Below are positions 1 through 64,000 of a stretch of 64,000 bases of DNA, piece after piece. The DNA lies in NCBI GenBank assembly GCA_028554795.2, contig CM068839.1:14036220-14100219 (forward strand), in the 5' to 3' direction. Position 1 is the stretch's first letter, and each line of letters starts with the position of its first letter. This stretch comes from Sinohyriopsis cumingii. Taxonomy: Eukaryota > Mollusca > Bivalvia > Unionida > Unionidae. A program made the position numbers and the translations under genes. Below the pieces are notes generated by a model. That model ran no database searches. It was given only the letters and a program-made list of their open reading frames with translations, and was not told where the DNA came from.

Positions 1-680
1 CGTTTTAATTTTGTTTACCAAAGACGCAGAGATTTTAAAAGGTGTAATGTCGGTTGTGATAGATAACAATAAATGCTATTTCCGAGCACACAGATTTAAA
101 ATTTATGAACTTCTAAAAATGTGAAATTCGGTCTTCAAGAAATGTCAGGTATACTACTGATATATTTGCAGTTTATCTTTATCAAATGTTGCTATAACGG
201 GGGGGGGGGGGGGGGGGAAGAGCGTTCTAATTATGAAAAAGTCTGAAGTAGGTGGACAAGGAAACTCTTTCATGCGATGCAACATTCTCTTTATCATTGA
301 AGATATAACACACCAAAGAAAAAAGAGAGGGAGGCTCGATGATTCATTTTACCTGGATTCGAGCTATGCTTATCGTGCTGAAAAAAACGTGACTTAAAAT
401 ATCAGAAACAAGCCTGCGATTTAGTTACGTTAAAAGAAAATAAAATATAAAATAACATCCATTTCCGTTTATTTATCATCACTTTAGTGGGAAATGAAAG
501 GAGGACACCATGTTTATTTCCGTTGTATATGCTTTATATGATTTGTATTTATATGTGTATACAGGACTCTGTAGATTTTAGTATCATAATATGATCTCTA
601 CCGGAGCAAAAAGCGCACCTGCCACGCATATTGCTAAACAGTCGACTGAATCGTACAAGATCAGGTTATAGGATAACAGA

Positions 681-982
681 CCGCTCCGGTGGCCTAGTGG
701 TTAAAGCGTCCGCCTCGGAAGCGGGAGATCGTGGGTTAGAACCCAGGTCGAGTCATATCAAAGACTTACAAAAATGGTACTAACAGCTGCCTCGCTAGGC
801 GCTCAGCATTAAGAGGTTAGTGTTAGGACTGGTCGGCCTGGTGTCAGGATAATGTGACTTGGTGGAACATCATGCTACATGTCTGCGGCATGATGCCTCA
901 GTGCTAGACATCACTATAAACTGCCACACTGCAGACATCGTTAAAAATCCGAATCACACACACACATACACACACACACATA
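681..982 (+). mobile_element. tRNA-derived SINE, family 1, copy 1
   Basis: The head looks like a tRNA: an A-box-like GGCCTAGTGGTTAAAGCG, then a B-box-like GGGTTAGAACCC about 30 bp later. A roughly 200-bp body follows, containing CAGCTGCCTCGCTAGGCGCT and a TGTCTGCGGCATGATGCC segment, and the element ends in a CA-rich tail. Related copies at 12010, 21028 and 34908 share the same body, which shows a dispersed family rather than a tRNA gene. The body resembles tRNA-derived SINEs described from molluscs, but I cannot name the family without a search. Confidence 0.85.
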
Positions 983-2109
983 GGATAACATGTGCCATCT
1001 TACTTGCTGTGTAGTGCGTGTTTGTGTGTGTGTATGTGCACGTTTTAATGTAATATTTTCCTTTTCCGTATTATATTATATAAGTGTCAGTGTTATATCT
1101 TTCCTTTTCATTAAAATTATACTTTTGAATGTGTTTTGAAGTCCGATTTTACTTTTTCTGATCGTATACTCAGGTTATGATAATATGAAAAATAATTTTA
1201 CTTGTAACTTCATTATCTTTACATTGAAATAAAAATTAGATGTGAATATATTTTACATTAAAATAAACATAAAAGATGTTTTTGTATTTTTAAAGCATAT
1301 TAGTTTTAAAAATACATTTTATTTTTCTAAACAAATACTTAATGTATAACATACATACATACATAAATTATTTTTTCTTTAAGAACATGAGTGTAATTGT
1401 GTATTTATGCTTTTTAAGAAGACTATGTTTATAGTTACATATATATATATATAGTCATAATACATTAATATAAATAAATTTTGATTGATGTCTTTATCTT
1501 TGCATTTAAATTAAAATTATGAATGTGTGTATATTTTAGTGTTTTTTTTAAATTTAGGTTAATTGCTTTTGATAACATATTTTCCTTTTACGACCATATA
1601 CTCAGGTTATAATAATATAGATATAATTTTGATTGTGATTATATTTATGTACATTGAAATTAGGGACGTGTGCATGTGATGTGCGATTTCTCGTCCTTTT
1701 GATGTTTGAAATGTTATCTGTGAGAGAAAATTTGTATTCAATTTAGAATAACTTATTTTTCACTTAAATAGCTTTGTTAATAGTATGTATATCATTTGCC
1801 AATTAAGTCATTAACAGGAAATAATCGCAATAAGGGTAATTAATTGATTGAGGCAACGTTAATACATTTGTATATTTTGTCAGGCTTGAAAGGTTACGAT
1901 ATTATATGAAACATAAAATAAGATCATTCATGACTTTCAGTGAAGCATAACCTAAAATGTCATCTCTTACTGTTCGGCTACCTCTACATAAAATTTTGCA
2001 CAAATTGTTTTTTTTTTTTAAAGTATACCCGGATATGAATGGGATCTCCTCGTGGAAAGAAATCTCATTTGGCCTGCTAAAAATGCTTGTCAAATGAGAT
2101 GACACTGTT

Positions 2110-2262
2110 AGATGGGCGTGTCAGATCAGATGTTCCTGTTTAATAAGATAGTCAAGTCAGGTGGCCCTGCTAAATAAGCTAGTCAAATCAGACGCACCTG
2201 TTAAATACACCAGTCAAATCAGATGACCCTGCTAAATTTGCTAGTCAGATTAGATGACATAT
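2110..2262. repeat. Minisatellite, about 36-bp unit, about 4 diverged copies
   Basis: Successive units carry variants of CTAGTCAAATCAGATGACCC and GCTAAATAAG. The copies differ from each other by several substitutions, so this array is older than the homogeneous ones downstream. Confidence 0.75.
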
Positions 2263-3448
2263 GGACATTGACAATAGGTTCTCTTACATGTGTTGTAGCA
2301 TTCGTTATTCATGATTGGGTTAATATGAACCGTTGAATTCTTGAAATGTTAATTTATTTCTTGTTGAAATGTTAATTTATTTATTGTTGAACTGTTAATT
2401 AATTGTTGTTGAAAAATAGTCTTTATTAATGTGATTTATTAACACTATTGTCTCGCATTCTATGATGTATATGATTCATGCATAACTTCAAATGCGTACA
2501 AGCTTAATAAAATACATGGATTAGTTCTTTTTGAAGATTTAATATAATTTTAATTTTCAAGGGGCCCCTTAAGGATAGTCAATTAGATAAACATCCTTTC
2601 ATCTGCTAGTTAAATTTTTGTACATCTTAACTGGTAAATGTATTGATCAAAAATCTGTTTAACAATACACCTAAAACGCTAATAGGAATGATAATATTCT
2701 ATGAGAGAGTAATCCATTACTTATAAAATCTAAAAATTGTCAGTATTAAATAATCATGCAATCAAAACTTTATTCTTTAACATACTTTTTCATATATGAG
2801 TGAATCAAACATCATTAAGTGTTTCTTGTTAAAAAGGTATGATTGTTTGAAATTACGATCTATAATCAGTTAAGCAGTTTAATGTCTAAGACTCGGGAAT
2901 AACTTGAAAAACACATTGGCTTTCATGTTGTACAACAGTTATGTCTTATTTAATAAGCCTAATTTACTTTTATGATTTCAGTTTTAAGAGACCATTTAAG
3001 GACTTTCAGTTACATACAACTTTTAACGCAGCTTCCTGTTATCAGTTTTTTTTATAAAAAGATTCTCACATCAATGAATATATGCTGTGTGTGAAAAGTC
3101 ATTGTCTCATCTGAGGGTCTCGATAAACTAGGCAAATCAGACATGTACATTTTGACGTTGTACTAACTTCAGCTCCAGGATCTGTAAGCACAATGAAATG
3201 TCACACGTAAATCTTTGACGTTGTACCAACTTCAGCTATGAAATGTCATATTTTAATCAACGAGAGAGCTTAATTTAATATGTAAAAGTTGTAGGCAGAC
3301 ACAATACTCAAATCACCAGCCTTTCATTCCGAAATTGATCGTTTGTAGCAACCGAGCTGTCACACACTAATGATAAAATAATTGCTACTCTACGTAAATA
3401 CTAGTTGTTGGTTCTATGTCCCTTTGCATTTAATTTCTCAGTGTTACA

Positions 3449-3500
3449 CATACATACATACGTACATACATACATACATACATACATACATACATACATA
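3449..3500. repeat. CATA tetranucleotide microsatellite
   Basis: An almost uninterrupted run of CATA units with one C-to-G change. It explains the repeated tyrosine-isoleucine-histidine-threonine reading in the open frame across it. Confidence 0.9.
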
Positions 3501-6500
3501 CTCTGGTTGTATCATAAATAAAATCTCACAGATGTGCTCATTCCAATTAAATTTATTTCACTCGAGGAATAATTTAAATATTTTGCTGGTTAAGGCTCGC
3601 AAAAGATAGATATTATTCGACTCTTCACTAATTTCATTTTGAATAACAATGCACAGAAGGTTCATTGCGTGTCAATGCTCACACGTGATATCCTGCTATC
3701 CAGACTGAAGCTAATTATGCGAAGGCAGATCTTAGTCTACCCTGTTGACAGTTGGTAGAGCGTTATACACGAAATCATACGGCCATTTCTACTGGGAGAT
3801 TGTCAAAGATGTGCTGTTTTCCTTCCGCATTTATTCGACTGTAATCTTTTTAACAAAAGCAGCGCCTGATACAAAATATGAACATGTCTGGAAACATCAT
3901 TATCATGCGTTTTCATATTTTGTTACGCACTTTAACCTCGATCTGGATCAGTAGACCCCTAAAGCAGCAAAGTGATATTTTGTTTACAATATCGTCTACG
4001 CTTTTTCTCAGTCAACGAGACCATTATTTTCTTTTCCCTAAGTGTTTTCCCTGCAACATTCTATAACAGTAACATGTGTTGTCTGCAAAATAGTTATTGA
4101 AGTAATTGAATGAATATACATAATTTATCCGAAATTAAGAAACAGGTAAGACTTTCCGAGCTTATAAGCAATCAAGAAGAAAAAAACGGTTTGGTATTAC
4201 GGCATGTTAACATACAATATCTTTGGTCTTCTAGCTTCTGTCATTTGAGGCATTATATACATATCTGGGTCCTGCGAGTCAGACATACAAACGAGAACTG
4301 ATTGTACACAAAGTTCTGTCTTGCTGAAAAGCAGATCATTGCAGGCAAGAGGTTAGCAAGAATAGAAACAAACCAATACTCCTGTACAATTCACGCGATT
4401 TTTTTTTTAATCTGTTTAAAGAAACCCATATATCCTGTAAAATTTATAAGGGGTGATATGTTAATTAATACTGCCGATTGGGACTGAGTTAGTAGTGACT
4501 TGACGAAGTAAGAAAGAAAAAGCAAAACAAGGTACCGTACTTATTTATAACTATGTACACGCGTGAGAATTAGAGAGATTTTTGTTCTCTAACTGGATCC
4601 CGTAAGAGAGTTAAGTCGCGGAGTACTCCAGAAAAATGATTCACTTGGGCAACATGTTAATCCCTTGGTGAAATGCGTCATTAATCGTTTTGAATATAAT
4701 TTGTCAGTCTCGAACCTTTCTTTGTAGTAAAGCCTGTGAGGAAGTAAAATAACAGTACATTAGAAGAAATTTATATTAAACATCATATCAGCGCTTAAGA
4801 ACAATACCTTGTCTATTGTAATCTAAAAATATTTTATAAGTCTTTCCACAGACTGGGGCCTGCAAGGAAGTCAGAGTTCATGGTATTTGAAATAATTAAT
4901 ACTTTCCTCTGCACACGCGGGGCCCTATGTATAAAAAGCAAGCTTATTCTTTTTAAAGGTAGGTTACAAGTCGCCTAATGTATCCAGTAAATAATGGACA
5001 TCATTTATGTCATAAACATCATTTGAGATGTGATTTGTAGGATTGACCTCTGAGTTGAGATTGAGCTTGACCGTTTTCTTTGAGTCGTGAAATAAAATCG
5101 GGAGTAGTTGTAGGAATACACATCAATTTGATGTATTTGGTAATCTAACTCCGGTGCATCGCACCACATATGTAAGGACAGCAAAGGCTGTGAATGTCCT
5201 AATTATGACTTTTTCTCCTTTCGCCACCATATTATTCCACGTGAACAAAAGTAGTTTAGAATATAGTTCCCAATGGCGAAGACATTCACAACTTTGCGTC
5301 TATCGTACGAATCATATCTCGAATGCATGTCGATATTTCCATTCTGACCACTTTGGCTATTTACCAAACATAAATGCGAAAGATCGAACCAGAGTTTCGA
5401 TTCTTAATATTTTCGAGTAGTCCGAGGATTTTTTTTTTATCGGAGATATTTCAGGTGAACACGCATCCGAAGTAAACTTTAATCTCACAGAAATAGTTGA
5501 GTTAAAGTTCCAAATGTGGCGACGAATTACATCAGAGGTTTCTTTCTTCACTTTTTGGAAAATACCAAGTATGTTCCGACTGCACATCCTATATCCTCCT
5601 CTGTACACTTTTGCCCCAAGATAAAATCGACCATGCAAAACAAACATTAAAGTGCGACAAGAAGGCGATAGAAGTTGGTTTGGGTCATTCAGTGCAAACA
5701 TCGTAATATCTGCTGAAACAACGCAGCCTCGGAGTTTACGTTCTTAGCATTAACTTCTTAATTAATTTGAGCATGATTTTAGAGTGATACTTGGAGAAGT
5801 TAATCGGGACGTATCAGTTGTACTAATGTAATACAGATATTTCTAAAGTGGTTTTAATTGCGAAGATAACCAGCCGGCATATAAATCAGTGTCTCAGGGA
5901 AGTTTTTGTTACTCTTAGAGTAACAGATATCGTTATGTTTTAAAAAATGGAAGACAAAATACACAATCATCGGGTGTGTTGCAATGACTCAGTCGCACAT
6001 GTGAATTGAAACTACGTATTACAAACAACTGCCTTAAAGTGCGGGCTTGCCGATAAAACGGTGGCAAACAAATCATTAAAAGACAGCATAATTTGGATAA
6101 AAATTGTCTCCTTTGGTTCCTGTTTGGGCTGTATCTTATCCTTGTCTTCAGCTATCTTTGTTTTGTTTTCCTTCTTCATCTGTAAGACTGCATCTTGTAA
6201 GTGCAGGTGATGATGCAAATGACGACAAGAGATGCTGTTTGCTAATTCTTGTTGTAACATGAAATCGATTTATAAGACATAATAAATTCCTGAATGTCAT
6301 TATTGCTGTTCACTATTAGGCTTCTTTGCAAAAGATTGAAGTTGCTCTTTTTAAGACAAATATAGTCTTTGCAAGAAGTATATCAATGCGACACCATGAG
6401 CTTCACGTGTATTTTAACTGTTGACCCAAATTCCAGTACTAACATATGTAGTTTAAGTCCAGATTTAATACATGTGATTGATGTAACCTAGGTCAGATTT

Positions 6501-7192
6501 GAATTTCATCTAGGTAGATTATCTAATTCTAAATATGTTTGCAGTCCATTCTTGACTTCTGTCGGTAATATCCAGTTCTGGTCAAGCGTTGTAAGAAAAC
6601 ATTATCATACTTAAACCTACTCTGTCAGATTTCAAGTCAATAGTATGATCATTAATTGGCTGATGTCAATCTACTGACTCATCAGGTATCTAAATAGTCT
6701 GTGTTTAAGTACGGGAATGCTTTTGCATCTCTGGGTTCAGTTCTTGTAACTAAACCCCTGAGACAAGAGCCTATGGATAGGTAAGGCAAGTCGAGGGAAA
6801 TTATATTTTCCTGCATATTAATGTAACTAAATTAAAATAATTTTGTAGTTCATACTTGTCGCGTTCTATGCATATAATTTTTGTCTTGTTTAATTTATCA
6901 CTGTTATATTTCAGGTTTCTTTTTTCTGTGTAGTTTGTATACGTTACCTTCTTTCAACCGTTTGATTATATTCACGAGTTCTGCCCATATAATAGTTGAT
7001 GAAAATTCCTTTATTGGTGTAATGAAGTCCATACATCAATATGAAAGTGTTTTTGAGACAACGTACAGCGTTTAAAATTTTTTTTGTTAATGTTGTGTTT
7101 TTCGTCATCTTTCTCGTCGCTGCTAATAATATTTTCTGCAAAGAACTTGAGTATTTTTTAAATCATTTGACCTTTCATCTCTTTTTTTCCAG

Positions 7193-7318
7193 CTGTGCTG
7201 TTCCAAGTCTGCATTCAAAAACAGATACAAACTCAATAAGAAGTACAGAAAATGGCTCAACAGCCTTCAGGCGGACAGTGCTGAACAAAATTTCAGGACC
7301 GTTCTAGATCAGGCGAAG
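7193..7318 (+). CDS. ITPR-like receptor, internal exon A (first beta-trefoil)
   Basis: This 126-bp exon (42 codons, phase 0 to 0) sits between the acceptor CTTTTTTTCCAG and a donor GTTAAT, in the frame beginning Leu-Cys-Cys-Ser-Lys. The segment CCSKSAFKNRYKLNKKYRKW lines up without gaps with the ITPR amino-terminal segment that ends in Cys-Pro-Met-Asn-Arg-Tyr; the Asn-Arg-Tyr core is identical. In ITPRs this region belongs to the suppressor domain, which tunes IP3 affinity of the endoplasmic-reticulum calcium-release channel. The call rests on this alignment together with the six downstream exons, which continue the same domain in order. The GTTAAT donor is weak but keeps the frame into exon B. 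A competing 88-codon open frame across the exon (7041-7307) has no such support. Confidence 0.85.
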
Positions 7319-7876
7319 GTTAATGCCACATTTTTGTTGAAACGTTTATAGAGCAAATGAATTAATTTTTAAAACAAACATTTATAAATCATCAGAATAT
7401 TCTATAATACTTTTAAAAAATCAAGTCTTTTACCATGTTGTTCATATGGTTGAAAGCAGTGTTTCCTTTGGTACAGAAGATGCAGTTGAATAGGGAATTA
7501 TTTTTATTTATTTATTTATTATTATTATTATTATCAAGATTAAAATTGATAACAATATTTATGGATGCCATTATATAGTGTAAGTAGGCATAGAGAAATG
7601 GCACATATTCAGTTATTGCACATCTTGTATCATTTACAGTTGTATGCAATGTGCAGTATTTTCATAATGATACAGTATCCTTCAGTTCGTTTATGGAGAA
7701 AGCTATTCATTTCTCCCAAATGATTTGAAACACCAATCAAATTTCTGAAGAAGCTGACAAAAAGACATATGTTCCCAGTGCATGTAAAGTTAACATTTGA
7801 CCCTGGATAATTAAATTGATAGAATCGTGCACAGCTGAATAGTGAATAAATGTGAAATATTACAATCTGTCAACAG
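7319..7876 (+). other. Intron between ITPR-like exons A and B
   Basis: A 558-bp AT-rich intron. It holds a TTTA/ATT microsatellite at about 7501-7535 and no other feature I can support. Confidence 0.8.
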
Positions 7877-7963
7877 GCTGCTGCAGAAGCTGAGAACAAC
7901 GACAATGAAGCGGAACAAAAACGACAGCATGGGAAGCGTGTGCGGTACGGGGAAGTTGTGCAG
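7877..7963 (+). CDS. ITPR-like receptor, internal exon B
   Basis: This 87-bp exon (29 codons, phase 0 to 0) lies between an acceptor CAACAG and the donor GTGGGA. It encodes an acidic, alanine/glutamine-rich stretch followed by Gly-Lys-Arg-Val-Arg-Tyr-Gly-Glu-Val-Val-Gln. This matches the ITPR segment where a charged variable loop precedes (Val/Lys)-Tyr-Gly-x-Val-(Ile/Val)-Gln, the first strand of the MIR-type repeat. The frame continues directly into exon C (Leu-Lys-His), as ITPRs continue Gln-Leu-Leu-His. A second possible donor lies ten codons downstream (GTGAACG at 7993), but using it would insert residues that do not fit the alignment. Confidence 0.88.
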
Positions 7964-8293
7964 GTGGGAACTAACGCGTTACTTTGGGGGAAGGTGAACG
8001 ATGACACATTTCAAATTATCTTTTTTTTTTTCTAGATACAAGTAGCAGATTAAGAATGTCCCTTTAATTCAAAAGTTGAGCGTCTAGAAATAAAGCTTTA
8101 TCGCATTTAAAGATAGATCCTTCAAATCAAATTTGTCATGTCAAGACAGCTTGCTATTTATTTTTCGGTGGAATTGTACTTGAAACGCCATTAGGAAATT
8201 TCATTTTGTCTTTTAGTTGAGAAATAAAAAAAAATGCTTAAAGAGTTTTTTAAATATTTGAAAACTGAAAGTCAATGAGTTTCACTCTCACTG

Positions 8294-10960
8294 AGTAGTA
8301 AACACATTCTTTGACATCGTGAGAGTCACAGAAGTAGTAACTGGAACGATATGGCACCAAAATGGCCGTTATGACCTTATGGGGAATTACCATTATGGTA
8401 GCATCTTGTACATCGTAAGAGTCACAGAAGTAGTAACTGGGACGATATGGCACCAAAAGTCCGTTATGACCTTATGGGGAATTACCATTACGGTATCATT
8501 TTTGGACTGACTAACACTCATTCTTACCAAGCAATACATACACCTACTAGTACATAAACCTAGTGACCAGCACAGTCTTAGTGAGCATCAACCAGGGGAA
8601 TTTATTGTTAAATATGCATATAGGTTTAACACTAGGGCCGTCATGGCCTAAACGGAATGGCAATGCTAAAACTTCCATAGTGTAAAGGTAAAATGTAATA
8701 TGGAAAAAAGTCTATAGATTTCGGGGAATGGGATGATGTGGACAAGGGGGATTTTAACGTTATAAAACATTATACCCATCATGACTGAGAAACACCCCCA
8801 TCGACTGGTCATCGAATATATCTACTAAAAAACATCCACATCTACTACCCAACACAATATCTACTTAGAAACATCCACATTTACTACCCAACACCATATC
8901 TACTAAGAAACATCCACAAGTACTAACAACCGCCCGCACCATCTAACCAACGCACAGTGTTACTGACCAGCACCCACACATACTGAGCATCTCAGTCTTT
9001 CTGACCAGTACCCATACATACACACCGGACATATACTGATTAACTGTAACACCTACTTATCATCAAGCAGTCTAACACCCACACACGTTGATCAACATCG
9101 TTACTGTCAGCACCCACGCTTAATGACCAGCACATGAACCTACTGACCAACTTTTATTATTACCTACCAATACCTACACCTACTCAACAATTACTAACCA
9201 GCACATATAAATTCTGACAACAAATGGTCTTATAGAGCAACAACCACGCCTACTGAGCATCGCACATATCTAAAGACCAACAACACAACCTTCCTGACTA
9301 GCACCCAATGACGGACACTAACACGTACTGACACTCACAACTACAAACGGGTAATAATACTAAGGTAATGTATGTAGATTAGCACCAAATAGTCACTTCT
9401 ATAACCACCAAACTCCCACCATTTCATAAACCAAACAGGGAAAGGTATGTCGCATGGATTGAGTATTGCATAGTATCTACAGGCATTGCTTCTATTTACA
9501 TATAAAGCATTACGTTTACCTCGGGCTATGGTGGCTAAGCATAAAGTGTAGTAATTATATAAATAGCTGTAATGAAGGGGACCAACTCATAATAATTCTG
9601 AAACTGACACAAATTTAGCAAAGACCAAGCAATATGCGGATATTAAAAATACAATCTAAACTAAAGTAAAAAAAATCTGAAAATGATGCGGAATTTGGTG
9701 GGAATTAAAAACAGTCTGGAAAAATCTCAAAATATTACTTAGACTAAAAGTAATACCTAAAAACTGAAACTAGCATGGAATTTTGTGGAGACTGAACATA
9801 ATTTTTAACATGGTAATACAAAAATTATGAAAGTAATACGCAATTTAGCAGAGACTAATGAAAGGACGGAATATTCAACTAAAAATATGGTTGAAACTGA
9901 AATTAATACTACAGTTCTAAAACTAATGTGGAGACTAAAATACAAATTAAAAAAAAACACTAATTAGACAAATTGCATAATATAATTAAATAATTTACAA
10001 ATAAATATTTTTGAAAAAATTTAGACAAGAAAGTAATTCGAATTTTTAACTCAATATGATGAATTTAGCAAAGAATAAAACAATGAAATCCGGCGAAAAA
10101 GTCGTAATTGTAACAAAACAAAATAAACTTTTAAAGTATTTTTGTGGTTGATAATATCGAATAATGTTTCTGTTTCTAGAAGCCTTAGCGGCTAAGAAAA
10201 CGGTCTTTAGGGGTTGTTAAGATATGTTACACACTTTTGATGCAACCTTTAGACTGATGAAGGCTAACACCTAATGACCATCCATCATCCACTATGACTA
10301 TCTAATACCCAAACTTACAAACAACATGGATAATGGAAAGTAGGGTTATATGATGGACAGTAATGAATTCCAATACAAAATACAATATAACTGCAATCCA
10401 ACAGCAACCATTTCAACTAATATTGATGATGGAATGGCAGTTGTTGAGGGCTACACTTTCTTATGGACAAATAAACACCATATTCTTTACATATAAAAAA
10501 ACGCATACTACAAGCAGAATAGAGAAAAGAAAGTGATAATTTGAGAATCACTCACACTTACTTATGGGCAAATAAACACACCCGCTGTTACTATCCAACA
10601 CCACATATAATACAAAACAGAGGAGGAATAGATGAAAGGTAACACATTATTAACACATATATACAAACACATCCATGATATCCAACAGATATACACAAAA
10701 ATAGAAACTATTCTGAAATGGGTCAAAGAGTATGTACTTACTAGAACACATAATTACAACTAAAGATAGTTTATTGAGTATCCAGCACCAAATACACAAA
10801 ACCCTGTGTGAAAGGGTGATTTAGATTACACAGTTAAGTAGTATTATATCACATACTTACAATACAATACACATTTTTTACTATCCAAAACTCATACACT
10901 TACAAACTCATGTGCAAGGGGATGTAAGATATTTTATTGGTAGGATTGCTAACACTCATC
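8294..10960. mobile_element. Decayed region resembling a Polinton terminal region
   Basis: Two copies about 100 bp apart (near 8333 and 8433) read AGTAGTAACTGG, then ACGATATGGCACC, then TTATGGGGAATTACCATTA. This has the same layout as the termini of the 38279-55698 element (AGTAGTGAAG, CCTATAGCCTCA, ATGGGAATTAGCATTA). About 1.1 kb further in, CATATAAAGCATTAC followed by ATAAATAGCTGTAAT parallels TATATAAAGCATTAC and ATAAATAGCTATAAT at about 38715-38790. Between them are degenerate repeats rich in CACC/CCAACA and ACTGACCAG words. I found no opposite terminus, so this may be a solo or truncated end of a related element. No open reading frame of note. Confidence 0.45.
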
Positions 10961-12009
10961 ATTACCAACAAGTATATATTTTTATTATATGCTCATTTTT
11001 TTTCCTGTTAACTTGAAATTATCATAATCGTGCAGTGTTTTGCGATAATGCACTCATGTGCGCGACACGTAGAAATCAAGTACACTCACATTGTAGACGC
11101 TTTACGTTTTGGCTGATTAAGTTTGTTTCTGAATGAACAGCCACATACCACCTGCTTTGACACATTATGCATTAAATTTTTTGATACAATGTATTGGATT
11201 TAGGCTAGCAATAGATGCCAGACAGGTCATAAAATTACTGGGTACCTACAAATAACATGCAAGTGACAAGATGTAAACTGTCTTCTTTTGATGGTAATAA
11301 GAATAGCAAAAATATACTTACAGTTTTTCATCCTGAATTTCCTCAAAATTTACTTTTCTTAGCTCTGCAAACCCAAATTACATGAGTCATGTCATGGGTT
11401 TTCAAGCTTGATTACAAATTTCGAAATTGTACTGTAATTTAGACTATATTCCAAGTGCAATTACATCTCCCTTACTGCACTCAAAATGAAATACACATTA
11501 TATTCCATATTGTCTTTTTGATAATTGCAATTGAAAGACTTCATATTTTTCCCACATTATGATTTCAAACATTCAATGACAGAACAGAACACATTTGTAG
11601 ATGTCAACATGTTGTTCCTTGCTGCTGAAATCAGATGTTCTTCATATAGAATCAACACAGATAAATCCAGTCATTATCGCGAAATTTAGCAGAATCGACA
11701 AAGATACCAAAATCTATTCATTCCAGACTGAATGGAAAAGTTGTTGCAATGCACATTTATTAACAATATGAATTTAAATTTCAATTTTTAGTAGTCCAAA
11801 ACACCTTTTCTTTCAAAAGTGATATCTAGCATGCAAATAAGTTCAAATTTATCTGGGCGGAGTTATGTGCACATTAATAATGTTTTTGTGTACTAATGAA
11901 TCAGCACTTGTGTATTTAGTTTGGAATATGGCATAAATTCAGTTACTTTGTTTCTTGTAATGTATTTTTGGTTATATAATTAAGCCTTAAGTACAATAAT
12001 AAAAAAAAA
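10961..12009. other. Intronic sequence without recognisable content
   Basis: AT-rich intron sequence. I see no splice-flanked open frame, tandem repeat or transposon signature. Confidence 0.6.
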
Positions 12010-12212
12010 CTGCTCTGGTGGCCTAGTGATTAGAGCGTCCACTTTGGATGCAGTAGATAGTGGATTTGAACCCCGGCCAAGTCATACCAAATACTTACAA
12101 TAATGGTACTAACAGCTGCCTCACTTGGCGCTCAGCATTAAGAGGTTAGTGTTAGGACTGGTCAGCCTGGTGTCAGGATAATGCTACACTAAAAATCCAA
12201 GTCACACACAAT
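12010..12212 (+). mobile_element. SINE, family 1, copy 2 (internally shortened)
   Basis: It begins TGCTCTGGTGGCCTAGTGAT and has a B-box-like region around 12065-12080. The body is shared with the copy at 681, but the section after TGTCAGGATAATG is missing and the element jumps to the tail (AAAAATCCAAGTCACACACA). It is the shortest of the four copies. Confidence 0.85.
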
Positions 12213-12237
12213 AATAAAATGTGCATATAATGAAATG

Positions 12238-12358
12238 GTTACTGCATTTGTCTGGGAAAATATAACTTGTTTTGTTGGATGGATATACTGCACTCCCAAG
12301 GTCATGCAGTATATCCATCCGAAAAATTCATTCATATTTTCCCATACAAATGCAGTCA
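12238..12358. repeat. Long imperfect hairpin (inverted repeat), arms about 55 bp
   Basis: The left arm runs from GTTACTGCATTTG to GGATGGATATACTGCA. The right arm from 12304 is its reverse complement with a few mismatches, separated by an 11-bp loop (CTCCCAAGGTC). It could be a small foldback element or a transcribed hairpin in the intron. It directly follows the shortened SINE. Confidence 0.85.
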
Positions 12359-12594
12359 CTTATAAATGTCATCCAACACTGACTCTTACAAACAAAACTG
12401 ATTAGGGTAGAGGATAAAAGTATGTGATAATCACTTTCACATATTCTTACATCTAAACCTTGATAACTTCAAAGAGATAATAGCATTACATGAAACATCT
12501 TTGACAAAGTCCAGGAGAAATAAACCTGTCCAAAATATGATGCAAGAGAAATATTTACAAGTTAAGGCAAGTTAAGAGAAATATCAAGTTATGT

Positions 12595-12962
12595 AAAGCA
12601 ATAGTCCATTTGCTATTTATTGTGCATCAAAAAAATTAATTAAAGCAATAGTTCATTTGCTATTTATTGTGCATCAAAAAAATTAATTAAAGCAATAGTT
12701 CATTTGCTATTTATTGTGCATCAAAAAAATTAATTAAAGCAATAGTCCATTTGCTATTTATTGTGCATCAAAAAAATTAATTAAAGCAATAGTCCATTTG
12801 CTATTTATTGTGCATCAAAGAAATTAATTAAAGCACTAGTCCATTTGCTATTTATTGTGCATCAAAAAAATTAATTAAAGCAATAGTTCATTTGCTATTT
12901 ATTGTGCATCAAAAAAATTAATTAAAGCAATAGTTCATTTGCTATTTATTGTGCATCAAAAT
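12595..12962. repeat. Minisatellite, 47-bp unit, about 8 near-identical copies
   Basis: The unit contains AGCAATAGT(C/T)CATTTGCT, ATTTATTGTGCATC and an A-run followed by TTAATT. Copies differ mainly at one C/T site, so the array expanded recently or is homogenised. Confidence 0.92.
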
Positions 12963-13189
12963 TGATTACTTTTTTCAAATAATTGGTTAGATCTAAAATA
13001 CCAAGTTCGATTGTATGGTATAATTGGCAATATACCATGAGATATGTGTCAATTGTCAACATTGTTTTCAGATTGGATATTTGGTAATTTCATACTTTAA
13101 TGATCTGTTCAAAATATTATGATGCGAGATAAATATCATAAATATTCCTGGCATAATCAGGCAAGTCAAGAGAAATTCTAACCAAATTT

Positions 13190-13880
13190 GTCAAGCAATA
13201 TTCCACATGCTATTCATTAAGTGTGAAGCATTAGTACATATGCTATCCATTGTGTCAAGCAATAGTCCATATATTATTCATTGTGTCAAGCAATATTCCA
13301 CATGCTATTCATTAAGTGTGAAGCATTAGTACATATGCTATCCGTTGTGTCAAGCAATAATCCATATATTATTCATTGTGTCAAGCAATATTCCACATGC
13401 TATTCATTAAGTGTGAAGCATTAGTACATATGCTATCCATTGTGTCAAGCAATAATTCATATATTATTCACTGTGTCAAGCAATAGTCCATAAACTGTTC
13501 ATTATGTCTCAAGCAATAATCCATATATTATTATTATTCATTGTGTCAAGCATTAGTCCATATATTGTTCATTGTGTCAAACAATTGTCCATATTATATT
13601 CATTGTGTCAAACAATTGTCCATATTATATTCATTGTGTCAAACAATTGTCCATATATTGTTCATTGTATCAGGCAATAGTTGATATATTATTCATTGTG
13701 TCTTACAATAGTTCATATGATATTAATTGTCAAGCAATAATCCAAATATTATTCATTGTGTCTCACAATAATCCATATGATATTCATTGTGTCAAGCATA
13801 ACTCCATATGATATTGATTGTCAAGTAATAGTCCATTTGTTATTCATTATGTCAAGCAATAGTCCATATGATATTCATTG
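13190..13880. repeat. Diverged minisatellite related to the 47-bp array
   Basis: Shorter units (about 31-38 bp) repeat GTCAAGCAATAGTCCATAT and ATTCATTGTG with many substitutions. The shared AGCAATAGTCCAT core suggests common ancestry with 12595-12962. A 79-codon open frame here (13572-13811) is only repeat translation. Confidence 0.85.
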
Positions 13881-14308
13881 ACTGTAAAAATTGATTAATC
13901 ACATTTTTCAATTATTTGAGAAGATCTACAATAATATTGTAATATAATTCATATGATATGGTACAAATGGTGTTATAATAGTAGTAATTCTATATACAAC
14001 TGTAAGAATGGCCAATAGCCTGAATTACCTGAATAAAGATTCTAATCTGACCACACAGTCCAAAATTTACTTAAATCAGTAGCATTCTACTTCTTCTTTA
14101 CATTCACACCATTCGTCTGTGGTGTTAGTTAATTATAAGAAATTAGCTGAGCAGGAATATAGTGAAAATAGTGGAAGAAATGTCGAACAGTATTTTCTTG
14201 TCAGTCTCAATAGTGGAAAAAGTGGGGAAGGATTCTCAACCATTTTATTAATCTCTCAGGCTGAAAGATACTCTTTGTGTCTAAAAATAGTTTTCCTTTT
14301 TATTACAG

Positions 14309-14386
14309 CTGAAGCATATTTTTACTGGGAAATTTGTCCACATGAGTACAACCCAAACCAGTCAAATTGACAAGAACTATATGAAG
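14309..14386 (+). CDS. ITPR-like receptor, internal exon C; founder unit of the 84-bp array
   Basis: This 78-bp exon (26 codons, phase 0 to 0) follows the strong acceptor TTTTCCTTTTTATTACAG and ends ATGAAG before donor GTTTGT. It reads Leu-Lys-His-Ile-Phe-Thr-Gly-Lys-Phe-Val-His-Met, then ends Asp-Lys-Asn-Tyr-Met-Lys. It aligns gap-free over all 26 residues with the ITPR segment that begins Leu-Leu-His, has Asn-Lys-Tyr-Leu in the middle and ends Glu-Lys-Asn-Ala-Met-Arg. The next exon resumes with Val-Ser-Leu where ITPRs have Val-Thr-Leu. Without this exon the domain would lack 26 residues between exons B and D. Later units of the downstream array repeat this exon without an acceptor. Confidence 0.9.
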
Positions 14387-17300
14387 GTTTGTATATTGCA
14401 TATATTTACTGGGAAATTTGTCCACATGAGTACAACCCAAACCAGTCAAATTGACAAGAACTAAATGAAGGTTTGTATATTGCATATATTTACTGGGAAA
14501 TTTGTCCACATGAGTACAACCCAGACAAGTCAAATTGACAAGAACTATATGAAAGTTTGTATATTGCATATATTTACTGGGAAATTTGTCCACATGAGTA
14601 CAACCCAGAAAAATCAAATTGACAAGAACTATATGAAGGTTTGTGTATTGCATATATTTACTGGGAAATTTGTCCACATGAGTACAACCCAGACAAGTCA
14701 AACTGACAAGAACTATATGAAGGTTTGTGTATTGTATATATTTACTGGGAAATTTGTCCACATGAGTACAACCCAAACCAGTCAAATTGACAAGAACTAT
14801 ATGAAGGTTTGTGTATTGGATATATTTACTGGGAAATTTGTCCACATGAGTACAACCCAAACCAGTCAAATTGACAAGAACTATATGAAGGTTTGTGTAT
14901 TGGATATATTTACTGGGAAATTTGTCCACATGAGTACAACCCAATGCAGTCAAACTGACAAGAACGATATGAAGGTTTGTGTATTGCATATATTTACTGG
15001 GAAATTTGTCCACACGAGTACAACCCAGAAAAGTCAAATTGACAAGAACTATATGAAGGTTTGTGTATTTGATATATTTACTGGGAAATTTGTCCACATG
15101 AGTACAACCCAAACCAGTCAAATTGACAAGAACTATATGAAAGTTTGTATATTGTATATATTTACTGGGAAATTTGTCCACATGAGTACAACCCAAACCA
15201 GTCAAATTGACAAGAACGATATGAAGGTTTGTGTATTGCATATATTTACTGGGAAATTTGTCCACATGAGTACAACCCAGAAAAGTCAAATTGACAAGAA
15301 CTATATGAAGGTTTGTATATTGTATATATTTACTGGGAAATTTGTCCACATGAGTACAACCCAAACCAGTCAAATTGACAAGAACTATATGAAGGTTTGT
15401 GTATTGCATATATTTACTGGGAAATTTGTCCACATGAGTACAACCCAAACCAGTCAAATTGACAAGAACTATATGAAGGTTTGTATATTGGATATATTTA
15501 CTGGGAAATTTGTCCACATGAGTACAACCCAAACCAGTCAAATTGACAAGAACGATATGAAGGTTTGTGTATTGCATATATTTACTGGGAAATTTGTCCA
15601 CATGAGTACAACCCAGACAAGTCAAATTGACAAGAACTATATGAAGGTTTGTATATTGTATATATTTACTGGGAAATTTGTCCACATGAGTACAACCCAA
15701 ACCGGTCAAATTGACAAGAACTATATGAAGGTTGTATACTGTATATATTTACTGGGAAATTTGTCCACATGAGTACAACCCAGACAAGTCAAATTGACAA
15801 GAACTAAATGAAGGTTGTATACTGTATATATTTACTGGGAAATTTGTCCACATGAGTACAACCCAAACCAGTCAAATTGACAAGAACTAAATGAAGGTTT
15901 GTATATTGTATATATTTACTGGGAAAATTTGTCCACATGAGTACAACCCAAACCAGTCAAATTGACAAGAACTAAATGAAGGTTGTATACTGTATATATT
16001 TACTGGGAAATTTGTCCACATGAGTACAACCCAGAAAAGTCAAATTGACAAGAACTATATGAAGGTTGTATACTGTATATATTTACTGGGAAATTTGTCC
16101 ACATGAGTACAACCCAAACCAGTCAAATTGACAAGAACTAAATGAAGGTTTGTATATTGTATATATTTACTGGGAAAATTTGTCCACATGAGTACAACCC
16201 AAACCAGTCAAATTGACAAGAACTAAATGAAGGTTTGTATATTGTATATATTTACTGGGAAATTTGTCCACATGAGTACAACCCAAACCGGTCAAATTGA
16301 CAAGAACTATATGAAGGTTGTATACTGTATATATTTACTGGGAAATTTGTCCACATGAGTACAACCCAGACAAGTCAAATTGACAAGAACTAAATGAAGG
16401 TTGTATACTGTATATATTTACTGGGAAATTTGTCCACATGAGTACAACCCAGACAAGTCAAATTGACAAGAACTATATGAAGGTTGTATACTGTATATAT
16501 TTACTGGGAAATTTGTCCACATGAGTACAACCCAGACAAGTCAAATTGACAAGAACTAAATGAAGGTTGTATACTGTATATATTTACTGGGAAATTTGTC
16601 CACATGAGTACAACCCAAACCGGTCAAATTGACAAGAACTATATGAAGGTTGTATATTGTATATATTTACTGGGAAATTTGTCCACATGAGTACAACCCA
16701 GACAAGTCAAATTGACAAGAACTATATGAAGGTTGTATACTGTATATATTTACTGGGAAATTTGTCCACATGAGTACAACCCAGACAAGTCAAATTGACA
16801 AGAACTAAATGAAGGTTGTATACTGTATATATTTACTGGGAAATTTGTCCACATGAGTACAACCCAAACCGGTCAAATTGACAAGAACTATATGAAGGTT
16901 GTATATTGTATATATTTACTGGGAAATTTGTCCACATGAGTACAACCCAAACCAGTCAAATTGACAAGAACTAAATGAAGGTTTGTATATTGTATATATT
17001 TACTGGGAAATTTGTCCACATGAGTACAACCCAAACCGGTCAAATTGACAAGAACTATATGAAGGTTGTATACTGTATATATTTACTGGGAAATTTGTCC
17101 ACATGAGTACAACCCAGACAAGTCAAATTGACAAGAACTATATGAAGGTTGTATACTGTATATATTTACTGGGAAAGTTGTCCACATGAGTACAACCCAA
17201 ACCAGTCAAATTGACAAGAACTAAATGAAGGTTTGTATATTGTATATATTTACTGGGAAATTTGTCCACATGAGTACAACCCAAACCGGTCAAATTGACA

Positions 17301-18427
17301 AGAACTATATGAAGGTTGTATACTGTATATATTTACTGGGAAATTTGTCCACATGAGTACAACCCAGACAAGTCAAATTGACAAGAACGATATGAAGGTT
17401 TGTGTATTGCATATATTTACTGGGAAATTTGTCCACATGAGTACAGCCCAGACAAGTCAAATTGACAAGAACTAAATGAAGGTTGTATACTGTATATATT
17501 TACTGGGAAATTTGTCCACATGAGTACAACCCAGACAAGTCAAATTGACAAGAACTATATGAAGGTTGTATACTGTATATATTTACTGGGAAATTTGTCC
17601 ACATGAGTACAACCCAGACAAGTCAAATTGACAAGAACTAAATGAAGGTTGTATACTGTATATATTTACTGGGAAATTTGTCCACATGAGTACAACCCAA
17701 ACCGGTCAAATTGACAAGAACTATATGAAGGTTGTATACTGTATATATTTACTGGGAAATTTGTCCACATGAGTACAACCCAAACAAGTCAAATTGACAA
17801 GAACTATATGAAGGTTTGTGTATTTGATATTTTTACTGGGAAATTTGTCCACACAAGTACAACCCAGACCAGTCAAATTGACAAGAACTATATGAAGGTT
17901 TGTATATTGCATATATTTACTGGGAAAATTTGTCCACATGAGTACAACCCAGACCAGTCAAATTGACAAGAACTAAATGAAGGTTTGTATATTGTATATA
18001 TTTACTGGGAAATTTGTCCACATGAGTACAACCCAAACCAGTCAAATTGACAAGAACGATATGAAGGTTTGTATATTGCATATATTTACTGGGAAATTTG
18101 TCCACATGAGTACAACCCAAACCAGTCAAATTGACAAGAACGATATGAAGGTTTGTATATTGTATATATTTACTGGGAAAATTTGTCCACATGAGTACAA
18201 CCCAAACAAGTCAAATTGACAAGAACTATATGAAGGTTTGTGTATTTGATATTTTTACTGGGAAATTTGTCCACACAAGTACAACCCAGACCAGTCAAAT
18301 TGACAAGAACTATATGAAGGTTTGTATATTGTATATATTTACTGGGAAATTTGTCCACATGAGTACAACCCAAACCAGTCTTATTGACAAGGACTATATG
18401 AAGGCTTGTGTATTGTGTATATTTTAA
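14312..18427 (+). repeat. Exon-derived tandem array, 84-bp unit, about 49 copies
   Basis: Each unit is exon C from its GCATAT onward (67 bp) plus the first 17 bp of the following intron (GTTTGTATATTGCATAT). At 84 bp it equals 28 codons, so frame is kept from unit to unit. Most units from about 14465 to 15730 are open on both strands. Around 15730-17770 an 83-bp variant (GGTTGTATACTG, one T lost) dominates and breaks the frame; 85-bp variants with GGGAAAA also occur. Recurring blocks point to higher-order duplications, for example the ACACAAGTACAACCCAGACC variant near 17850 and again near 18270. Unit 2 already has TAA in place of the Tyr codon, so reading through from exon C would stop there. 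The array lies in the intron between exons C and D. Confidence 0.95.
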
Positions 18428-19041
18428 TCACATGACTACTTTTATTTATGTTAATATACATATATACATGTAACACATATAATAACACCTGACATCACAA
18501 ATAATGTAAAGGAAAGAGATAATGATAACATGATCTTAATGTATTTCACTATATTATTCTGTTGTTTCCTTAAAATAAAATCAGTACTTTTTGTCATGCA
18601 ATATACAGGATCATCATCTTTTCTGTGGTAGGTAAATTAATCAACATGTTTCATAAGTTTCATTTGAAATGAGCGTCCAGAGAAAACCCATTTTTGATAT
18701 TTATTATTTGTGGGAAATATATAATCTTCTTTACATTTCTTTTTCTTGATCTTTTCCCCTTCTATTTGAAATGAAATATTGGAATAGTGCACTTTCTGAA
18801 TATTTTGTAGGGAATTAAAAGCAGCAATTGATATAGGATGGTCTGTTCCACATCAGATGTTTTTATATCAAATGAAAGGGTCATATCCAGGAAGTCCTTT
18901 TTGGGTGTGGGTTGGGTAGGGAGCATAAACAAATAGGCAAGAGGTCTGTGGGAACAGAACCCCTAAAGGGGGCCGAAGCATTTTAATAATTTCCAGGGCA
19001 TTACTTCAGCTTTCAATGTTATTTTAACTCTTATGGTTAGT
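18428..19041. other. Intronic sequence without recognisable content
   Basis: AT-rich intron between the exon-derived array and the hAT-type MITE. I see no splice-flanked open frame or repeat. Confidence 0.6.
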
Positions 19042-19049
19042 GCTCAGCA

Positions 19050-19248
19050 CAGAGGCGTAGCTATGATATTTTGCACCCGGGGACGAACTATAAAATTGGC
19101 GCCCCAGCCCCCTCCCCGTTTAATCACATTTTTGAATATTACCCTTGTTTACTTATTATAATGTAACGTTGTAAGCCTCATTTTGGCGCCCCTGTACCTT
19201 GGCGCCCGGGGACATATGTACCCCCCTGCCCCCCCAGGTACACCTCTG
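19050..19248. mobile_element. hAT-type MITE with 8-bp target-site duplication
   Basis: The element starts CAGAGGCGTAGCTA and ends AGGTACACCTCTG; the termini are imperfect inverted repeats. GCTCAGCA flanks it on both sides (19042-19049 and 19249-19256), the 8-bp duplication expected of hAT transposases. Length is 199 bp with GC-rich internal blocks (GGCGCCC) unlike the AT-rich surroundings. It has no coding capacity. Confidence 0.9.
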
Positions 19249-19256
19249 GCTCAGCA

Positions 19257-19615
19257 ACCCACAACCAAGGCCTCTGTATATTCACAAGTAATCAGCAACC
19301 CACAACCAAGGCTTATGTATATTTTACAAGTAATCAGCAACCCACAAACCAAGGCCTATATATATCTAAGAAGTGATCAGCAACCCAAAAACCAAGGCCT
19401 CTGTATACTTGACAAGTAATCAGCAACCCACAAACCAAGGCCTCTGTATATTTGACAAATGATTAGCAACCCACAAACCATGGCCTCAGTATATCTGACA
19501 AGTGATCTCTGTATATCTGACAAGTGATCAGCAACCCACAAACCAAGGCCTCTTTATAGCTGACAAGTAATCAGCAACTCACAAACCAAGGCCTTTGCAT
19601 ATCTGACACTCATCT
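19257..19615. repeat. Minisatellite, about 43-bp unit, about 8 copies
   Basis: Units carry AGCAACCCACAAACCAAGGC, TCTGTATAT and GACAAGTGATC. The array begins right at the MITE's right-hand flank; the MITE target GCTCAGCA overlaps the CAGCAACCC phase of the repeat, so the MITE probably inserted at the array edge. Confidence 0.85.
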
Positions 19616-20810
19616 GAACCAATCACTGTGCTACTGACCTCAGACCTCAATGATTTATCTTTTATTCTATATATAAGCCAATATGTCACTTTTCCCATAA
19701 CTGACAGGCCTCTATCACTATTTGTTACACATTAACCCACCTTAGTTAAATAAATCATGCAGGGTTTTATGATAGGTTGACCAGCTCCCTTGTGTATTTT
19801 ACTACTGCCAACAAACTGGTGTAGAGGACATAACCAAAACCACCTCAATGGCCCAGAAACCAGGGACATCTTTACATCCTTCTATTTTCATTAAACAGAA
19901 ATCCAATTCAACTTTCCATACAATTTGTTAAATTTTCAGGTCTACCCCTTAATAATTATTGCAATAAGTAACATTACTGTATAAATCACCGGCAAACAGA
20001 CCATCCAAACAAGACACTATTTCAATAACAAACTGTATCATGTAAGTCATTGGCAAACAGACCATGCCAACAAGGCTTTATTTCATTAACTAACTGTACC
20101 ACATATTCCAACCACGATATTTTTTTCTTCTTTTCTCTCAAGTTACTTTTTTTCTCATACAAGTATTATGGTAGAATAACATATTCTTTTTTCAAATCAG
20201 TACAAGAGAATATCTTTCAAGCATTTCTGGGGCCTGAAAATTTAAAAAAAAAATCTAAAGTCCTGCCCTCTCAAAAAGTAAGTAGCCATCCCATAACTTA
20301 CATTAATACAAAGAGTTAAGATGGGGCTGTGAAGCTGGATGCAACATAAACAGCATTAGTGGGATGAATAAAGAACCTTACTAGTAGTTATTGGAAACAA
20401 GAAAAACAAAACAAAAGTTGACAATGTTATTCAAAATGATCAAAGACTTTTGTAGATGTAATCCTCACCATTGTATCTTCTGGAACTACACAATTTCTAC
20501 AGATATCTTTAGTTTTAGCCTTTTCCAGCTCTTTGGAACACTTGGCAAGCTGTAATTGGATTTGAGGCAATTGACTTCAGATTTCAACTCCTTAATGACC
20601 ATATTACATTTAAATGCTCACAAGGTCTAGAGCTTATTGGGTTGAAACTCAGGTCACTTTTGGTAGCTGGATTGTCTATCTAGCTAGACTGAGAAAGTGA
20701 AAATGCAGTTCAGACCTTTAACTTAGATCTTTTCTTTCTCTATTAGTAGTTATTTCTTTATTTTTTTGTGCTTTATGTATTTACTTTTCTTTTCTGACAA
20801 TGCTCTGATC

Positions 20811-21018
20811 ACAAAATGTAATTATCAATTGTGACTTTACAAGCAGATTATAGAAAGTGACAGATCCAGGGTAATAGTGAGTCCTTTAACAATAATGTAT
20901 GCCACACATTGATGACAAAATATAATTATCAGGTGTGACTTTACAAGAAGTAGATTATAGAAAGTGACAGATCCAAGGTAAAAGAGAGTCCTTTGACAAT
21001 AATGTATGTCACATATTG
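20811..21018. repeat. Direct duplication of about 115 bp
   Basis: Two diverged copies share AATTATCAGGTGTGACTTTA, AGATTATAGAAAGTGACAGA and ACAATAATGTATG, ending just before the SINE at 21028. Confidence 0.85.
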
Positions 21019-21027
21019 ATATATAGA

Positions 21028-21350
21028 CTGCTCCGTTAGTCTAGTGGTTAGAGCATCTGCCTCAGCAGCAGGAGGTCGCGGGTTTGAACCCTGGCCAAGT
21101 CATACCAAAGACTCATAAAAATGGTACTAACAGCTGCCTCACTACGTGCTCAGCATTAAGAGGTTAGTGTTAGTACTGGTTGGCCTGGTGTCAGGATAAT
21201 GTGACTGGGTGGGACATCATGCTACATGTCTGCGGCATGATGCCCCAGTGCTAGACATTACTATAAACTGCCACACTGCAGACATCGTAGCAATATGACT
21301 GAAAAATTGTTAAAGCTATGTTAAAAATCCAAAATCACACACACACATTG
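21028..21350 (+). mobile_element. SINE, family 1, copy 3 (full length)
   Basis: The tRNA-like head has GTCTAGTGGTTAGAGCATC and the B-box-like GGTTTGAACCC. The body matches 681-982 and the tail is CA-rich (ATCACACACACACA). It is the longest copy and carries an extra GTAGCAATATGACTGAAAAA segment before the tail. Confidence 0.9.
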
Positions 21351-22326
21351 ATATCAGCATTTTACATTTTACATTCTTTGACTTATTTTTATTATTTACT
21401 AGATGTGTTATGATTTTTGCTGATTGTTTTACAACACAAATCAGTTGTAGAGAAAGAATGACAGACTAATTCAGGCAGAGAATATTAGATTATAGGTCCT
21501 TTCCTATTAATTGTTTATGTTGTAAGTCAGTCTAATGATAAAAAAACTATAGTGACCACTTTAGAGATGTCAGTAAGCAGTGATCTACTAAAATTAACCC
21601 TCTCACATGATTCAGCTGTTCACATCATTCTCTACTTGTTCTCATGGTTTGCTGAACAGACCCAAATCCAGTTTATGTGGTGTCAGGGCTAATATTTGAC
21701 TTTTAAGTTGTTATTTGCAACTCTGCCAGTGTTTGGGTGTTTTTTTAATGCCATTGGCTACAGTCTGTGTTGTAAATAAAAAGTGGCAGAGCACAACTTG
21801 TTGGTCTTGAATAACATGTTATATCATTTCAAATTAATTATAATGTTAGCAACCCATTGTGCTTTATTAGACTGTTAATAATGTTATAAATGTTACCTGT
21901 CTGGTCCATCTGTTTACAAGCCTAAACAATTAACATGAGACTGTACTCTTACATAAGCCTATATAAAGATTGATGGTAGATGATGGCTGCAGTATACTAA
22001 CTGATTACCCAACATAAATTAACTGAATAATAACATTATTTTCAGTTTTAAAAAAACTATATGTATCAGATATTATAGTGGCAACCATTTAAATAATAAT
22101 TTATTTTTCGCTAAACTTAGTAATTTTGGTGAGAGTTGTTGCCCTTGCCAGTCATGTTAAGGCCGTTTCGTAATCAAATATAAACTGATGACATTTTGCA
22201 GCATCAGATTACATTCTCAGTTGCATTATTTTAAATCTATCAGATACATTTCTTAGTTAATATGATTGCTATTAACAAAATTACAGTTACTAACATATTT
22301 TGTCTGTAAAATTCTTCAATGTCCTT

Positions 22327-22583
22327 GGAGGGGCCCCGAGTGGCCGAGTGGTCTAAAGCGCTCACCGTTCCGGATCACTGCCATCTCACCTCTGTCTGCG
22401 TGGGTTCGAGTCCAAGGCTCGGCTAGTGTGGGTACATGGGAAAGTCTGCCAGTAGTTTCTTGTGGGTCTGTGGTTCTTCCCTGGGTTTTCCAGGGTTCTT
22501 CCTCCACCAATTATACTGGCCGCCATGTATAGCCTATCTTGTGCTGAAAAATGGTGTTAAACCCTAGAACAACAACAACAACA
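22327..22583 (+). mobile_element. SINE, family 2 (tRNA-Leu-like head, AAC tail)
   Basis: The head GAGTGGCCGAGTGGTCTAAA is a typical tRNA-Leu/Ser-type A box and GGGTTCGAGTCC is a canonical B box. A 140-bp body (CTGGGTTTTCCAGGGTTCTT, CCGCCATGTATAGCC) and an ACA/AAC-rich tail follow. A second copy lies inverted at 33424-33690. The head has an insertion in its anticodon/variable region and the element continues far past the B box, so it is not a functional tRNA gene. Confidence 0.9.
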
Positions 22584-23129
22584 ATCAATGTCCTTGGACA
22601 CAAGTGAGGGAAGAAAATATTATTGACAAAGGATCCATTTTGATGTAAGCAGGCAGGAGGAAGAAGGGGGTGGGCAAGAAATGAATAACCATGAAAGAAA
22701 AAGCTGGACATTTCTAATTACAAGATCTAGTGTATTAAAGTTTTAAAACCAAAACAGGTACAATAAATCATGGAATAGATACAATAAAGCATGGAATAGG
22801 TACAATAAAGCATGGAATTCTTTGCAAGCCATGACTGAAAAGTTAAATCAATGTTGACATAAACTGGCACAACCTTAAATATAGTTTAGTTGTCTGAACT
22901 GTTTTTTATAACTGTAAATCAGATCTTAAAGTTGTTGTCTGAAGTTGTCAAGCTAACCCACATATATCCAACTAATTTATGCATGTACGTAATTTACTGG
23001 GAATTTATATTATATCATCAGGAAAGTCGATAAGCAAATATCTTAATCCTGCAGGCAGATTAATATTTATGACAAATTGAAGTATGTTAACTAATTAATG
23101 TTACCATATTGACTGACCAAGGACTGTTA
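22584..23129. other. Intronic sequence without recognisable content
   Basis: AT-rich intron. It contains a three-fold short repeat around 22756-22818 (ATGGAATAG(A/G)TACAATAAAG) and nothing else I can name. Confidence 0.6.
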
Positions 23130-23370
23130 AAAGCATATCATTAATTATATAATTTGCAGGTATAGCTACATGAATTATTAATTACATAATTTGCAGGTAT
23201 ACCTACATGAGTTCATTATTTGCATATTTTACTAATGTATCTACAAGAGTTCATTAATTGCATATTGTGCAGATATCCCTACATGAGTTCATTAATTTTA
23301 TATTTTGCAGATATCCCTACATGAGTTTATTAATGAGATATTTTGCAGGTATCACTACATGAGTTCAATG
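23130..23370 (+). repeat. Tandem repeat of a 3' splice site and exon start, about 39-bp unit, 6 copies
   Basis: The last unit is the real junction of exon D (TATTTTGCAG before GTATCACTACATGAGTTCA). Five upstream units repeat it in diverged form: TAATTTGCAGGTATAGCTAC, TAATTTGCAGGTATACCTAC, TATTTTACTAATGTATCTAC, TATTGTGCAGATATCCCTAC and TATTTTGCAGATATCCCTAC, each followed by a version of ATGAGTTCATTAAT. Four of the five keep an AG acceptor. Confidence 0.88.
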
Positions 23371-23429
23371 CAAAGAATGCACAGTTTAAGATTCTTCCAA
23401 GGTACAAGGTCAAATCAGAGGGTGAAGTG
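23349..23429 (+). CDS. ITPR-like receptor, internal exon D
   Basis: This 81-bp exon (27 codons, phase 0 to 0) lies between acceptor TATTTTGCAG and the strong donor GTGAGT. It reads Val-Ser-Leu-His-Glu-Phe, then Asn-Ala-Gln-Phe-Lys-Ile-Leu-Pro-Arg-Tyr-Lys-Val-Lys-Ser-Glu-Gly-Glu-Val. In ITPRs the equivalent is Val-Thr-Leu, then Gly-Ser-Trp-x-x-Ile-Gln-Pro-x-x-Lys-Leu-Arg, ending in Gly-Asp-x-Val. The hydrophobic and basic pattern is kept although the Trp is replaced. It continues the MIR-type beta-trefoil from exon C. The acceptor is the last of six similar tandem copies, so accurate splicing requires choosing the final AG. Confidence 0.9.
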
Positions 23430-23784
23430 GTGAGTACAGATATGCATATTAAGATTTAATAATCATATTTGAAACTTTACGATTTTATTTACACTCAGTA
23501 ACTCAAAAACTCAGAATAAAATTTATTAATGTATTTCCAATGTAATTATTTATGTTGGTCACAAGGTTTAATTTTTGGACAGGACATAGTTTGCCATGCG
23601 CTTTTATTTTATAGTCCTGGCTTTTACAGATAGATCCACTTGCTTGATGCCCAGGACAAGCACAAATTCAGCTTGGGAAATTCAAGTAGCAAGCTTCTTG
23701 CCTGGAGAGAGAGAGAGAGAGAGAGAGAAATCATGTTCAGTTCTTACATCCTCCAAGTCTTAAACTCTTCATGATCTTGCCACA

Positions 23785-23786
<2 letters not shown>

Positions 23787-23834
<48 letters not shown>
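23787..23834. repeat. AT dinucleotide microsatellite
   Basis: A run of alternating T and A of nearly 50 bp, preceded by a GA run at about 23706-23728. Confidence 0.95.
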
Positions 23835-23837
<3 letters not shown>

Positions 23838-24749
23838 CATGTTTATTTTACATTTATATATACCACACTTTTCAATTAAATAACTGCAGTTTCTTTCATG
23901 CACTATGCTGTAAAAATCTCTTATTTCCACATTGTAGTCAATGTCAAGGCCAGTCTAGCATTTTCTCACACAGACATGTAAACATTTACTATTAAAGCAA
24001 ATTTTGACAAATAGGAAAGTCAAATTGATAATTGAATTTATCAGTTTTATTTTGATTATAATATTTGTATTGGATTCCCCATTTATTAAGTCCTAACCTA
24101 GCCATTGGAAGTTTGTAAGCTTAGAAATGTGCCGAGATTGTTGACTCTGCACTAGGATCTTGTAAAATATTGTTTGGATGAATGTTGATTATTTGAAGGT
24201 GATAATAATTGTTAATAATTTAAGTCCTGAGATTTGTTGAACTTGTGAGTTAGGAAATAAACAGCATTTATTTCTAACAATTAGATACCTGGAAATCTAT
24301 CTCCCACAAGTTGTGTTTATCATCTATTGTTTATATAATTACTACAGAAGAGTGAGACATATTTACTGCTGGGCAAATTCATGAACCATGGAAGATACGT
24401 TGCTTAATCTTTAAATAAAGTATTAACAAAACATTTGATTAAAGCCCAACAAATTTCAATCTTTACTTACAACTTCACAAACAAATAAGATCTGGATTAT
24501 GATAATGTATGCAAATTGCTGATTGGTGAAAGTTTTGATAATCTAATGATTGTCTTTAGCTACAGAATGAATCACTTTGACAAAAGAATGTATCACTTTA
24601 ACAACATAATGTATCTCTTTGGCAATAGAATTATCCCTAAAATGATATTCATCTATTTATGCTATCTCAAAATATGAAAGATTATCCATAATTCCTCTAA
24701 AAATGCTTGAAGCAATTTTAGCAGTACCACTGAAGATATGGCCTTGATT

Positions 24750-24981
24750 GCCTGTAAATGAGTCATATCATTTAGACTTGTTCAGGAATTTAAATTGCCT
24801 GTAAATGAATCATATCATTTAGACTTGTTCAGGAATTTAAATTGCCTGTAAATGAGTCATACCATTTAGACTTGTTCAGGAATTTAAATTGCCTGTAAAT
24901 GAGTCATACCATTTAGACTTGTTCAGGAATTTAAATTGCCTGTAAATGAGTCATACCATTTAGACTTGTTCAGGAATTTAA
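24750..24981. repeat. Minisatellite, about 47-bp unit, 5 near-identical copies
   Basis: The unit is TTGCCTGTAAATGAGTCATA followed by (C/T)CATTTAGACTTGTTCAGG and AATTTAAA. Copies differ at only one or two sites. Confidence 0.93.
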
Positions 24982-25429
24982 ATATAGAACATTATTATCT
25001 GTGATGTTAATCTAGGTATGCACAGTTTTATAAAATGTACATAGTATCTTAAGTTTTCTGTACTTTTGAAAATTATTTACAAATTGCAAAAAAAATGGTG
25101 CACAGACAAATTGGAGGATCCAGTTATTTAGGTTAATTATCATAATACAAACAAGTCTTATGTTTCATAAAACAACTCATACATTGTCTCTCAGATGGCA
25201 TATATGTACTACTGATATTTTGATTCTGTTCCTTGGTTCAGAAATTTTGCTAATGAGCACACCTGATATAGAGGTTACAGATATAACAGGAAGGGAAACT
25301 AGGTCTGAAAGTTCCAGTTATGCAAGTTGTCTTTCTTAGAGTCAGGTACACATACCACAACACTAAAAGGTCCAGTATGCATAATGGCTAGACTGGTTAG
25401 GAAGTGGCCTCATTTACCAAGGCTGCTTA

Positions 25430-25605
25430 AAATCTCCACCATTATCTTGACAGTCACCCATATTCACTTGGGTCACCAGCCACAGAGAGTTGGACAAGTC
25501 TCCAAATGTGATGGAAGTGGATATAAAGTCCAACAGTTATGGCCAGGAATTGAACCTGGCACCATTAGAATTTGGGGTCCTGACCACTATAGTTGTAGAC
25601 ATAGT
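25430..25605 (-). mobile_element. Probable tRNA-derived SINE, reverse orientation
   Basis: On the minus strand there is a TATAGTGGTCAGGACCCC A-box-like segment and then GGTTCAATTCCTGGCC, a good B box, at tRNA spacing. The region beyond it is not homologous to the two other SINE families here. It could also be a tRNA pseudogene; no second copy is present in the window to decide. Confidence 0.6.
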
Positions 25606-25989
25606 ATCCTGTTTTGTTGCATTTGGGACTTAAGTCTGACTCCCATGTGGTTCCGTTGAAAATATATTTCAACTGCTCCCAGGAGTGAATCTGGGTGACA
25701 TTAAAGGGAAGTTGTCAATATGAGGTGGCAGGGGGAGAAGTATAATGATTTAGGTATATAAGGAAACTTCCTAACCAGACTAGCTGATCCAGATCTTTAA
25801 ATCTAGTGGTGTATGCACTTGACTTTAAGATTCGGTTTCTGGCAGCCACATTTAGACTTTCTGTCTCCTTGTGTTCCTGGATGAATGTACAGATAGCACA
25901 AACCATAACATCTAGCAACAAACATGAGTCAAGGATTGTTCCATAGACTGGACAGAATCTAATTTTGCTATCATTGATTCATTGTGCAG

Positions 25990-26087
25990 GTTCAGCTGTT
26001 TGACCAAATAGTGTATGAAAGTATCAAGTCTCCTGGCCACTACTTCCATACCAGTCAGCCCTCCCAGATAGACTATATTTCATGGGG
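25990..26087 (+). CDS. ITPR-like receptor, internal exon E
   Basis: This 98-bp exon (phase 0 to 2) lies between acceptor TTGTGCAG and donor GTAAGT. It reads Val-Gln-Leu-Phe-Asp-Gln-Ile-Val, then Ser-Pro-Gly-His-Tyr-Phe-His-Thr-Ser-Gln, and ends Tyr-Ile-Ser-Trp plus two bases of a Gly codon. The ITPR equivalent is Val-Val-Gly-Asp-Lys-Val-x-Leu, then Gly-Gln-Pro-Leu-His-Ala-Ser, a MIR-type strand-turn-strand. The unfinished codon (GG) is completed by the first base of exon F, 33.7 kb downstream, and this phase match is strong support for both. The intron that follows holds the Polinton insertion. Confidence 0.92.
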
Positions 26088-26365
26088 GTAAGTAGCAATG
26101 GGCCACACAGTAATTTACTGAGTAGGGAATTTGTGGAAGTATGTTTGAGAACTGTATCATTACTTGAGCTATAAAAATTTAAAAGTTAAAATAAATTAAA
26201 AAGTTTGTGTCAACCTTATGGTTGGTTAAAATTTATAGACCCTATCTCTTATTTCAACCAACAACCATGTATGTAAATGAGAATCAAATGTTGTTAGTAT
26301 TTTATTTTGTTTGTTGATGTTGGGATTCATTTTTGAAGGTTTTGGGAAAAACAATGCCCAAATCT

Positions 26366-26560
26366 GGAATAATAATAATAATAATAATAATAATAAAGTC
26401 TTTATTTTGTGAATGTAATTAAATCAGTACAAAAAGCATCCCTTGTGGCCCTCAGTTGTTTAAAGATGAAAAATAAATATGCAACTAGAAAACAAGAATT
26501 TTACAAGAAAGTTATTAAGGATTAGAGAACACAGAAGCACTAAACACTATTGGATTTAGT
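26366..26560 (-). mobile_element. LINE 3' end fragment, reverse orientation
   Basis: An AAT-repeat run is followed by AAAGTCTTTATTTTGTG and a GTGGCCCTCA segment. This is the reverse complement of the 3' terminus of the LINE at 62150-63538 (GGGCCACAAGG, AATAAAGTCATTATT then ATT repeats). It is a 5'-truncated insertion of the same or a related family. Confidence 0.75.
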
Positions 26561-26755
26561 ATAAAAAGCATTGTGAACACAAACAGACATAATTGCAAAT
26601 ATGTTCACACACATAAACACACATTCTTGTATTTGGTGGATATCAAGGACTCCTGTATGGAATCCTGTACCAAGTACATTTGTTCTGGCTATCTTGGGGT
26701 GAAAACAAATACAGTTTCAGGTAGTAAATTTATATCAAATAATGACTTATTGAGT

Positions 26756-27030
26756 AGGTTATTGACTGAATAATTTTAATGCAAGTGAGGACAGATATAG
26801 TCTGTACAATGTATGAACACATATAGTTTGAACACTGTAAGGACACATAGTTATTGACTAAATAATTTTAATGCAAGTGAGGACACATATAGTCTGTACA
26901 ATGTAAGGACACATAGTTATTGACTAAATAATTTTAATGCAAGTGAGGACACATATAGTCTGTACAATCCAGTCAATGTGAGGATGCATATAGTCTGTAC
27001 AATGTAAGGACACATAGTTATTGACTACAA
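26756..27030. repeat. Tandem repeat, about 85-bp unit, about 3 copies
   Basis: Units contain TAATTTTAATGCAAGTGAGG, ACACATATAGTCTGTACAAT and GTAAGGACACATAGTTATTG. The GGACACA words recall the 27640-32340 array, but I cannot show a relationship. Confidence 0.85.
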
Positions 27031-27639
27031 AATGGAAACTGTAGACAATGTGACGTCATGGACACCTGGAATTCCCATTATCTTGCAGAATGAAAATGAA
27101 GAAAACCATTATGAAGCCATACATGAATGGTTCAGACTCTGAGATTTAGTGTGCTCAGATGTAATTGGGGTTCATATTTTCATCCCAGACTGATCTTTAA
27201 CCATTTCCTGAATCAAAGGATGAGCAAGTTATCAGTATTGCTTCCCATCAGTCATTGATTCTTTACTGTTACTTCATACAGCAATGTGGCAGCCTGGTGA
27301 TTCCATTCAGTTTTGACAGAAGCACATGATGGAGTTTGTAAAGAAGCTCATGTATCAAAACATATTTTGTCCTATTGTAAGCTTGTTTAAGTTGATACTA
27401 TCAAGGACAATTTATTGATAATGCCAACCTTTTCCACAAAATCTGAAACCATCATGAAATCTGAATTTTTGGGGGTTTATTATTATTGAATTTGCTTTAT
27501 TTGCATTCCGCTATTTTTTTCATAATAGTTATTAGATATAAAGATTTTTTAAAATTGGATTTAAGAATAAAATACATGATTTTAGACTGATGGCATTGAC
27601 TGTACTTGAAACTAATGACAATATTGTACTAATTTAAAA

Positions 27640-30600
27640 AAATCATTAAGACAATGGACAATGGTTCATCATAGTCAATGATCAAATCTTCATACACATA
27701 GAATGAACTATCAATGTAGACAGAGGATGCACGTAATTAGAGACTGTGGACATCATGACGGAATAAGCTATCAATGCAAACTATGGACAGACACAATTAC
27801 TGAGAAAAATGTGGAGGCTGTGAACATTGGTACAACATGGACAATGAGGACATTTACACATACAGAATGAATTATCAATGCATGCTAAGGACACACACTA
27901 TTAACAAGACATTAGGACATTGGTACAACATGGAAAATGAGGACATTTACACATACAGAATGAACTATCAATGCAAGCTAAGGACATACACTATTAACAA
28001 GACATGAGGACATTGGTACATCATGGACAATGAGGACATGTTTACACATCTTGTCTGACCTGTCAATAAAAAACAGTGAAGCACACTATTGACAAAAACA
28101 TGGGGAAAGTTGCCATTGGTACATAATGACAATGATGACTGTTCACAAAATCTAATCTGAACAATCAATACAAGGTAACAATGCACACCATTAATACAAA
28201 CATGGTGACTGGACATTGGTACATCATGGACAATGAGGACATTGGTACAACATGGACAATGAGGACATTGGTACAACATGGACAATGAGGACATTGGTAC
28301 ATCATGGACAATGAGGACATTGGCACATCATAGACAATGAGGACATTGGTACAACATGGACAATGAGGACATTGGTACATCATGGACAATGAGGACATTG
28401 GTACATCATGGACAATGAGGACATTGGTACATCATGGACAATGAGGACATTGGTACAACATGGACAATGAGGACATTGGTACATCATGGACAATGAGGAC
28501 ATTGGTACATCATAGACAATGAGGACATTGGTACAACATGGACAATGAGGACATTGATACAACATGGACAATGAGGACATTGATACATCATGGACAATGA
28601 GGACATTGGTACATCATGGACAATGAGGACATTGGTACATCATGGACAATGAGGACATTGGTACATCATGGACAATGAGGACACTGGTACATCATGGACA
28701 ATGAGGACATTTACACATACAGAATGAACTATCAATGCATGCTAAGGACACACACTATTAACAAGACATAAGGACACTGGTACATCATGGACAATGAGGA
28801 CATTGGTACATCATAGACAATGAGGACATTGGTACAACATGGACAATGAGGACATTGATACAACATGGACAATGAGGACATTGGTACAACATGGACAATG
28901 AGGACATTGGTACATCATGAACAATGGGGACATTGGTACATCATGGACAATGAGGACATTGGTACATCATGGACAATGAGGACATTGGTACAACATGGAC
29001 AATGAGGACATTGGTACATCATGGACAATGAGGACATTGGTACATCATAGACAATGAGGACATTGGTACAACATGGACAATGAGGACATTGATACAACAT
29101 GGACAATGAGGACATTGATACATCATGGACAATGAGGACATTGGTACATCATGGATAATGAGGACATTGGTACATCATGGACAATGAGGACATTGGTACA
29201 TCATGGACAATGAGGACATTGGTACATCATGGACAATGAGGACACTGGTACATCATGGACAATGAGGACATTTACACATACAGAATGAACTATCAATGCA
29301 TGCTAAGGACACACACTAATAACAAGACATGCGGACTGTGAACATTGGTACAGCATGGACAATGAGGACATTTACACATTCCAAATGAACTATCAATGCA
29401 TTCTAAGGACACACACTATTAACAAGACATGCGGACTGTGGACATTGGTATATCATGGACAATGAGGACATTTACACATACAGAATGAACTATCAATGCA
29501 TTCTAAGGACACACACTAATAACAAGGCATGCGGACTGTGGACATTGGTACATCATGGACAATGAGGACATTTACACATACAGAATGAACTATCAATGCA
29601 AGCTAAGGACACACACTAATAACAAGACATGCGGACTGTAGACATTGGTACATCATGGACAATGAGGACATTTACATATACAGAATGAACTATCAATGCA
29701 AGCTAAGGACACACACTATTAACAAGACATGAGGACATTGGTACATCATGGACAATGAGGACATTTACACATACAGAATGAACTATCAATGCATTCTAAG
29801 GACACACACTAATAACAAGACATGCGGACTGTGGACATTGGTACATCATGGACAATGAGGACATTTACACATACCGAATGAACTATCAATGCATGCTAAG
29901 GACACACACTAATAACAAGACATGAGGACATTGGTACATCATGGCCAATGAGGACATTTACACATACTGAATGAACCATAAATGCAAGCCATAGACACAC
30001 ACTATTAACAAGACATGAGGACATTGGTACATCATGGACAATGAGGACATTTACACGTACAGAATAAACTATCAATGCATTCTAAGGACACACACTAATA
30101 ACAAGACATGCAGACTGTGGACATTGGTACATCATGGACAATGAGGACATTTACACATACAGAATGAACTATCAATGCAAGCTAAGGACACACACTAATA
30201 ACAAGACATGCGGACTGTAGAGATTGGTACATCATGGACAATGAGGACATTTACACATACAAAATTAACTATCAATGCAAGCTAAGGACACACACTATTA
30301 ACAAGACGTGAACTGTGGACATTGGTACATCATGGACAATGAGGACATTTACATATACAGAATGAACTATCAATGCAAGCTAAGGACACACACTATTAAC
30401 AAGACATGAGGACATTGGTACATCATGGACAATGAGGACATTTACACATACAGAATGAACTATCAATGCATTCTAAGGACACACACTAATAACAAGACAT
30501 GTGGACTGTGGACATTGGTACATCATGGACAATGAGGACATTTACACATACAAAATTAACTATCAATGCAAGCTAAGGACACACACTAATAACAAGACGT

Positions 30601-32340
30601 GAACTGTGGACATTGGTACATCATGGACAATGAGGACATTTACACATACAGAATGAACTATCAATGCAAGCTAAGGACACACACTAATAACAAGACATGC
30701 GGACTGTAGAGATTGGTACATCATGGACAATGAGGACATTTACACACACAAAATTAACTATCAATGCAAGCTAAGGACACACACTAATAACAAGACATGC
30801 GAACTGTGGACATTGGTACATCATGGACAATGAGGACATTTACACGTACAGAATGAACTATCAATGCATTCTAAGGACACACACTATTAACAAGACATGA
30901 GGACATTGGTACATCATGGACAATGAGGACATCTACACATACAAAATTAACTATCAATGCATTCTAAGGACACACACTATTAACAAGACATGAGGACATT
31001 GGTACATCATGGGCAATGAGGACATTTACACATACAGAATGAACTATCAATGCATGCTAAGGACACACACTAATAACAAGACATGCGGACTGTGGACATT
31101 GGTACATCATGGACAATGAGGACATTTACACATACAGAATGAACTATCAATGCATTCTAAGGACACACACTATTAACAAGGAATGAGGACATTGGTACAT
31201 CATGGACAATGAGGACATTTAGACATACAAAATTAACTATCAATGCAAGCTAAGGATACCCACTTATAACAAGACATGCGGACTGTGGACATTGGTACAT
31301 CATGGACAATGAGGACATTTACACATACAAAATTAACTATCAATGCAAGCTAAGGACACACACTAATAACAAGACATGCAGACTGTGGACATTGGTACAT
31401 CATGGATAATGAGGACATTTACACATACAGAATGAACTATCAATGCATTCTAAGGACACACACTATTAACAAGACATGAGAACATTGGTACATCATGGAC
31501 AATGAGGACATTTACACATACCAAATGAACTATCAATGCATGCTAAGGACACACACTATTAACAAGACATGAGGACATTGGTACATCATGGACAATGAGG
31601 ACATTTACACATACCAAATGAACTATCAATGCATTCTAAGGACACACACTATTAACAAGACATGAGGACATTGGTACATCATGGACAATGGGGACATTTA
31701 TACATACCAAATGAACTATCAATGCATTCTAAGGACACACACTATTAACAAGACAGGTGGACTGTAGACATTGGTACATCATGGACAATGAGGACATTTA
31801 CACATACAAAATTAACTATCAATGCAAGCTAAGGACACACACTATTAACAAGACATGCGGACTGTGGACATTGGTACATCATGGACAATGAGGACATCTG
31901 CATACAGAATGAACTATCAATGCATTCTTAGGGCACAAACTATTAACAAAAAATGTGGATATTAATATATATGGACATTGAGGACATATTTACACATCTA
32001 ATGTGAACAATCAATGCAAAATAAGGACGAACACTATTAACAAAAACATCGAGACTGGACATTTGTGCACATCTAGACTAAACTATTAATACAAACTAAT
32101 GACACACACTATTAACAAAACATTTGAATGTGGACATTGGTACGTCATAGACAGCGAGGACACGTTTACACATATAATATGAAATATCAACACATGCTTA
32201 GGACACTCACTATTAACAAAAAACACTGTGGACATTAGTATATACGGACAATGAGGACATGTATATACATCTAATCTGAACTATCAATACAAACTAAGGA
32301 TGCACACTACTGACATAACATGGAGACATGAACAATGTTA
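27640..32340. repeat. Large minisatellite with nested 26-bp and about 100-bp periods
   Basis: Most of the array (about 29260-31920) is a 100-bp unit: TTTACACATACAGAATGAAC, TATCAATGCA, AAGGACACACACTA, TAACAAGACATG, then ACATTGGTACATCATGGACA and ATGAGG. A 91-bp variant lacks the CGGACTGTGG block. Between about 28200 and 29280 only the 26-bp section ACATTGGTACATCATGGACA+ATGAGG has expanded, in two blocks of about 18 copies. These two blocks belong to a duplication with a period of about 560 bp. Outer units at both edges are diverged. Open frames of 60-108 codons on the minus strand are repeat translation, not genes. Confidence 0.95.
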
Positions 32341-33423
32341 CATCATGGATAAATATAATTCCCATTAACTTACAAAATTAAATTGAAGACAAACATTATG
32401 AGGCATTACATGAACAGTTCAGATTCTGATGATAATTGCAAAGAGATATGATGGTGTTTCGTTGTTTAATCCCAGTTCCTTTCCAGAAATAAATGATGAT
32501 CGCATTATGCTTATCTCTTCCCGATATGATACATCATTTGTTAATTTTGTTTCTTTTTTCTTCATTTGTTGATTATATTTCTAGGTTTATCGTTGAAGAA
32601 TATATTTTTACTTGATGGTTTGAAGGAAGCACCGAATAATGATCATATAATTGAAAGTTGTAGCTAACAGTACGAGTGCTCTAGTACATTAAAAAGAAAA
32701 CAACAGTACCAACATTTTGGCGTAAGGTTTGCCGACGCACAATTGATGTAAATACAAAATAATCACTAAAAATTCAAGTTAACGCAGTGTCATCTACCAT
32801 CAATTTGTTATTTCCTGACAATAAAGATAACAATGCAAACTCACCAACGACATTAAATCGAATTAATCAGATTAAACCAAATAAGCGGCTTTATCCACTT
32901 AGTTCTAAACTACCTCATTATTTTGAAACGCTGATTGTAATAATTAATTTTGTACCACATTAATTGCAATAATTGATTTTGTACATAGCTGCAGCTTATA
33001 TTCACGTATATTTGATAAAATAATAGATAGCGGACAGCTGTCACAGTCTCTTATTTAGTCAAAGTGGCACTCGCAATGCATTTTTAAAAGAGTTGAATTT
33101 CAAAATCACAAATACATTTTAATATATCAAGCTTATCTAATTATCTTGTAAGACGTTTCAAACGTGGATGTGAAGGAATATCACGCCGGTTTGAATGCTA
33201 AACTCGAACCGGTTTCAGAAATATTTTGTGACATTTAATGATATAGAGAGTTCACTGATGATGATATAAATGACAGCGAAGATTAAATAATGTTGACACC
33301 GAATAGGAGAACAGTTTCAAATCTATAAATAAAAGAGTGTTTTTACAAAAAGGGATAAAATTATCACCTCGAGATGTAAATTTCAGGTATGTGACAGACA
33401 CAACTAAAGATGTGTACAAAAGT
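32341..33423. other. Intronic sequence without recognisable content
   Basis: AT-rich intron, no splice-flanked open frame. Nothing beyond short AT runs. Confidence 0.6.
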
Positions 33424-33690
33424 TGTTGTTGTTGTTGTTGTTGCTATTATAGGGTTTTACGCCATTTTTCAGCACAAGATAGGCTATACATGGAGGCTAG
33501 TATTAATGGTGAAGGAAGAACCCTGGAAAAAAACATGAAAGAACCACCGACCCACGAGAAGCTACCAGCAAGCTTTCTCACATACCCACATTGGCCGAGC
33601 CCGAAACACAAACTCATGCAGACAGAGATGAGATGGCAGTGATCCGTAACGGTGAGCGCTTTAGACCACTCGGACACTCGGGACCCCCTA
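33424..33690 (-). mobile_element. SINE, family 2, second copy, reverse orientation
   Basis: It starts with a GTT-repeat run (the reverse of the AAC tail), then the reverse complement of the family-2 body, and ends with the tRNA-Leu-like head near 33640-33690. Two overlapping open frames of 76-101 codons across it are incidental. Confidence 0.9.
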
Positions 33691-33809
33691 TAAAAACTGT
33701 ATTGGCAGATCGAGACATTGATAGATTCATTGAAATAATTGATAAATCTGTAACTCTGTCGTATAAGAGTAATTATAAAGGACTAAGATGTAATAAGGAC
33801 CAAAAGGGA

Positions 33810-33958
33810 CAGGCCCGGCCCTAGGGCAAGGCAACCGAGGCAACCGCCTTGGCCCCCGCGCTTTCAGGAAATCAACTCCGCAATGCAATTTTTTTTGCTT
33901 GGGGCCCCGCTCATCGCTTTTGCTGCTTTGGGCCCCCTATATCCTAGGGCTGGGCCTG
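33810..33958. mobile_element. Short GC-rich MITE with palindromic ends
   Basis: The left end CAGGCCCGGCCCTAGG and right end CCTAGGGCTGGGCCTG are near-perfect inverted complements. The interior carries GGCCCC-type blocks, contrasting with the AT-rich flanks. I could not identify an exact target duplication, so the superfamily (possibly hAT) is uncertain. Confidence 0.75.
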
Positions 33959-34907
33959 CCAAAAAAAACTATGTATATTTTGATGACATTTAAAAATATT
34001 TAAAAGTATTGTGCTTGAATGGTTTTCAAACGCCTGCATGTCAATTAAACTCGATAATGCGAGACAACATGACATTTTTAGTTACTTGAACTGATTAATG
34101 TTTTGGCTCAAACATTCCTATCTGTATTTATTGTGGAGAAAAGTGGGTACATAAATCATTAGAAGAAACTATCGACGGAAGAATATAGGTTACAGGTGGA
34201 AGATTCAACAAAACTGAAGAATAGCTAATTCCCGGCTATCTTCAATTTATAGCGCTGGTTGAAGGTGTTAAAGAAACCGCTACACTAATAAACGAGGACA
34301 TAAAATGATTCCCTACTGTTATTACGTTGACCTAAAACGTGACAAATGCATAATGTACACGAGTATCAATTTCGGTGCAGTCATCCATGCCAAATGCGTT
34401 TAACTATGATGAAAAGTACAAATGATTATTGGTCACTTTGTAAACAGTTATCATTATAACTGTAATCTACTGAAAAAGTTAACATCTTTCTTCTATATTT
34501 TTTTATAAAAATCCCCCACCCCATGAAAGGTAACTGGCCAACCGTTATATTCAGCTGTCACATTAAAATTCTAAGAAGGAGAAATGATGCTTGCATGCTC
34601 AGTTATGATGGTACAAGTCCACTAGGAAGGGATGTTTCAGTTGTTTTTGTAGCAGGTTATTTCACATGCGCTCACAATCATGTAACTGATGCATTCACGA
34701 TGTTGTAAATGCTGACTACTGTACATCAGCGTCCTAAATCCGAAGGCACAACTGGCAGAAGCTGACAGACATCTTCGCTAGCCAGGGTCCGCTGATCCAG
34801 TGATTCTAGGCGTATGTAGCACCCAAAACAGTATCTGCAGCTCCGCTATCTGATTGGATGCAACTCCAAGAAATTGATCCAATCTGATTAATAGTTATGT
34901 TACATCG

Positions 34908-35197
34908 ACCACATGGATGGCCTAAGTGGTTAGAGTGCTTGCCTCGGATGTAGGAGGTCACGTGTTCGAACCCCGGCGGAATCATAACAAAGACTTGTAA
35001 AAATGGTACTACCAGCTGCCTCTTTTGACGGCCAGCATTAACATGTTAGTGTTAGGACTGGTCGTTCTGGTGTCAGGATAATGTGACTGGGTGGGACATG
35101 ATGCTACATGTCTGCAGCATGATTCCTAGTGCAAGACATCAATATAAACTGCCACAATGCAGTTTTTATTTAAAGCTACGTTAAAAATCTAAGTCAA

Positions 35198-35234
<37 letters not shown>
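34908..35234 (+). mobile_element. SINE, family 1, copy 4
   Basis: The tRNA-like head has GGCCTAAGTGGTTAGAGTGC and B box GTTCGAACCCC. The body is shared with 681-982, and a CA dinucleotide tail of about 40 bp runs from 35194. Confidence 0.9.
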
Positions 35235-35235
<1 letters not shown>

Positions 35236-36250
35236 TTTTATTTATACAAATATAGGAGATTAATTATAGAAGCTTCAGTACACCCTGACACAAGTCCCGT
35301 GCAAATTTCACTAATTTAAACCTGTCGCACGTGTTTTTTTTCCCCTTCAAATCAAGGCACGTGGACATAATGGAAGTCAGCATATTTCAAACCTAACAAG
35401 ACAAATAACAAGGTCTCTGATTAGTTAATTAATTTTGCTTTATATCGACAGAACAAGGGGCAAATTGTTCAAAACACTGATGGCCTTCGCCTCCAAAAAT
35501 GTGAAATTAAAATAAATTAAGTAACATTCAAACACAAGATAAAATGAAACAAGAATGCGTGGATTTCACCATCTCGTACACCAAGGGTCGACGTGGAACG
35601 ATGCGGATTAATGATCTCTGCAAGCCATGTTGGTGCGAAATGCATAGTTTTTGCTCCGTTTTTGGCTCAGTCGGTCGAAGTTCCAGGCCATTTTAACACT
35701 CATATGAATTTGATCCAATCCATGAACCAAAACTATAAGGTTTCTAAAATTATAATCCCATTGGGAATAACAGAATTTTATTTTTTAAAACTGAAATATT
35801 TGGTCGTAACTAGTAAGACTTACACTGTAGACATTACCGTTTATATATTTACTCTCCATTTACTTTGCTAGTGTCGTTATACAGACAAGAAAACACGCTT
35901 ATTAAGTTGCAAAAGAATCAGTTAAATATGTACTTTTTCTTAGACTCCATTATTTTCTTTCAATCGATATATTATCTGCAAAAAAGCATTGATAATATCG
36001 CTTACTCATATTGAGATCATAGGTGGCTATAAAAGTTTTCAACCGAGATACGATCAAAGAAGGAAATGCATAAAAAATATCATTAAATTTGAAATTGAGC
36101 TCATATTCAGTAGACCATTACTAAATGCATATCATTTTACTAGCTTTTACAGTCTAAAATCTCTTCCATCTTTATTTATGTGAAGCATTTTAGGCAGTTC
36201 GAATTTATTGCCCACCCTGATTATATGTAACAACATAAGCCCCAAATTAT

Positions 36251-36290
<40 letters not shown>

Positions 36291-38272
36291 GCACACATCT
36301 ATATTTACCTTCAGTATGATTAATTTGGGATTGGTGTATTTATAAAGAATAGGAAAATTATTATATTACAGGTGACTCAGAGAAATACCGTTCTTAGTAT
36401 GTTGACGTTGTTCCTATCTGCATGAGTGTTTGCTTACGAATGCATACGGTATATATACTTTTTTATAATGTATGCATACGGTATATATACTTTTTTATAA
36501 TGTATGCACGTTTGACGAAAGTGCTAATCATCGTATATAAATTGTAAAATGAATTGAAAAAATGATGTCCAGGGTTGAAATACATTATAATAACTGTTTG
36601 ACACAATTTGTCAACCGGGATAGGATCAAAGAAAAAATGCATTCAAAAAAAATAAAAATCGTTGACTGTTAAATTGATCTCATAAATACTAGACGATTAT
36701 ACATTTTACAATCTGAAATCTTTCTCATCTTTATTTAGAAGAAATATCAGCCTAACGTGCAGTATTATATTCAGGATTCTGGCCTGATATGAGTATTTCT
36801 TTTAGTAGTTTATCAAAAGCTAGTCTTTTTAAAAATGTTTATATCAAACTGATGCACGAACACCTGTGCATAACTACCTCTGTCTGTCTGTCTCTCTCCT
36901 GAATATGGTGAAATTCAGAATCAGACAGGTTGACACGACAGACTTGGCAACAAACCTTTTTGTCAGTCCGCAGTTACAAAAAGTAAAGAACGTCCGCATT
37001 TAGATAAAGTCATTTACAGTATATAACAAATGTATGCTAAACTTAGATGCAATGCATAAATAAACAGTAGAAAAAAAAATAGAAATCCTTAAGCTTACAA
37101 TATGTTCAATTGTAAGAAAAATGGGCAGATATGGAAAGAAATTGTAAGTTTAGTAATTTAATTCAGCCACTACGAAGGGAGATCCGTATGATATAGAACG
37201 GACATCCGCTGCCACGTTAACAGTAGCATATTTCGCCCTAAGAGCTGCCACTTTAACAGTAACATATTTTGCCGTAAGAGGTACAAATGTCGATATAAGA
37301 GTGGGTTAAAGGATTAGTCAGTCGCACGAAATCGTAGATGGGGCGTCAAAATGTGTATAGCATATAAATCGCGGGCTTTTTAGAACCAGAATTTTCTCTG
37401 CCAATTCACACGTAGAGTCCCTTACCATATAAAGAAAATATTGTCTACATGATTTATTGTAATGTAATCAACCGTGTTTTTTTTTTCCATCCACTTATTT
37501 ATATTCCTCTCACTCTCTTTATTTCTGCCTCCCTGTGGTAATGGTGGGTCGTTTATTTTTATTTTCCCACTTTAATACTGGTATCGATGTCTAAAGGATG
37601 GCTGGCCACAGTGTTAAAGCCCGGACCGAATGAATATAGAAATATGAAATTAATGGCTGGAATAAATGGAGATCTGCGAAAGATACAGAGCGGAAAAACA
37701 CGAGCCCCCATATACAGAATAGAACAATTTAATCAATTAGATAAACAAAATAAGATTCCACAAGACCAATTGTAAGATACATCTCTGCTAGAAAATAAAT
37801 TACTTCAAAGTTTTCAAATGCAATTTTGTTGTTTTGTTCACTTAAATACGGCAAATTTTCATCACAAATGGAGTAATGGCCACCCTTTAGAATTATCGTA
37901 GCTAACTATTGGAGTCTACTTGTACAGCAATACTGTTATCTCTTGTCTTCACTCTTTGTCCAGGTGTAGATTCTTTAATCCGCCAGATATCCTTTGTATT
38001 ATTCAACGTGGAATATTTATTATCCAACGGTCCGACGTTCCTACGTGGACGATCCTTTGCTGATAAATGAAATAAATGGGCTCTTGGCATTTCAACCCCA
38101 GAGACAATTCAGTATGGACATTTCGACCCCAGCTTTATTTCCTGTATTGTCTTTATGTGTGGGACATATAATAGTGCAACACCGATCATGACCATTTTCT
38201 TTCATAAACAAGATCAGTGAAATATAACGAAGACGACTGGTCAGCGGTTAAAATTTACGCATAATATAAGAA
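35235..38272. other. Intronic sequence up to the Polinton insertion
   Basis: AT-rich, with a CT microsatellite at about 36252-36289 and a tandem duplication of a 39-bp piece near 36441-36505 (GCATACGGTATATATAC). Open frames of up to 92 codons show no recognisable family or splice context. Confidence 0.6.
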
Positions 38273-38278
38273 AGTGTC
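38273..38278. repeat. Polinton target-site duplication, left copy (AGTGTC)
   Basis: AGTGTC lies immediately outside the first base of the left inverted repeat and recurs at 55699-55704. Six bases is the duplication length typical of Polinton/Maverick integration. Confidence 0.92.
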
Positions 38279-38285
38279 AGTAGTG

Positions 38286-38650
38286 AAGGGGGATCCTATA
38301 GCCTCAATGGGAATTAGCATTACAGACCCCCTTGGGAACATATAGCCTCAATGGAAATTTAACATGGAGAAAAATCGTGGGAACATATAGCCTCAATGGG
38401 AATTTAACATAGAGAAAAATCGTGGGACGATATAGCCTCAAGAGGAATTGAACATGGGAATTGGGACTGTATAGCGTCAAAGGAATTTAAACAGGGTGGG
38501 ACTGTATAGCGTCAAGGGAAATTGAACATGGGAATAGAGTGTGGGTCTATCTAGGGACTAGGGGAATTTAACATATGGAAATCGAACATGGTGGGTCTGT
38601 ATAGCGTCAAGGGGAATTGAACATGGTGGGATTGTCTAGGGACAATGATG
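38286..38650 (+). promoter_or_regulatory. Polinton left subterminal repeats (TATAGC-TCAA core)
   Basis: About eight irregular units of 40-60 bp carry TATAGC(C/G)TCAA followed by GGAATT and AACATGG or AACATAG, each preceded by GGGA(C/T) or GTGGG. Subterminal repeats at transposon and virus ends are often binding sites for proteins acting at the ends. That role here is inference. Confidence 0.7.
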
Positions 38651-38927
38651 GTAGAGGGTCAAACACAACAGAGACAGAAACATACATACACTAGTACAAG
38701 CGTGAGATTTATATATAAAGCATTACCAAGACCTGAAATCTTGCTGGGGTGTTCAAAAATTTGCATAATTGTAATGATGCTATAAATAGCTATAATCAAG
38801 GAAATGCTCAACGACAAAATGGATGTGACTAAAAGTAACGCTAAAATGACGAAATTGTCCCAGAATTTAAAGGAAAATAAACATATCCCCGAAAATTAAG
38901 TTACAATGGTTTAGACTAAAATGGATA

Positions 38928-39357
38928 AAATTAGTAACTACTTACAATATCAACTTCTGTGACGATCGTGAATAAATACCTATGTATCTATAATCAGCTG
39001 AAATTCCTATGAAATCCCACTATCTATTTATAGCTCCAACTTGTGGGTTTTTCCTTTGGAAAATCCCACTATCTTTTTATAGCCTCAGCTTGAGTGACGT
39101 TCCTGTTTATGAATTCTAGTATATATGTATAGCTACGAAATGTGGAAATCCCCAAGTCGATATTTATAGTCTCGAAATTTCCAGCGTCAGTGACGTCACT
39201 GTACTGAACACTAGGGGATAAATGGCAACAGTGTTGCAAGTGGCTGACCTGAATACGCGCTACTGTAGGTAGGTAGGTAGAGTGTATCTGATAGGGATAA
39301 AGTGAGTTTTATAGGGACAAACAGAGACCAATAGACACACACAACGTACGCGCGCAG

Positions 39358-39398
<41 letters not shown>

Positions 39399-39944
39399 CA
39401 CAACGTACGCGCGCAGACACACACAAACACACACACACACAACGTACGCGCGCCGACATACTCACACACACACACATACACACACACACATAAACACACA
39501 CACTATAAAATAAATAAAATTAGTAACTACTTACAATATCAACTTCTGTGACGATCGTGGATAAATACCTATGTATCTATAATCAGCTGAAATTCCTATG
39601 AAATCCCACTATCTATTTATAGCTCCAACTTGTGGGTTTTTCCTTTGGAAAATCCCACTATCTTTTTATAGCCTCAGCTTGAGTGACGTTCCTGTTTATG
39701 AATTCTAGTATATATGTATAGCTACAAAATGTGGAAATCCTCAAGTCGATATTTATAGTCTCGAAATTTCCAGCGTCAGTGACGTCACTGTACTGAACAC
39801 TAGGGATAAATATCAACAGTGTTGCAAGTGGCTGACCTGAATACGCGCTACTGCAGGTAGGTAGGTAGAGTGTATCTGATAGGGATAAAGTGAGTTTTAT
39901 ACGGACAAACAGAGACCAATAGACACACACAACGTACGCGCGCA

Positions 39945-39982
<38 letters not shown>

Positions 39983-40016
39983 CACAAACACACACACACA
40001 CAACGTACGCGCGCAG

Positions 40017-40048
<32 letters not shown>

Positions 40049-40561
40049 AAACACACACACACACACACACACAACGTACGCGCGCCGACATACTCACACA
40101 CACATAAACACACACACACTATAAAATAGATAAAATTAGTAACTACTTACAATATCAATTTCTGTGACGATCGTGGATAAATACCTATGTATCTATAATC
40201 AGCTGAAATTCCTATGAAATCCCACTATCTATTTATAGCTCCAACTTGTGGGTTTTTCCTTTGGAAAATCCCACTATCTTTTTATAGCCTCAGCTTGAGT
40301 GACGTTCCTGTTTATGAATTCTAGTATATATGTATAGCTACAAAATGTGGAAATCCCCAAGTCGATATTTATAGTCTCGAAATTTCCAGCGTCAGTGACG
40401 TCACTGTACTGAACACTAGGGATAAATATCAACAGTGTTGCAAGTGGCTGACCTGAATATGCGCTACTGCAGGTAGGTAGGTAGAGTGTATCTGATAGGG
40501 ATAAAGTGAGTTTTATACGGACAAACAGAGACCAATAAACACACACAACGTACGCGCGCAG

Positions 40562-40592
<31 letters not shown>

Positions 40593-41215
40593 GAAACACA
40601 CACACACACACACAACGTACACGCGCCGACATACTCACACACACACATACTCACACACACAGAAACACACAACGTACGCGCGCAGACATACTCACACACA
40701 CACACACATAAACACACACACTATAAAATAGATAAAATTAGTAACTACTTACAATATCAACTTCTGTGACGATCGTGGATAAATACCTATGTATCTATAA
40801 TCAGCTGAAATTCCTATGAAATCCCACTATCTATTTATAGCTCCAACTTGTGGGTTTTTCCTTTGGAAAATCCCACTATCTTTTTATAGCCTCAGCTTGA
40901 GTGACGTTCCTGTTTATGAATTCTAGTATATATGTATAGCTACAAAATGTGGAAATCCCCAAGTCGATATTTATAGTCTCGAAATTTCCAGCGTCAGTGA
41001 CGTCACTGTACTGAACACTAGGGATAAATATCAACAGTGTTGCAAGTGGCTGACCTGAATACGCGCTACTGCAGGTAGGTAGGTAGAGTGTATCTGATAG
41101 GGATAAAGTGAGTTTTATACGGACAAACAGAGACCAATACACACACCCACACAACGTACGCGCGCAGACACACACACACACACACACACATACACACATA
41201 CACACACACATACAG
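38928..41215. repeat. About 600-bp tandem units in the left arm, 4 copies, each with a CRE palindrome
   Basis: Units start near 38928, 39516, 40132 and 40734. Each has TTAGTAACTACTTACAATAT, then four TATAG(C/T) words spaced about 50-60 bp apart (TTTATAGCTCC, TTTATAGCCTC, GTATAGCTAC, TTTATAGTCTC). Next comes the CRE-type palindrome TGACGTCA (39191, 39780, 40396 and 40998), a GTAGGTAGGTAG tract, and a CA-rich block with CGTACGCGCGC. The CA block varies in length between units. Open frames of up to 153 codons ending in the same residues in every unit come from this repetition and are not counted as genes. Confidence 0.9.
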
Positions 41216-41221
41216 AGGGAA

Positions 41222-41520
41222 GAGGAAAAAACAAACCCCAAATATACTATCAACACAGAAGGGAGATGATACAAACCCCAAATAAACTATCCACACAAAC
41301 GTACGCGAACGCATACAAACCCCAAATATACTATCAACACAGAAGGGAGATGATACAAACCCCAAATAAACTATCCACACAAACGTACGCGAACGCATAC
41401 AAACCCCAAATATACTATCAACACAGAAGGGAGATGATACAAACCCCAAATAAACTATCCACACAAACGTACGCGAACGCATACAAACCCCAAATATACT
41501 ATCAACACAGAGTGAAGAAG
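41222..41520. repeat. 84-bp tandem repeat, left arm, 3 full copies plus a partial
   Basis: Each unit is two half-units: CAAACCCCAAATAAACTATC with CGTACGCGAACGC, then CAAACCCCAAATATACTATC with AGAAGGGAGATG. The unit is a multiple of three and open on both strands. The right arm has one more unit. Confidence 0.92.
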
Positions 41521-41962
41521 TAAAAGTTTTTTGAAAGCACCTAAGCCCTCACCTGCAATGACCAACTCTGCCAAACACCTACACCCCACCCCACCCCACC
41601 CCCACTTCCAACACTACAAAACCCATTTAACCCGTTATTTTATGGCATCAGTGTGTGATTTAGGAAACATCAAGACACAAAATAATGGAGGAATAGACTG
41701 ACTATTGTTTACCGACTTGCATGCCTAAAGAGCGTGCGTGAAGGAAAACATCCTTCCATTTCAATTCTAACTAAAACATGATCCAGACGGATAGAGATAG
41801 GTGAAAGGGCACAATTTCATAAAGTGTGAGTAGAAAACAAAACACGCCATCCTTATTATACAATGTCAAGACCAAGAGACACTTACGTGTTCTTTCTGGT
41901 CTATTCTCTTTTAGAAGGTAGTATGAAATTTCACATCAGGGCCAACGCATCGGCTCACATTG

Positions 41963-42121
41963 TCAATTTTTCCATTTCCATGTCTTTACTGGCACAAGTT
42001 CTTCATCATCTTCAATTTCTTCTTCTTCTGAATCCCTCTTCTCTGTTTCGTCTTGTTTTTGTTTATTCTCTTTTCTCGTAGGGCACTCTGAATTCCAGTG
42101 TCCTTTCTCCTGACAACGATA
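41963..42121 (-). pseudogene. Zinc-knuckle (CCHC-like) protein remnant, left arm
   Basis: This is the mirror copy of 52380-52538. The minus strand reads Tyr-Arg-Cys-Gln-Glu-Lys-Gly-His-Trp-Asn-Ser-Glu-Cys-Pro, the second half of a CX2CX4HX4C zinc knuckle, followed by a Lys/Glu-rich acidic tail and a stop. The codon where the first Cys is expected is TAA. Zinc knuckles of this form are typical of retroelement Gag proteins and some nucleic-acid-binding proteins. The source is unknown. Confidence 0.55.
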
Positions 42122-44827
42122 TTAGGTATCTTGACTTTTGTCTCTCTTTCTTAGACGAAGCAGGTATTCTGGAGACAAATACCCATTTACCTTTGCAGAT
42201 ATAGCAAACTTCATTAGCACTTACACACTTTCGTATGACTCTCATCAAATCAACGACCAAAAGAGTAAGTTTTGTTGCCACTTTCGCATGTGAATTATGC
42301 TTTCGTACGACTTTTAGCAAATATTTGACCAGCAGGTCGATCTGTGCTGACTCTTCCATCTTTGATCATTTGAGAGCGGAATGAATACTCTGACGCTAAG
42401 ACACTCTCCTTATATACAGAGACCTGCTGCGTATGAAACCTAGTCAAATGTAATTTTGCAATAAGATGAAACGATTTCATTGAGGAAGTAAAAGGCAATG
42501 ATGTACCGTATCGCCTCACACAAAACCTGAAGTGTTAGTTCAAATCCGTGTCAGCGATTTCGAAGACGACATAACTGGGCTTTAATCAATGCTCTCCATT
42601 TCTGCCACGAAACCACGAGTCCTGATTCACGCCAAAAGAAATTTCGTTCGGTCCATAAAAAATAGTATCACATCTGAGAAACGCAAAAACGAACTTCCAG
42701 AAAACTGAGAACGACGGCTTACACCTACAACGTAAATGTATGAGTTCAAGTAGTGCGTAAAACTTAGTCAAATTAAATTTTTATAGTCAAGACGAAACGA
42801 TCTCTTTTCGAAGAAGAAAGCAGACACCAAACGACAATGGCGATCCGTGTCACACAACACTTTTCAAAATGTGTATGATCAGAGGTTTATTTAGCGATCT
42901 GCACGGTTAAATTAAATGTTGATGTATTTTGCAATAAGACGGACACAATTTCTATGGGATCGCCCATGGTACGATTGTTCGTGCATTAGTTTAATTTTTA
43001 AAAATATTTTTTTATATAAATCGCCTATAGGATAGACCCAGTAAAGCATGGCCATTCTCGTCACTGTCTGAATAGCTACTCAAGTCAATTCCAAGCGAAC
43101 GCGGTAAGAAAATAAGTATAGCCAATGAAATGGCTTACAACGGGTGATGCATTGTTTTGTTCTAGGACTGTGTGGCATAATAATCCCTATGTTCTTGCGT
43201 TGTTACCATTACAGTGCAGACACTGAAATGTGAACTTACAAGCCCAATTTGTGTGTGTGTGTGTGTGTGTGTGTTGTACCATTTCCTCTTACCACATCAA
43301 AATACTGAGCGTCACAGTATTGGTTCGCGTTTTCAAGCTGACCATTTTTTTATATCTCACTTAAACATTTCGACATAAACACTCACACTCACATCGGTAG
43401 AATCAGAACAGACGTGTTACAGTATTGAGGGGCATGTTATCTTTTTTTTCAAACCAATAAATTTGGGTTTGTATGAAGTAAAGAACCGAAAGTACAGTGA
43501 AACTCAAGGATGATGACCCAATCTGTCTGTCTATTGATGCATGTATTTACTTAAGAAGAAATATGAACTCTAAAACACAAAGAGATACGGCAAGCATGAT
43601 TAGATTAAACACAACGATGTTTTTCCTTCACGCCTGTGTAATTTAGAGTTTCAATCGTCTTTGAACACAAACTTGGTCTCCTTTTGTAGGGCTTGAAATA
43701 ATAAAAGAAGCTGAAAAATCTTAAGCACTTTGCTATAGATAATTTCATCAACAGACTAAACAACATAAATACCGTTACAACAATAGAAAGCCTTAAATCT
43801 TCTATCAAAAAGAAATGCATGAAAAAAATTAAAGATTAACGATAACTAACCAATGAAACCGAATTTAACAAAGGCAATGACATGTGAAGAAATGCCTCTC
43901 ACTTTGGAAAGGTAGGCGAATGTACTCTGTCATGCACCATCAACTTGAAAAAAATTATAAACAGAGAGAAACCTGAATTCAAAATTCAGTTTTGTTTTTT
44001 TTTTCTTCAAAATTATTTCGTTTCTTTTTTCTTTTTTTTGGAACAAATCTAAGCACTAATATAGAGTGGAAAAGGGAAAATGCACATACAAGCTTTGATA
44101 TTTCTGAAAAAATGAGGGGATATTCCTAACGTTCATAACCACCTATATATGCTTGGACTTGTCTGTGACTTATCCACAAAACAAGATGTACATATTTCTG
44201 GTCAAGCTGCAAGTGTGTGCGTGTTTTTGAAAATGGTAAAAACTTGGATATACAATTTTCTCGTGACACTTATAAAGTGAAGAGTCTGTGCAAGTGTCAA
44301 AAGCCAAAGTCATATAAGTTTTGTATTTTGTACGGCTTGTAAAGATTTCCACTTTAGGAAATGTGAAGTATCACAAGTTATTATCACAAACAGAAGTGGA
44401 ACATAGGGGCTTGCAAGAAAGAAAATAACCCAGACAGTTGGTGTCATCAAGAGTGCTAGAGACGGTACCCGAACTTGCTTGCTTGCTTACTTGAATTAAA
44501 GTGATTTTCGCTCTAATGGAGCATGTATCACTGGTTTAATAACGCACCGCGTGATTTTTAATTACTCCTGGGGAAGGAAAGAGAGCCTCATCCCCCCAGG
44601 CTTTTATGTACTCACAGACTACTTTTAAATTTAGCCACTCAGGTGTAGGACTAACTAGTCCTTAACAACCTGACTGAAAGGCTTTACACATGAGTGGGAA
44701 TTGTCTCACCACACACTCATTTTTCTGTCCGAGCGTGGTAAAGGAGGAAAAAGGTGCTCAGCAAGACAGCCATGGATGTTAAGTACTCACCAAAACGCTA
44801 GCCCGTACTTATTTCAGATCAAGTCGT

Positions 44828-45349
44828 GTCACCAAAAAAGACGACGTGTACGACATCAAAGGCATTGTCAAACGCAGAATGCCTCAATGCTAACTGGCTA
44901 GGTCTGCATTTCTTGCTCCCGCTGCTGTTGCGTATATTTCTTCCCTCCACACCGAGTTCTGGGCCTAATTCTTTTAATTTCGTTGTACCCGAACTTACAT
45001 TATCCATATTATCACCAACAAAAAAAAAACAAAAAAAGACGCACAGACCTAAAAGAAACATTCACTCACTTTTTTACAGAATATTACTATTTTTAAAATT
45101 TTGATAATCGACGGAAACGAACAACTTAGAGTCACACTTTCTAACCAAGATAAAGAAATCATGTGCTGATAGACTCACTTCTGTATTTTTCTTCTAACTG
45201 ACTAACATATCATAGGCAATGGAATGTTATTTCTTTTCGAGAGTATGGGGTAGCCCTGAAATTTTTTGGGAACTTGAAGCTATGGCGATCGCTTAGGTTA
45301 TAAGATGGCGGCCTCCTCTGACGACAGGCTTTCTCACAGGATAAGGTCT
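44828..45349. other. Polinton centre, left edge, no intact gene
   Basis: This runs from the end of the left arm to an eroded minus-strand coding remnant. Overlapping open frames on both strands of 76-92 codons (44819-45440) show no recognisable family. A 19-bp direct duplication (TCGATACGACAACTCTTTGG) lies just beyond its right edge, near 45378-45413. Confidence 0.5.
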
Positions 45350-45680
45350 GCTTCTTCGGAAAAGAGAAGAACTCTTTGGTGTCGATACGACAACTCTTTG
45401 GTGTCGATACGACAATCGACAAAGCCTCTGTCAGGTTCATGCTGCTGCTGTTGCTGCTCTCTCTGCCGTTTATGAAGTCTGTACTTCTCCATCCATTCTT
45501 CTTTCTCCTTCTTGAATTCCTCCTTGAAGAGCGCTTCTTTCAGGTCTTAGTGATTTTCAACATTATGATATTGTCTATCTCTTCAGGTCTCAGTATCAGA
45601 CTTGTCATGACCCTATGCAAATTCACATAGGCTTCGTTCAACTTGGCTAATCTTGAGCACATCTTCGTAGGAAGATAAGT
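45350..45680 (-). pseudogene. Eroded charged, probably coiled-coil protein
   Basis: On the minus strand an ATG at 45662 opens about 40 codons (Met-Cys-Ser-Arg-Leu-Ala-Lys-Leu-Asn-Glu-Ala-Tyr) before a TGA. A neighbouring frame then continues with a Lys/Glu-rich helix-like stretch (Phe-Lys-Glu-Glu-Phe-Lys-Lys-Glu-Lys-Glu-Glu-Trp) and a run of Gln. The composition shift suggests one former gene with a frameshift. I do not recognise the family. It lies downstream of the protease on the same strand, in the Polinton gene cluster. Confidence 0.4.
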
Positions 45681-45990
45681 TAACAATGGATGGGCAGACT
45701 GGAGACTTCCCCGTTTGTATTGTCAAAGTGCGGACGTGAAGGAAAACATTGCTACACGGTTTTCGAGCCGGAACGTTCAAATAGTGTTATGGGAGGGATA
45801 GAAAGAAGTCAAAGAGCATCAATTCAACATTCCTATAGCCAAACAAACCACAAAGGCATTTTTTTTTCTTCAAAACACAACATTTTTTTATTCATACTAA
45901 CAAACAACTCTAACATTTTTTTAACAATAATCTAACACTATAACATCAAACATTTTTTTCAAATACCAAACGTTTTTTTTAATTCACACT

Positions 45991-46551
45991 CTACTTTAAA
46001 CAGGGATGACAACGTTGTGAATGAAGTTGTGATTTCCACTGTTGGAAGTCATCAGGCCATTGATGGACACTACGTTTCCTAGCTTGAGACAAAAGATAAG
46101 CATACTGGTCACAAAACCATCAATCTACTTTCACATCGTTTCTTGAAGAAGAACGAGGATCAAAATGAGTCACTAAATGTTCTAAGGAATAGCCCAGGCT
46201 GCGATGATGCAGAAAATACACACAGTACTGTCCGCACACCAAGGAAACTGTGCCTTGTAATTTCACATTATTGAATCGGGTGGTCTGAGCATTTCTTCTC
46301 ATAAAGTCGATGATATCGTCTTCCAAAGGGGGCAATCCGTACGAATCGAAATATTTCACACATCCTTCTTGAGGAAAGTAGACGGCTACCCAGTGGGTTC
46401 CTGGGAGATGACTGTCGTCCGTGTTGATCACGTAAGCTTGATGGTCTTTAGGTTTGCGATGAGGGAGTTCATCTTTAGCACAGACGACAGGATTCCAAGA
46501 AGCAGTGTACGAACTGTGGTTCAAAAGGTAATAAAGTTCTCAGGTATCCAT
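45991..46551 (-). pseudogene. Adenovirus-type cysteine protease (Polinton PRO), interrupted
   Basis: The open core at 46120-46524 (134 codons) has the adenain/Ulp1-fold signature: catalytic His in Gly-Thr-His-Trp-Val-Ala, the acidic residue in Phe-Asp-Ser-Tyr-Gly, a Gln in Val-Lys-Leu-Gln-Gly, and the nucleophile in Cys-Gly-Gln-Tyr-Cys. In Polintons this protease is thought to mature capsid proteins. Two in-frame TGA codons break it: one at 46540-46542, three codons after an ATG at 46551, and one at 46120-46122. After the second, the frame stays open for 42 more codons to a TAG at 45991-45993. With both ends counted the reading region is close to the usual length of about 200 residues, so the stops look like damage to a once longer gene. 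The 5' end overlaps the neighbouring reading frame by 77 bp. Confidence 0.85.
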
Positions 46552-46813
46552 TTTTTGTTTTTTTTCTTAAGTCATCAATTCGATCCTGACTTTCTGCTTG
46601 AAAATGTCTGACAAGTAACCGTTTTCTTCGCCTTGTCTCCCAACTCTGATCCAACAGAGCTTCGATGCGATGGATCTCTTGAGTTGTTAATGGAGGACAA
46701 TAATGTTCACGCAAGCCTTTATACCACTGTTGTAACACGTCTTCTTCCGAGATGAGACTCCAAGCTTCGTCCAGATATTCGTCCAATTTTTCTTCTTGAC
46801 TCAGCATTAGCAT
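46475..46813 (-). CDS. Polinton-associated charged protein, carboxy-terminal part
   Basis: This 112-codon frame begins Met-Leu-Met-Leu-Ser-Gln-Glu-Glu-Lys and is rich in Glu, Arg and Leu, with predicted helical character. Its start overlaps the stop of the Cys/His-motif frame upstream (ATGCTAATG), and its end overlaps the protease 5' end. In related invertebrate elements, as I remember them, the Cys/His motif is followed directly by Cys-Leu-Met and a helical region. This frame therefore may be the continuation of the upstream protein after a one-base slip rather than a separate gene. Function unknown. Confidence 0.5.
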   Translation of the reverse strand: MLMLSQEEKLDEYLDEAWSLISEEDVLQQWYKGLREHYCPPLTTQEIHRIEALLDQSWETRRRKRLLVRHFQAESQDRIDDLRKKTKNGYLRTLLPFEPQFVHCFLESCRLC

Positions 46814-47060
46814 TTATCGTGTTGAATTTGACTGGGATGATCGTTATGACATCCATAGCAATCTTTCTTGATCAATTCCTTAATTTTTTTTCTGTCAAGA
46901 CTATAGCATAACAGGAAACTATATGTGATTCTTGTTCTGGCCATCTAGACTTCGTCATGATGACTTCTTCGTCTTTGTCTTGGGGTTCTCCTTCCTCAGG
47001 ATCTTCACATTCCATGTCCAAAGAATCCCTACTATACAAACATTGATAAAAGTCTTCCAT
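46808..47060 (-). pseudogene. Polinton-associated Cys/His-motif protein, frameshifted
   Basis: The ATG at 47060 opens an acidic 62-codon frame ending at 46872. A neighbouring frame then continues through Asp-Cys-Tyr-Gly-Cys-His-Asn-Asp-His-Pro-Ser-Gln and ends in Lys-Cys. The switch falls at an A-run on the coding strand (T-run at about 46883-46891), a classic slippage or indel site. The Cys-x2-Cys-His with His-Pro-Ser-Gln resembles a small zinc-binding motif I associate with proteins of invertebrate Maverick-like elements. That association is from memory and unverified. It lies between the capsid-like gene and the protease, all on the minus strand. Confidence 0.55.
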
Positions 47061-47238
47061 GACTTCTAATAGTGTAGAATGACTTCTCTCAAACTGTTGG
47101 CTTATATCGTATTGTCCAATTCAGCATACAGGAGGACGTTCACCGTATTATCTGCGCGTAGATTTTCTGCAAACTGAAATTCCACACGCATCTGGCCGGA
47201 TTTTATAGCGTGAAAATGTCACTTGTCGCTGTCTTGAC

Positions 47239-48156
47239 TTACAATTCGTTAGAGAACCGTTTTCGAAAATGGAGTTTCACTGTAACTTTCCCTTTGGAGA
47301 AGGGAATATTTTGTCCCAGATCTCCTTTTATAGCAATGTTGACAGTGTCTAAATACGACTTACTGACGGGTAAATAGTGAGGATGTACAAATTCACGGTG
47401 TACGTGATATTTGTTTGCACCTTCCTGGTCATTGTTTGTGGTACTATCCACTTTGAAAGGAATGACACGCAGTAACGGCACAGAGGTGTGTCCCACCACG
47501 TTGTACTCCACCACATCGGAATATACAAAGATCAAATTAAGTCCTTGGTTCAGTTCTACCGGGTTTCCAAACGCTCTGTAAAAATCCATATTACTTTTGA
47601 TCTTGGGGCTCATATTGTTTGCGACCATTTCTGCATGTCCACCCAAAATTTCAAACAAACTACCATTGAACCTGAGGGACAATGTGTCCGTATCTTGAAA
47701 TTTGATCACGAGACGATGAGCCACTTTATGGTACTCAATCTTCACACTTTTTTTGGCTCTGTTCAGTGCTTTGCCAAAGGCTAAGTTGAACCTGTCCGCA
47801 ATAGTGTCCACCAAATGTTCACCACTAAAATAATAACCTGAAGGAATTTTCAAGGTGTAGATAATGAAGGCTGGATTGCTGGCTGCTCTTGTGTCCCCTA
47901 AAAACCCGATTTTGTTGATTTCTTCCTCCAATTGGGCATTCAGGATTTCCACCTCGAAAGTGTTTTGCTTTTCGGTGATGTTTTTGATTTGTGTAGGGTG
48001 AATCATTTCTACCAAAGCCACTTCCCAATGGGCTTCGTGATCTAACTGGATGGTCTGAGGTAATTTGACCGTGTAACAGCACAACGTGTTGTTGGGAAAC
48101 ACCTCCATGGAACTGTCACTGGGTAAGGTTAAGTAAAATTGGCTGTTATTGCTCAT
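47239..48156 (-). CDS. Putative Polinton minor-capsid/penton-like protein
   Basis: This intact 305-residue frame starts at ATG 48156 (Met-Ser-Asn-Asn-Ser-Gln-Phe-Tyr). The longer open frame to 48408 has no fitting start and overlaps the membrane protein. Features seen in order are Phe-Pro-Asn-Asn-Thr near residue 20, Trp-Glu-Val-Ala-Leu-Val-Glu near 45, Ile-Pro-Ser-Gly-Tyr-Tyr near 110, Val-Pro-Leu-Leu-Arg-Val-Ile near 235, and a carboxy-terminal Gly-Lys-Val-Thr-Val-Lys-Leu-His-Phe-Arg. These match a beta-rich family common in invertebrate Polinton-type elements, which I believe is the minor-capsid candidate; the structural role is inference. Its ATG overlaps the TGA of the upstream membrane-protein frame by four bases (ATGA). 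It is the best preserved gene in the element. Confidence 0.8.
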   Translation of the reverse strand: MSNNSQFYLTLPSDSSMEVFPNNTLCCYTVKLPQTIQLDHEAHWEVALVEMIHPTQIKNITEKQNTFEVEILNAQLEEEINKIGFLGDTRAASNPAFIIYTLKIPSGYYFSGEHLVDTIADRFNLAFGKALNRAKKSVKIEYHKVAHRLVIKFQDTDTLSLRFNGSLFEILGGHAEMVANNMSPKIKSNMDFYRAFGNPVELNQGLNLIFVYSDVVEYNVVGHTSVPLLRVIPFKVDSTTNNDQEGANKYHVHREFVHPHYLPVSKSYLDTVNIAIKGDLGQNIPFSKGKVTVKLHFRKRFSNEL

Positions 48157-48455
48157 AATTCCAGAGTTTTGTGGCTCTCCGAGGCGATACTGGAAGTCAG
48201 AGGCGTGTCTCCGCCCAAAATGGAGTTGTTGTTGGAGTGGTGGCTGGCACTGACACTGGACACAAGGTTCCCGTGGTTCCCGTTCGAGGAGAATTTCAGG
48301 GAGGGATTGGGAAGCAGGTAATCGATGTAACTGCTTAATACAATGGTCCACAATTGTTTGTCTCCTTGTTGCAAACTCAAATTGGCGATGGCTGCCCCGA
48401 TGACACAATACACCACGAAGATTTGGCAGAAAAAGACGATTTGCGTTTTAGGCAC
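48153..48455 (-). CDS. Small Polinton-associated membrane protein
   Basis: The frame contains a hydrophobic helix (Phe-Cys-Gln-Ile-Phe-Val-Val-Tyr-Cys-Val-Ile-Gly-Ala-Ala-Ile-Ala) followed by Leu-Trp-Thr-Ile-Val-Leu-Ser-Ser and Tyr-Leu-Leu-Pro-Asn-Pro. This layout recurs in small proteins next to the capsid-like gene in invertebrate Polintons, as I remember them. The carboxy-terminal half is Ser/Asn/His-rich and low in complexity. There is no ATG: the open frame starts at a GTG (48455) after a TAG. Upstream bases in another frame (Leu-Gln-Asp-Leu-Gln-Lys) suggest the natural start was lost to a small indel. The gene ends in the ATGA overlap with the capsid-like frame. Confidence 0.6.
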   Translation of the reverse strand: MPKTQIVFFCQIFVVYCVIGAAIANLSLQQGDKQLWTIVLSSYIDYLLPNPSLKFSSNGNHGNLVSSVSASHHSNNNSILGGDTPLTSSIASESHKTLEL

Positions 48456-48570
48456 ACGTTCTCCGCACTACACCCACAAGAGTTGTTTTTGTAAATCTTG
48501 CAGAGAAGAATTGGGTGAAGGAGTGATCGCAGTAGCTGAATCTGTGTGAAAGGGAATGATGGTCACTTCT

Positions 48571-48580
48571 TTTTATAGTC
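48571..48580 (-). promoter_or_regulatory. Candidate TATA box of the minus-strand Polinton gene cluster
   Basis: The minus strand reads GACTATAAAAAG about 120 bp upstream of the membrane-protein frame, with no gene between. A TATA-type promoter is plausible here, but nothing but the motif and position supports it. Confidence 0.4.
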
Positions 48581-48828
48581 GATGACGTGCGAAGCGTCGA
48601 TCCAAGAATGATAACTGGTCGGATATCCTTTCCAACGTACTTTGACTTCTTTGACGTCGTTTGCCCACTTTACGGTTTCTGCCAGTTAGCACTCCACCCA
48701 CCTCGAGAACACAAATAACATCTAGTCAACAGCCGACTATACCTAACAAACAACCCGTCCCGGAAAGAGTGGTGGCAAAACAAAGGTCCAATTATCTTAG
48801 ACAAACGGTATGGCAAACTCAAATGTAA

Positions 48829-49335
48829 TTATCGGAGGCACTACGTTCTTTTCTCACTCCGATACTACAGGCAATCTCAGCTGAAATAACAACCACAACA
48901 ACAATAACAGCGACAGACACCATAGCCGCGGATTTGAAAATATCTGAAAAATTAGTATCAGAACCAGAAAAAAAATTGAGGCGGTTGAGGAGGAGGAGGG
49001 GGACGCTGACCCTCGTTGAAAAGTACACCGAAATGGGGCTAGATCAAGCATTGTATGACGTCAACATAGCAGGGCAGTTTATTAGAGCCATACAATACGT
49101 TGCCTACAGATCACTAGACACCTTTAAACCAAGACCTTCTCAATGGGGATTAGGGGTCAGAGTTCTTCCCCAATTCTACAGACAAACCTACACTGGATAC
49201 CCCCTCAGTCAACTGGTAGAAACCGCTGCTTACATTACCGCCCATCCTGGCTACGCATTTCCTGATATCAAGAATCATGTGACTAGGAGTGCGGGAAAGA
49301 ACGTGAAAGCAAAAGAGAGACGTGTTACCTTCTAA
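48829..49335 (+). CDS. Unrecognised plus-strand Polinton protein, possibly truncated
   Basis: This 168-codon open frame on the plus strand is divergent from the rest of the cluster. It has a Thr-rich stretch (about residues 22-32), a basic patch Lys-Lys-Leu-Arg-Arg-Leu-Arg-Arg-Arg-Arg-Gly (about 49-59), and then an ordinary globular-looking region with many aromatic residues (Tyr, Trp, Phe) to a basic end. There is no early ATG; the first lies at Glu-Met-Gly-Leu-Asp. The frame is open for some 40 codons before a TAA at 48826-48828, with similar basic/proline-rich composition, so the gene may once have been longer. I do not recognise the family. The basic patch would suit a nucleic-acid-binding or minor virion protein, which is a guess. 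Confidence 0.5.
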   Translation, partial: LSEALRSFLTPILQAISAEITTTTTITATDTIAADLKISEKLVSEPEKKLRRLRRRRGTLTLVEKYTEMGLDQALYDVNIAGQFIRAIQYVAYRSLDTFKPRPSQWGLGVRVLPQFYRQTYTGYPLSQLVETAAYITAHPGYAFPDIKNHVTRSAGKNVKAKERRVTF

Positions 49336-49677
49336 CAGAAAAAATAGACTTTTTTAGGGCTCCAAAAGATTGCTTTTTATTAAATAGGGAACCATATTTG
49401 GCTTGGTATCCCTCCTTGACTAAACTATTCTCGAAACAAACTTGACCCATTGGAACACTCCAACAAACTTAACTTTTTAAACCTAACAGTGACCAAACTG
49501 GTATATGTCGCTTAGACATAATAATTTAAATAAGATCAGTATGGCTATTTTTATGTACACTAAGTACTAATATTAGACAGATATGTTAGGAAATTTAACA
49601 GACTCGTTAGATTTGAACTAATTGCACAGGTGGTTAACACATTATTGGTACTTATTATTGTCGATTAGCAAAAAACA
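49336..49677. other. Polinton centre, right edge, non-coding
   Basis: This runs between the plus-strand frame and the right arm. A T-rich segment with TTTTTATTAAATAGG follows the stop codon. No gene seen. Confidence 0.6.
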
Positions 49678-52379
49678 GGACTTGATTTGAAATAAGTACG
49701 GGCTAGCGTTTTGGTGAGTACTTAACATCCATGGCTGTCTTGCTGAGCACCTTTTTCCTCCTTTACCACGCTCGGACAGAAAAATGAGTGTGTGGTGAGA
49801 CAATTCCCACTCATGTGTAAAGCCTTTCAGTCAGGTTGTTAAGGACTAGTTAGTCCTACACCTGAGTGGCTAAATTTAAAAGTAGTCTGTGAGTACATAA
49901 AAGCCTGGGGGGATGAGGCTCTCTTTCCTTCCCCAGGAGTAATTAAAAATCACGCGGTGCGTTATTAAACCAGTGATACATGCTCCATTAGAGCGAAAAT
50001 CACTTTAATTCAAGTAAGCAAGCAAGCAAGTTCGGGTACCGTCTCTAGCACTCTTGATGACACCAACTGTCTGGGTTATTTTCTTTCTTGCAAGCCCCTA
50101 TGTTCCACTTCTGTTTGTGATAATAACTTGTGATACTTCACATTTCCTAAAGTGGAAATCTTTACAAGCCGTACAAAATACAAAACTTATATGACTTTGG
50201 CTTTTGACACTTGCACAGACTCTTCACTTTATAAGTGTCACGAGAAAATTGTATATCCAAGTTTTTACCATTTTCAAAAACACGCACACACTTGCAGCTT
50301 GACCAGAAATATGTACATCTTGTTTTGTGGATAAGTCACAGACAAGTCCAAGCATATATAGGTGGTTATGAACGTTAGGAATATCCCCTCATTTTTTCAG
50401 AAATATCAAAGCTTGTATGTGCATTTTCCCTTTTCCACTCTATATTAGTGCTTAGATTTGTTCCAAAAAAAAGAAAAAAGAAACGAAATAATTTTGAAGA
50501 AAAAAAAACAAAACTGAATTTTGAATTCAGGTTTCTCTCTGTTTATAATTTTTTTCAAGTTGATGGTGCATGACAGAGTACATTCGCCTACCTTTCCAAA
50601 GTGAGAGGCATTTCTTCACATGTCATTGCCTTTGTTAAATTCGGTTTCATTGGTTAGTTATCGTTAATCTTTAATTTTTTTCATGCATTTCTTTTTGATA
50701 GAAGATTTAAGGCTTTCTATTGTTGTAACGGTATTTATGTTGTTTAGTCTGTTGATGAAATTATCTATAGCAAAGTGCTTAAGATTTTTCAGCTTCTTTT
50801 ATTATTTCAAGCCCTACAAAAGGAGACCAAGTTTGTGTTCAAAGACGATTGAAACTCTAAATTACACAGGCGTGAAGGAAAAACATCGTTGTGTTTAATC
50901 TAATCATGCTTGCCGTATCTCTTTGTGTTTTAGAGTTCATATTTCTTCTTAAGTAAATACATGCATCAATAGACAGACAGATTGGGTCATCATCCTTGAG
51001 TTTCACTGTACTTTCGGTTCTTTACTTCATACAAACCCAAATTTATTGGTTTGAAAAAAAAGATAACATGCCCCTCAATACTGTAACACGTCTGTTCTGA
51101 TTCTACCGATGTGAGTGTGAGTGTTTATGTCGAAATGTTTAAGTGAGATATAAAAAAATGGTCAGCTTGAAAACGCGAACCAATACTGTGACGCTCAGTA
51201 TTTTGATGTGGTAAGAGGAAATGGTACAACACACACACACACACACACACAAATTGGGCTTGTAAGTTCACATTTCAGTGTCTGCACTGTAATGGTAACA
51301 ACGCAAGAACATAGGGATTATTATGCCACACAGTCCTAGAACAAAACAATGCATCACCCGTTGTAAGCCATTTCATTGGCTATACTTATTTTCTTACCGC
51401 GTTCGCTTGGAATTGACTTGAGTAGCTATTCAGACAGTGACGAGAATGGCCATGCTTTACTGGGTCTATCCTATAGGCGATTTATATAAAAAAATATTTT
51501 TAAAAATTAAACTAATGCACGAACAATCGTACCATGGGCGATCCCATAGAAATTGTGTCCGTCTTATTGCAAAATACATCAACATTTAATTTAACCGTGC
51601 AGATCGCTAAATAAACCTCTGATCATACACATTTTGAAAAGTGTTGTGTGACACGGATCGCCATTGTCGTTTGGTGTCTGCTTTCTTCTTCGAAAAGAGA
51701 TCGTTTCGTCTTGACTATAAAAATTTAATTTGACTAAGTTTTACGCACTACTTGAACTCATACATTTACGTTGTAGGTGTAAGCCGTCGTTCTCAGTTTT
51801 CTGGAAGTTCGTTTTTGCGTTTCTCAGATGTGATACTATTTTTTATGGACCGAACGAAATTTCTTTTGGCGTGAATCAGGACTCGTGGTTTCGTGGCAGA
51901 AATGGAGAGCATTGATTAAAGCCCAGTTATGTCGTCTTCGAAATCGCTGACACGGATTTGAACTAACACTTCAGGTTTTGTGTGAGGCGATACGGTACAT
52001 CATTGCCTTTTACTTCCTCAATGAAATCGTTTCATCTTATTGCAAAATTACATTTGACTAGGTTTCATACGCAGCAGGTCTCTGTATATAAGGAGAGTGT
52101 CTTAGCGTCAGAGTATTCATTCCGCTCTCAAATGATCAAAGATGGAAGAGTCAGCACAGATCGACCTGCTGGTCAAATATTTGCTAAAAGTCGTACGAAA
52201 GCATAATTCACATGCGAAAGTGGCAACAAAACTTACTCTTTTGGTCGTTGATTTGATGAGAGTCATACGAAAGTGTGTAAGTGCTAATGAAGTTTGCTAT
52301 ATCTGCAAAGGTAAATGGGTATTTGTCTCCAGAATACCTGCTTCGTCTAAGAAAGAGAGACAAAAGTCAAGATACCTAA

Positions 52380-52538
52380 TATCGTTGTCAGGAGAAAGGA
52401 CACTGGAATTCAGAGTGCCCTACGAGAAAAGAGAATAAACAAAAACAAGACGAAACAGAGAAGAGGGATTCAGAAGAAGAAGAAATTGAAGATGATGAAG
52501 AACTTGTGCCAGTAAAGACATGGAAATGGAAAAATTGA
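52380..52538 (+). pseudogene. Zinc-knuckle (CCHC-like) protein remnant, right arm
   Basis: The frame after a TAA (52377-52379) reads Tyr-Arg-Cys-Gln-Glu-Lys-Gly-His-Trp-Asn-Ser-Glu-Cys-Pro, an acidic Glu/Asp run, and a stop at 52536-52538 (52 codons). The first Cys position of a CX2CX4HX4C knuckle falls on the TAA. The overlapping 98-codon frame at 52142-52438 is a different phase and shows no domain. Both arms carry the same lesion, so the damage predates the copying of the arm. Confidence 0.55.
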
Positions 52539-52979
52539 CAATGTGAGCCGATGCGTTGGCCCTGATGTGAAATTTCATACTACCTTCTAAAAGAGAATAG
52601 ACCAGAAAGAACACGTAAGTGTCTCTTGGTCTTGACATTGTATAATAAGGATGGCGTGTTTTGTTTTCTACTCACACTTTATGAAATTGTGCCCTTTCAC
52701 CTATCTCTATCCGTCTGGATCATGTTTTAGTTAGAATTGAAATGGAAGGATGTTTTCCTTCACGCACGCTCTTTAGGCATGCAAGTCGGTAAACAATAGT
52801 CAGTCTATTCCTCCATTATTTTGTGTCTTGATGTTTCCTAAATCACACACTGATGCCATAAAATAACGGGTTAAATGGGTTTTGTAGTGTTGGAAGTGGG
52901 GGTGGGGTGGGGTGGGGTGTAGGTGTTTGGCAGAGTTGGTCATTGCAGGTGAGGGCTTAGGTGCTTTCAAAAAACTTTT

Positions 52980-53360
52980 ACTTCTTCACTCTGTGTTGAT
53001 AGTATATTTGGGGTTTGTATGCGTTCGCGTACGTTTGTGTGGATAGTTTATTTGGGGTTTGTATCATCTCCCTTCTGTGTTGATAGTATATTTGGGGTTT
53101 GTATGCGTTCGCGTACGTTTGTGTGGATAGTTTATTTGGGGTTTGTATCATCTCCCTTCTGTGTTGATAGTATATTTGGGGTTTGTATGCGTTCGCGTAC
53201 GTTTGTGTGGATAGTTTATTTGGGGTTTGTATCATCTCCCTTCTGTGTTGATAGTATATTTGGGGTTTGTATGCGTTCGCGTACGTTTGTGTGGATAGTT
53301 TATTTGGGGTTTGTATCATCTCCCTTCTGTGTTGATAGTATATTTGGGGTTTGTTTTTTC
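52980..53360. repeat. 84-bp tandem repeat, right arm, 4 full copies plus a partial
   Basis: Mirror of 41222-41520 with one additional unit. Each unit has two related half-units containing TATTTGGGGTTTGTAT. Translations of 113 and 166 residues across it are repeat artefacts. Confidence 0.92.
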
Positions 53361-53990
53361 CTCTTCCCTCTGTATGTGTGTGTGTATGTGTGTATGTGTG
53401 TGTGTGTGTGTGTGTGTCTGCGCGCGTACGTTGTGTGGGTGTGTGTATTGGTCTCTGTTTGTCCGTATAAAACTCACTTTATCCCTATCAGATACACTCT
53501 ACCTACCTACCTGCAGTAGCGCGTATTCAGGTCAGCCACTTGCAACACTGTTGATATTTATCCCTAGTGTTCAGTACAGTGACGTCACTGACGCTGGAAA
53601 TTTCGAGACTATAAATATCGACTTGGGGATTTCCACATTTCGTAGCTATACATATATACTAGAATTCATAAACAGGAACGTCACTCAAGCTGAGGCTATA
53701 AAAAGATAGTGGGATTTTCCAAAGGAAAAACCCACAAGTTGGAGCTATAAATAGATAGTGGGATTTCATAGGAATTTCAGCTGATTATAGATACATAGGT
53801 ATTTATCCACGATCGTCACAGAAGTTGATATTGTAAGTAGTTACTAATTTTATCTATTTTATAGTGTGTGTGTTTATGTGTGTGTGTGAGTATGTCTGCG
53901 CGCGTACGTTGTGTGTTTCTGTGTGTGTGAGTATGTGTGTGTGTGTGAGTATGTCGGCGCGTGTACGTTGTGTGTGTGTGTGTGTGTTTC

Positions 53991-54023
<33 letters not shown>

Positions 54024-54570
54024 CTGCGCGCGTACGTTGTGTGTGTTTATTGGTCTCTGTTTGTCCGTATAAAACTCACTTTATCCCTATCAGATACACT
54101 CTACCTACCTACCTGCAGTAGCGCATATTCAGGTCAGCCACTTGCAACACTGTTGATATTTATCCCTAGTGTTCAGTACAGTGACGTCACTGACGCTGGA
54201 AATTTCGAGACTATAAATATCGACTTGGGGATTTCCACATTTTGTAGCTATACATATATACTAGAATTCATAAACAGGAACGTCACTCAAGCTGAGGCTA
54301 TAAAAAGATAGTGGGATTTTCCAAAGGAAAAACCCACAAGTTGGAGCTATAAATAGATAGTGGGATTTCATAGGAATTTCAGCTGATTATAGATACATAG
54401 GTATTTATCCACCATCGTCACAGAAGTTGATATTGTAAGTAGTTACTAATTTTATTTATTTTATAGTGTGTGTGTTTATGTGTGTGTGTGTATGTGTGTG
54501 TGTGTGAGTATGTCGGCGCGCGTACGTTGTGTGTGTGTGTGTTTGTGTGTGTCTGCGCGCGTACGTTGTG

Positions 54571-54620
<50 letters not shown>

Positions 54621-55060
54621 TGCGCGCGTACGTTGTGTGTGTCTATTGGTCTCTGTTTGTCCCTATAAAACTCACTTTATCCCTATCAGATACACTCTAC
54701 CTACCTACCTACAGTAGCGCGTATTCAGGTCAGCCACTTGCAACACTGTTGCCATTTATCCCCTAGTGTTCAGTACAGTGACGTCACTGACGCTGGAAAT
54801 TTCGAGACTATAAATATCGACTTGGGGATTTCCACATTTCGTAGCTATACATATATACTAGAATTCATAAACAGGAACGTCACTCAAGCTGAGGCTATAA
54901 AAAGATAGTGGGATTTTCCAAAGGAAAAACCCACAAGTTGGAGCTATAAATAGATAGTGGGATTTCATAGGAATTTCAGCTGATTATAGATACATAGGTA
55001 TTTATTCACGATCGTCACAGAAGTTGATATTGTAAGTAGTTACTAATTTTATCCATTTTA
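53361..55060. repeat. About 600-bp tandem units in the right arm, 3 copies, each with a CRE palindrome
   Basis: Mirror of 38928-41215 but with three units instead of four. TGACGTCA lies at 53580, 54182 and 54779. GT-rich blocks with GCGCGCGTACG separate the units and vary in length. Confidence 0.9.
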
Positions 55061-55324
55061 GTCTAAACCATTGTAACTTAATTTTCGGGGATATGTTTAT
55101 TTTCCTTTAAATTCTGGGACAATTTCGTCATTTTAGCGTTACTTTTAGTCACATCCATTTTGTCGTTGAGCATTTCCTTGATTATAGCTATTTATAGCAT
55201 CATTACAATTATGCAAATTTTTGAACACCCCAGCAAGATTTCAGGTCTTGGTAATGCTTTATATATAAATCTCACGCTTGTACTAGTGTATGTATGTTTC
55301 TGTCTCTGTTGTGTTTGACCCTCT

Positions 55325-55692
55325 ACCATCATTGTCCCTAGACAATCCCACCATGTTCAATTCCCCTTGACGCTATACAGACCCACCATGTTCAATTTCC
55401 ATATGTTAAATTCCCCTAGTCCCTAGATAGACCCACACTCTATTCCCATGTTCAATTTCCCTTGACGCTATACAGTCCCACCCTGTTTAAATTCCTTTGA
55501 CGCTATACAGTCCCAATTCCCATGTTCAATTCCTCTTGAGGCTATATCGTCCCACGATTTTTCTCTATGTTAAATTCCCATTGAGGCTATATGTTCCCAC
55601 GATTTTTCTCCATGTTAAATTTCCATTGAGGCTATATGTTCCCAAGGGGGTCTGTAATGCTAATTCCCATTGAGGCTATAGGATCCCACTTC
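55325..55692 (-). promoter_or_regulatory. Polinton right subterminal repeats
   Basis: Mirror of the left subterminal set: repeated TTGA(C/G)GCTATA with GGAATT/AATTCC and CCATGTT words in irregular 40-60 bp units running up to the element end. Confidence 0.7.
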
Positions 55693-55698
55693 ACTACT

Positions 55699-55704
55699 AG
55701 TGTC
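55699..55704. repeat. Polinton target-site duplication, right copy (AGTGTC)
   Basis: AGTGTC follows the last base of the right arm directly and matches 38273-38278 exactly. Confidence 0.92.
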
Positions 55705-56266
55705 GCTGTATGAACATTGGGAGGTTTTAAACTGGAGCTAAATATCAATAATGTTAAAAAATACGTTGCAGTTTTTGTACCATACAGACTATCACTCTTT
55801 TTTAACAAATTACGATCACTCTGTTAAAAAGATATACTAGCTATGAAATGAATTTTTGTTTTTTTTTGCACTTTAATATAATCTTTACAGTGTGTGATAC
55901 GCTTGATTTTCATACCTTTTTCTTTTCATTTAAACTAGCATGCATTAATGAACTTAAAAGTGACCTTAATTATTATTAACTGTTGACATCTTTTTTCGGC
56001 GACATAGCTGTTTGTTTTTATTACGATTATCGAAAGGAATAACCTAGCGTCATTGCTTGTGGTGTGGTGGTGTCGTTGTCAAGGAGATGATTTACTAGTG
56101 TGTTATTGCCCGGATCGAGTACTTACCGTAATATTATAAAATATAAAATTACCGGATGAAGTAACAGAGAGCTGAGCAGAGATATAGAATACAATAACAC
56201 AAGCCCGCGTACGTAAAACTAATAATTTTGCACCTAGTATTTCTGTAATTCTAATATACTTAAAAC
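55705..56266. other. Intronic sequence without recognisable content
   Basis: AT-rich sequence between two transposon insertions. No open frame or repeat I can support. Confidence 0.6.
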
Positions 56267-56271
56267 TATAA

Positions 56272-56997
56272 GTCTGACTATATATCCCCGTTTGTTTGTA
56301 CCCCCCTACCGATTTCAATAACGAAAATGTTTATTGTGATAAAAGTGCACATAACTAGGTCAACTGATTAACTGATTTATAATTTCTAACCTAAGTTGAC
56401 CAGAATGGCAAAAGTTCTAGCATTCTCTGCACCTTTCTTGCTTAACGGACTTCTCATACTAATACGGCACCAACTTGCGTACATTATGGGCTAGTTTATT
56501 TCCATCAGACAACATAATGGCGTAGTTCATCCTATTCGGTAACTTCCGGATATTTCCGTAAAATACCATAACGTAGAGAATTTGGAATTATATCCATTCA
56601 CACACATGAACATAGAAATTAAACCGCTTGTTAAATTCACGTGAAAGGCAAATTTGTTGTCATTCTTTTCCTTTGCTTGATTGACATTGTAAATATCGGA
56701 AGCAGACGACATATATATGTTTATCTATGTATGTACATATGTAGTTGTGCACACCCCCCTTTTGCGGGGAACGGACTTGTCCAGGAACTGGAAATGGATC
56801 TTGAGCATGTCCGTCTGTTATATTGAAAACTTACGTAAAGGGCGAAACGCGCAAAAGGTGACAGTGTTAGGGACACTACTGAGAGTCAGGTTAGAAATTG
56901 TAAATCAATGAACGAATTGACTAAGTTCCTTGAATTTTTTTTTTTCAATTATTGAAATCAGTAGAGGGTACAAACAAACGGGGATGTATAGTCAGAC
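56272..56997. mobile_element. Non-autonomous DNA transposon, 726 bp, 37-bp inverted ends
   Basis: The left end GTCTGACTATATATCCCCG with TTTGTTTGTACC and the right end GGTACAAACAAACGGGGATG with TATAGTCAGAC are inverted complements with only a few mismatches. TATAA flanks both ends (56267-56271 and 56998-57002), a candidate 5-bp target duplication. Interior open frames (at most 71 codons) show no transposase signature. The superfamily is not determined. Confidence 0.8.
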
Positions 56998-57039
56998 TAT
57001 AAGTGGCTATTATGACCAAAACCATCTTCTACAATTACC

Positions 57040-58053
57040 GCCATGTCGGCCTATTCTGCGTGTCGGGTAATTCTGCGCAACGATACGTCATTTCTGTAAA
57101 CATTTTATCACGTGCTATTTTGGGTCAAAAATCCATTTTGTATCCAGAAAGACGAATCGTACATTAATTAAGAAAAGTGATATTCATAAAGTGTACAAAA
57201 ATATTATACATTTAGACTCGAAATGCACATAAAAATCTGATTTCTAAATGGCAAAGTGAAGACCCACTCCATGACCTTCTTGAACCTGTAACCCAGAAAA
57301 TTCGATTTACTATGCATCTTTTAGAATCATACAAATACATGCATTACTGATAAAAGATGGAAATATGTACCTTAAACCAAAGCTGTATTTTAATTCAAGT
57401 TTGTAGTTTTGCAAGAAGTTGGCCCACACGTACAAAATCGTCTGCTACCCAACGTGTCTACTTGCCGCTAGAACATAAATTCTCAACAGATTCCCTAGCG
57501 TATAGCCCGTTTCTAAATTCTGTTAATTTTTCTCCATCAACAAGGCGTTGTAAACACATTACATCCTATTCATTGTTGTTTCTCTTCCATGTAATAGCTT
57601 ATTTTTCATAAAATGTTGAACTTTACTAATTTTTTTTACAAGATTGGTTTAGTTTGCTTAATATCTCTTGCCAATTATTGGCATTTGTACGTTGAATTTT
57701 TTAAAACTAGCTATAAACCTGACTTAATTACTCGACTGAACTGCTGACAGAAACAAAGTAATATATTTCATTTCTATAGCAAGATGGATAAACATTAAAA
57801 CTTTTCAAAGCTATGCGCAGAACAGGCCAACATGAGTCAGGAAAACAGGGGGGTGGTATCCCCTTGTCCAAAATTAACATTATTTTAAACAGAATATTCT
57901 GGTGACAATTGCATCTTTTCAAATGGTAAGCATTGCTGTATTTTATTTTTGTCAATCGCTCAAATTCGGTATGCGTTTTGCTTCAGTTTTGGAAACGAAA
58001 ACCTTAGTTGCGCAGAAATGCCCGACAGCAGTGTAATTAAATGCCAGCATGGC
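57040..58053. mobile_element. Probable non-autonomous DNA transposon, about 1 kb
   Basis: The left end CCATGTCGGC through GTGTCGGGTAATTCTGCGCAAC is matched in reverse complement at the right by GTTGCGCAGAAATGCCCGACA through GCCAGCATGG, with small differences, giving inverted ends of about 45 bp. I could not identify a target duplication or transposase frame. It lies directly beside the 726-bp element. Confidence 0.65.
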
Positions 58054-58620
58054 CAAATATTTTAAGTGGAGTGGGTGGGCTAAAGAGTTACCTCAATCCA
58101 GCTTTTCAAAAAGGTATTTCCAAATATGATTTCATGTATTACAAGAGAGAATAAAAAAAAATTCATATACAAGAATGGGGGAAATTAAAAACTTACCACC
58201 AGCAAAATGTTGAGAGCAAACTATCGTTCGTTCCCACTTTTCTTCCTTTTTAATATCCTTTCTGCCTACAGCTGTTTTCCATAATCATTGCCTTTCTTCC
58301 AACAATTTTCATGCTTCCTCTCCTTGATAAGTTTATTTGTTTAAAAAGAAACTTAGATCTTTTATCACAACCTGGGCGATTAGAACACCCCAAAATACCA
58401 CAAAATTGGCATTGTATGGTTTCGAGATACAGGTGTGCGTATGTTAGGGACTCAAAATGACCGACATGTAAGTGCACACATTTTTATGACGTGTTGAAAC
58501 TATGGATACATGGGCTTATGGTATTTTCACATGATTAAATATGTAACAACAATGATGATATAAAGCATCTAAAATTGAACATAGTTCTATGTACCGGGTC
58601 TGCAGAGATATGAACAATAC

Positions 58621-58644
58621 ACACACACACACACACATATATAT

Positions 58645-58700
<56 letters not shown>
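58621..58700. repeat. CA and AT dinucleotide microsatellites
   Basis: A CA run is followed by a long AT run of about 60 bp. A C-run/T-run (58861-58881) follows 160 bp downstream. Confidence 0.95.
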
Positions 58701-58949
58701 GTTGTTTTCATGAAACGTGTGCACGTCCATATCTGCCATTTTGATTCCTAGCCATGCAAACCAGCACCATGCCATAAAGGCACATCTCATTTTGTGCGTA
58801 AGGATATCCTGACACATCACAATCTGTTGTGCATGACAACAGCACAAGACAAAATTTTTGACCCCCCCCCCCTTTTTTTTTTTCTTTTGAATGAAACATT
58901 GAAATTTCAACTATTTTTCTTATTCCATGATTAAGTTTCATGTCAGTTA

Positions 58950-59685
58950 TTACAGATGTCTGTATGTCACACCTTGGTTAAATTTCATGTCACTTTATAC
59001 ATGTGTCTCTGTCACACCTTGGTTAAGTTTCATGTCAGTTTATACATATGTCTGTATGTCACACCTTGATTAAGTTTCATGTCAGTTTATACTGTATGTC
59101 ACACCCTGGTTAAGTTTCCTGTCAGCTTGTACATATGTATGTATGTCATACCTTGGTTAAATTTTGTGTCAGTCTGTATTTATGTATGTATGTTGCACCT
59201 TGGTTAAGTTTCATATCAGTTTGTTCATATGTCATTATATCACACCATAATTAAATTTCATGTCAGTTTTTACATATCTCTGTATATCATACCTTGGTTA
59301 AGTTTCTTGTCAGCTTGTACCTATGTCTGTGTGTCACACCTTGGTTGAGTTTTGTGTCTGACTGTACATATTGTATAGCACACCTTGGTGAAGTTTTATG
59401 TCATTTTATGCCTGTGTATGTCACACCTTGGTTAAGTTTAATGTCAAACTGTACATATGTTGGTATGTCACAGCTTGGTTAAGTTTCATGTCACTTTGTA
59501 CATATATCTGTATATCACACCTTGGTTAAGCTTAGTATCAGTCTGTATATATGTATGTATGTCACACCTTGGTTAAGTTTCATGTCAGTTAGTACATATC
59601 TCTGTATGTTGCACCTTTGTTAAGCTTTATGTCAGTTTGTATATATGTATATATGTCACACCTTGGTGAAGTTTTGTTCAGGTCA
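58950..59685. repeat. Minisatellite, about 47-bp unit, about 15 diverged copies
   Basis: Units carry CACACCTTGGTTAAGTTTCA, TGTCAGTTTGTACATATGTC and TGTATGT. The array ends about 70 bp before exon F. Open frames of 62 codons within it are repeat translation. Confidence 0.92.
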
Positions 59686-59757
59686 TTTCCGGCACTGTAG
59701 TGGTACATTTTCATTCCATGAACACATTTCTAGCACCATTTTTTCCATTCCTTGTAG

Positions 59758-59845
59758 GTCAGAACTCAATCTTGGAGTGGAAAGATCCAGCTTTACTCTC
59801 ATTGGCAGCTTCAGGGAGTCACTGGCTCAGGAGAGATTTGTTAGG
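59758..59845 (+). CDS. ITPR-like receptor, internal exon F
   Basis: This 88-bp exon (phase 2 to 0) lies between acceptor CCATTCCTTGTAG and donor GTAAGC. Its first G completes the Gly codon left open by exon E. It then reads Ser-Glu-Leu-Asn-Leu-Gly-Val-Glu-Arg-Ser-Ser-Phe-Thr-Leu-Ile-Gly, and ends Gln-Glu-Arg-Phe-Val-Arg. The ITPR equivalent is Glu-Val-Asn-Ser-Val-Asn-x-x-Thr-Ser-Trp-Lys-Ile, closing the first beta-trefoil and leading into the linker before the ligand-binding core. A longer open frame (59645-59905) runs across both splice sites and is not needed. Confidence 0.92.
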
Positions 59846-60299
59846 GTAAGCATGTGTATTTTTTACAGGACAAAGAATCCTAACAGTTTAAAATGGAGTA
59901 AATAAATACATACCAGTCTACCATACAAACACAAAACAGTTCATTCTACAGGATAGATCCACCATAATGATTTAAAGCAACTCCAACCAAAAAATCTTAT
60001 ATAGTTCTTGTAACGATGGTGACTAGGACAAGTAGCAGATTATTCCAGAATCACATAGAAAACATTTTGTTATCTTCCATGAATACTTTTTGGTAGTGTG
60101 ATACCAAATTTTTCCAGTAAACAATAGCACAAATTATGAAAATATATCTCACATGACAAATAGATGTAGCATTTGCAGCATTCTGGAATTTTCTTTTCTA
60201 GATCTTGCTGTCATTGATTTAGGTTACAACATGTGCACATGTAAATAGCTTAGTTCAGTTTATTGCTATAAACATTTAAAAATTTGTAACATTGCAAAT

Positions 60300-60525
60300 G
60301 AATATGCATGTGGTACACATGGTGTTAATCATCCAATGTGGTACACCTGGTGTTAATCATCCATGTGGTACACCTGGTTTTAATCATCCACATGGTACAC
60401 CCATGTGGTACACCTGGTGTTAATCATCCATGTGGTACGCCTGGTGTTATTCATCCATGTGGTACACCTGGTGTTAATCATCCATGTGGTACACCTGGTG
60501 TTAATCATCCATGTGCATATCTATT
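60300..60525. repeat. Minisatellite, 27-bp unit, about 7 copies
   Basis: The unit is CATGTGGTACACCTGGTG followed by TTAATCATC. Copies are near-identical, with one short interruption near 60390. A 67-codon frame across it is repetitive. Confidence 0.93.
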
Positions 60526-60589
60526 CATGAGGACCAGCTAAATTGTTAATTTTTCAACAAGCAGTATGAAATGATATGGTAATGATCCT

Positions 60590-61020
60590 AAGGATAGTTT
60601 ACCTAAATTGTCATATGTATTCAAGATAGGTATGTCGTACCTAAATGGTCATATGTATTCAACATAGATATGTCTTATCTGAATGGTCACACATATCCAA
60701 CATAGATGTCTTACATAAATTGTCACATGTATTCAACATAGATATGTCTTTACTAAATGGTCACACATATTCAACATAGCTATGTCTTACCTAAATGGTC
60801 ACACATATTCAACATAGATATATCTTGCCTAAATTGTCACATTTATTCAACATAGATATATTTTACCTAAATTGTCACATGTATTCAACTTAGATGTGTC
60901 TTTACTAAATGGTCACACATATTCAACATAGATGTCTTACCTAAATTGTCATACATATTCAACATAGATATGTCTTACCTAAACTGTCACACATATTAAA
61001 CATAGATATGTCTTACAAAC
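60590..61020. repeat. Minisatellite, about 36-bp unit, about 11 diverged copies
   Basis: Units carry TTACCTAAATGGTCACACAT and ATTCAACATAGATATGTC. Confidence 0.9.
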
Positions 61021-61549
61021 TGAACCATATATAATGAGAGGTTAAAGACACACAACAGATGAAGCAATCATGAGTTGAGTGCAGTATGCCATGCATGTTG
61101 GCAGATGTCTGTAACATATAATTAGTTGTCAACATCAAGCCTAATGTGAAGATAAGGAAAATGTTTTGCTTCTAATTGGCTCTATTAAATGTCATTCCTT
61201 CAGATATTGCCTATGATGTACACAAATTTGTATACATTGCATTTTATTTTTCCTCAGCTATCAAGCAGTCTTTCCTTTAAGAATTTCCCTCTGCTTCTGA
61301 GTTTTCCTTTCAGTTATTTTGTATAATTTATGCATTCCTGTAATTCATTTTGCAAAGAAATTTACTTTTGTTTATCGTTATTGCTAATTGGCCTATACCT
61401 AAGACTATCAGCAGTGATAGATGCTCAAAGTGCTAAAGTTTAATGAGGTAAAGTTACAAGACTGTCCTAAAGGCCTGAAATTTGTTCTTAATATTATTAG
61501 CAATAATTTTGATGACTAATTGTCAAGTCAGAATCTGTTTTTCGTGTAG

Positions 61550-62120
61550 TCCGAACAGTCAACATTTTATGACTCGCATGTTTTTGTTATTGTTCAGACA
61601 GCCATCATTTTAAGATTCTATATTTTTCTTACAGTCCAGAAAGCCAGTGTTTTAGGAATCCATGTTTTTGTTATTGTCCAGACATCCAACATTATATGAA
61701 TCCATCTCTTTCTTATAATTCTGACAGCCAACACGTTACAATCCATGTTTTTCTTATAGTCCAGACAGCCATCATTTTATGATTCCATATTTTTCTTATG
61801 GTCCAGAAAGCCAATGTTTTAGGAATCCATGTTTTTGTAATAGTCCAGACAGCCAACATTATATGAATCCATCTCTTTCTTATAGTTCTGACAGCCAACA
61901 CTTTACAGTCCATGTTTTTCTTTGAAGTTCAGAAAGCCAATATTTTATTAATCCATGTTTTTGTTAATGTTCAGACAGCCAACATTTTATGAGTCCATAT
62001 TTTTCTGATAGTCCTGACAGCCAACATTTTATGAATCAATGTTTTTGTTATTGTTCAGTCATCATTTTATGTGTCCACATTTTTCTTATAGTCCAGACAG
62101 TCAACATTTTATGAATCCTT
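61550..62120. repeat. Minisatellite, about 42-bp unit, first segment
   Basis: Units carry GTCCAGACAGCCAACATTTT, ATGAATCCATG and TTTTTCTTATA. The pyrimidine tract plus TATAG in each unit looks like a 3' splice site. The array is split by a LINE insertion and resumes at 63540. Confidence 0.9.
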
Positions 62121-62149
62121 GACATTCTTTTGATATACCTATTAAGCTA

Positions 62150-63355
62150 TAACTGTATTCATCAAAATCAATCAGGGTTCAGAGAAAACAATCCTGTGAG
62201 ACAGCCTTGGTCTTCATGATAGATGGATGGATTACTGCCTAATAGATCATGGATAATTAGTTGGATCCATACAAGCTGATCTTAGAAAAACTTTTGACCT
62301 TGTTGATCATTATATTCATATCAAGGAATTGAGCATTGAACAGTGTGAACATTAAATAATTGATTGGTTTACATCAAATCTAAAAATAAGAACAGTGTGT
62401 CAAAATAAATGGCAGTTTTTCTAAGAACCAATTCTAAGAAGAATCAATTACATGTGGAGTACCACAGGGATAAATTCTAGGCCCATTCCTCTTTCTCATT
62501 TTCATAAATGATCTGCCACTGAAAATATGGAACTGTATTTCATCAACTGACTTGTATGCAGATGATACCACAATATCAGATTTCAAACAACTGACAAAAT
62601 CCTTGGGGTAATGGTTAACAACAATTTGCAATGTAATAAACATTTGTCATAAAGTCAGTTGATGTCTTTGGTTATTTAGCAAGATTATGCCATATCTTTT
62701 AACTAAACATAGGTTAATATACTTCAGATACTATACTATATACAACCATACATAGAATACTGTGATTTTATCTAGGGAAGCACTTCTGACAAGAATATTA
62801 ACAAATTATTCCACTTGCAAAAACGAAGATTGTAGGCTCATCTTAGATAATGCTGAACACATCACAAATGCAATGAATGATATTCAAATGTTAACAGTAA
62901 GTGAATAAACAATTTTTTAGAAAGGCTAGACTTGTGCACAAAGTTTCATATGGCCCCATTATATCTCAGTGAATTATTTCATACTAAAATCCAAGGCAAC
63001 ACCTCCAATTGAAGATCAATTTCTGCTAACCACCTCTGCATCTCAAAACCAATTAAATAAATCCTTAAGAAAAGTTTTCAGTATTCAGGATACTAATTTG
63101 AGACAGAATCGCAAAGGAAATTAGAGAAAGTACAAATATAAATACATTTAATTATAAACCATTTAAATCAATTAAAAGTGGAACCTCTTCATTCTGACAA
63201 ATACATTACAACTTAAAGTATAAATTATTCACTAACATTCTATTTTGTTGTCTGACTACTTTTGTATTGTATATATAAAATGTACCTGTTTGGAGTATTT
63301 TCATTAAACCTTTCTGTTTATTCTGTCAGTATATAAATTTAGCTTATTATCAATG

Positions 63356-63396
<41 letters not shown>

Positions 63397-63538
63397 TTGT
63401 CTGTGTGTAACTATGTACATGACATTGTACTCTGAATGCAAATATGCACATAATACAGGGCCACAAGGAGGCCATGCATCTAATTGTATTGTGATCCTCT
63501 TTAAATAAAGTCATTATTATTATTATTATTATTATTAT
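62150..63538 (+). mobile_element. Degenerate LINE (non-LTR retrotransposon) fragment
   Basis: In broken frames the reverse-transcriptase motifs can be read: Asp-Leu-Arg-Lys-(Thr)-Phe-Asp near 62282, Gly-Val-Pro-Gln-Gly followed by a stop near 62456, Leu-Gly-Pro-Phe-Leu-Phe-Leu-Ile-Phe-Ile-Asn-Asp-Leu-Pro, and Tyr-Ala-Asp-Asp-Thr near 62556. The 3' end has AATAAAGTCATTATT and an ATT-repeat tail. The order and motif spelling fit CR1/L2/Jockey-type LINEs; the family is undetermined. It carries many stops, and a GT microsatellite at 63361-63392 lies inside it. Confidence 0.85.
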
Positions 63539-63539
63539 C

Positions 63540-63825
63540 CATCTCATTAGCATAGTTCTGACAGCCAACATTTTATTAATCCATGTCATTCTTTTAGTCC
63601 AAACAGCAAACATTTTTTGAATGCATGTCTTATAGTCCAGACAGTCAGCTTTTTATGAATTCTGTCTTTCTCATTGTAGACAGACAACATTTTATGAATC
63701 CATGACTTTCTTATAGTCTAGACAAGCAAACTTTTATAATACATGTCTTATAGTCCTGACAGTCAACATTTTATGACTCTATGCCTCTCTTATAGCCCAG
63801 AGGGGCCAGCATTTTGTGTCCTCTT
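63540..63825. repeat. Minisatellite, about 42-bp unit, second segment
   Basis: This is the same unit as 61550-62120 (CCAGACAG(C/T)CAACATTTTATG), resuming directly after the LINE tail. The array therefore existed before the LINE insertion. It ends about 60 bp before exon G. Confidence 0.88.
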
Positions 63826-63886
63826 TAACATGTACGTTCTAGAGCCTAAATGCTGTATCAATGGTTTTCATCTCCTTTATTTAAAG

Positions 63887-63974
63887 GGAGGGTCAGTGAT
63901 CAGATTGTTTCACAAGGAATTGGAGGCCTATCTTGTGGCAGAAGGGATATTTGATGACACAGTCACTGAAGATG
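63887..63974 (+). CDS. ITPR-like receptor, internal exon G (start of ligand-binding core)
   Basis: This 88-bp exon (phase 0 to 1) lies between acceptor TTTATTTAAAG and donor GTATGT. It reads Gly-Gly-Ser-Val-Ile-Arg-Leu-Phe-His-Lys-Glu-Leu-Glu-Ala-Tyr-Leu, the hallmark ITPR motif Gly-Gly-Asp-Val-Val-Arg-Leu-Phe-His-Ala-Glu-Gln-Glu-Lys-Phe-Leu that opens the IP3-binding core. The Arg equivalent to human ITPR1 Arg241 is present, whereas the Lys249 equivalent is Ala. This substitution suggests altered ligand binding, a point of inference. The rest of the receptor, including the channel, lies downstream of the window. Confidence 0.93.
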
Positions 63975-64000
63975 GTATGTATCAAGAAAAACTTTATATA

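Follow-up and report, generated by a model that had tools for sequence, protein, structure and literature searches.

The intron between exons C and D of an ITPR-like gene in the bivalve Sinohyriopsis cumingii very probably carries a two-sided 'mirage' minisatellite, with an array of donors at one end and an array of acceptors at the other. We call the window the whole stretch of 64,000 nucleotides that was analysed; it lies on C16, and a sister copy of the gene is found 520 kb away. The donor-side array is made of an 84-bp unit taken from exon C and the start of its intron. The 38-bp unit of the acceptor-side array consists of the end of the intron, with a GCAG acceptor, and the first bases of exon D. 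The features of the gene in the window are the following (positions, strand, description):

7193..7318, + strand: exon A of the ITPR-like gene; as assembled, its A-run has one base more than that of the sister copy, which shifts the frame
7877..7963, + strand: exon B, 29 codons, phase 0
14309..14386, + strand: exon C, 78 bp, 26 codons, phase 0; seed and unit 1 of the 84-bp array
14315..18424, + strand: 84-bp array, 49 units, each with 72 bp of exon C and 12 bp of intron
14387..14398, + strand: intron part of unit 1, 12 bp, donor GTTTGT
23138..23367, + strand: acceptor-side array, 38-bp unit, 6 units, 5 of them with a GCAG acceptor
23349..23429, + strand: exon D, 27 codons, phase 0, preceded by the last acceptor of the acceptor-side array
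25990..26086, + strand: exon E of the ITPR-like gene, with a homologous exon in the copy L042
63887..63974, + strand: exon F, a later exon, matching ITPR1 residues about 235-254

Exon C is bounded by an acceptor (tttttattacag|CTG) and a donor (GAAG|gtttgt) and has no stop in its 26 codons. The peptide of the joined exons B, C, and D aligns without gaps to ITPR1 (chain residues 93-173 or 95-175), with E-values of 6.2e-11 and 6.5e-11 for the two best ITPR1 chains. Taken together, the array, exon C, and its homology are far beyond chance. These results bear out the preliminary description in taking the first unit for a real exon with an acceptor, a donor, and phase 0. Its assignment of exon C to the MIR-type region of ITPR was right as regards ITPR and may need correction as regards MIR: Pfam sets exon C in Ins145_P3_rec, and the best MIR match comes in later exons, although a weaker one may overlap exon C. 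When pieces of exons E-H were added to exons B-D, Pfam returned Ins145_P3_rec (E 1.1e-16) and MIR (E 6.8e-14), and the best PDB match was ITPR1 (E 2.4e-17). By these two domains, the gene of the window is a member of the IP3R/RyR superfamily.

The later exons, in the order of ITPR1, start at the window-numbered positions 63887, 70965, 72858, and 95463. The last of these, exon I, is also matched by the RYDR_ITPR family (C16:14131658, 95 kb into the window copy). The part of the gene that was seen spans ~88 kb, and the frame is open in eight exons of the window copy, B-I. The gene thus resembles the IP3 receptor family (ITPR1) in the order of its exons and in the match of the joined exons to Ins145_P3_rec and MIR, but it is a divergent paralogue: the canonical-looking IP3R of this genome sits on C11, and there C and D form one exon. 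There are at least seven IP3R/RyR-type loci in the genome, on C2, C5 (two places), C11, and C16 (three places). Upstream of exon F, two 42-bp arrays (61536-62118 and 63552-63801) carry an acceptor-like TTCTTATAG in many units; no likeness between these arrays and exon F was noticed by eye. A run of ~5 kb of N follows directly after the end of the window (C16 from 14100220).

TRF called the 84-bp array at 14316-18424 (period 84, 49.1 copies, 94% match), and its splitting by a script gave 49 units, in line with the amplification of exon C to about 49 copies first noticed in the sequence. The exon part of the unit runs from CAT to AAG, i.e., to the last base of exon C. The 17 bp of intron initially given for each unit must be corrected to 12 bp, or 11 when counted from GCATAT. 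An acceptor at the unit start is present in unit 1 only, among the 49 units; in the common unit, the 12 bp between exon copies contain no AG, and AGs are confined to the exon part. GT is kept at the donor position in 48 of the 49 units, and the last one has GC. The donors with GT include 27 GAAG|GTTTGTR, 19 shortened GAAG|GTTGTA, and 2 GAAA|GTTTGT.

The unit is exactly 28 codons long. TAA occurs in 14 of the 49 window units, unit 2 among them, a one-base donor deletion in 19, and an extra A in 4. Reading on from exon C through the window array meets 40 stops in 1,372 codons, the first of them at codon 52. Units 3-17 stay open, since they carry no stop and the length of the unit is a multiple of three. 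The earlier claim that the frame is kept over the first third of the array is hence correct for the length of the unit and for units 3-17, but not for unit 2 with its TAA. The 40 stops rule out that the array in the window is a protein-coding VNTR, i.e., a repeat that is translated through. In Dscam-like clusters of mutually exclusive or alternative exons, an acceptor and a donor flank every single repeated exon. That each unit is a separate alternative exon is ruled out here, because units 2-49 have no acceptor at their start.

Other properties of the units were also analysed. Variation is greater at third codon positions than at the first two (0.072 vs 0.034), a possible trace of constraint, although the segregating sites, counted by eye, are even over the codon positions (7, 5, 7). 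A pN/pS of 0.27-0.43 among units was set aside as a test of selection because pairs of units are non-independent. No stable RNA structure was found for the units (z 0.49). A query of other genomes with the frame of six units gave no array ORF: it returned eight proteins, and each match spans roughly a single unit, or 16% of the query. The number of units could have been affected by the difficulty of assembling 49 near-identical 84-bp sequences. Yet the window array contains 33 distinct unit sequences in irregular order, and the sister copy has a separate array of six units with the same ends. We regard it as extremely unlikely that the repeat count is an assembly artefact, even if the exact number in the window may still be off.

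The explanation that we favour, a two-sided mirage at the C-D intron, involves one tandem duplication across the donor of exon C and another across the acceptor of exon D, as shown by the make-up of both units, which straddle these borders. Slippage or unequal exchange would then have extended each array into the intron. C would be joined to D in frame through the first donor and the last acceptor, and all that lies between these sites would be removed as intron, as suggested by the sequence and by published cases. Since an intact exon-proximal copy remains on each side, such growth would be tolerated. The stops, frameshifts, and altered donors in many of the later window units are what is expected of mostly non-coding repeats. 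We infer the use of the exon-proximal splice sites from the sequence. The explanation is supported by the ITPR homology, the conservation of exons B-D, the presence of an acceptor at unit 1 only, the damage to the units, and the single open pairing in the window. It is further supported by the sister copy, where the donor-side array has the same end-points and the acceptor-side array recurs, by two distant copies with single exons C and D and no array across those borders, by borders that are hit no more often than array coverage predicts, by an independent array at exon B of another copy, and by the regular splicing suggested for amphioxus mirages and the favoured copy in CBS 844ins68.

This pairing was identified by combining donors of the pattern ATGAAR|GT with acceptors of the patterns TTGCAG or GTGCAG, the site patterns that the analysis covers, and by requiring C+D to be open and in frame. 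In the window, 1 of the 240 pairings (48 donors by 5 acceptors) was open, i.e., that of the unit-1 donor with the last acceptor. This result, together with the stop in unit 2 and the lack of acceptors in later units, speaks against the exon-number variation that had been envisaged from in-frame units in the window copy. The sister copy has 6 open pairings out of 66 (6 by 11), made by every one of its six donors with the last acceptor, and these give 53, 81, 109, 137, 165, or 193 codons. A ladder in steps of 28 residues is possible in the sister copy. The splicing noise suggested in the preliminary description would also be most plausible there, since all six units are open.

It is quite unlikely that sister donors 1-6 are in fact joined in frame to exon D to produce isoforms with 28 more residues per unit in the IP3R-like N-terminal domain. 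Such a ladder would be consistent with the preservation of GAAG|GTTTGT at the six sister donors, all of them open with the last acceptor (6 of the 66 pairings), and with a unit of exactly 28 codons. However, it is closed in the window copy by the stop of unit 2. Furthermore, the unmodified length is conserved, because the C-D junction is gap-free to ITPR1 and to the one-piece ORFs P0001, P0004, and P0005, and six clean units may have occurred by chance, window units 3-16 being clean too.

The arrays could also act as splice-site decoys that cut productive splicing as a function of their copy number, so that array length tunes expression. We find this role unlikely. It would agree with the GT kept at the donor position in 48 of the 49 units and with the failure of 239 of the 240 tested pairings in the open-frame test. 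The human CBS VNTR, which has a similar architecture, is reportedly associated with reduced CBS activity, according to the title of a paper. On the other hand, 19 units carry the altered GTTGTA donor, and regular splicing is reportedly undisturbed by the mirages of amphioxus (PMC3087553). A point against the two-sided mirage is that the exon-proximal donor is no stronger than most at the bases checked (GAAG|GTTTGTR in 27 of the 49 units). Since it matches most of the others, its use would rest on position or on further signals.

A genome search with the 84-bp sequence gave at least 55 matches, 49 in the window and 6 in one sister copy, and these two copies are its sites in the assembled genome among the matches listed. 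The six sister units are at C16:14571239-14571750, on the same strand as the window copy. The sister copy holds exons A-D, and a RYDR_ITPR match (C16:14632443) lies 61 kb past its array. It has both arrays, with 6 units on the donor side (vs 49 in the window) and about 13 of the 38-bp units on the acceptor side (vs 6 in the window). GAAG|GTTTGT is kept at six out of six donors, and the frame is open over the six units. The end-points of the arrays are identical in the window and sister copies, which implies that the arrays predate the gene duplication or were exchanged later. Under the two-sided mirage explanation, they would be older than the duplication that gave the two copies 520 kb apart, or would have been exchanged since, and the numbers of units would have diverged afterwards.

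The comparison of the two copies also bears on a possibility that we consider doubtful, namely that the window copy, as a decaying duplicate, let its array grow unchecked. The window exon A is one base longer than that of the sister copy, whose frame is that of the homologous ORFs P0028 and P0029, with a weak agreement with ITPR1 (E 0.96), and the larger, stop-bearing array is the one of the window copy. Against this, the extra A affects a single A-run and could be an assembly error instead of a real lesion, exons B-I are open, and the sister copy has both boundary arrays too. Exons B, C, and D differ between the copies by 2 nonsynonymous changes in 196 N sites vs 5 synonymous changes in 50 S sites, which indicates that B-D are under purifying selection.

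The divergence of the introns between window and sister copies is 13.7% (464 of 3,389 aligned bases), a figure that pools five of nine aligned stretches. The remaining stretches diverge by 11.3% (A-B), 7.2% (exon E), 6.3% (beside C), and 3.7% (beside D). Those adjacent to C and D are below the pool (Fisher p 1.7e-5 and 2.3e-9), and the one beside D includes exon sequence. The two C arrays have within-array diversities of 5.3-5.7% and a net divergence of 0.0001. They show 3 consensus differences and no fixed difference in 84 columns, whereas about 8-16 fixed differences are expected at divergences of 10-19%. Set against introns that differ by 13.7%, this similarity is not easily fitted to plain intronic drift, and in this respect it speaks against the two-sided mirage. 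It could stem from exchange between copies, from homogenisation tied to the selected exon, or from constraint on the units.

Several other arrays served as controls. Net divergence is 0.006-0.009 for the D, 31-bp, and 100-bp arrays, which have a higher diversity (0.066-0.200) in at least one array, and 0.069 for the 26-bp array. The 47-bp array gave no value, because the sister copy has a single unit. Near-zero net divergence as proof of exchange is weakened by these controls, but not removed, since three of the five are similarly low. The 47-bp array, in the B-C intron (12594-12961, 97% match), has 8 units in the window vs one recovered in the sister copy and is perhaps a recent expansion. 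It is very unlikely that the two C arrays form one pool that is kept coding, with the sister donors building isoforms with 1-6 copies of the 28 residues and exchange between the gene copies feeding the units.

More distant copies and homologous ORFs provide examples of the gene without these arrays. The copy at C16:74.69 Mb (L042) has single exons C and D separated by an intron of ~0.65 kb, with no TRF array within 3.1 kb, and in ORFs of other genomes (P0007, P0021-P0027), different sequence follows a single exon C. The preliminary description had proposed to look in related species for a single exon without an array, and these cases uphold its view of exon C as a conserved ITPR-type exon that seeded the array. 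In the copy at C5:30.73 Mb (L043, L044), exons C and D are separate, and arrays are found near them but none across the C/D borders. The idea that the C-D intron was newly made by duplication is ruled out by the two distant copies, each with C and D on separate exons. Against a simple history of this intron speak the canonical-looking IP3R on C11 and the ORFs of other genomes that have these exon parts in one piece (P0001, P0004, P0005, P0006); B is in one piece with C in P0002 and P0003. In the copy at C5:154.46 Mb (L045, L046), we saw exons B and D but did not locate exon C. On the reverse strand of L045 (C5:154468600-154469700, positions 309-483), a 35-bp array of 5 units reaches into the acceptor of exon B and probably also takes in its first codon. 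This independent exon-B acceptor array at C5:154.47 Mb shows that the border-straddling process recurs.

The region is rich in minisatellites. Arrays with a period of at least 10 make up 24% of the window and 19% of either flank; over all 259 kb read, the share is 20.4%. Only 2 of the 18 borders of exons A-I are inside an array, compared with 3.7 expected. Exons as preferred seeds of arrays are thus unsupported by the 20.4% coverage: border arrays are at or below the expectation, so no special liking for exons is needed. A minisatellite-rich region should yield such arrays where selection allows them, namely at borders that keep a whole exon-proximal copy. Elsewhere in the window, 38290-42203 and 52298-55689 are apparent reverse-complement copies of one repeat-rich stretch, with matching TRF units and mirrored tblastn matches.

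With 48 candidate donors and 5 candidate acceptors, this single intron is a natural test case for the choice that the spliceosome makes among near-identical sites. The sister copy with its six open units is a control in the same cell, and the distant copies that lack these arrays are a second control. Our analysis extends mirage minisatellites to another genome, beyond amphioxus genes and human CBS, and suggests that mirages are a by-product of a high minisatellite load and not a peculiarity of lancelets. Among the literature matches listed, which consist of titles and starts of abstracts with subscription papers mostly outside, there was no mirage in a mollusc or in an ITPR gene; the cases of border arrays were amphioxus genes only, plus human CBS in kind.

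The term 'mirage' was introduced for minisatellites at exon-intron borders in amphioxus (PMC3087553), where they are reported in Adh3, in the globins BflGb6 and BflGb9, and in TnC, with similar repeats in PGBD5 (PMC3087553; PMC3902484). Haplotypes of BflGb6 with 6 and 3 units at one border and a duplicate at one border of BflGb9 are described, and RT-PCR suggested regular splicing without interference (PMC3087553). In the window, as in these genes, tandem units straddle the border, many have splice signals, their number is unstable, and both 5' and 3' borders are concerned. The straddling is found at the C donor and at the D acceptor in two gene copies. The outermost units (unit 1 of C and the last unit of D) are continuous with the real exons and have intact splice signals, and the number of units is unstable between gene copies (49 vs 6; 6 vs about 13). 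The arrays of the window and sister copies are mirage minisatellites, a rare but already known type of repeat. They differ from the amphioxus mirages, as these are reported, in that the ~49 units of the window hold nearly the whole coding exon, in the presence of a second array at the opposite end of that intron, and in the recurrence of both arrays in a second gene copy.

The 31-bp VNTR of human CBS (c.1444_1467+7, 16-21 repeats) has, by its notation, a unit of 24 nt of exon end and 7 nt of intron, and the donor is likewise repeated many times (PMC2630376). Its 31 bp are not whole codons, whereas the unit of the window has 28 codons. The CBS 844ins68 also repeats an intron-exon border, and one copy is strongly favoured (PMC2630376). 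The VNTR and 844ins68 are at different introns in CBS, whereas both arrays of the window are at one intron. Finally, duplications across AG|GT or across exon-intron borders are reported to multiply splice sites (PMC4974935). Compared with the introns that arise from AG|GT duplications in that account, the duplications of the window extend the existing C-D intron and did not create one.
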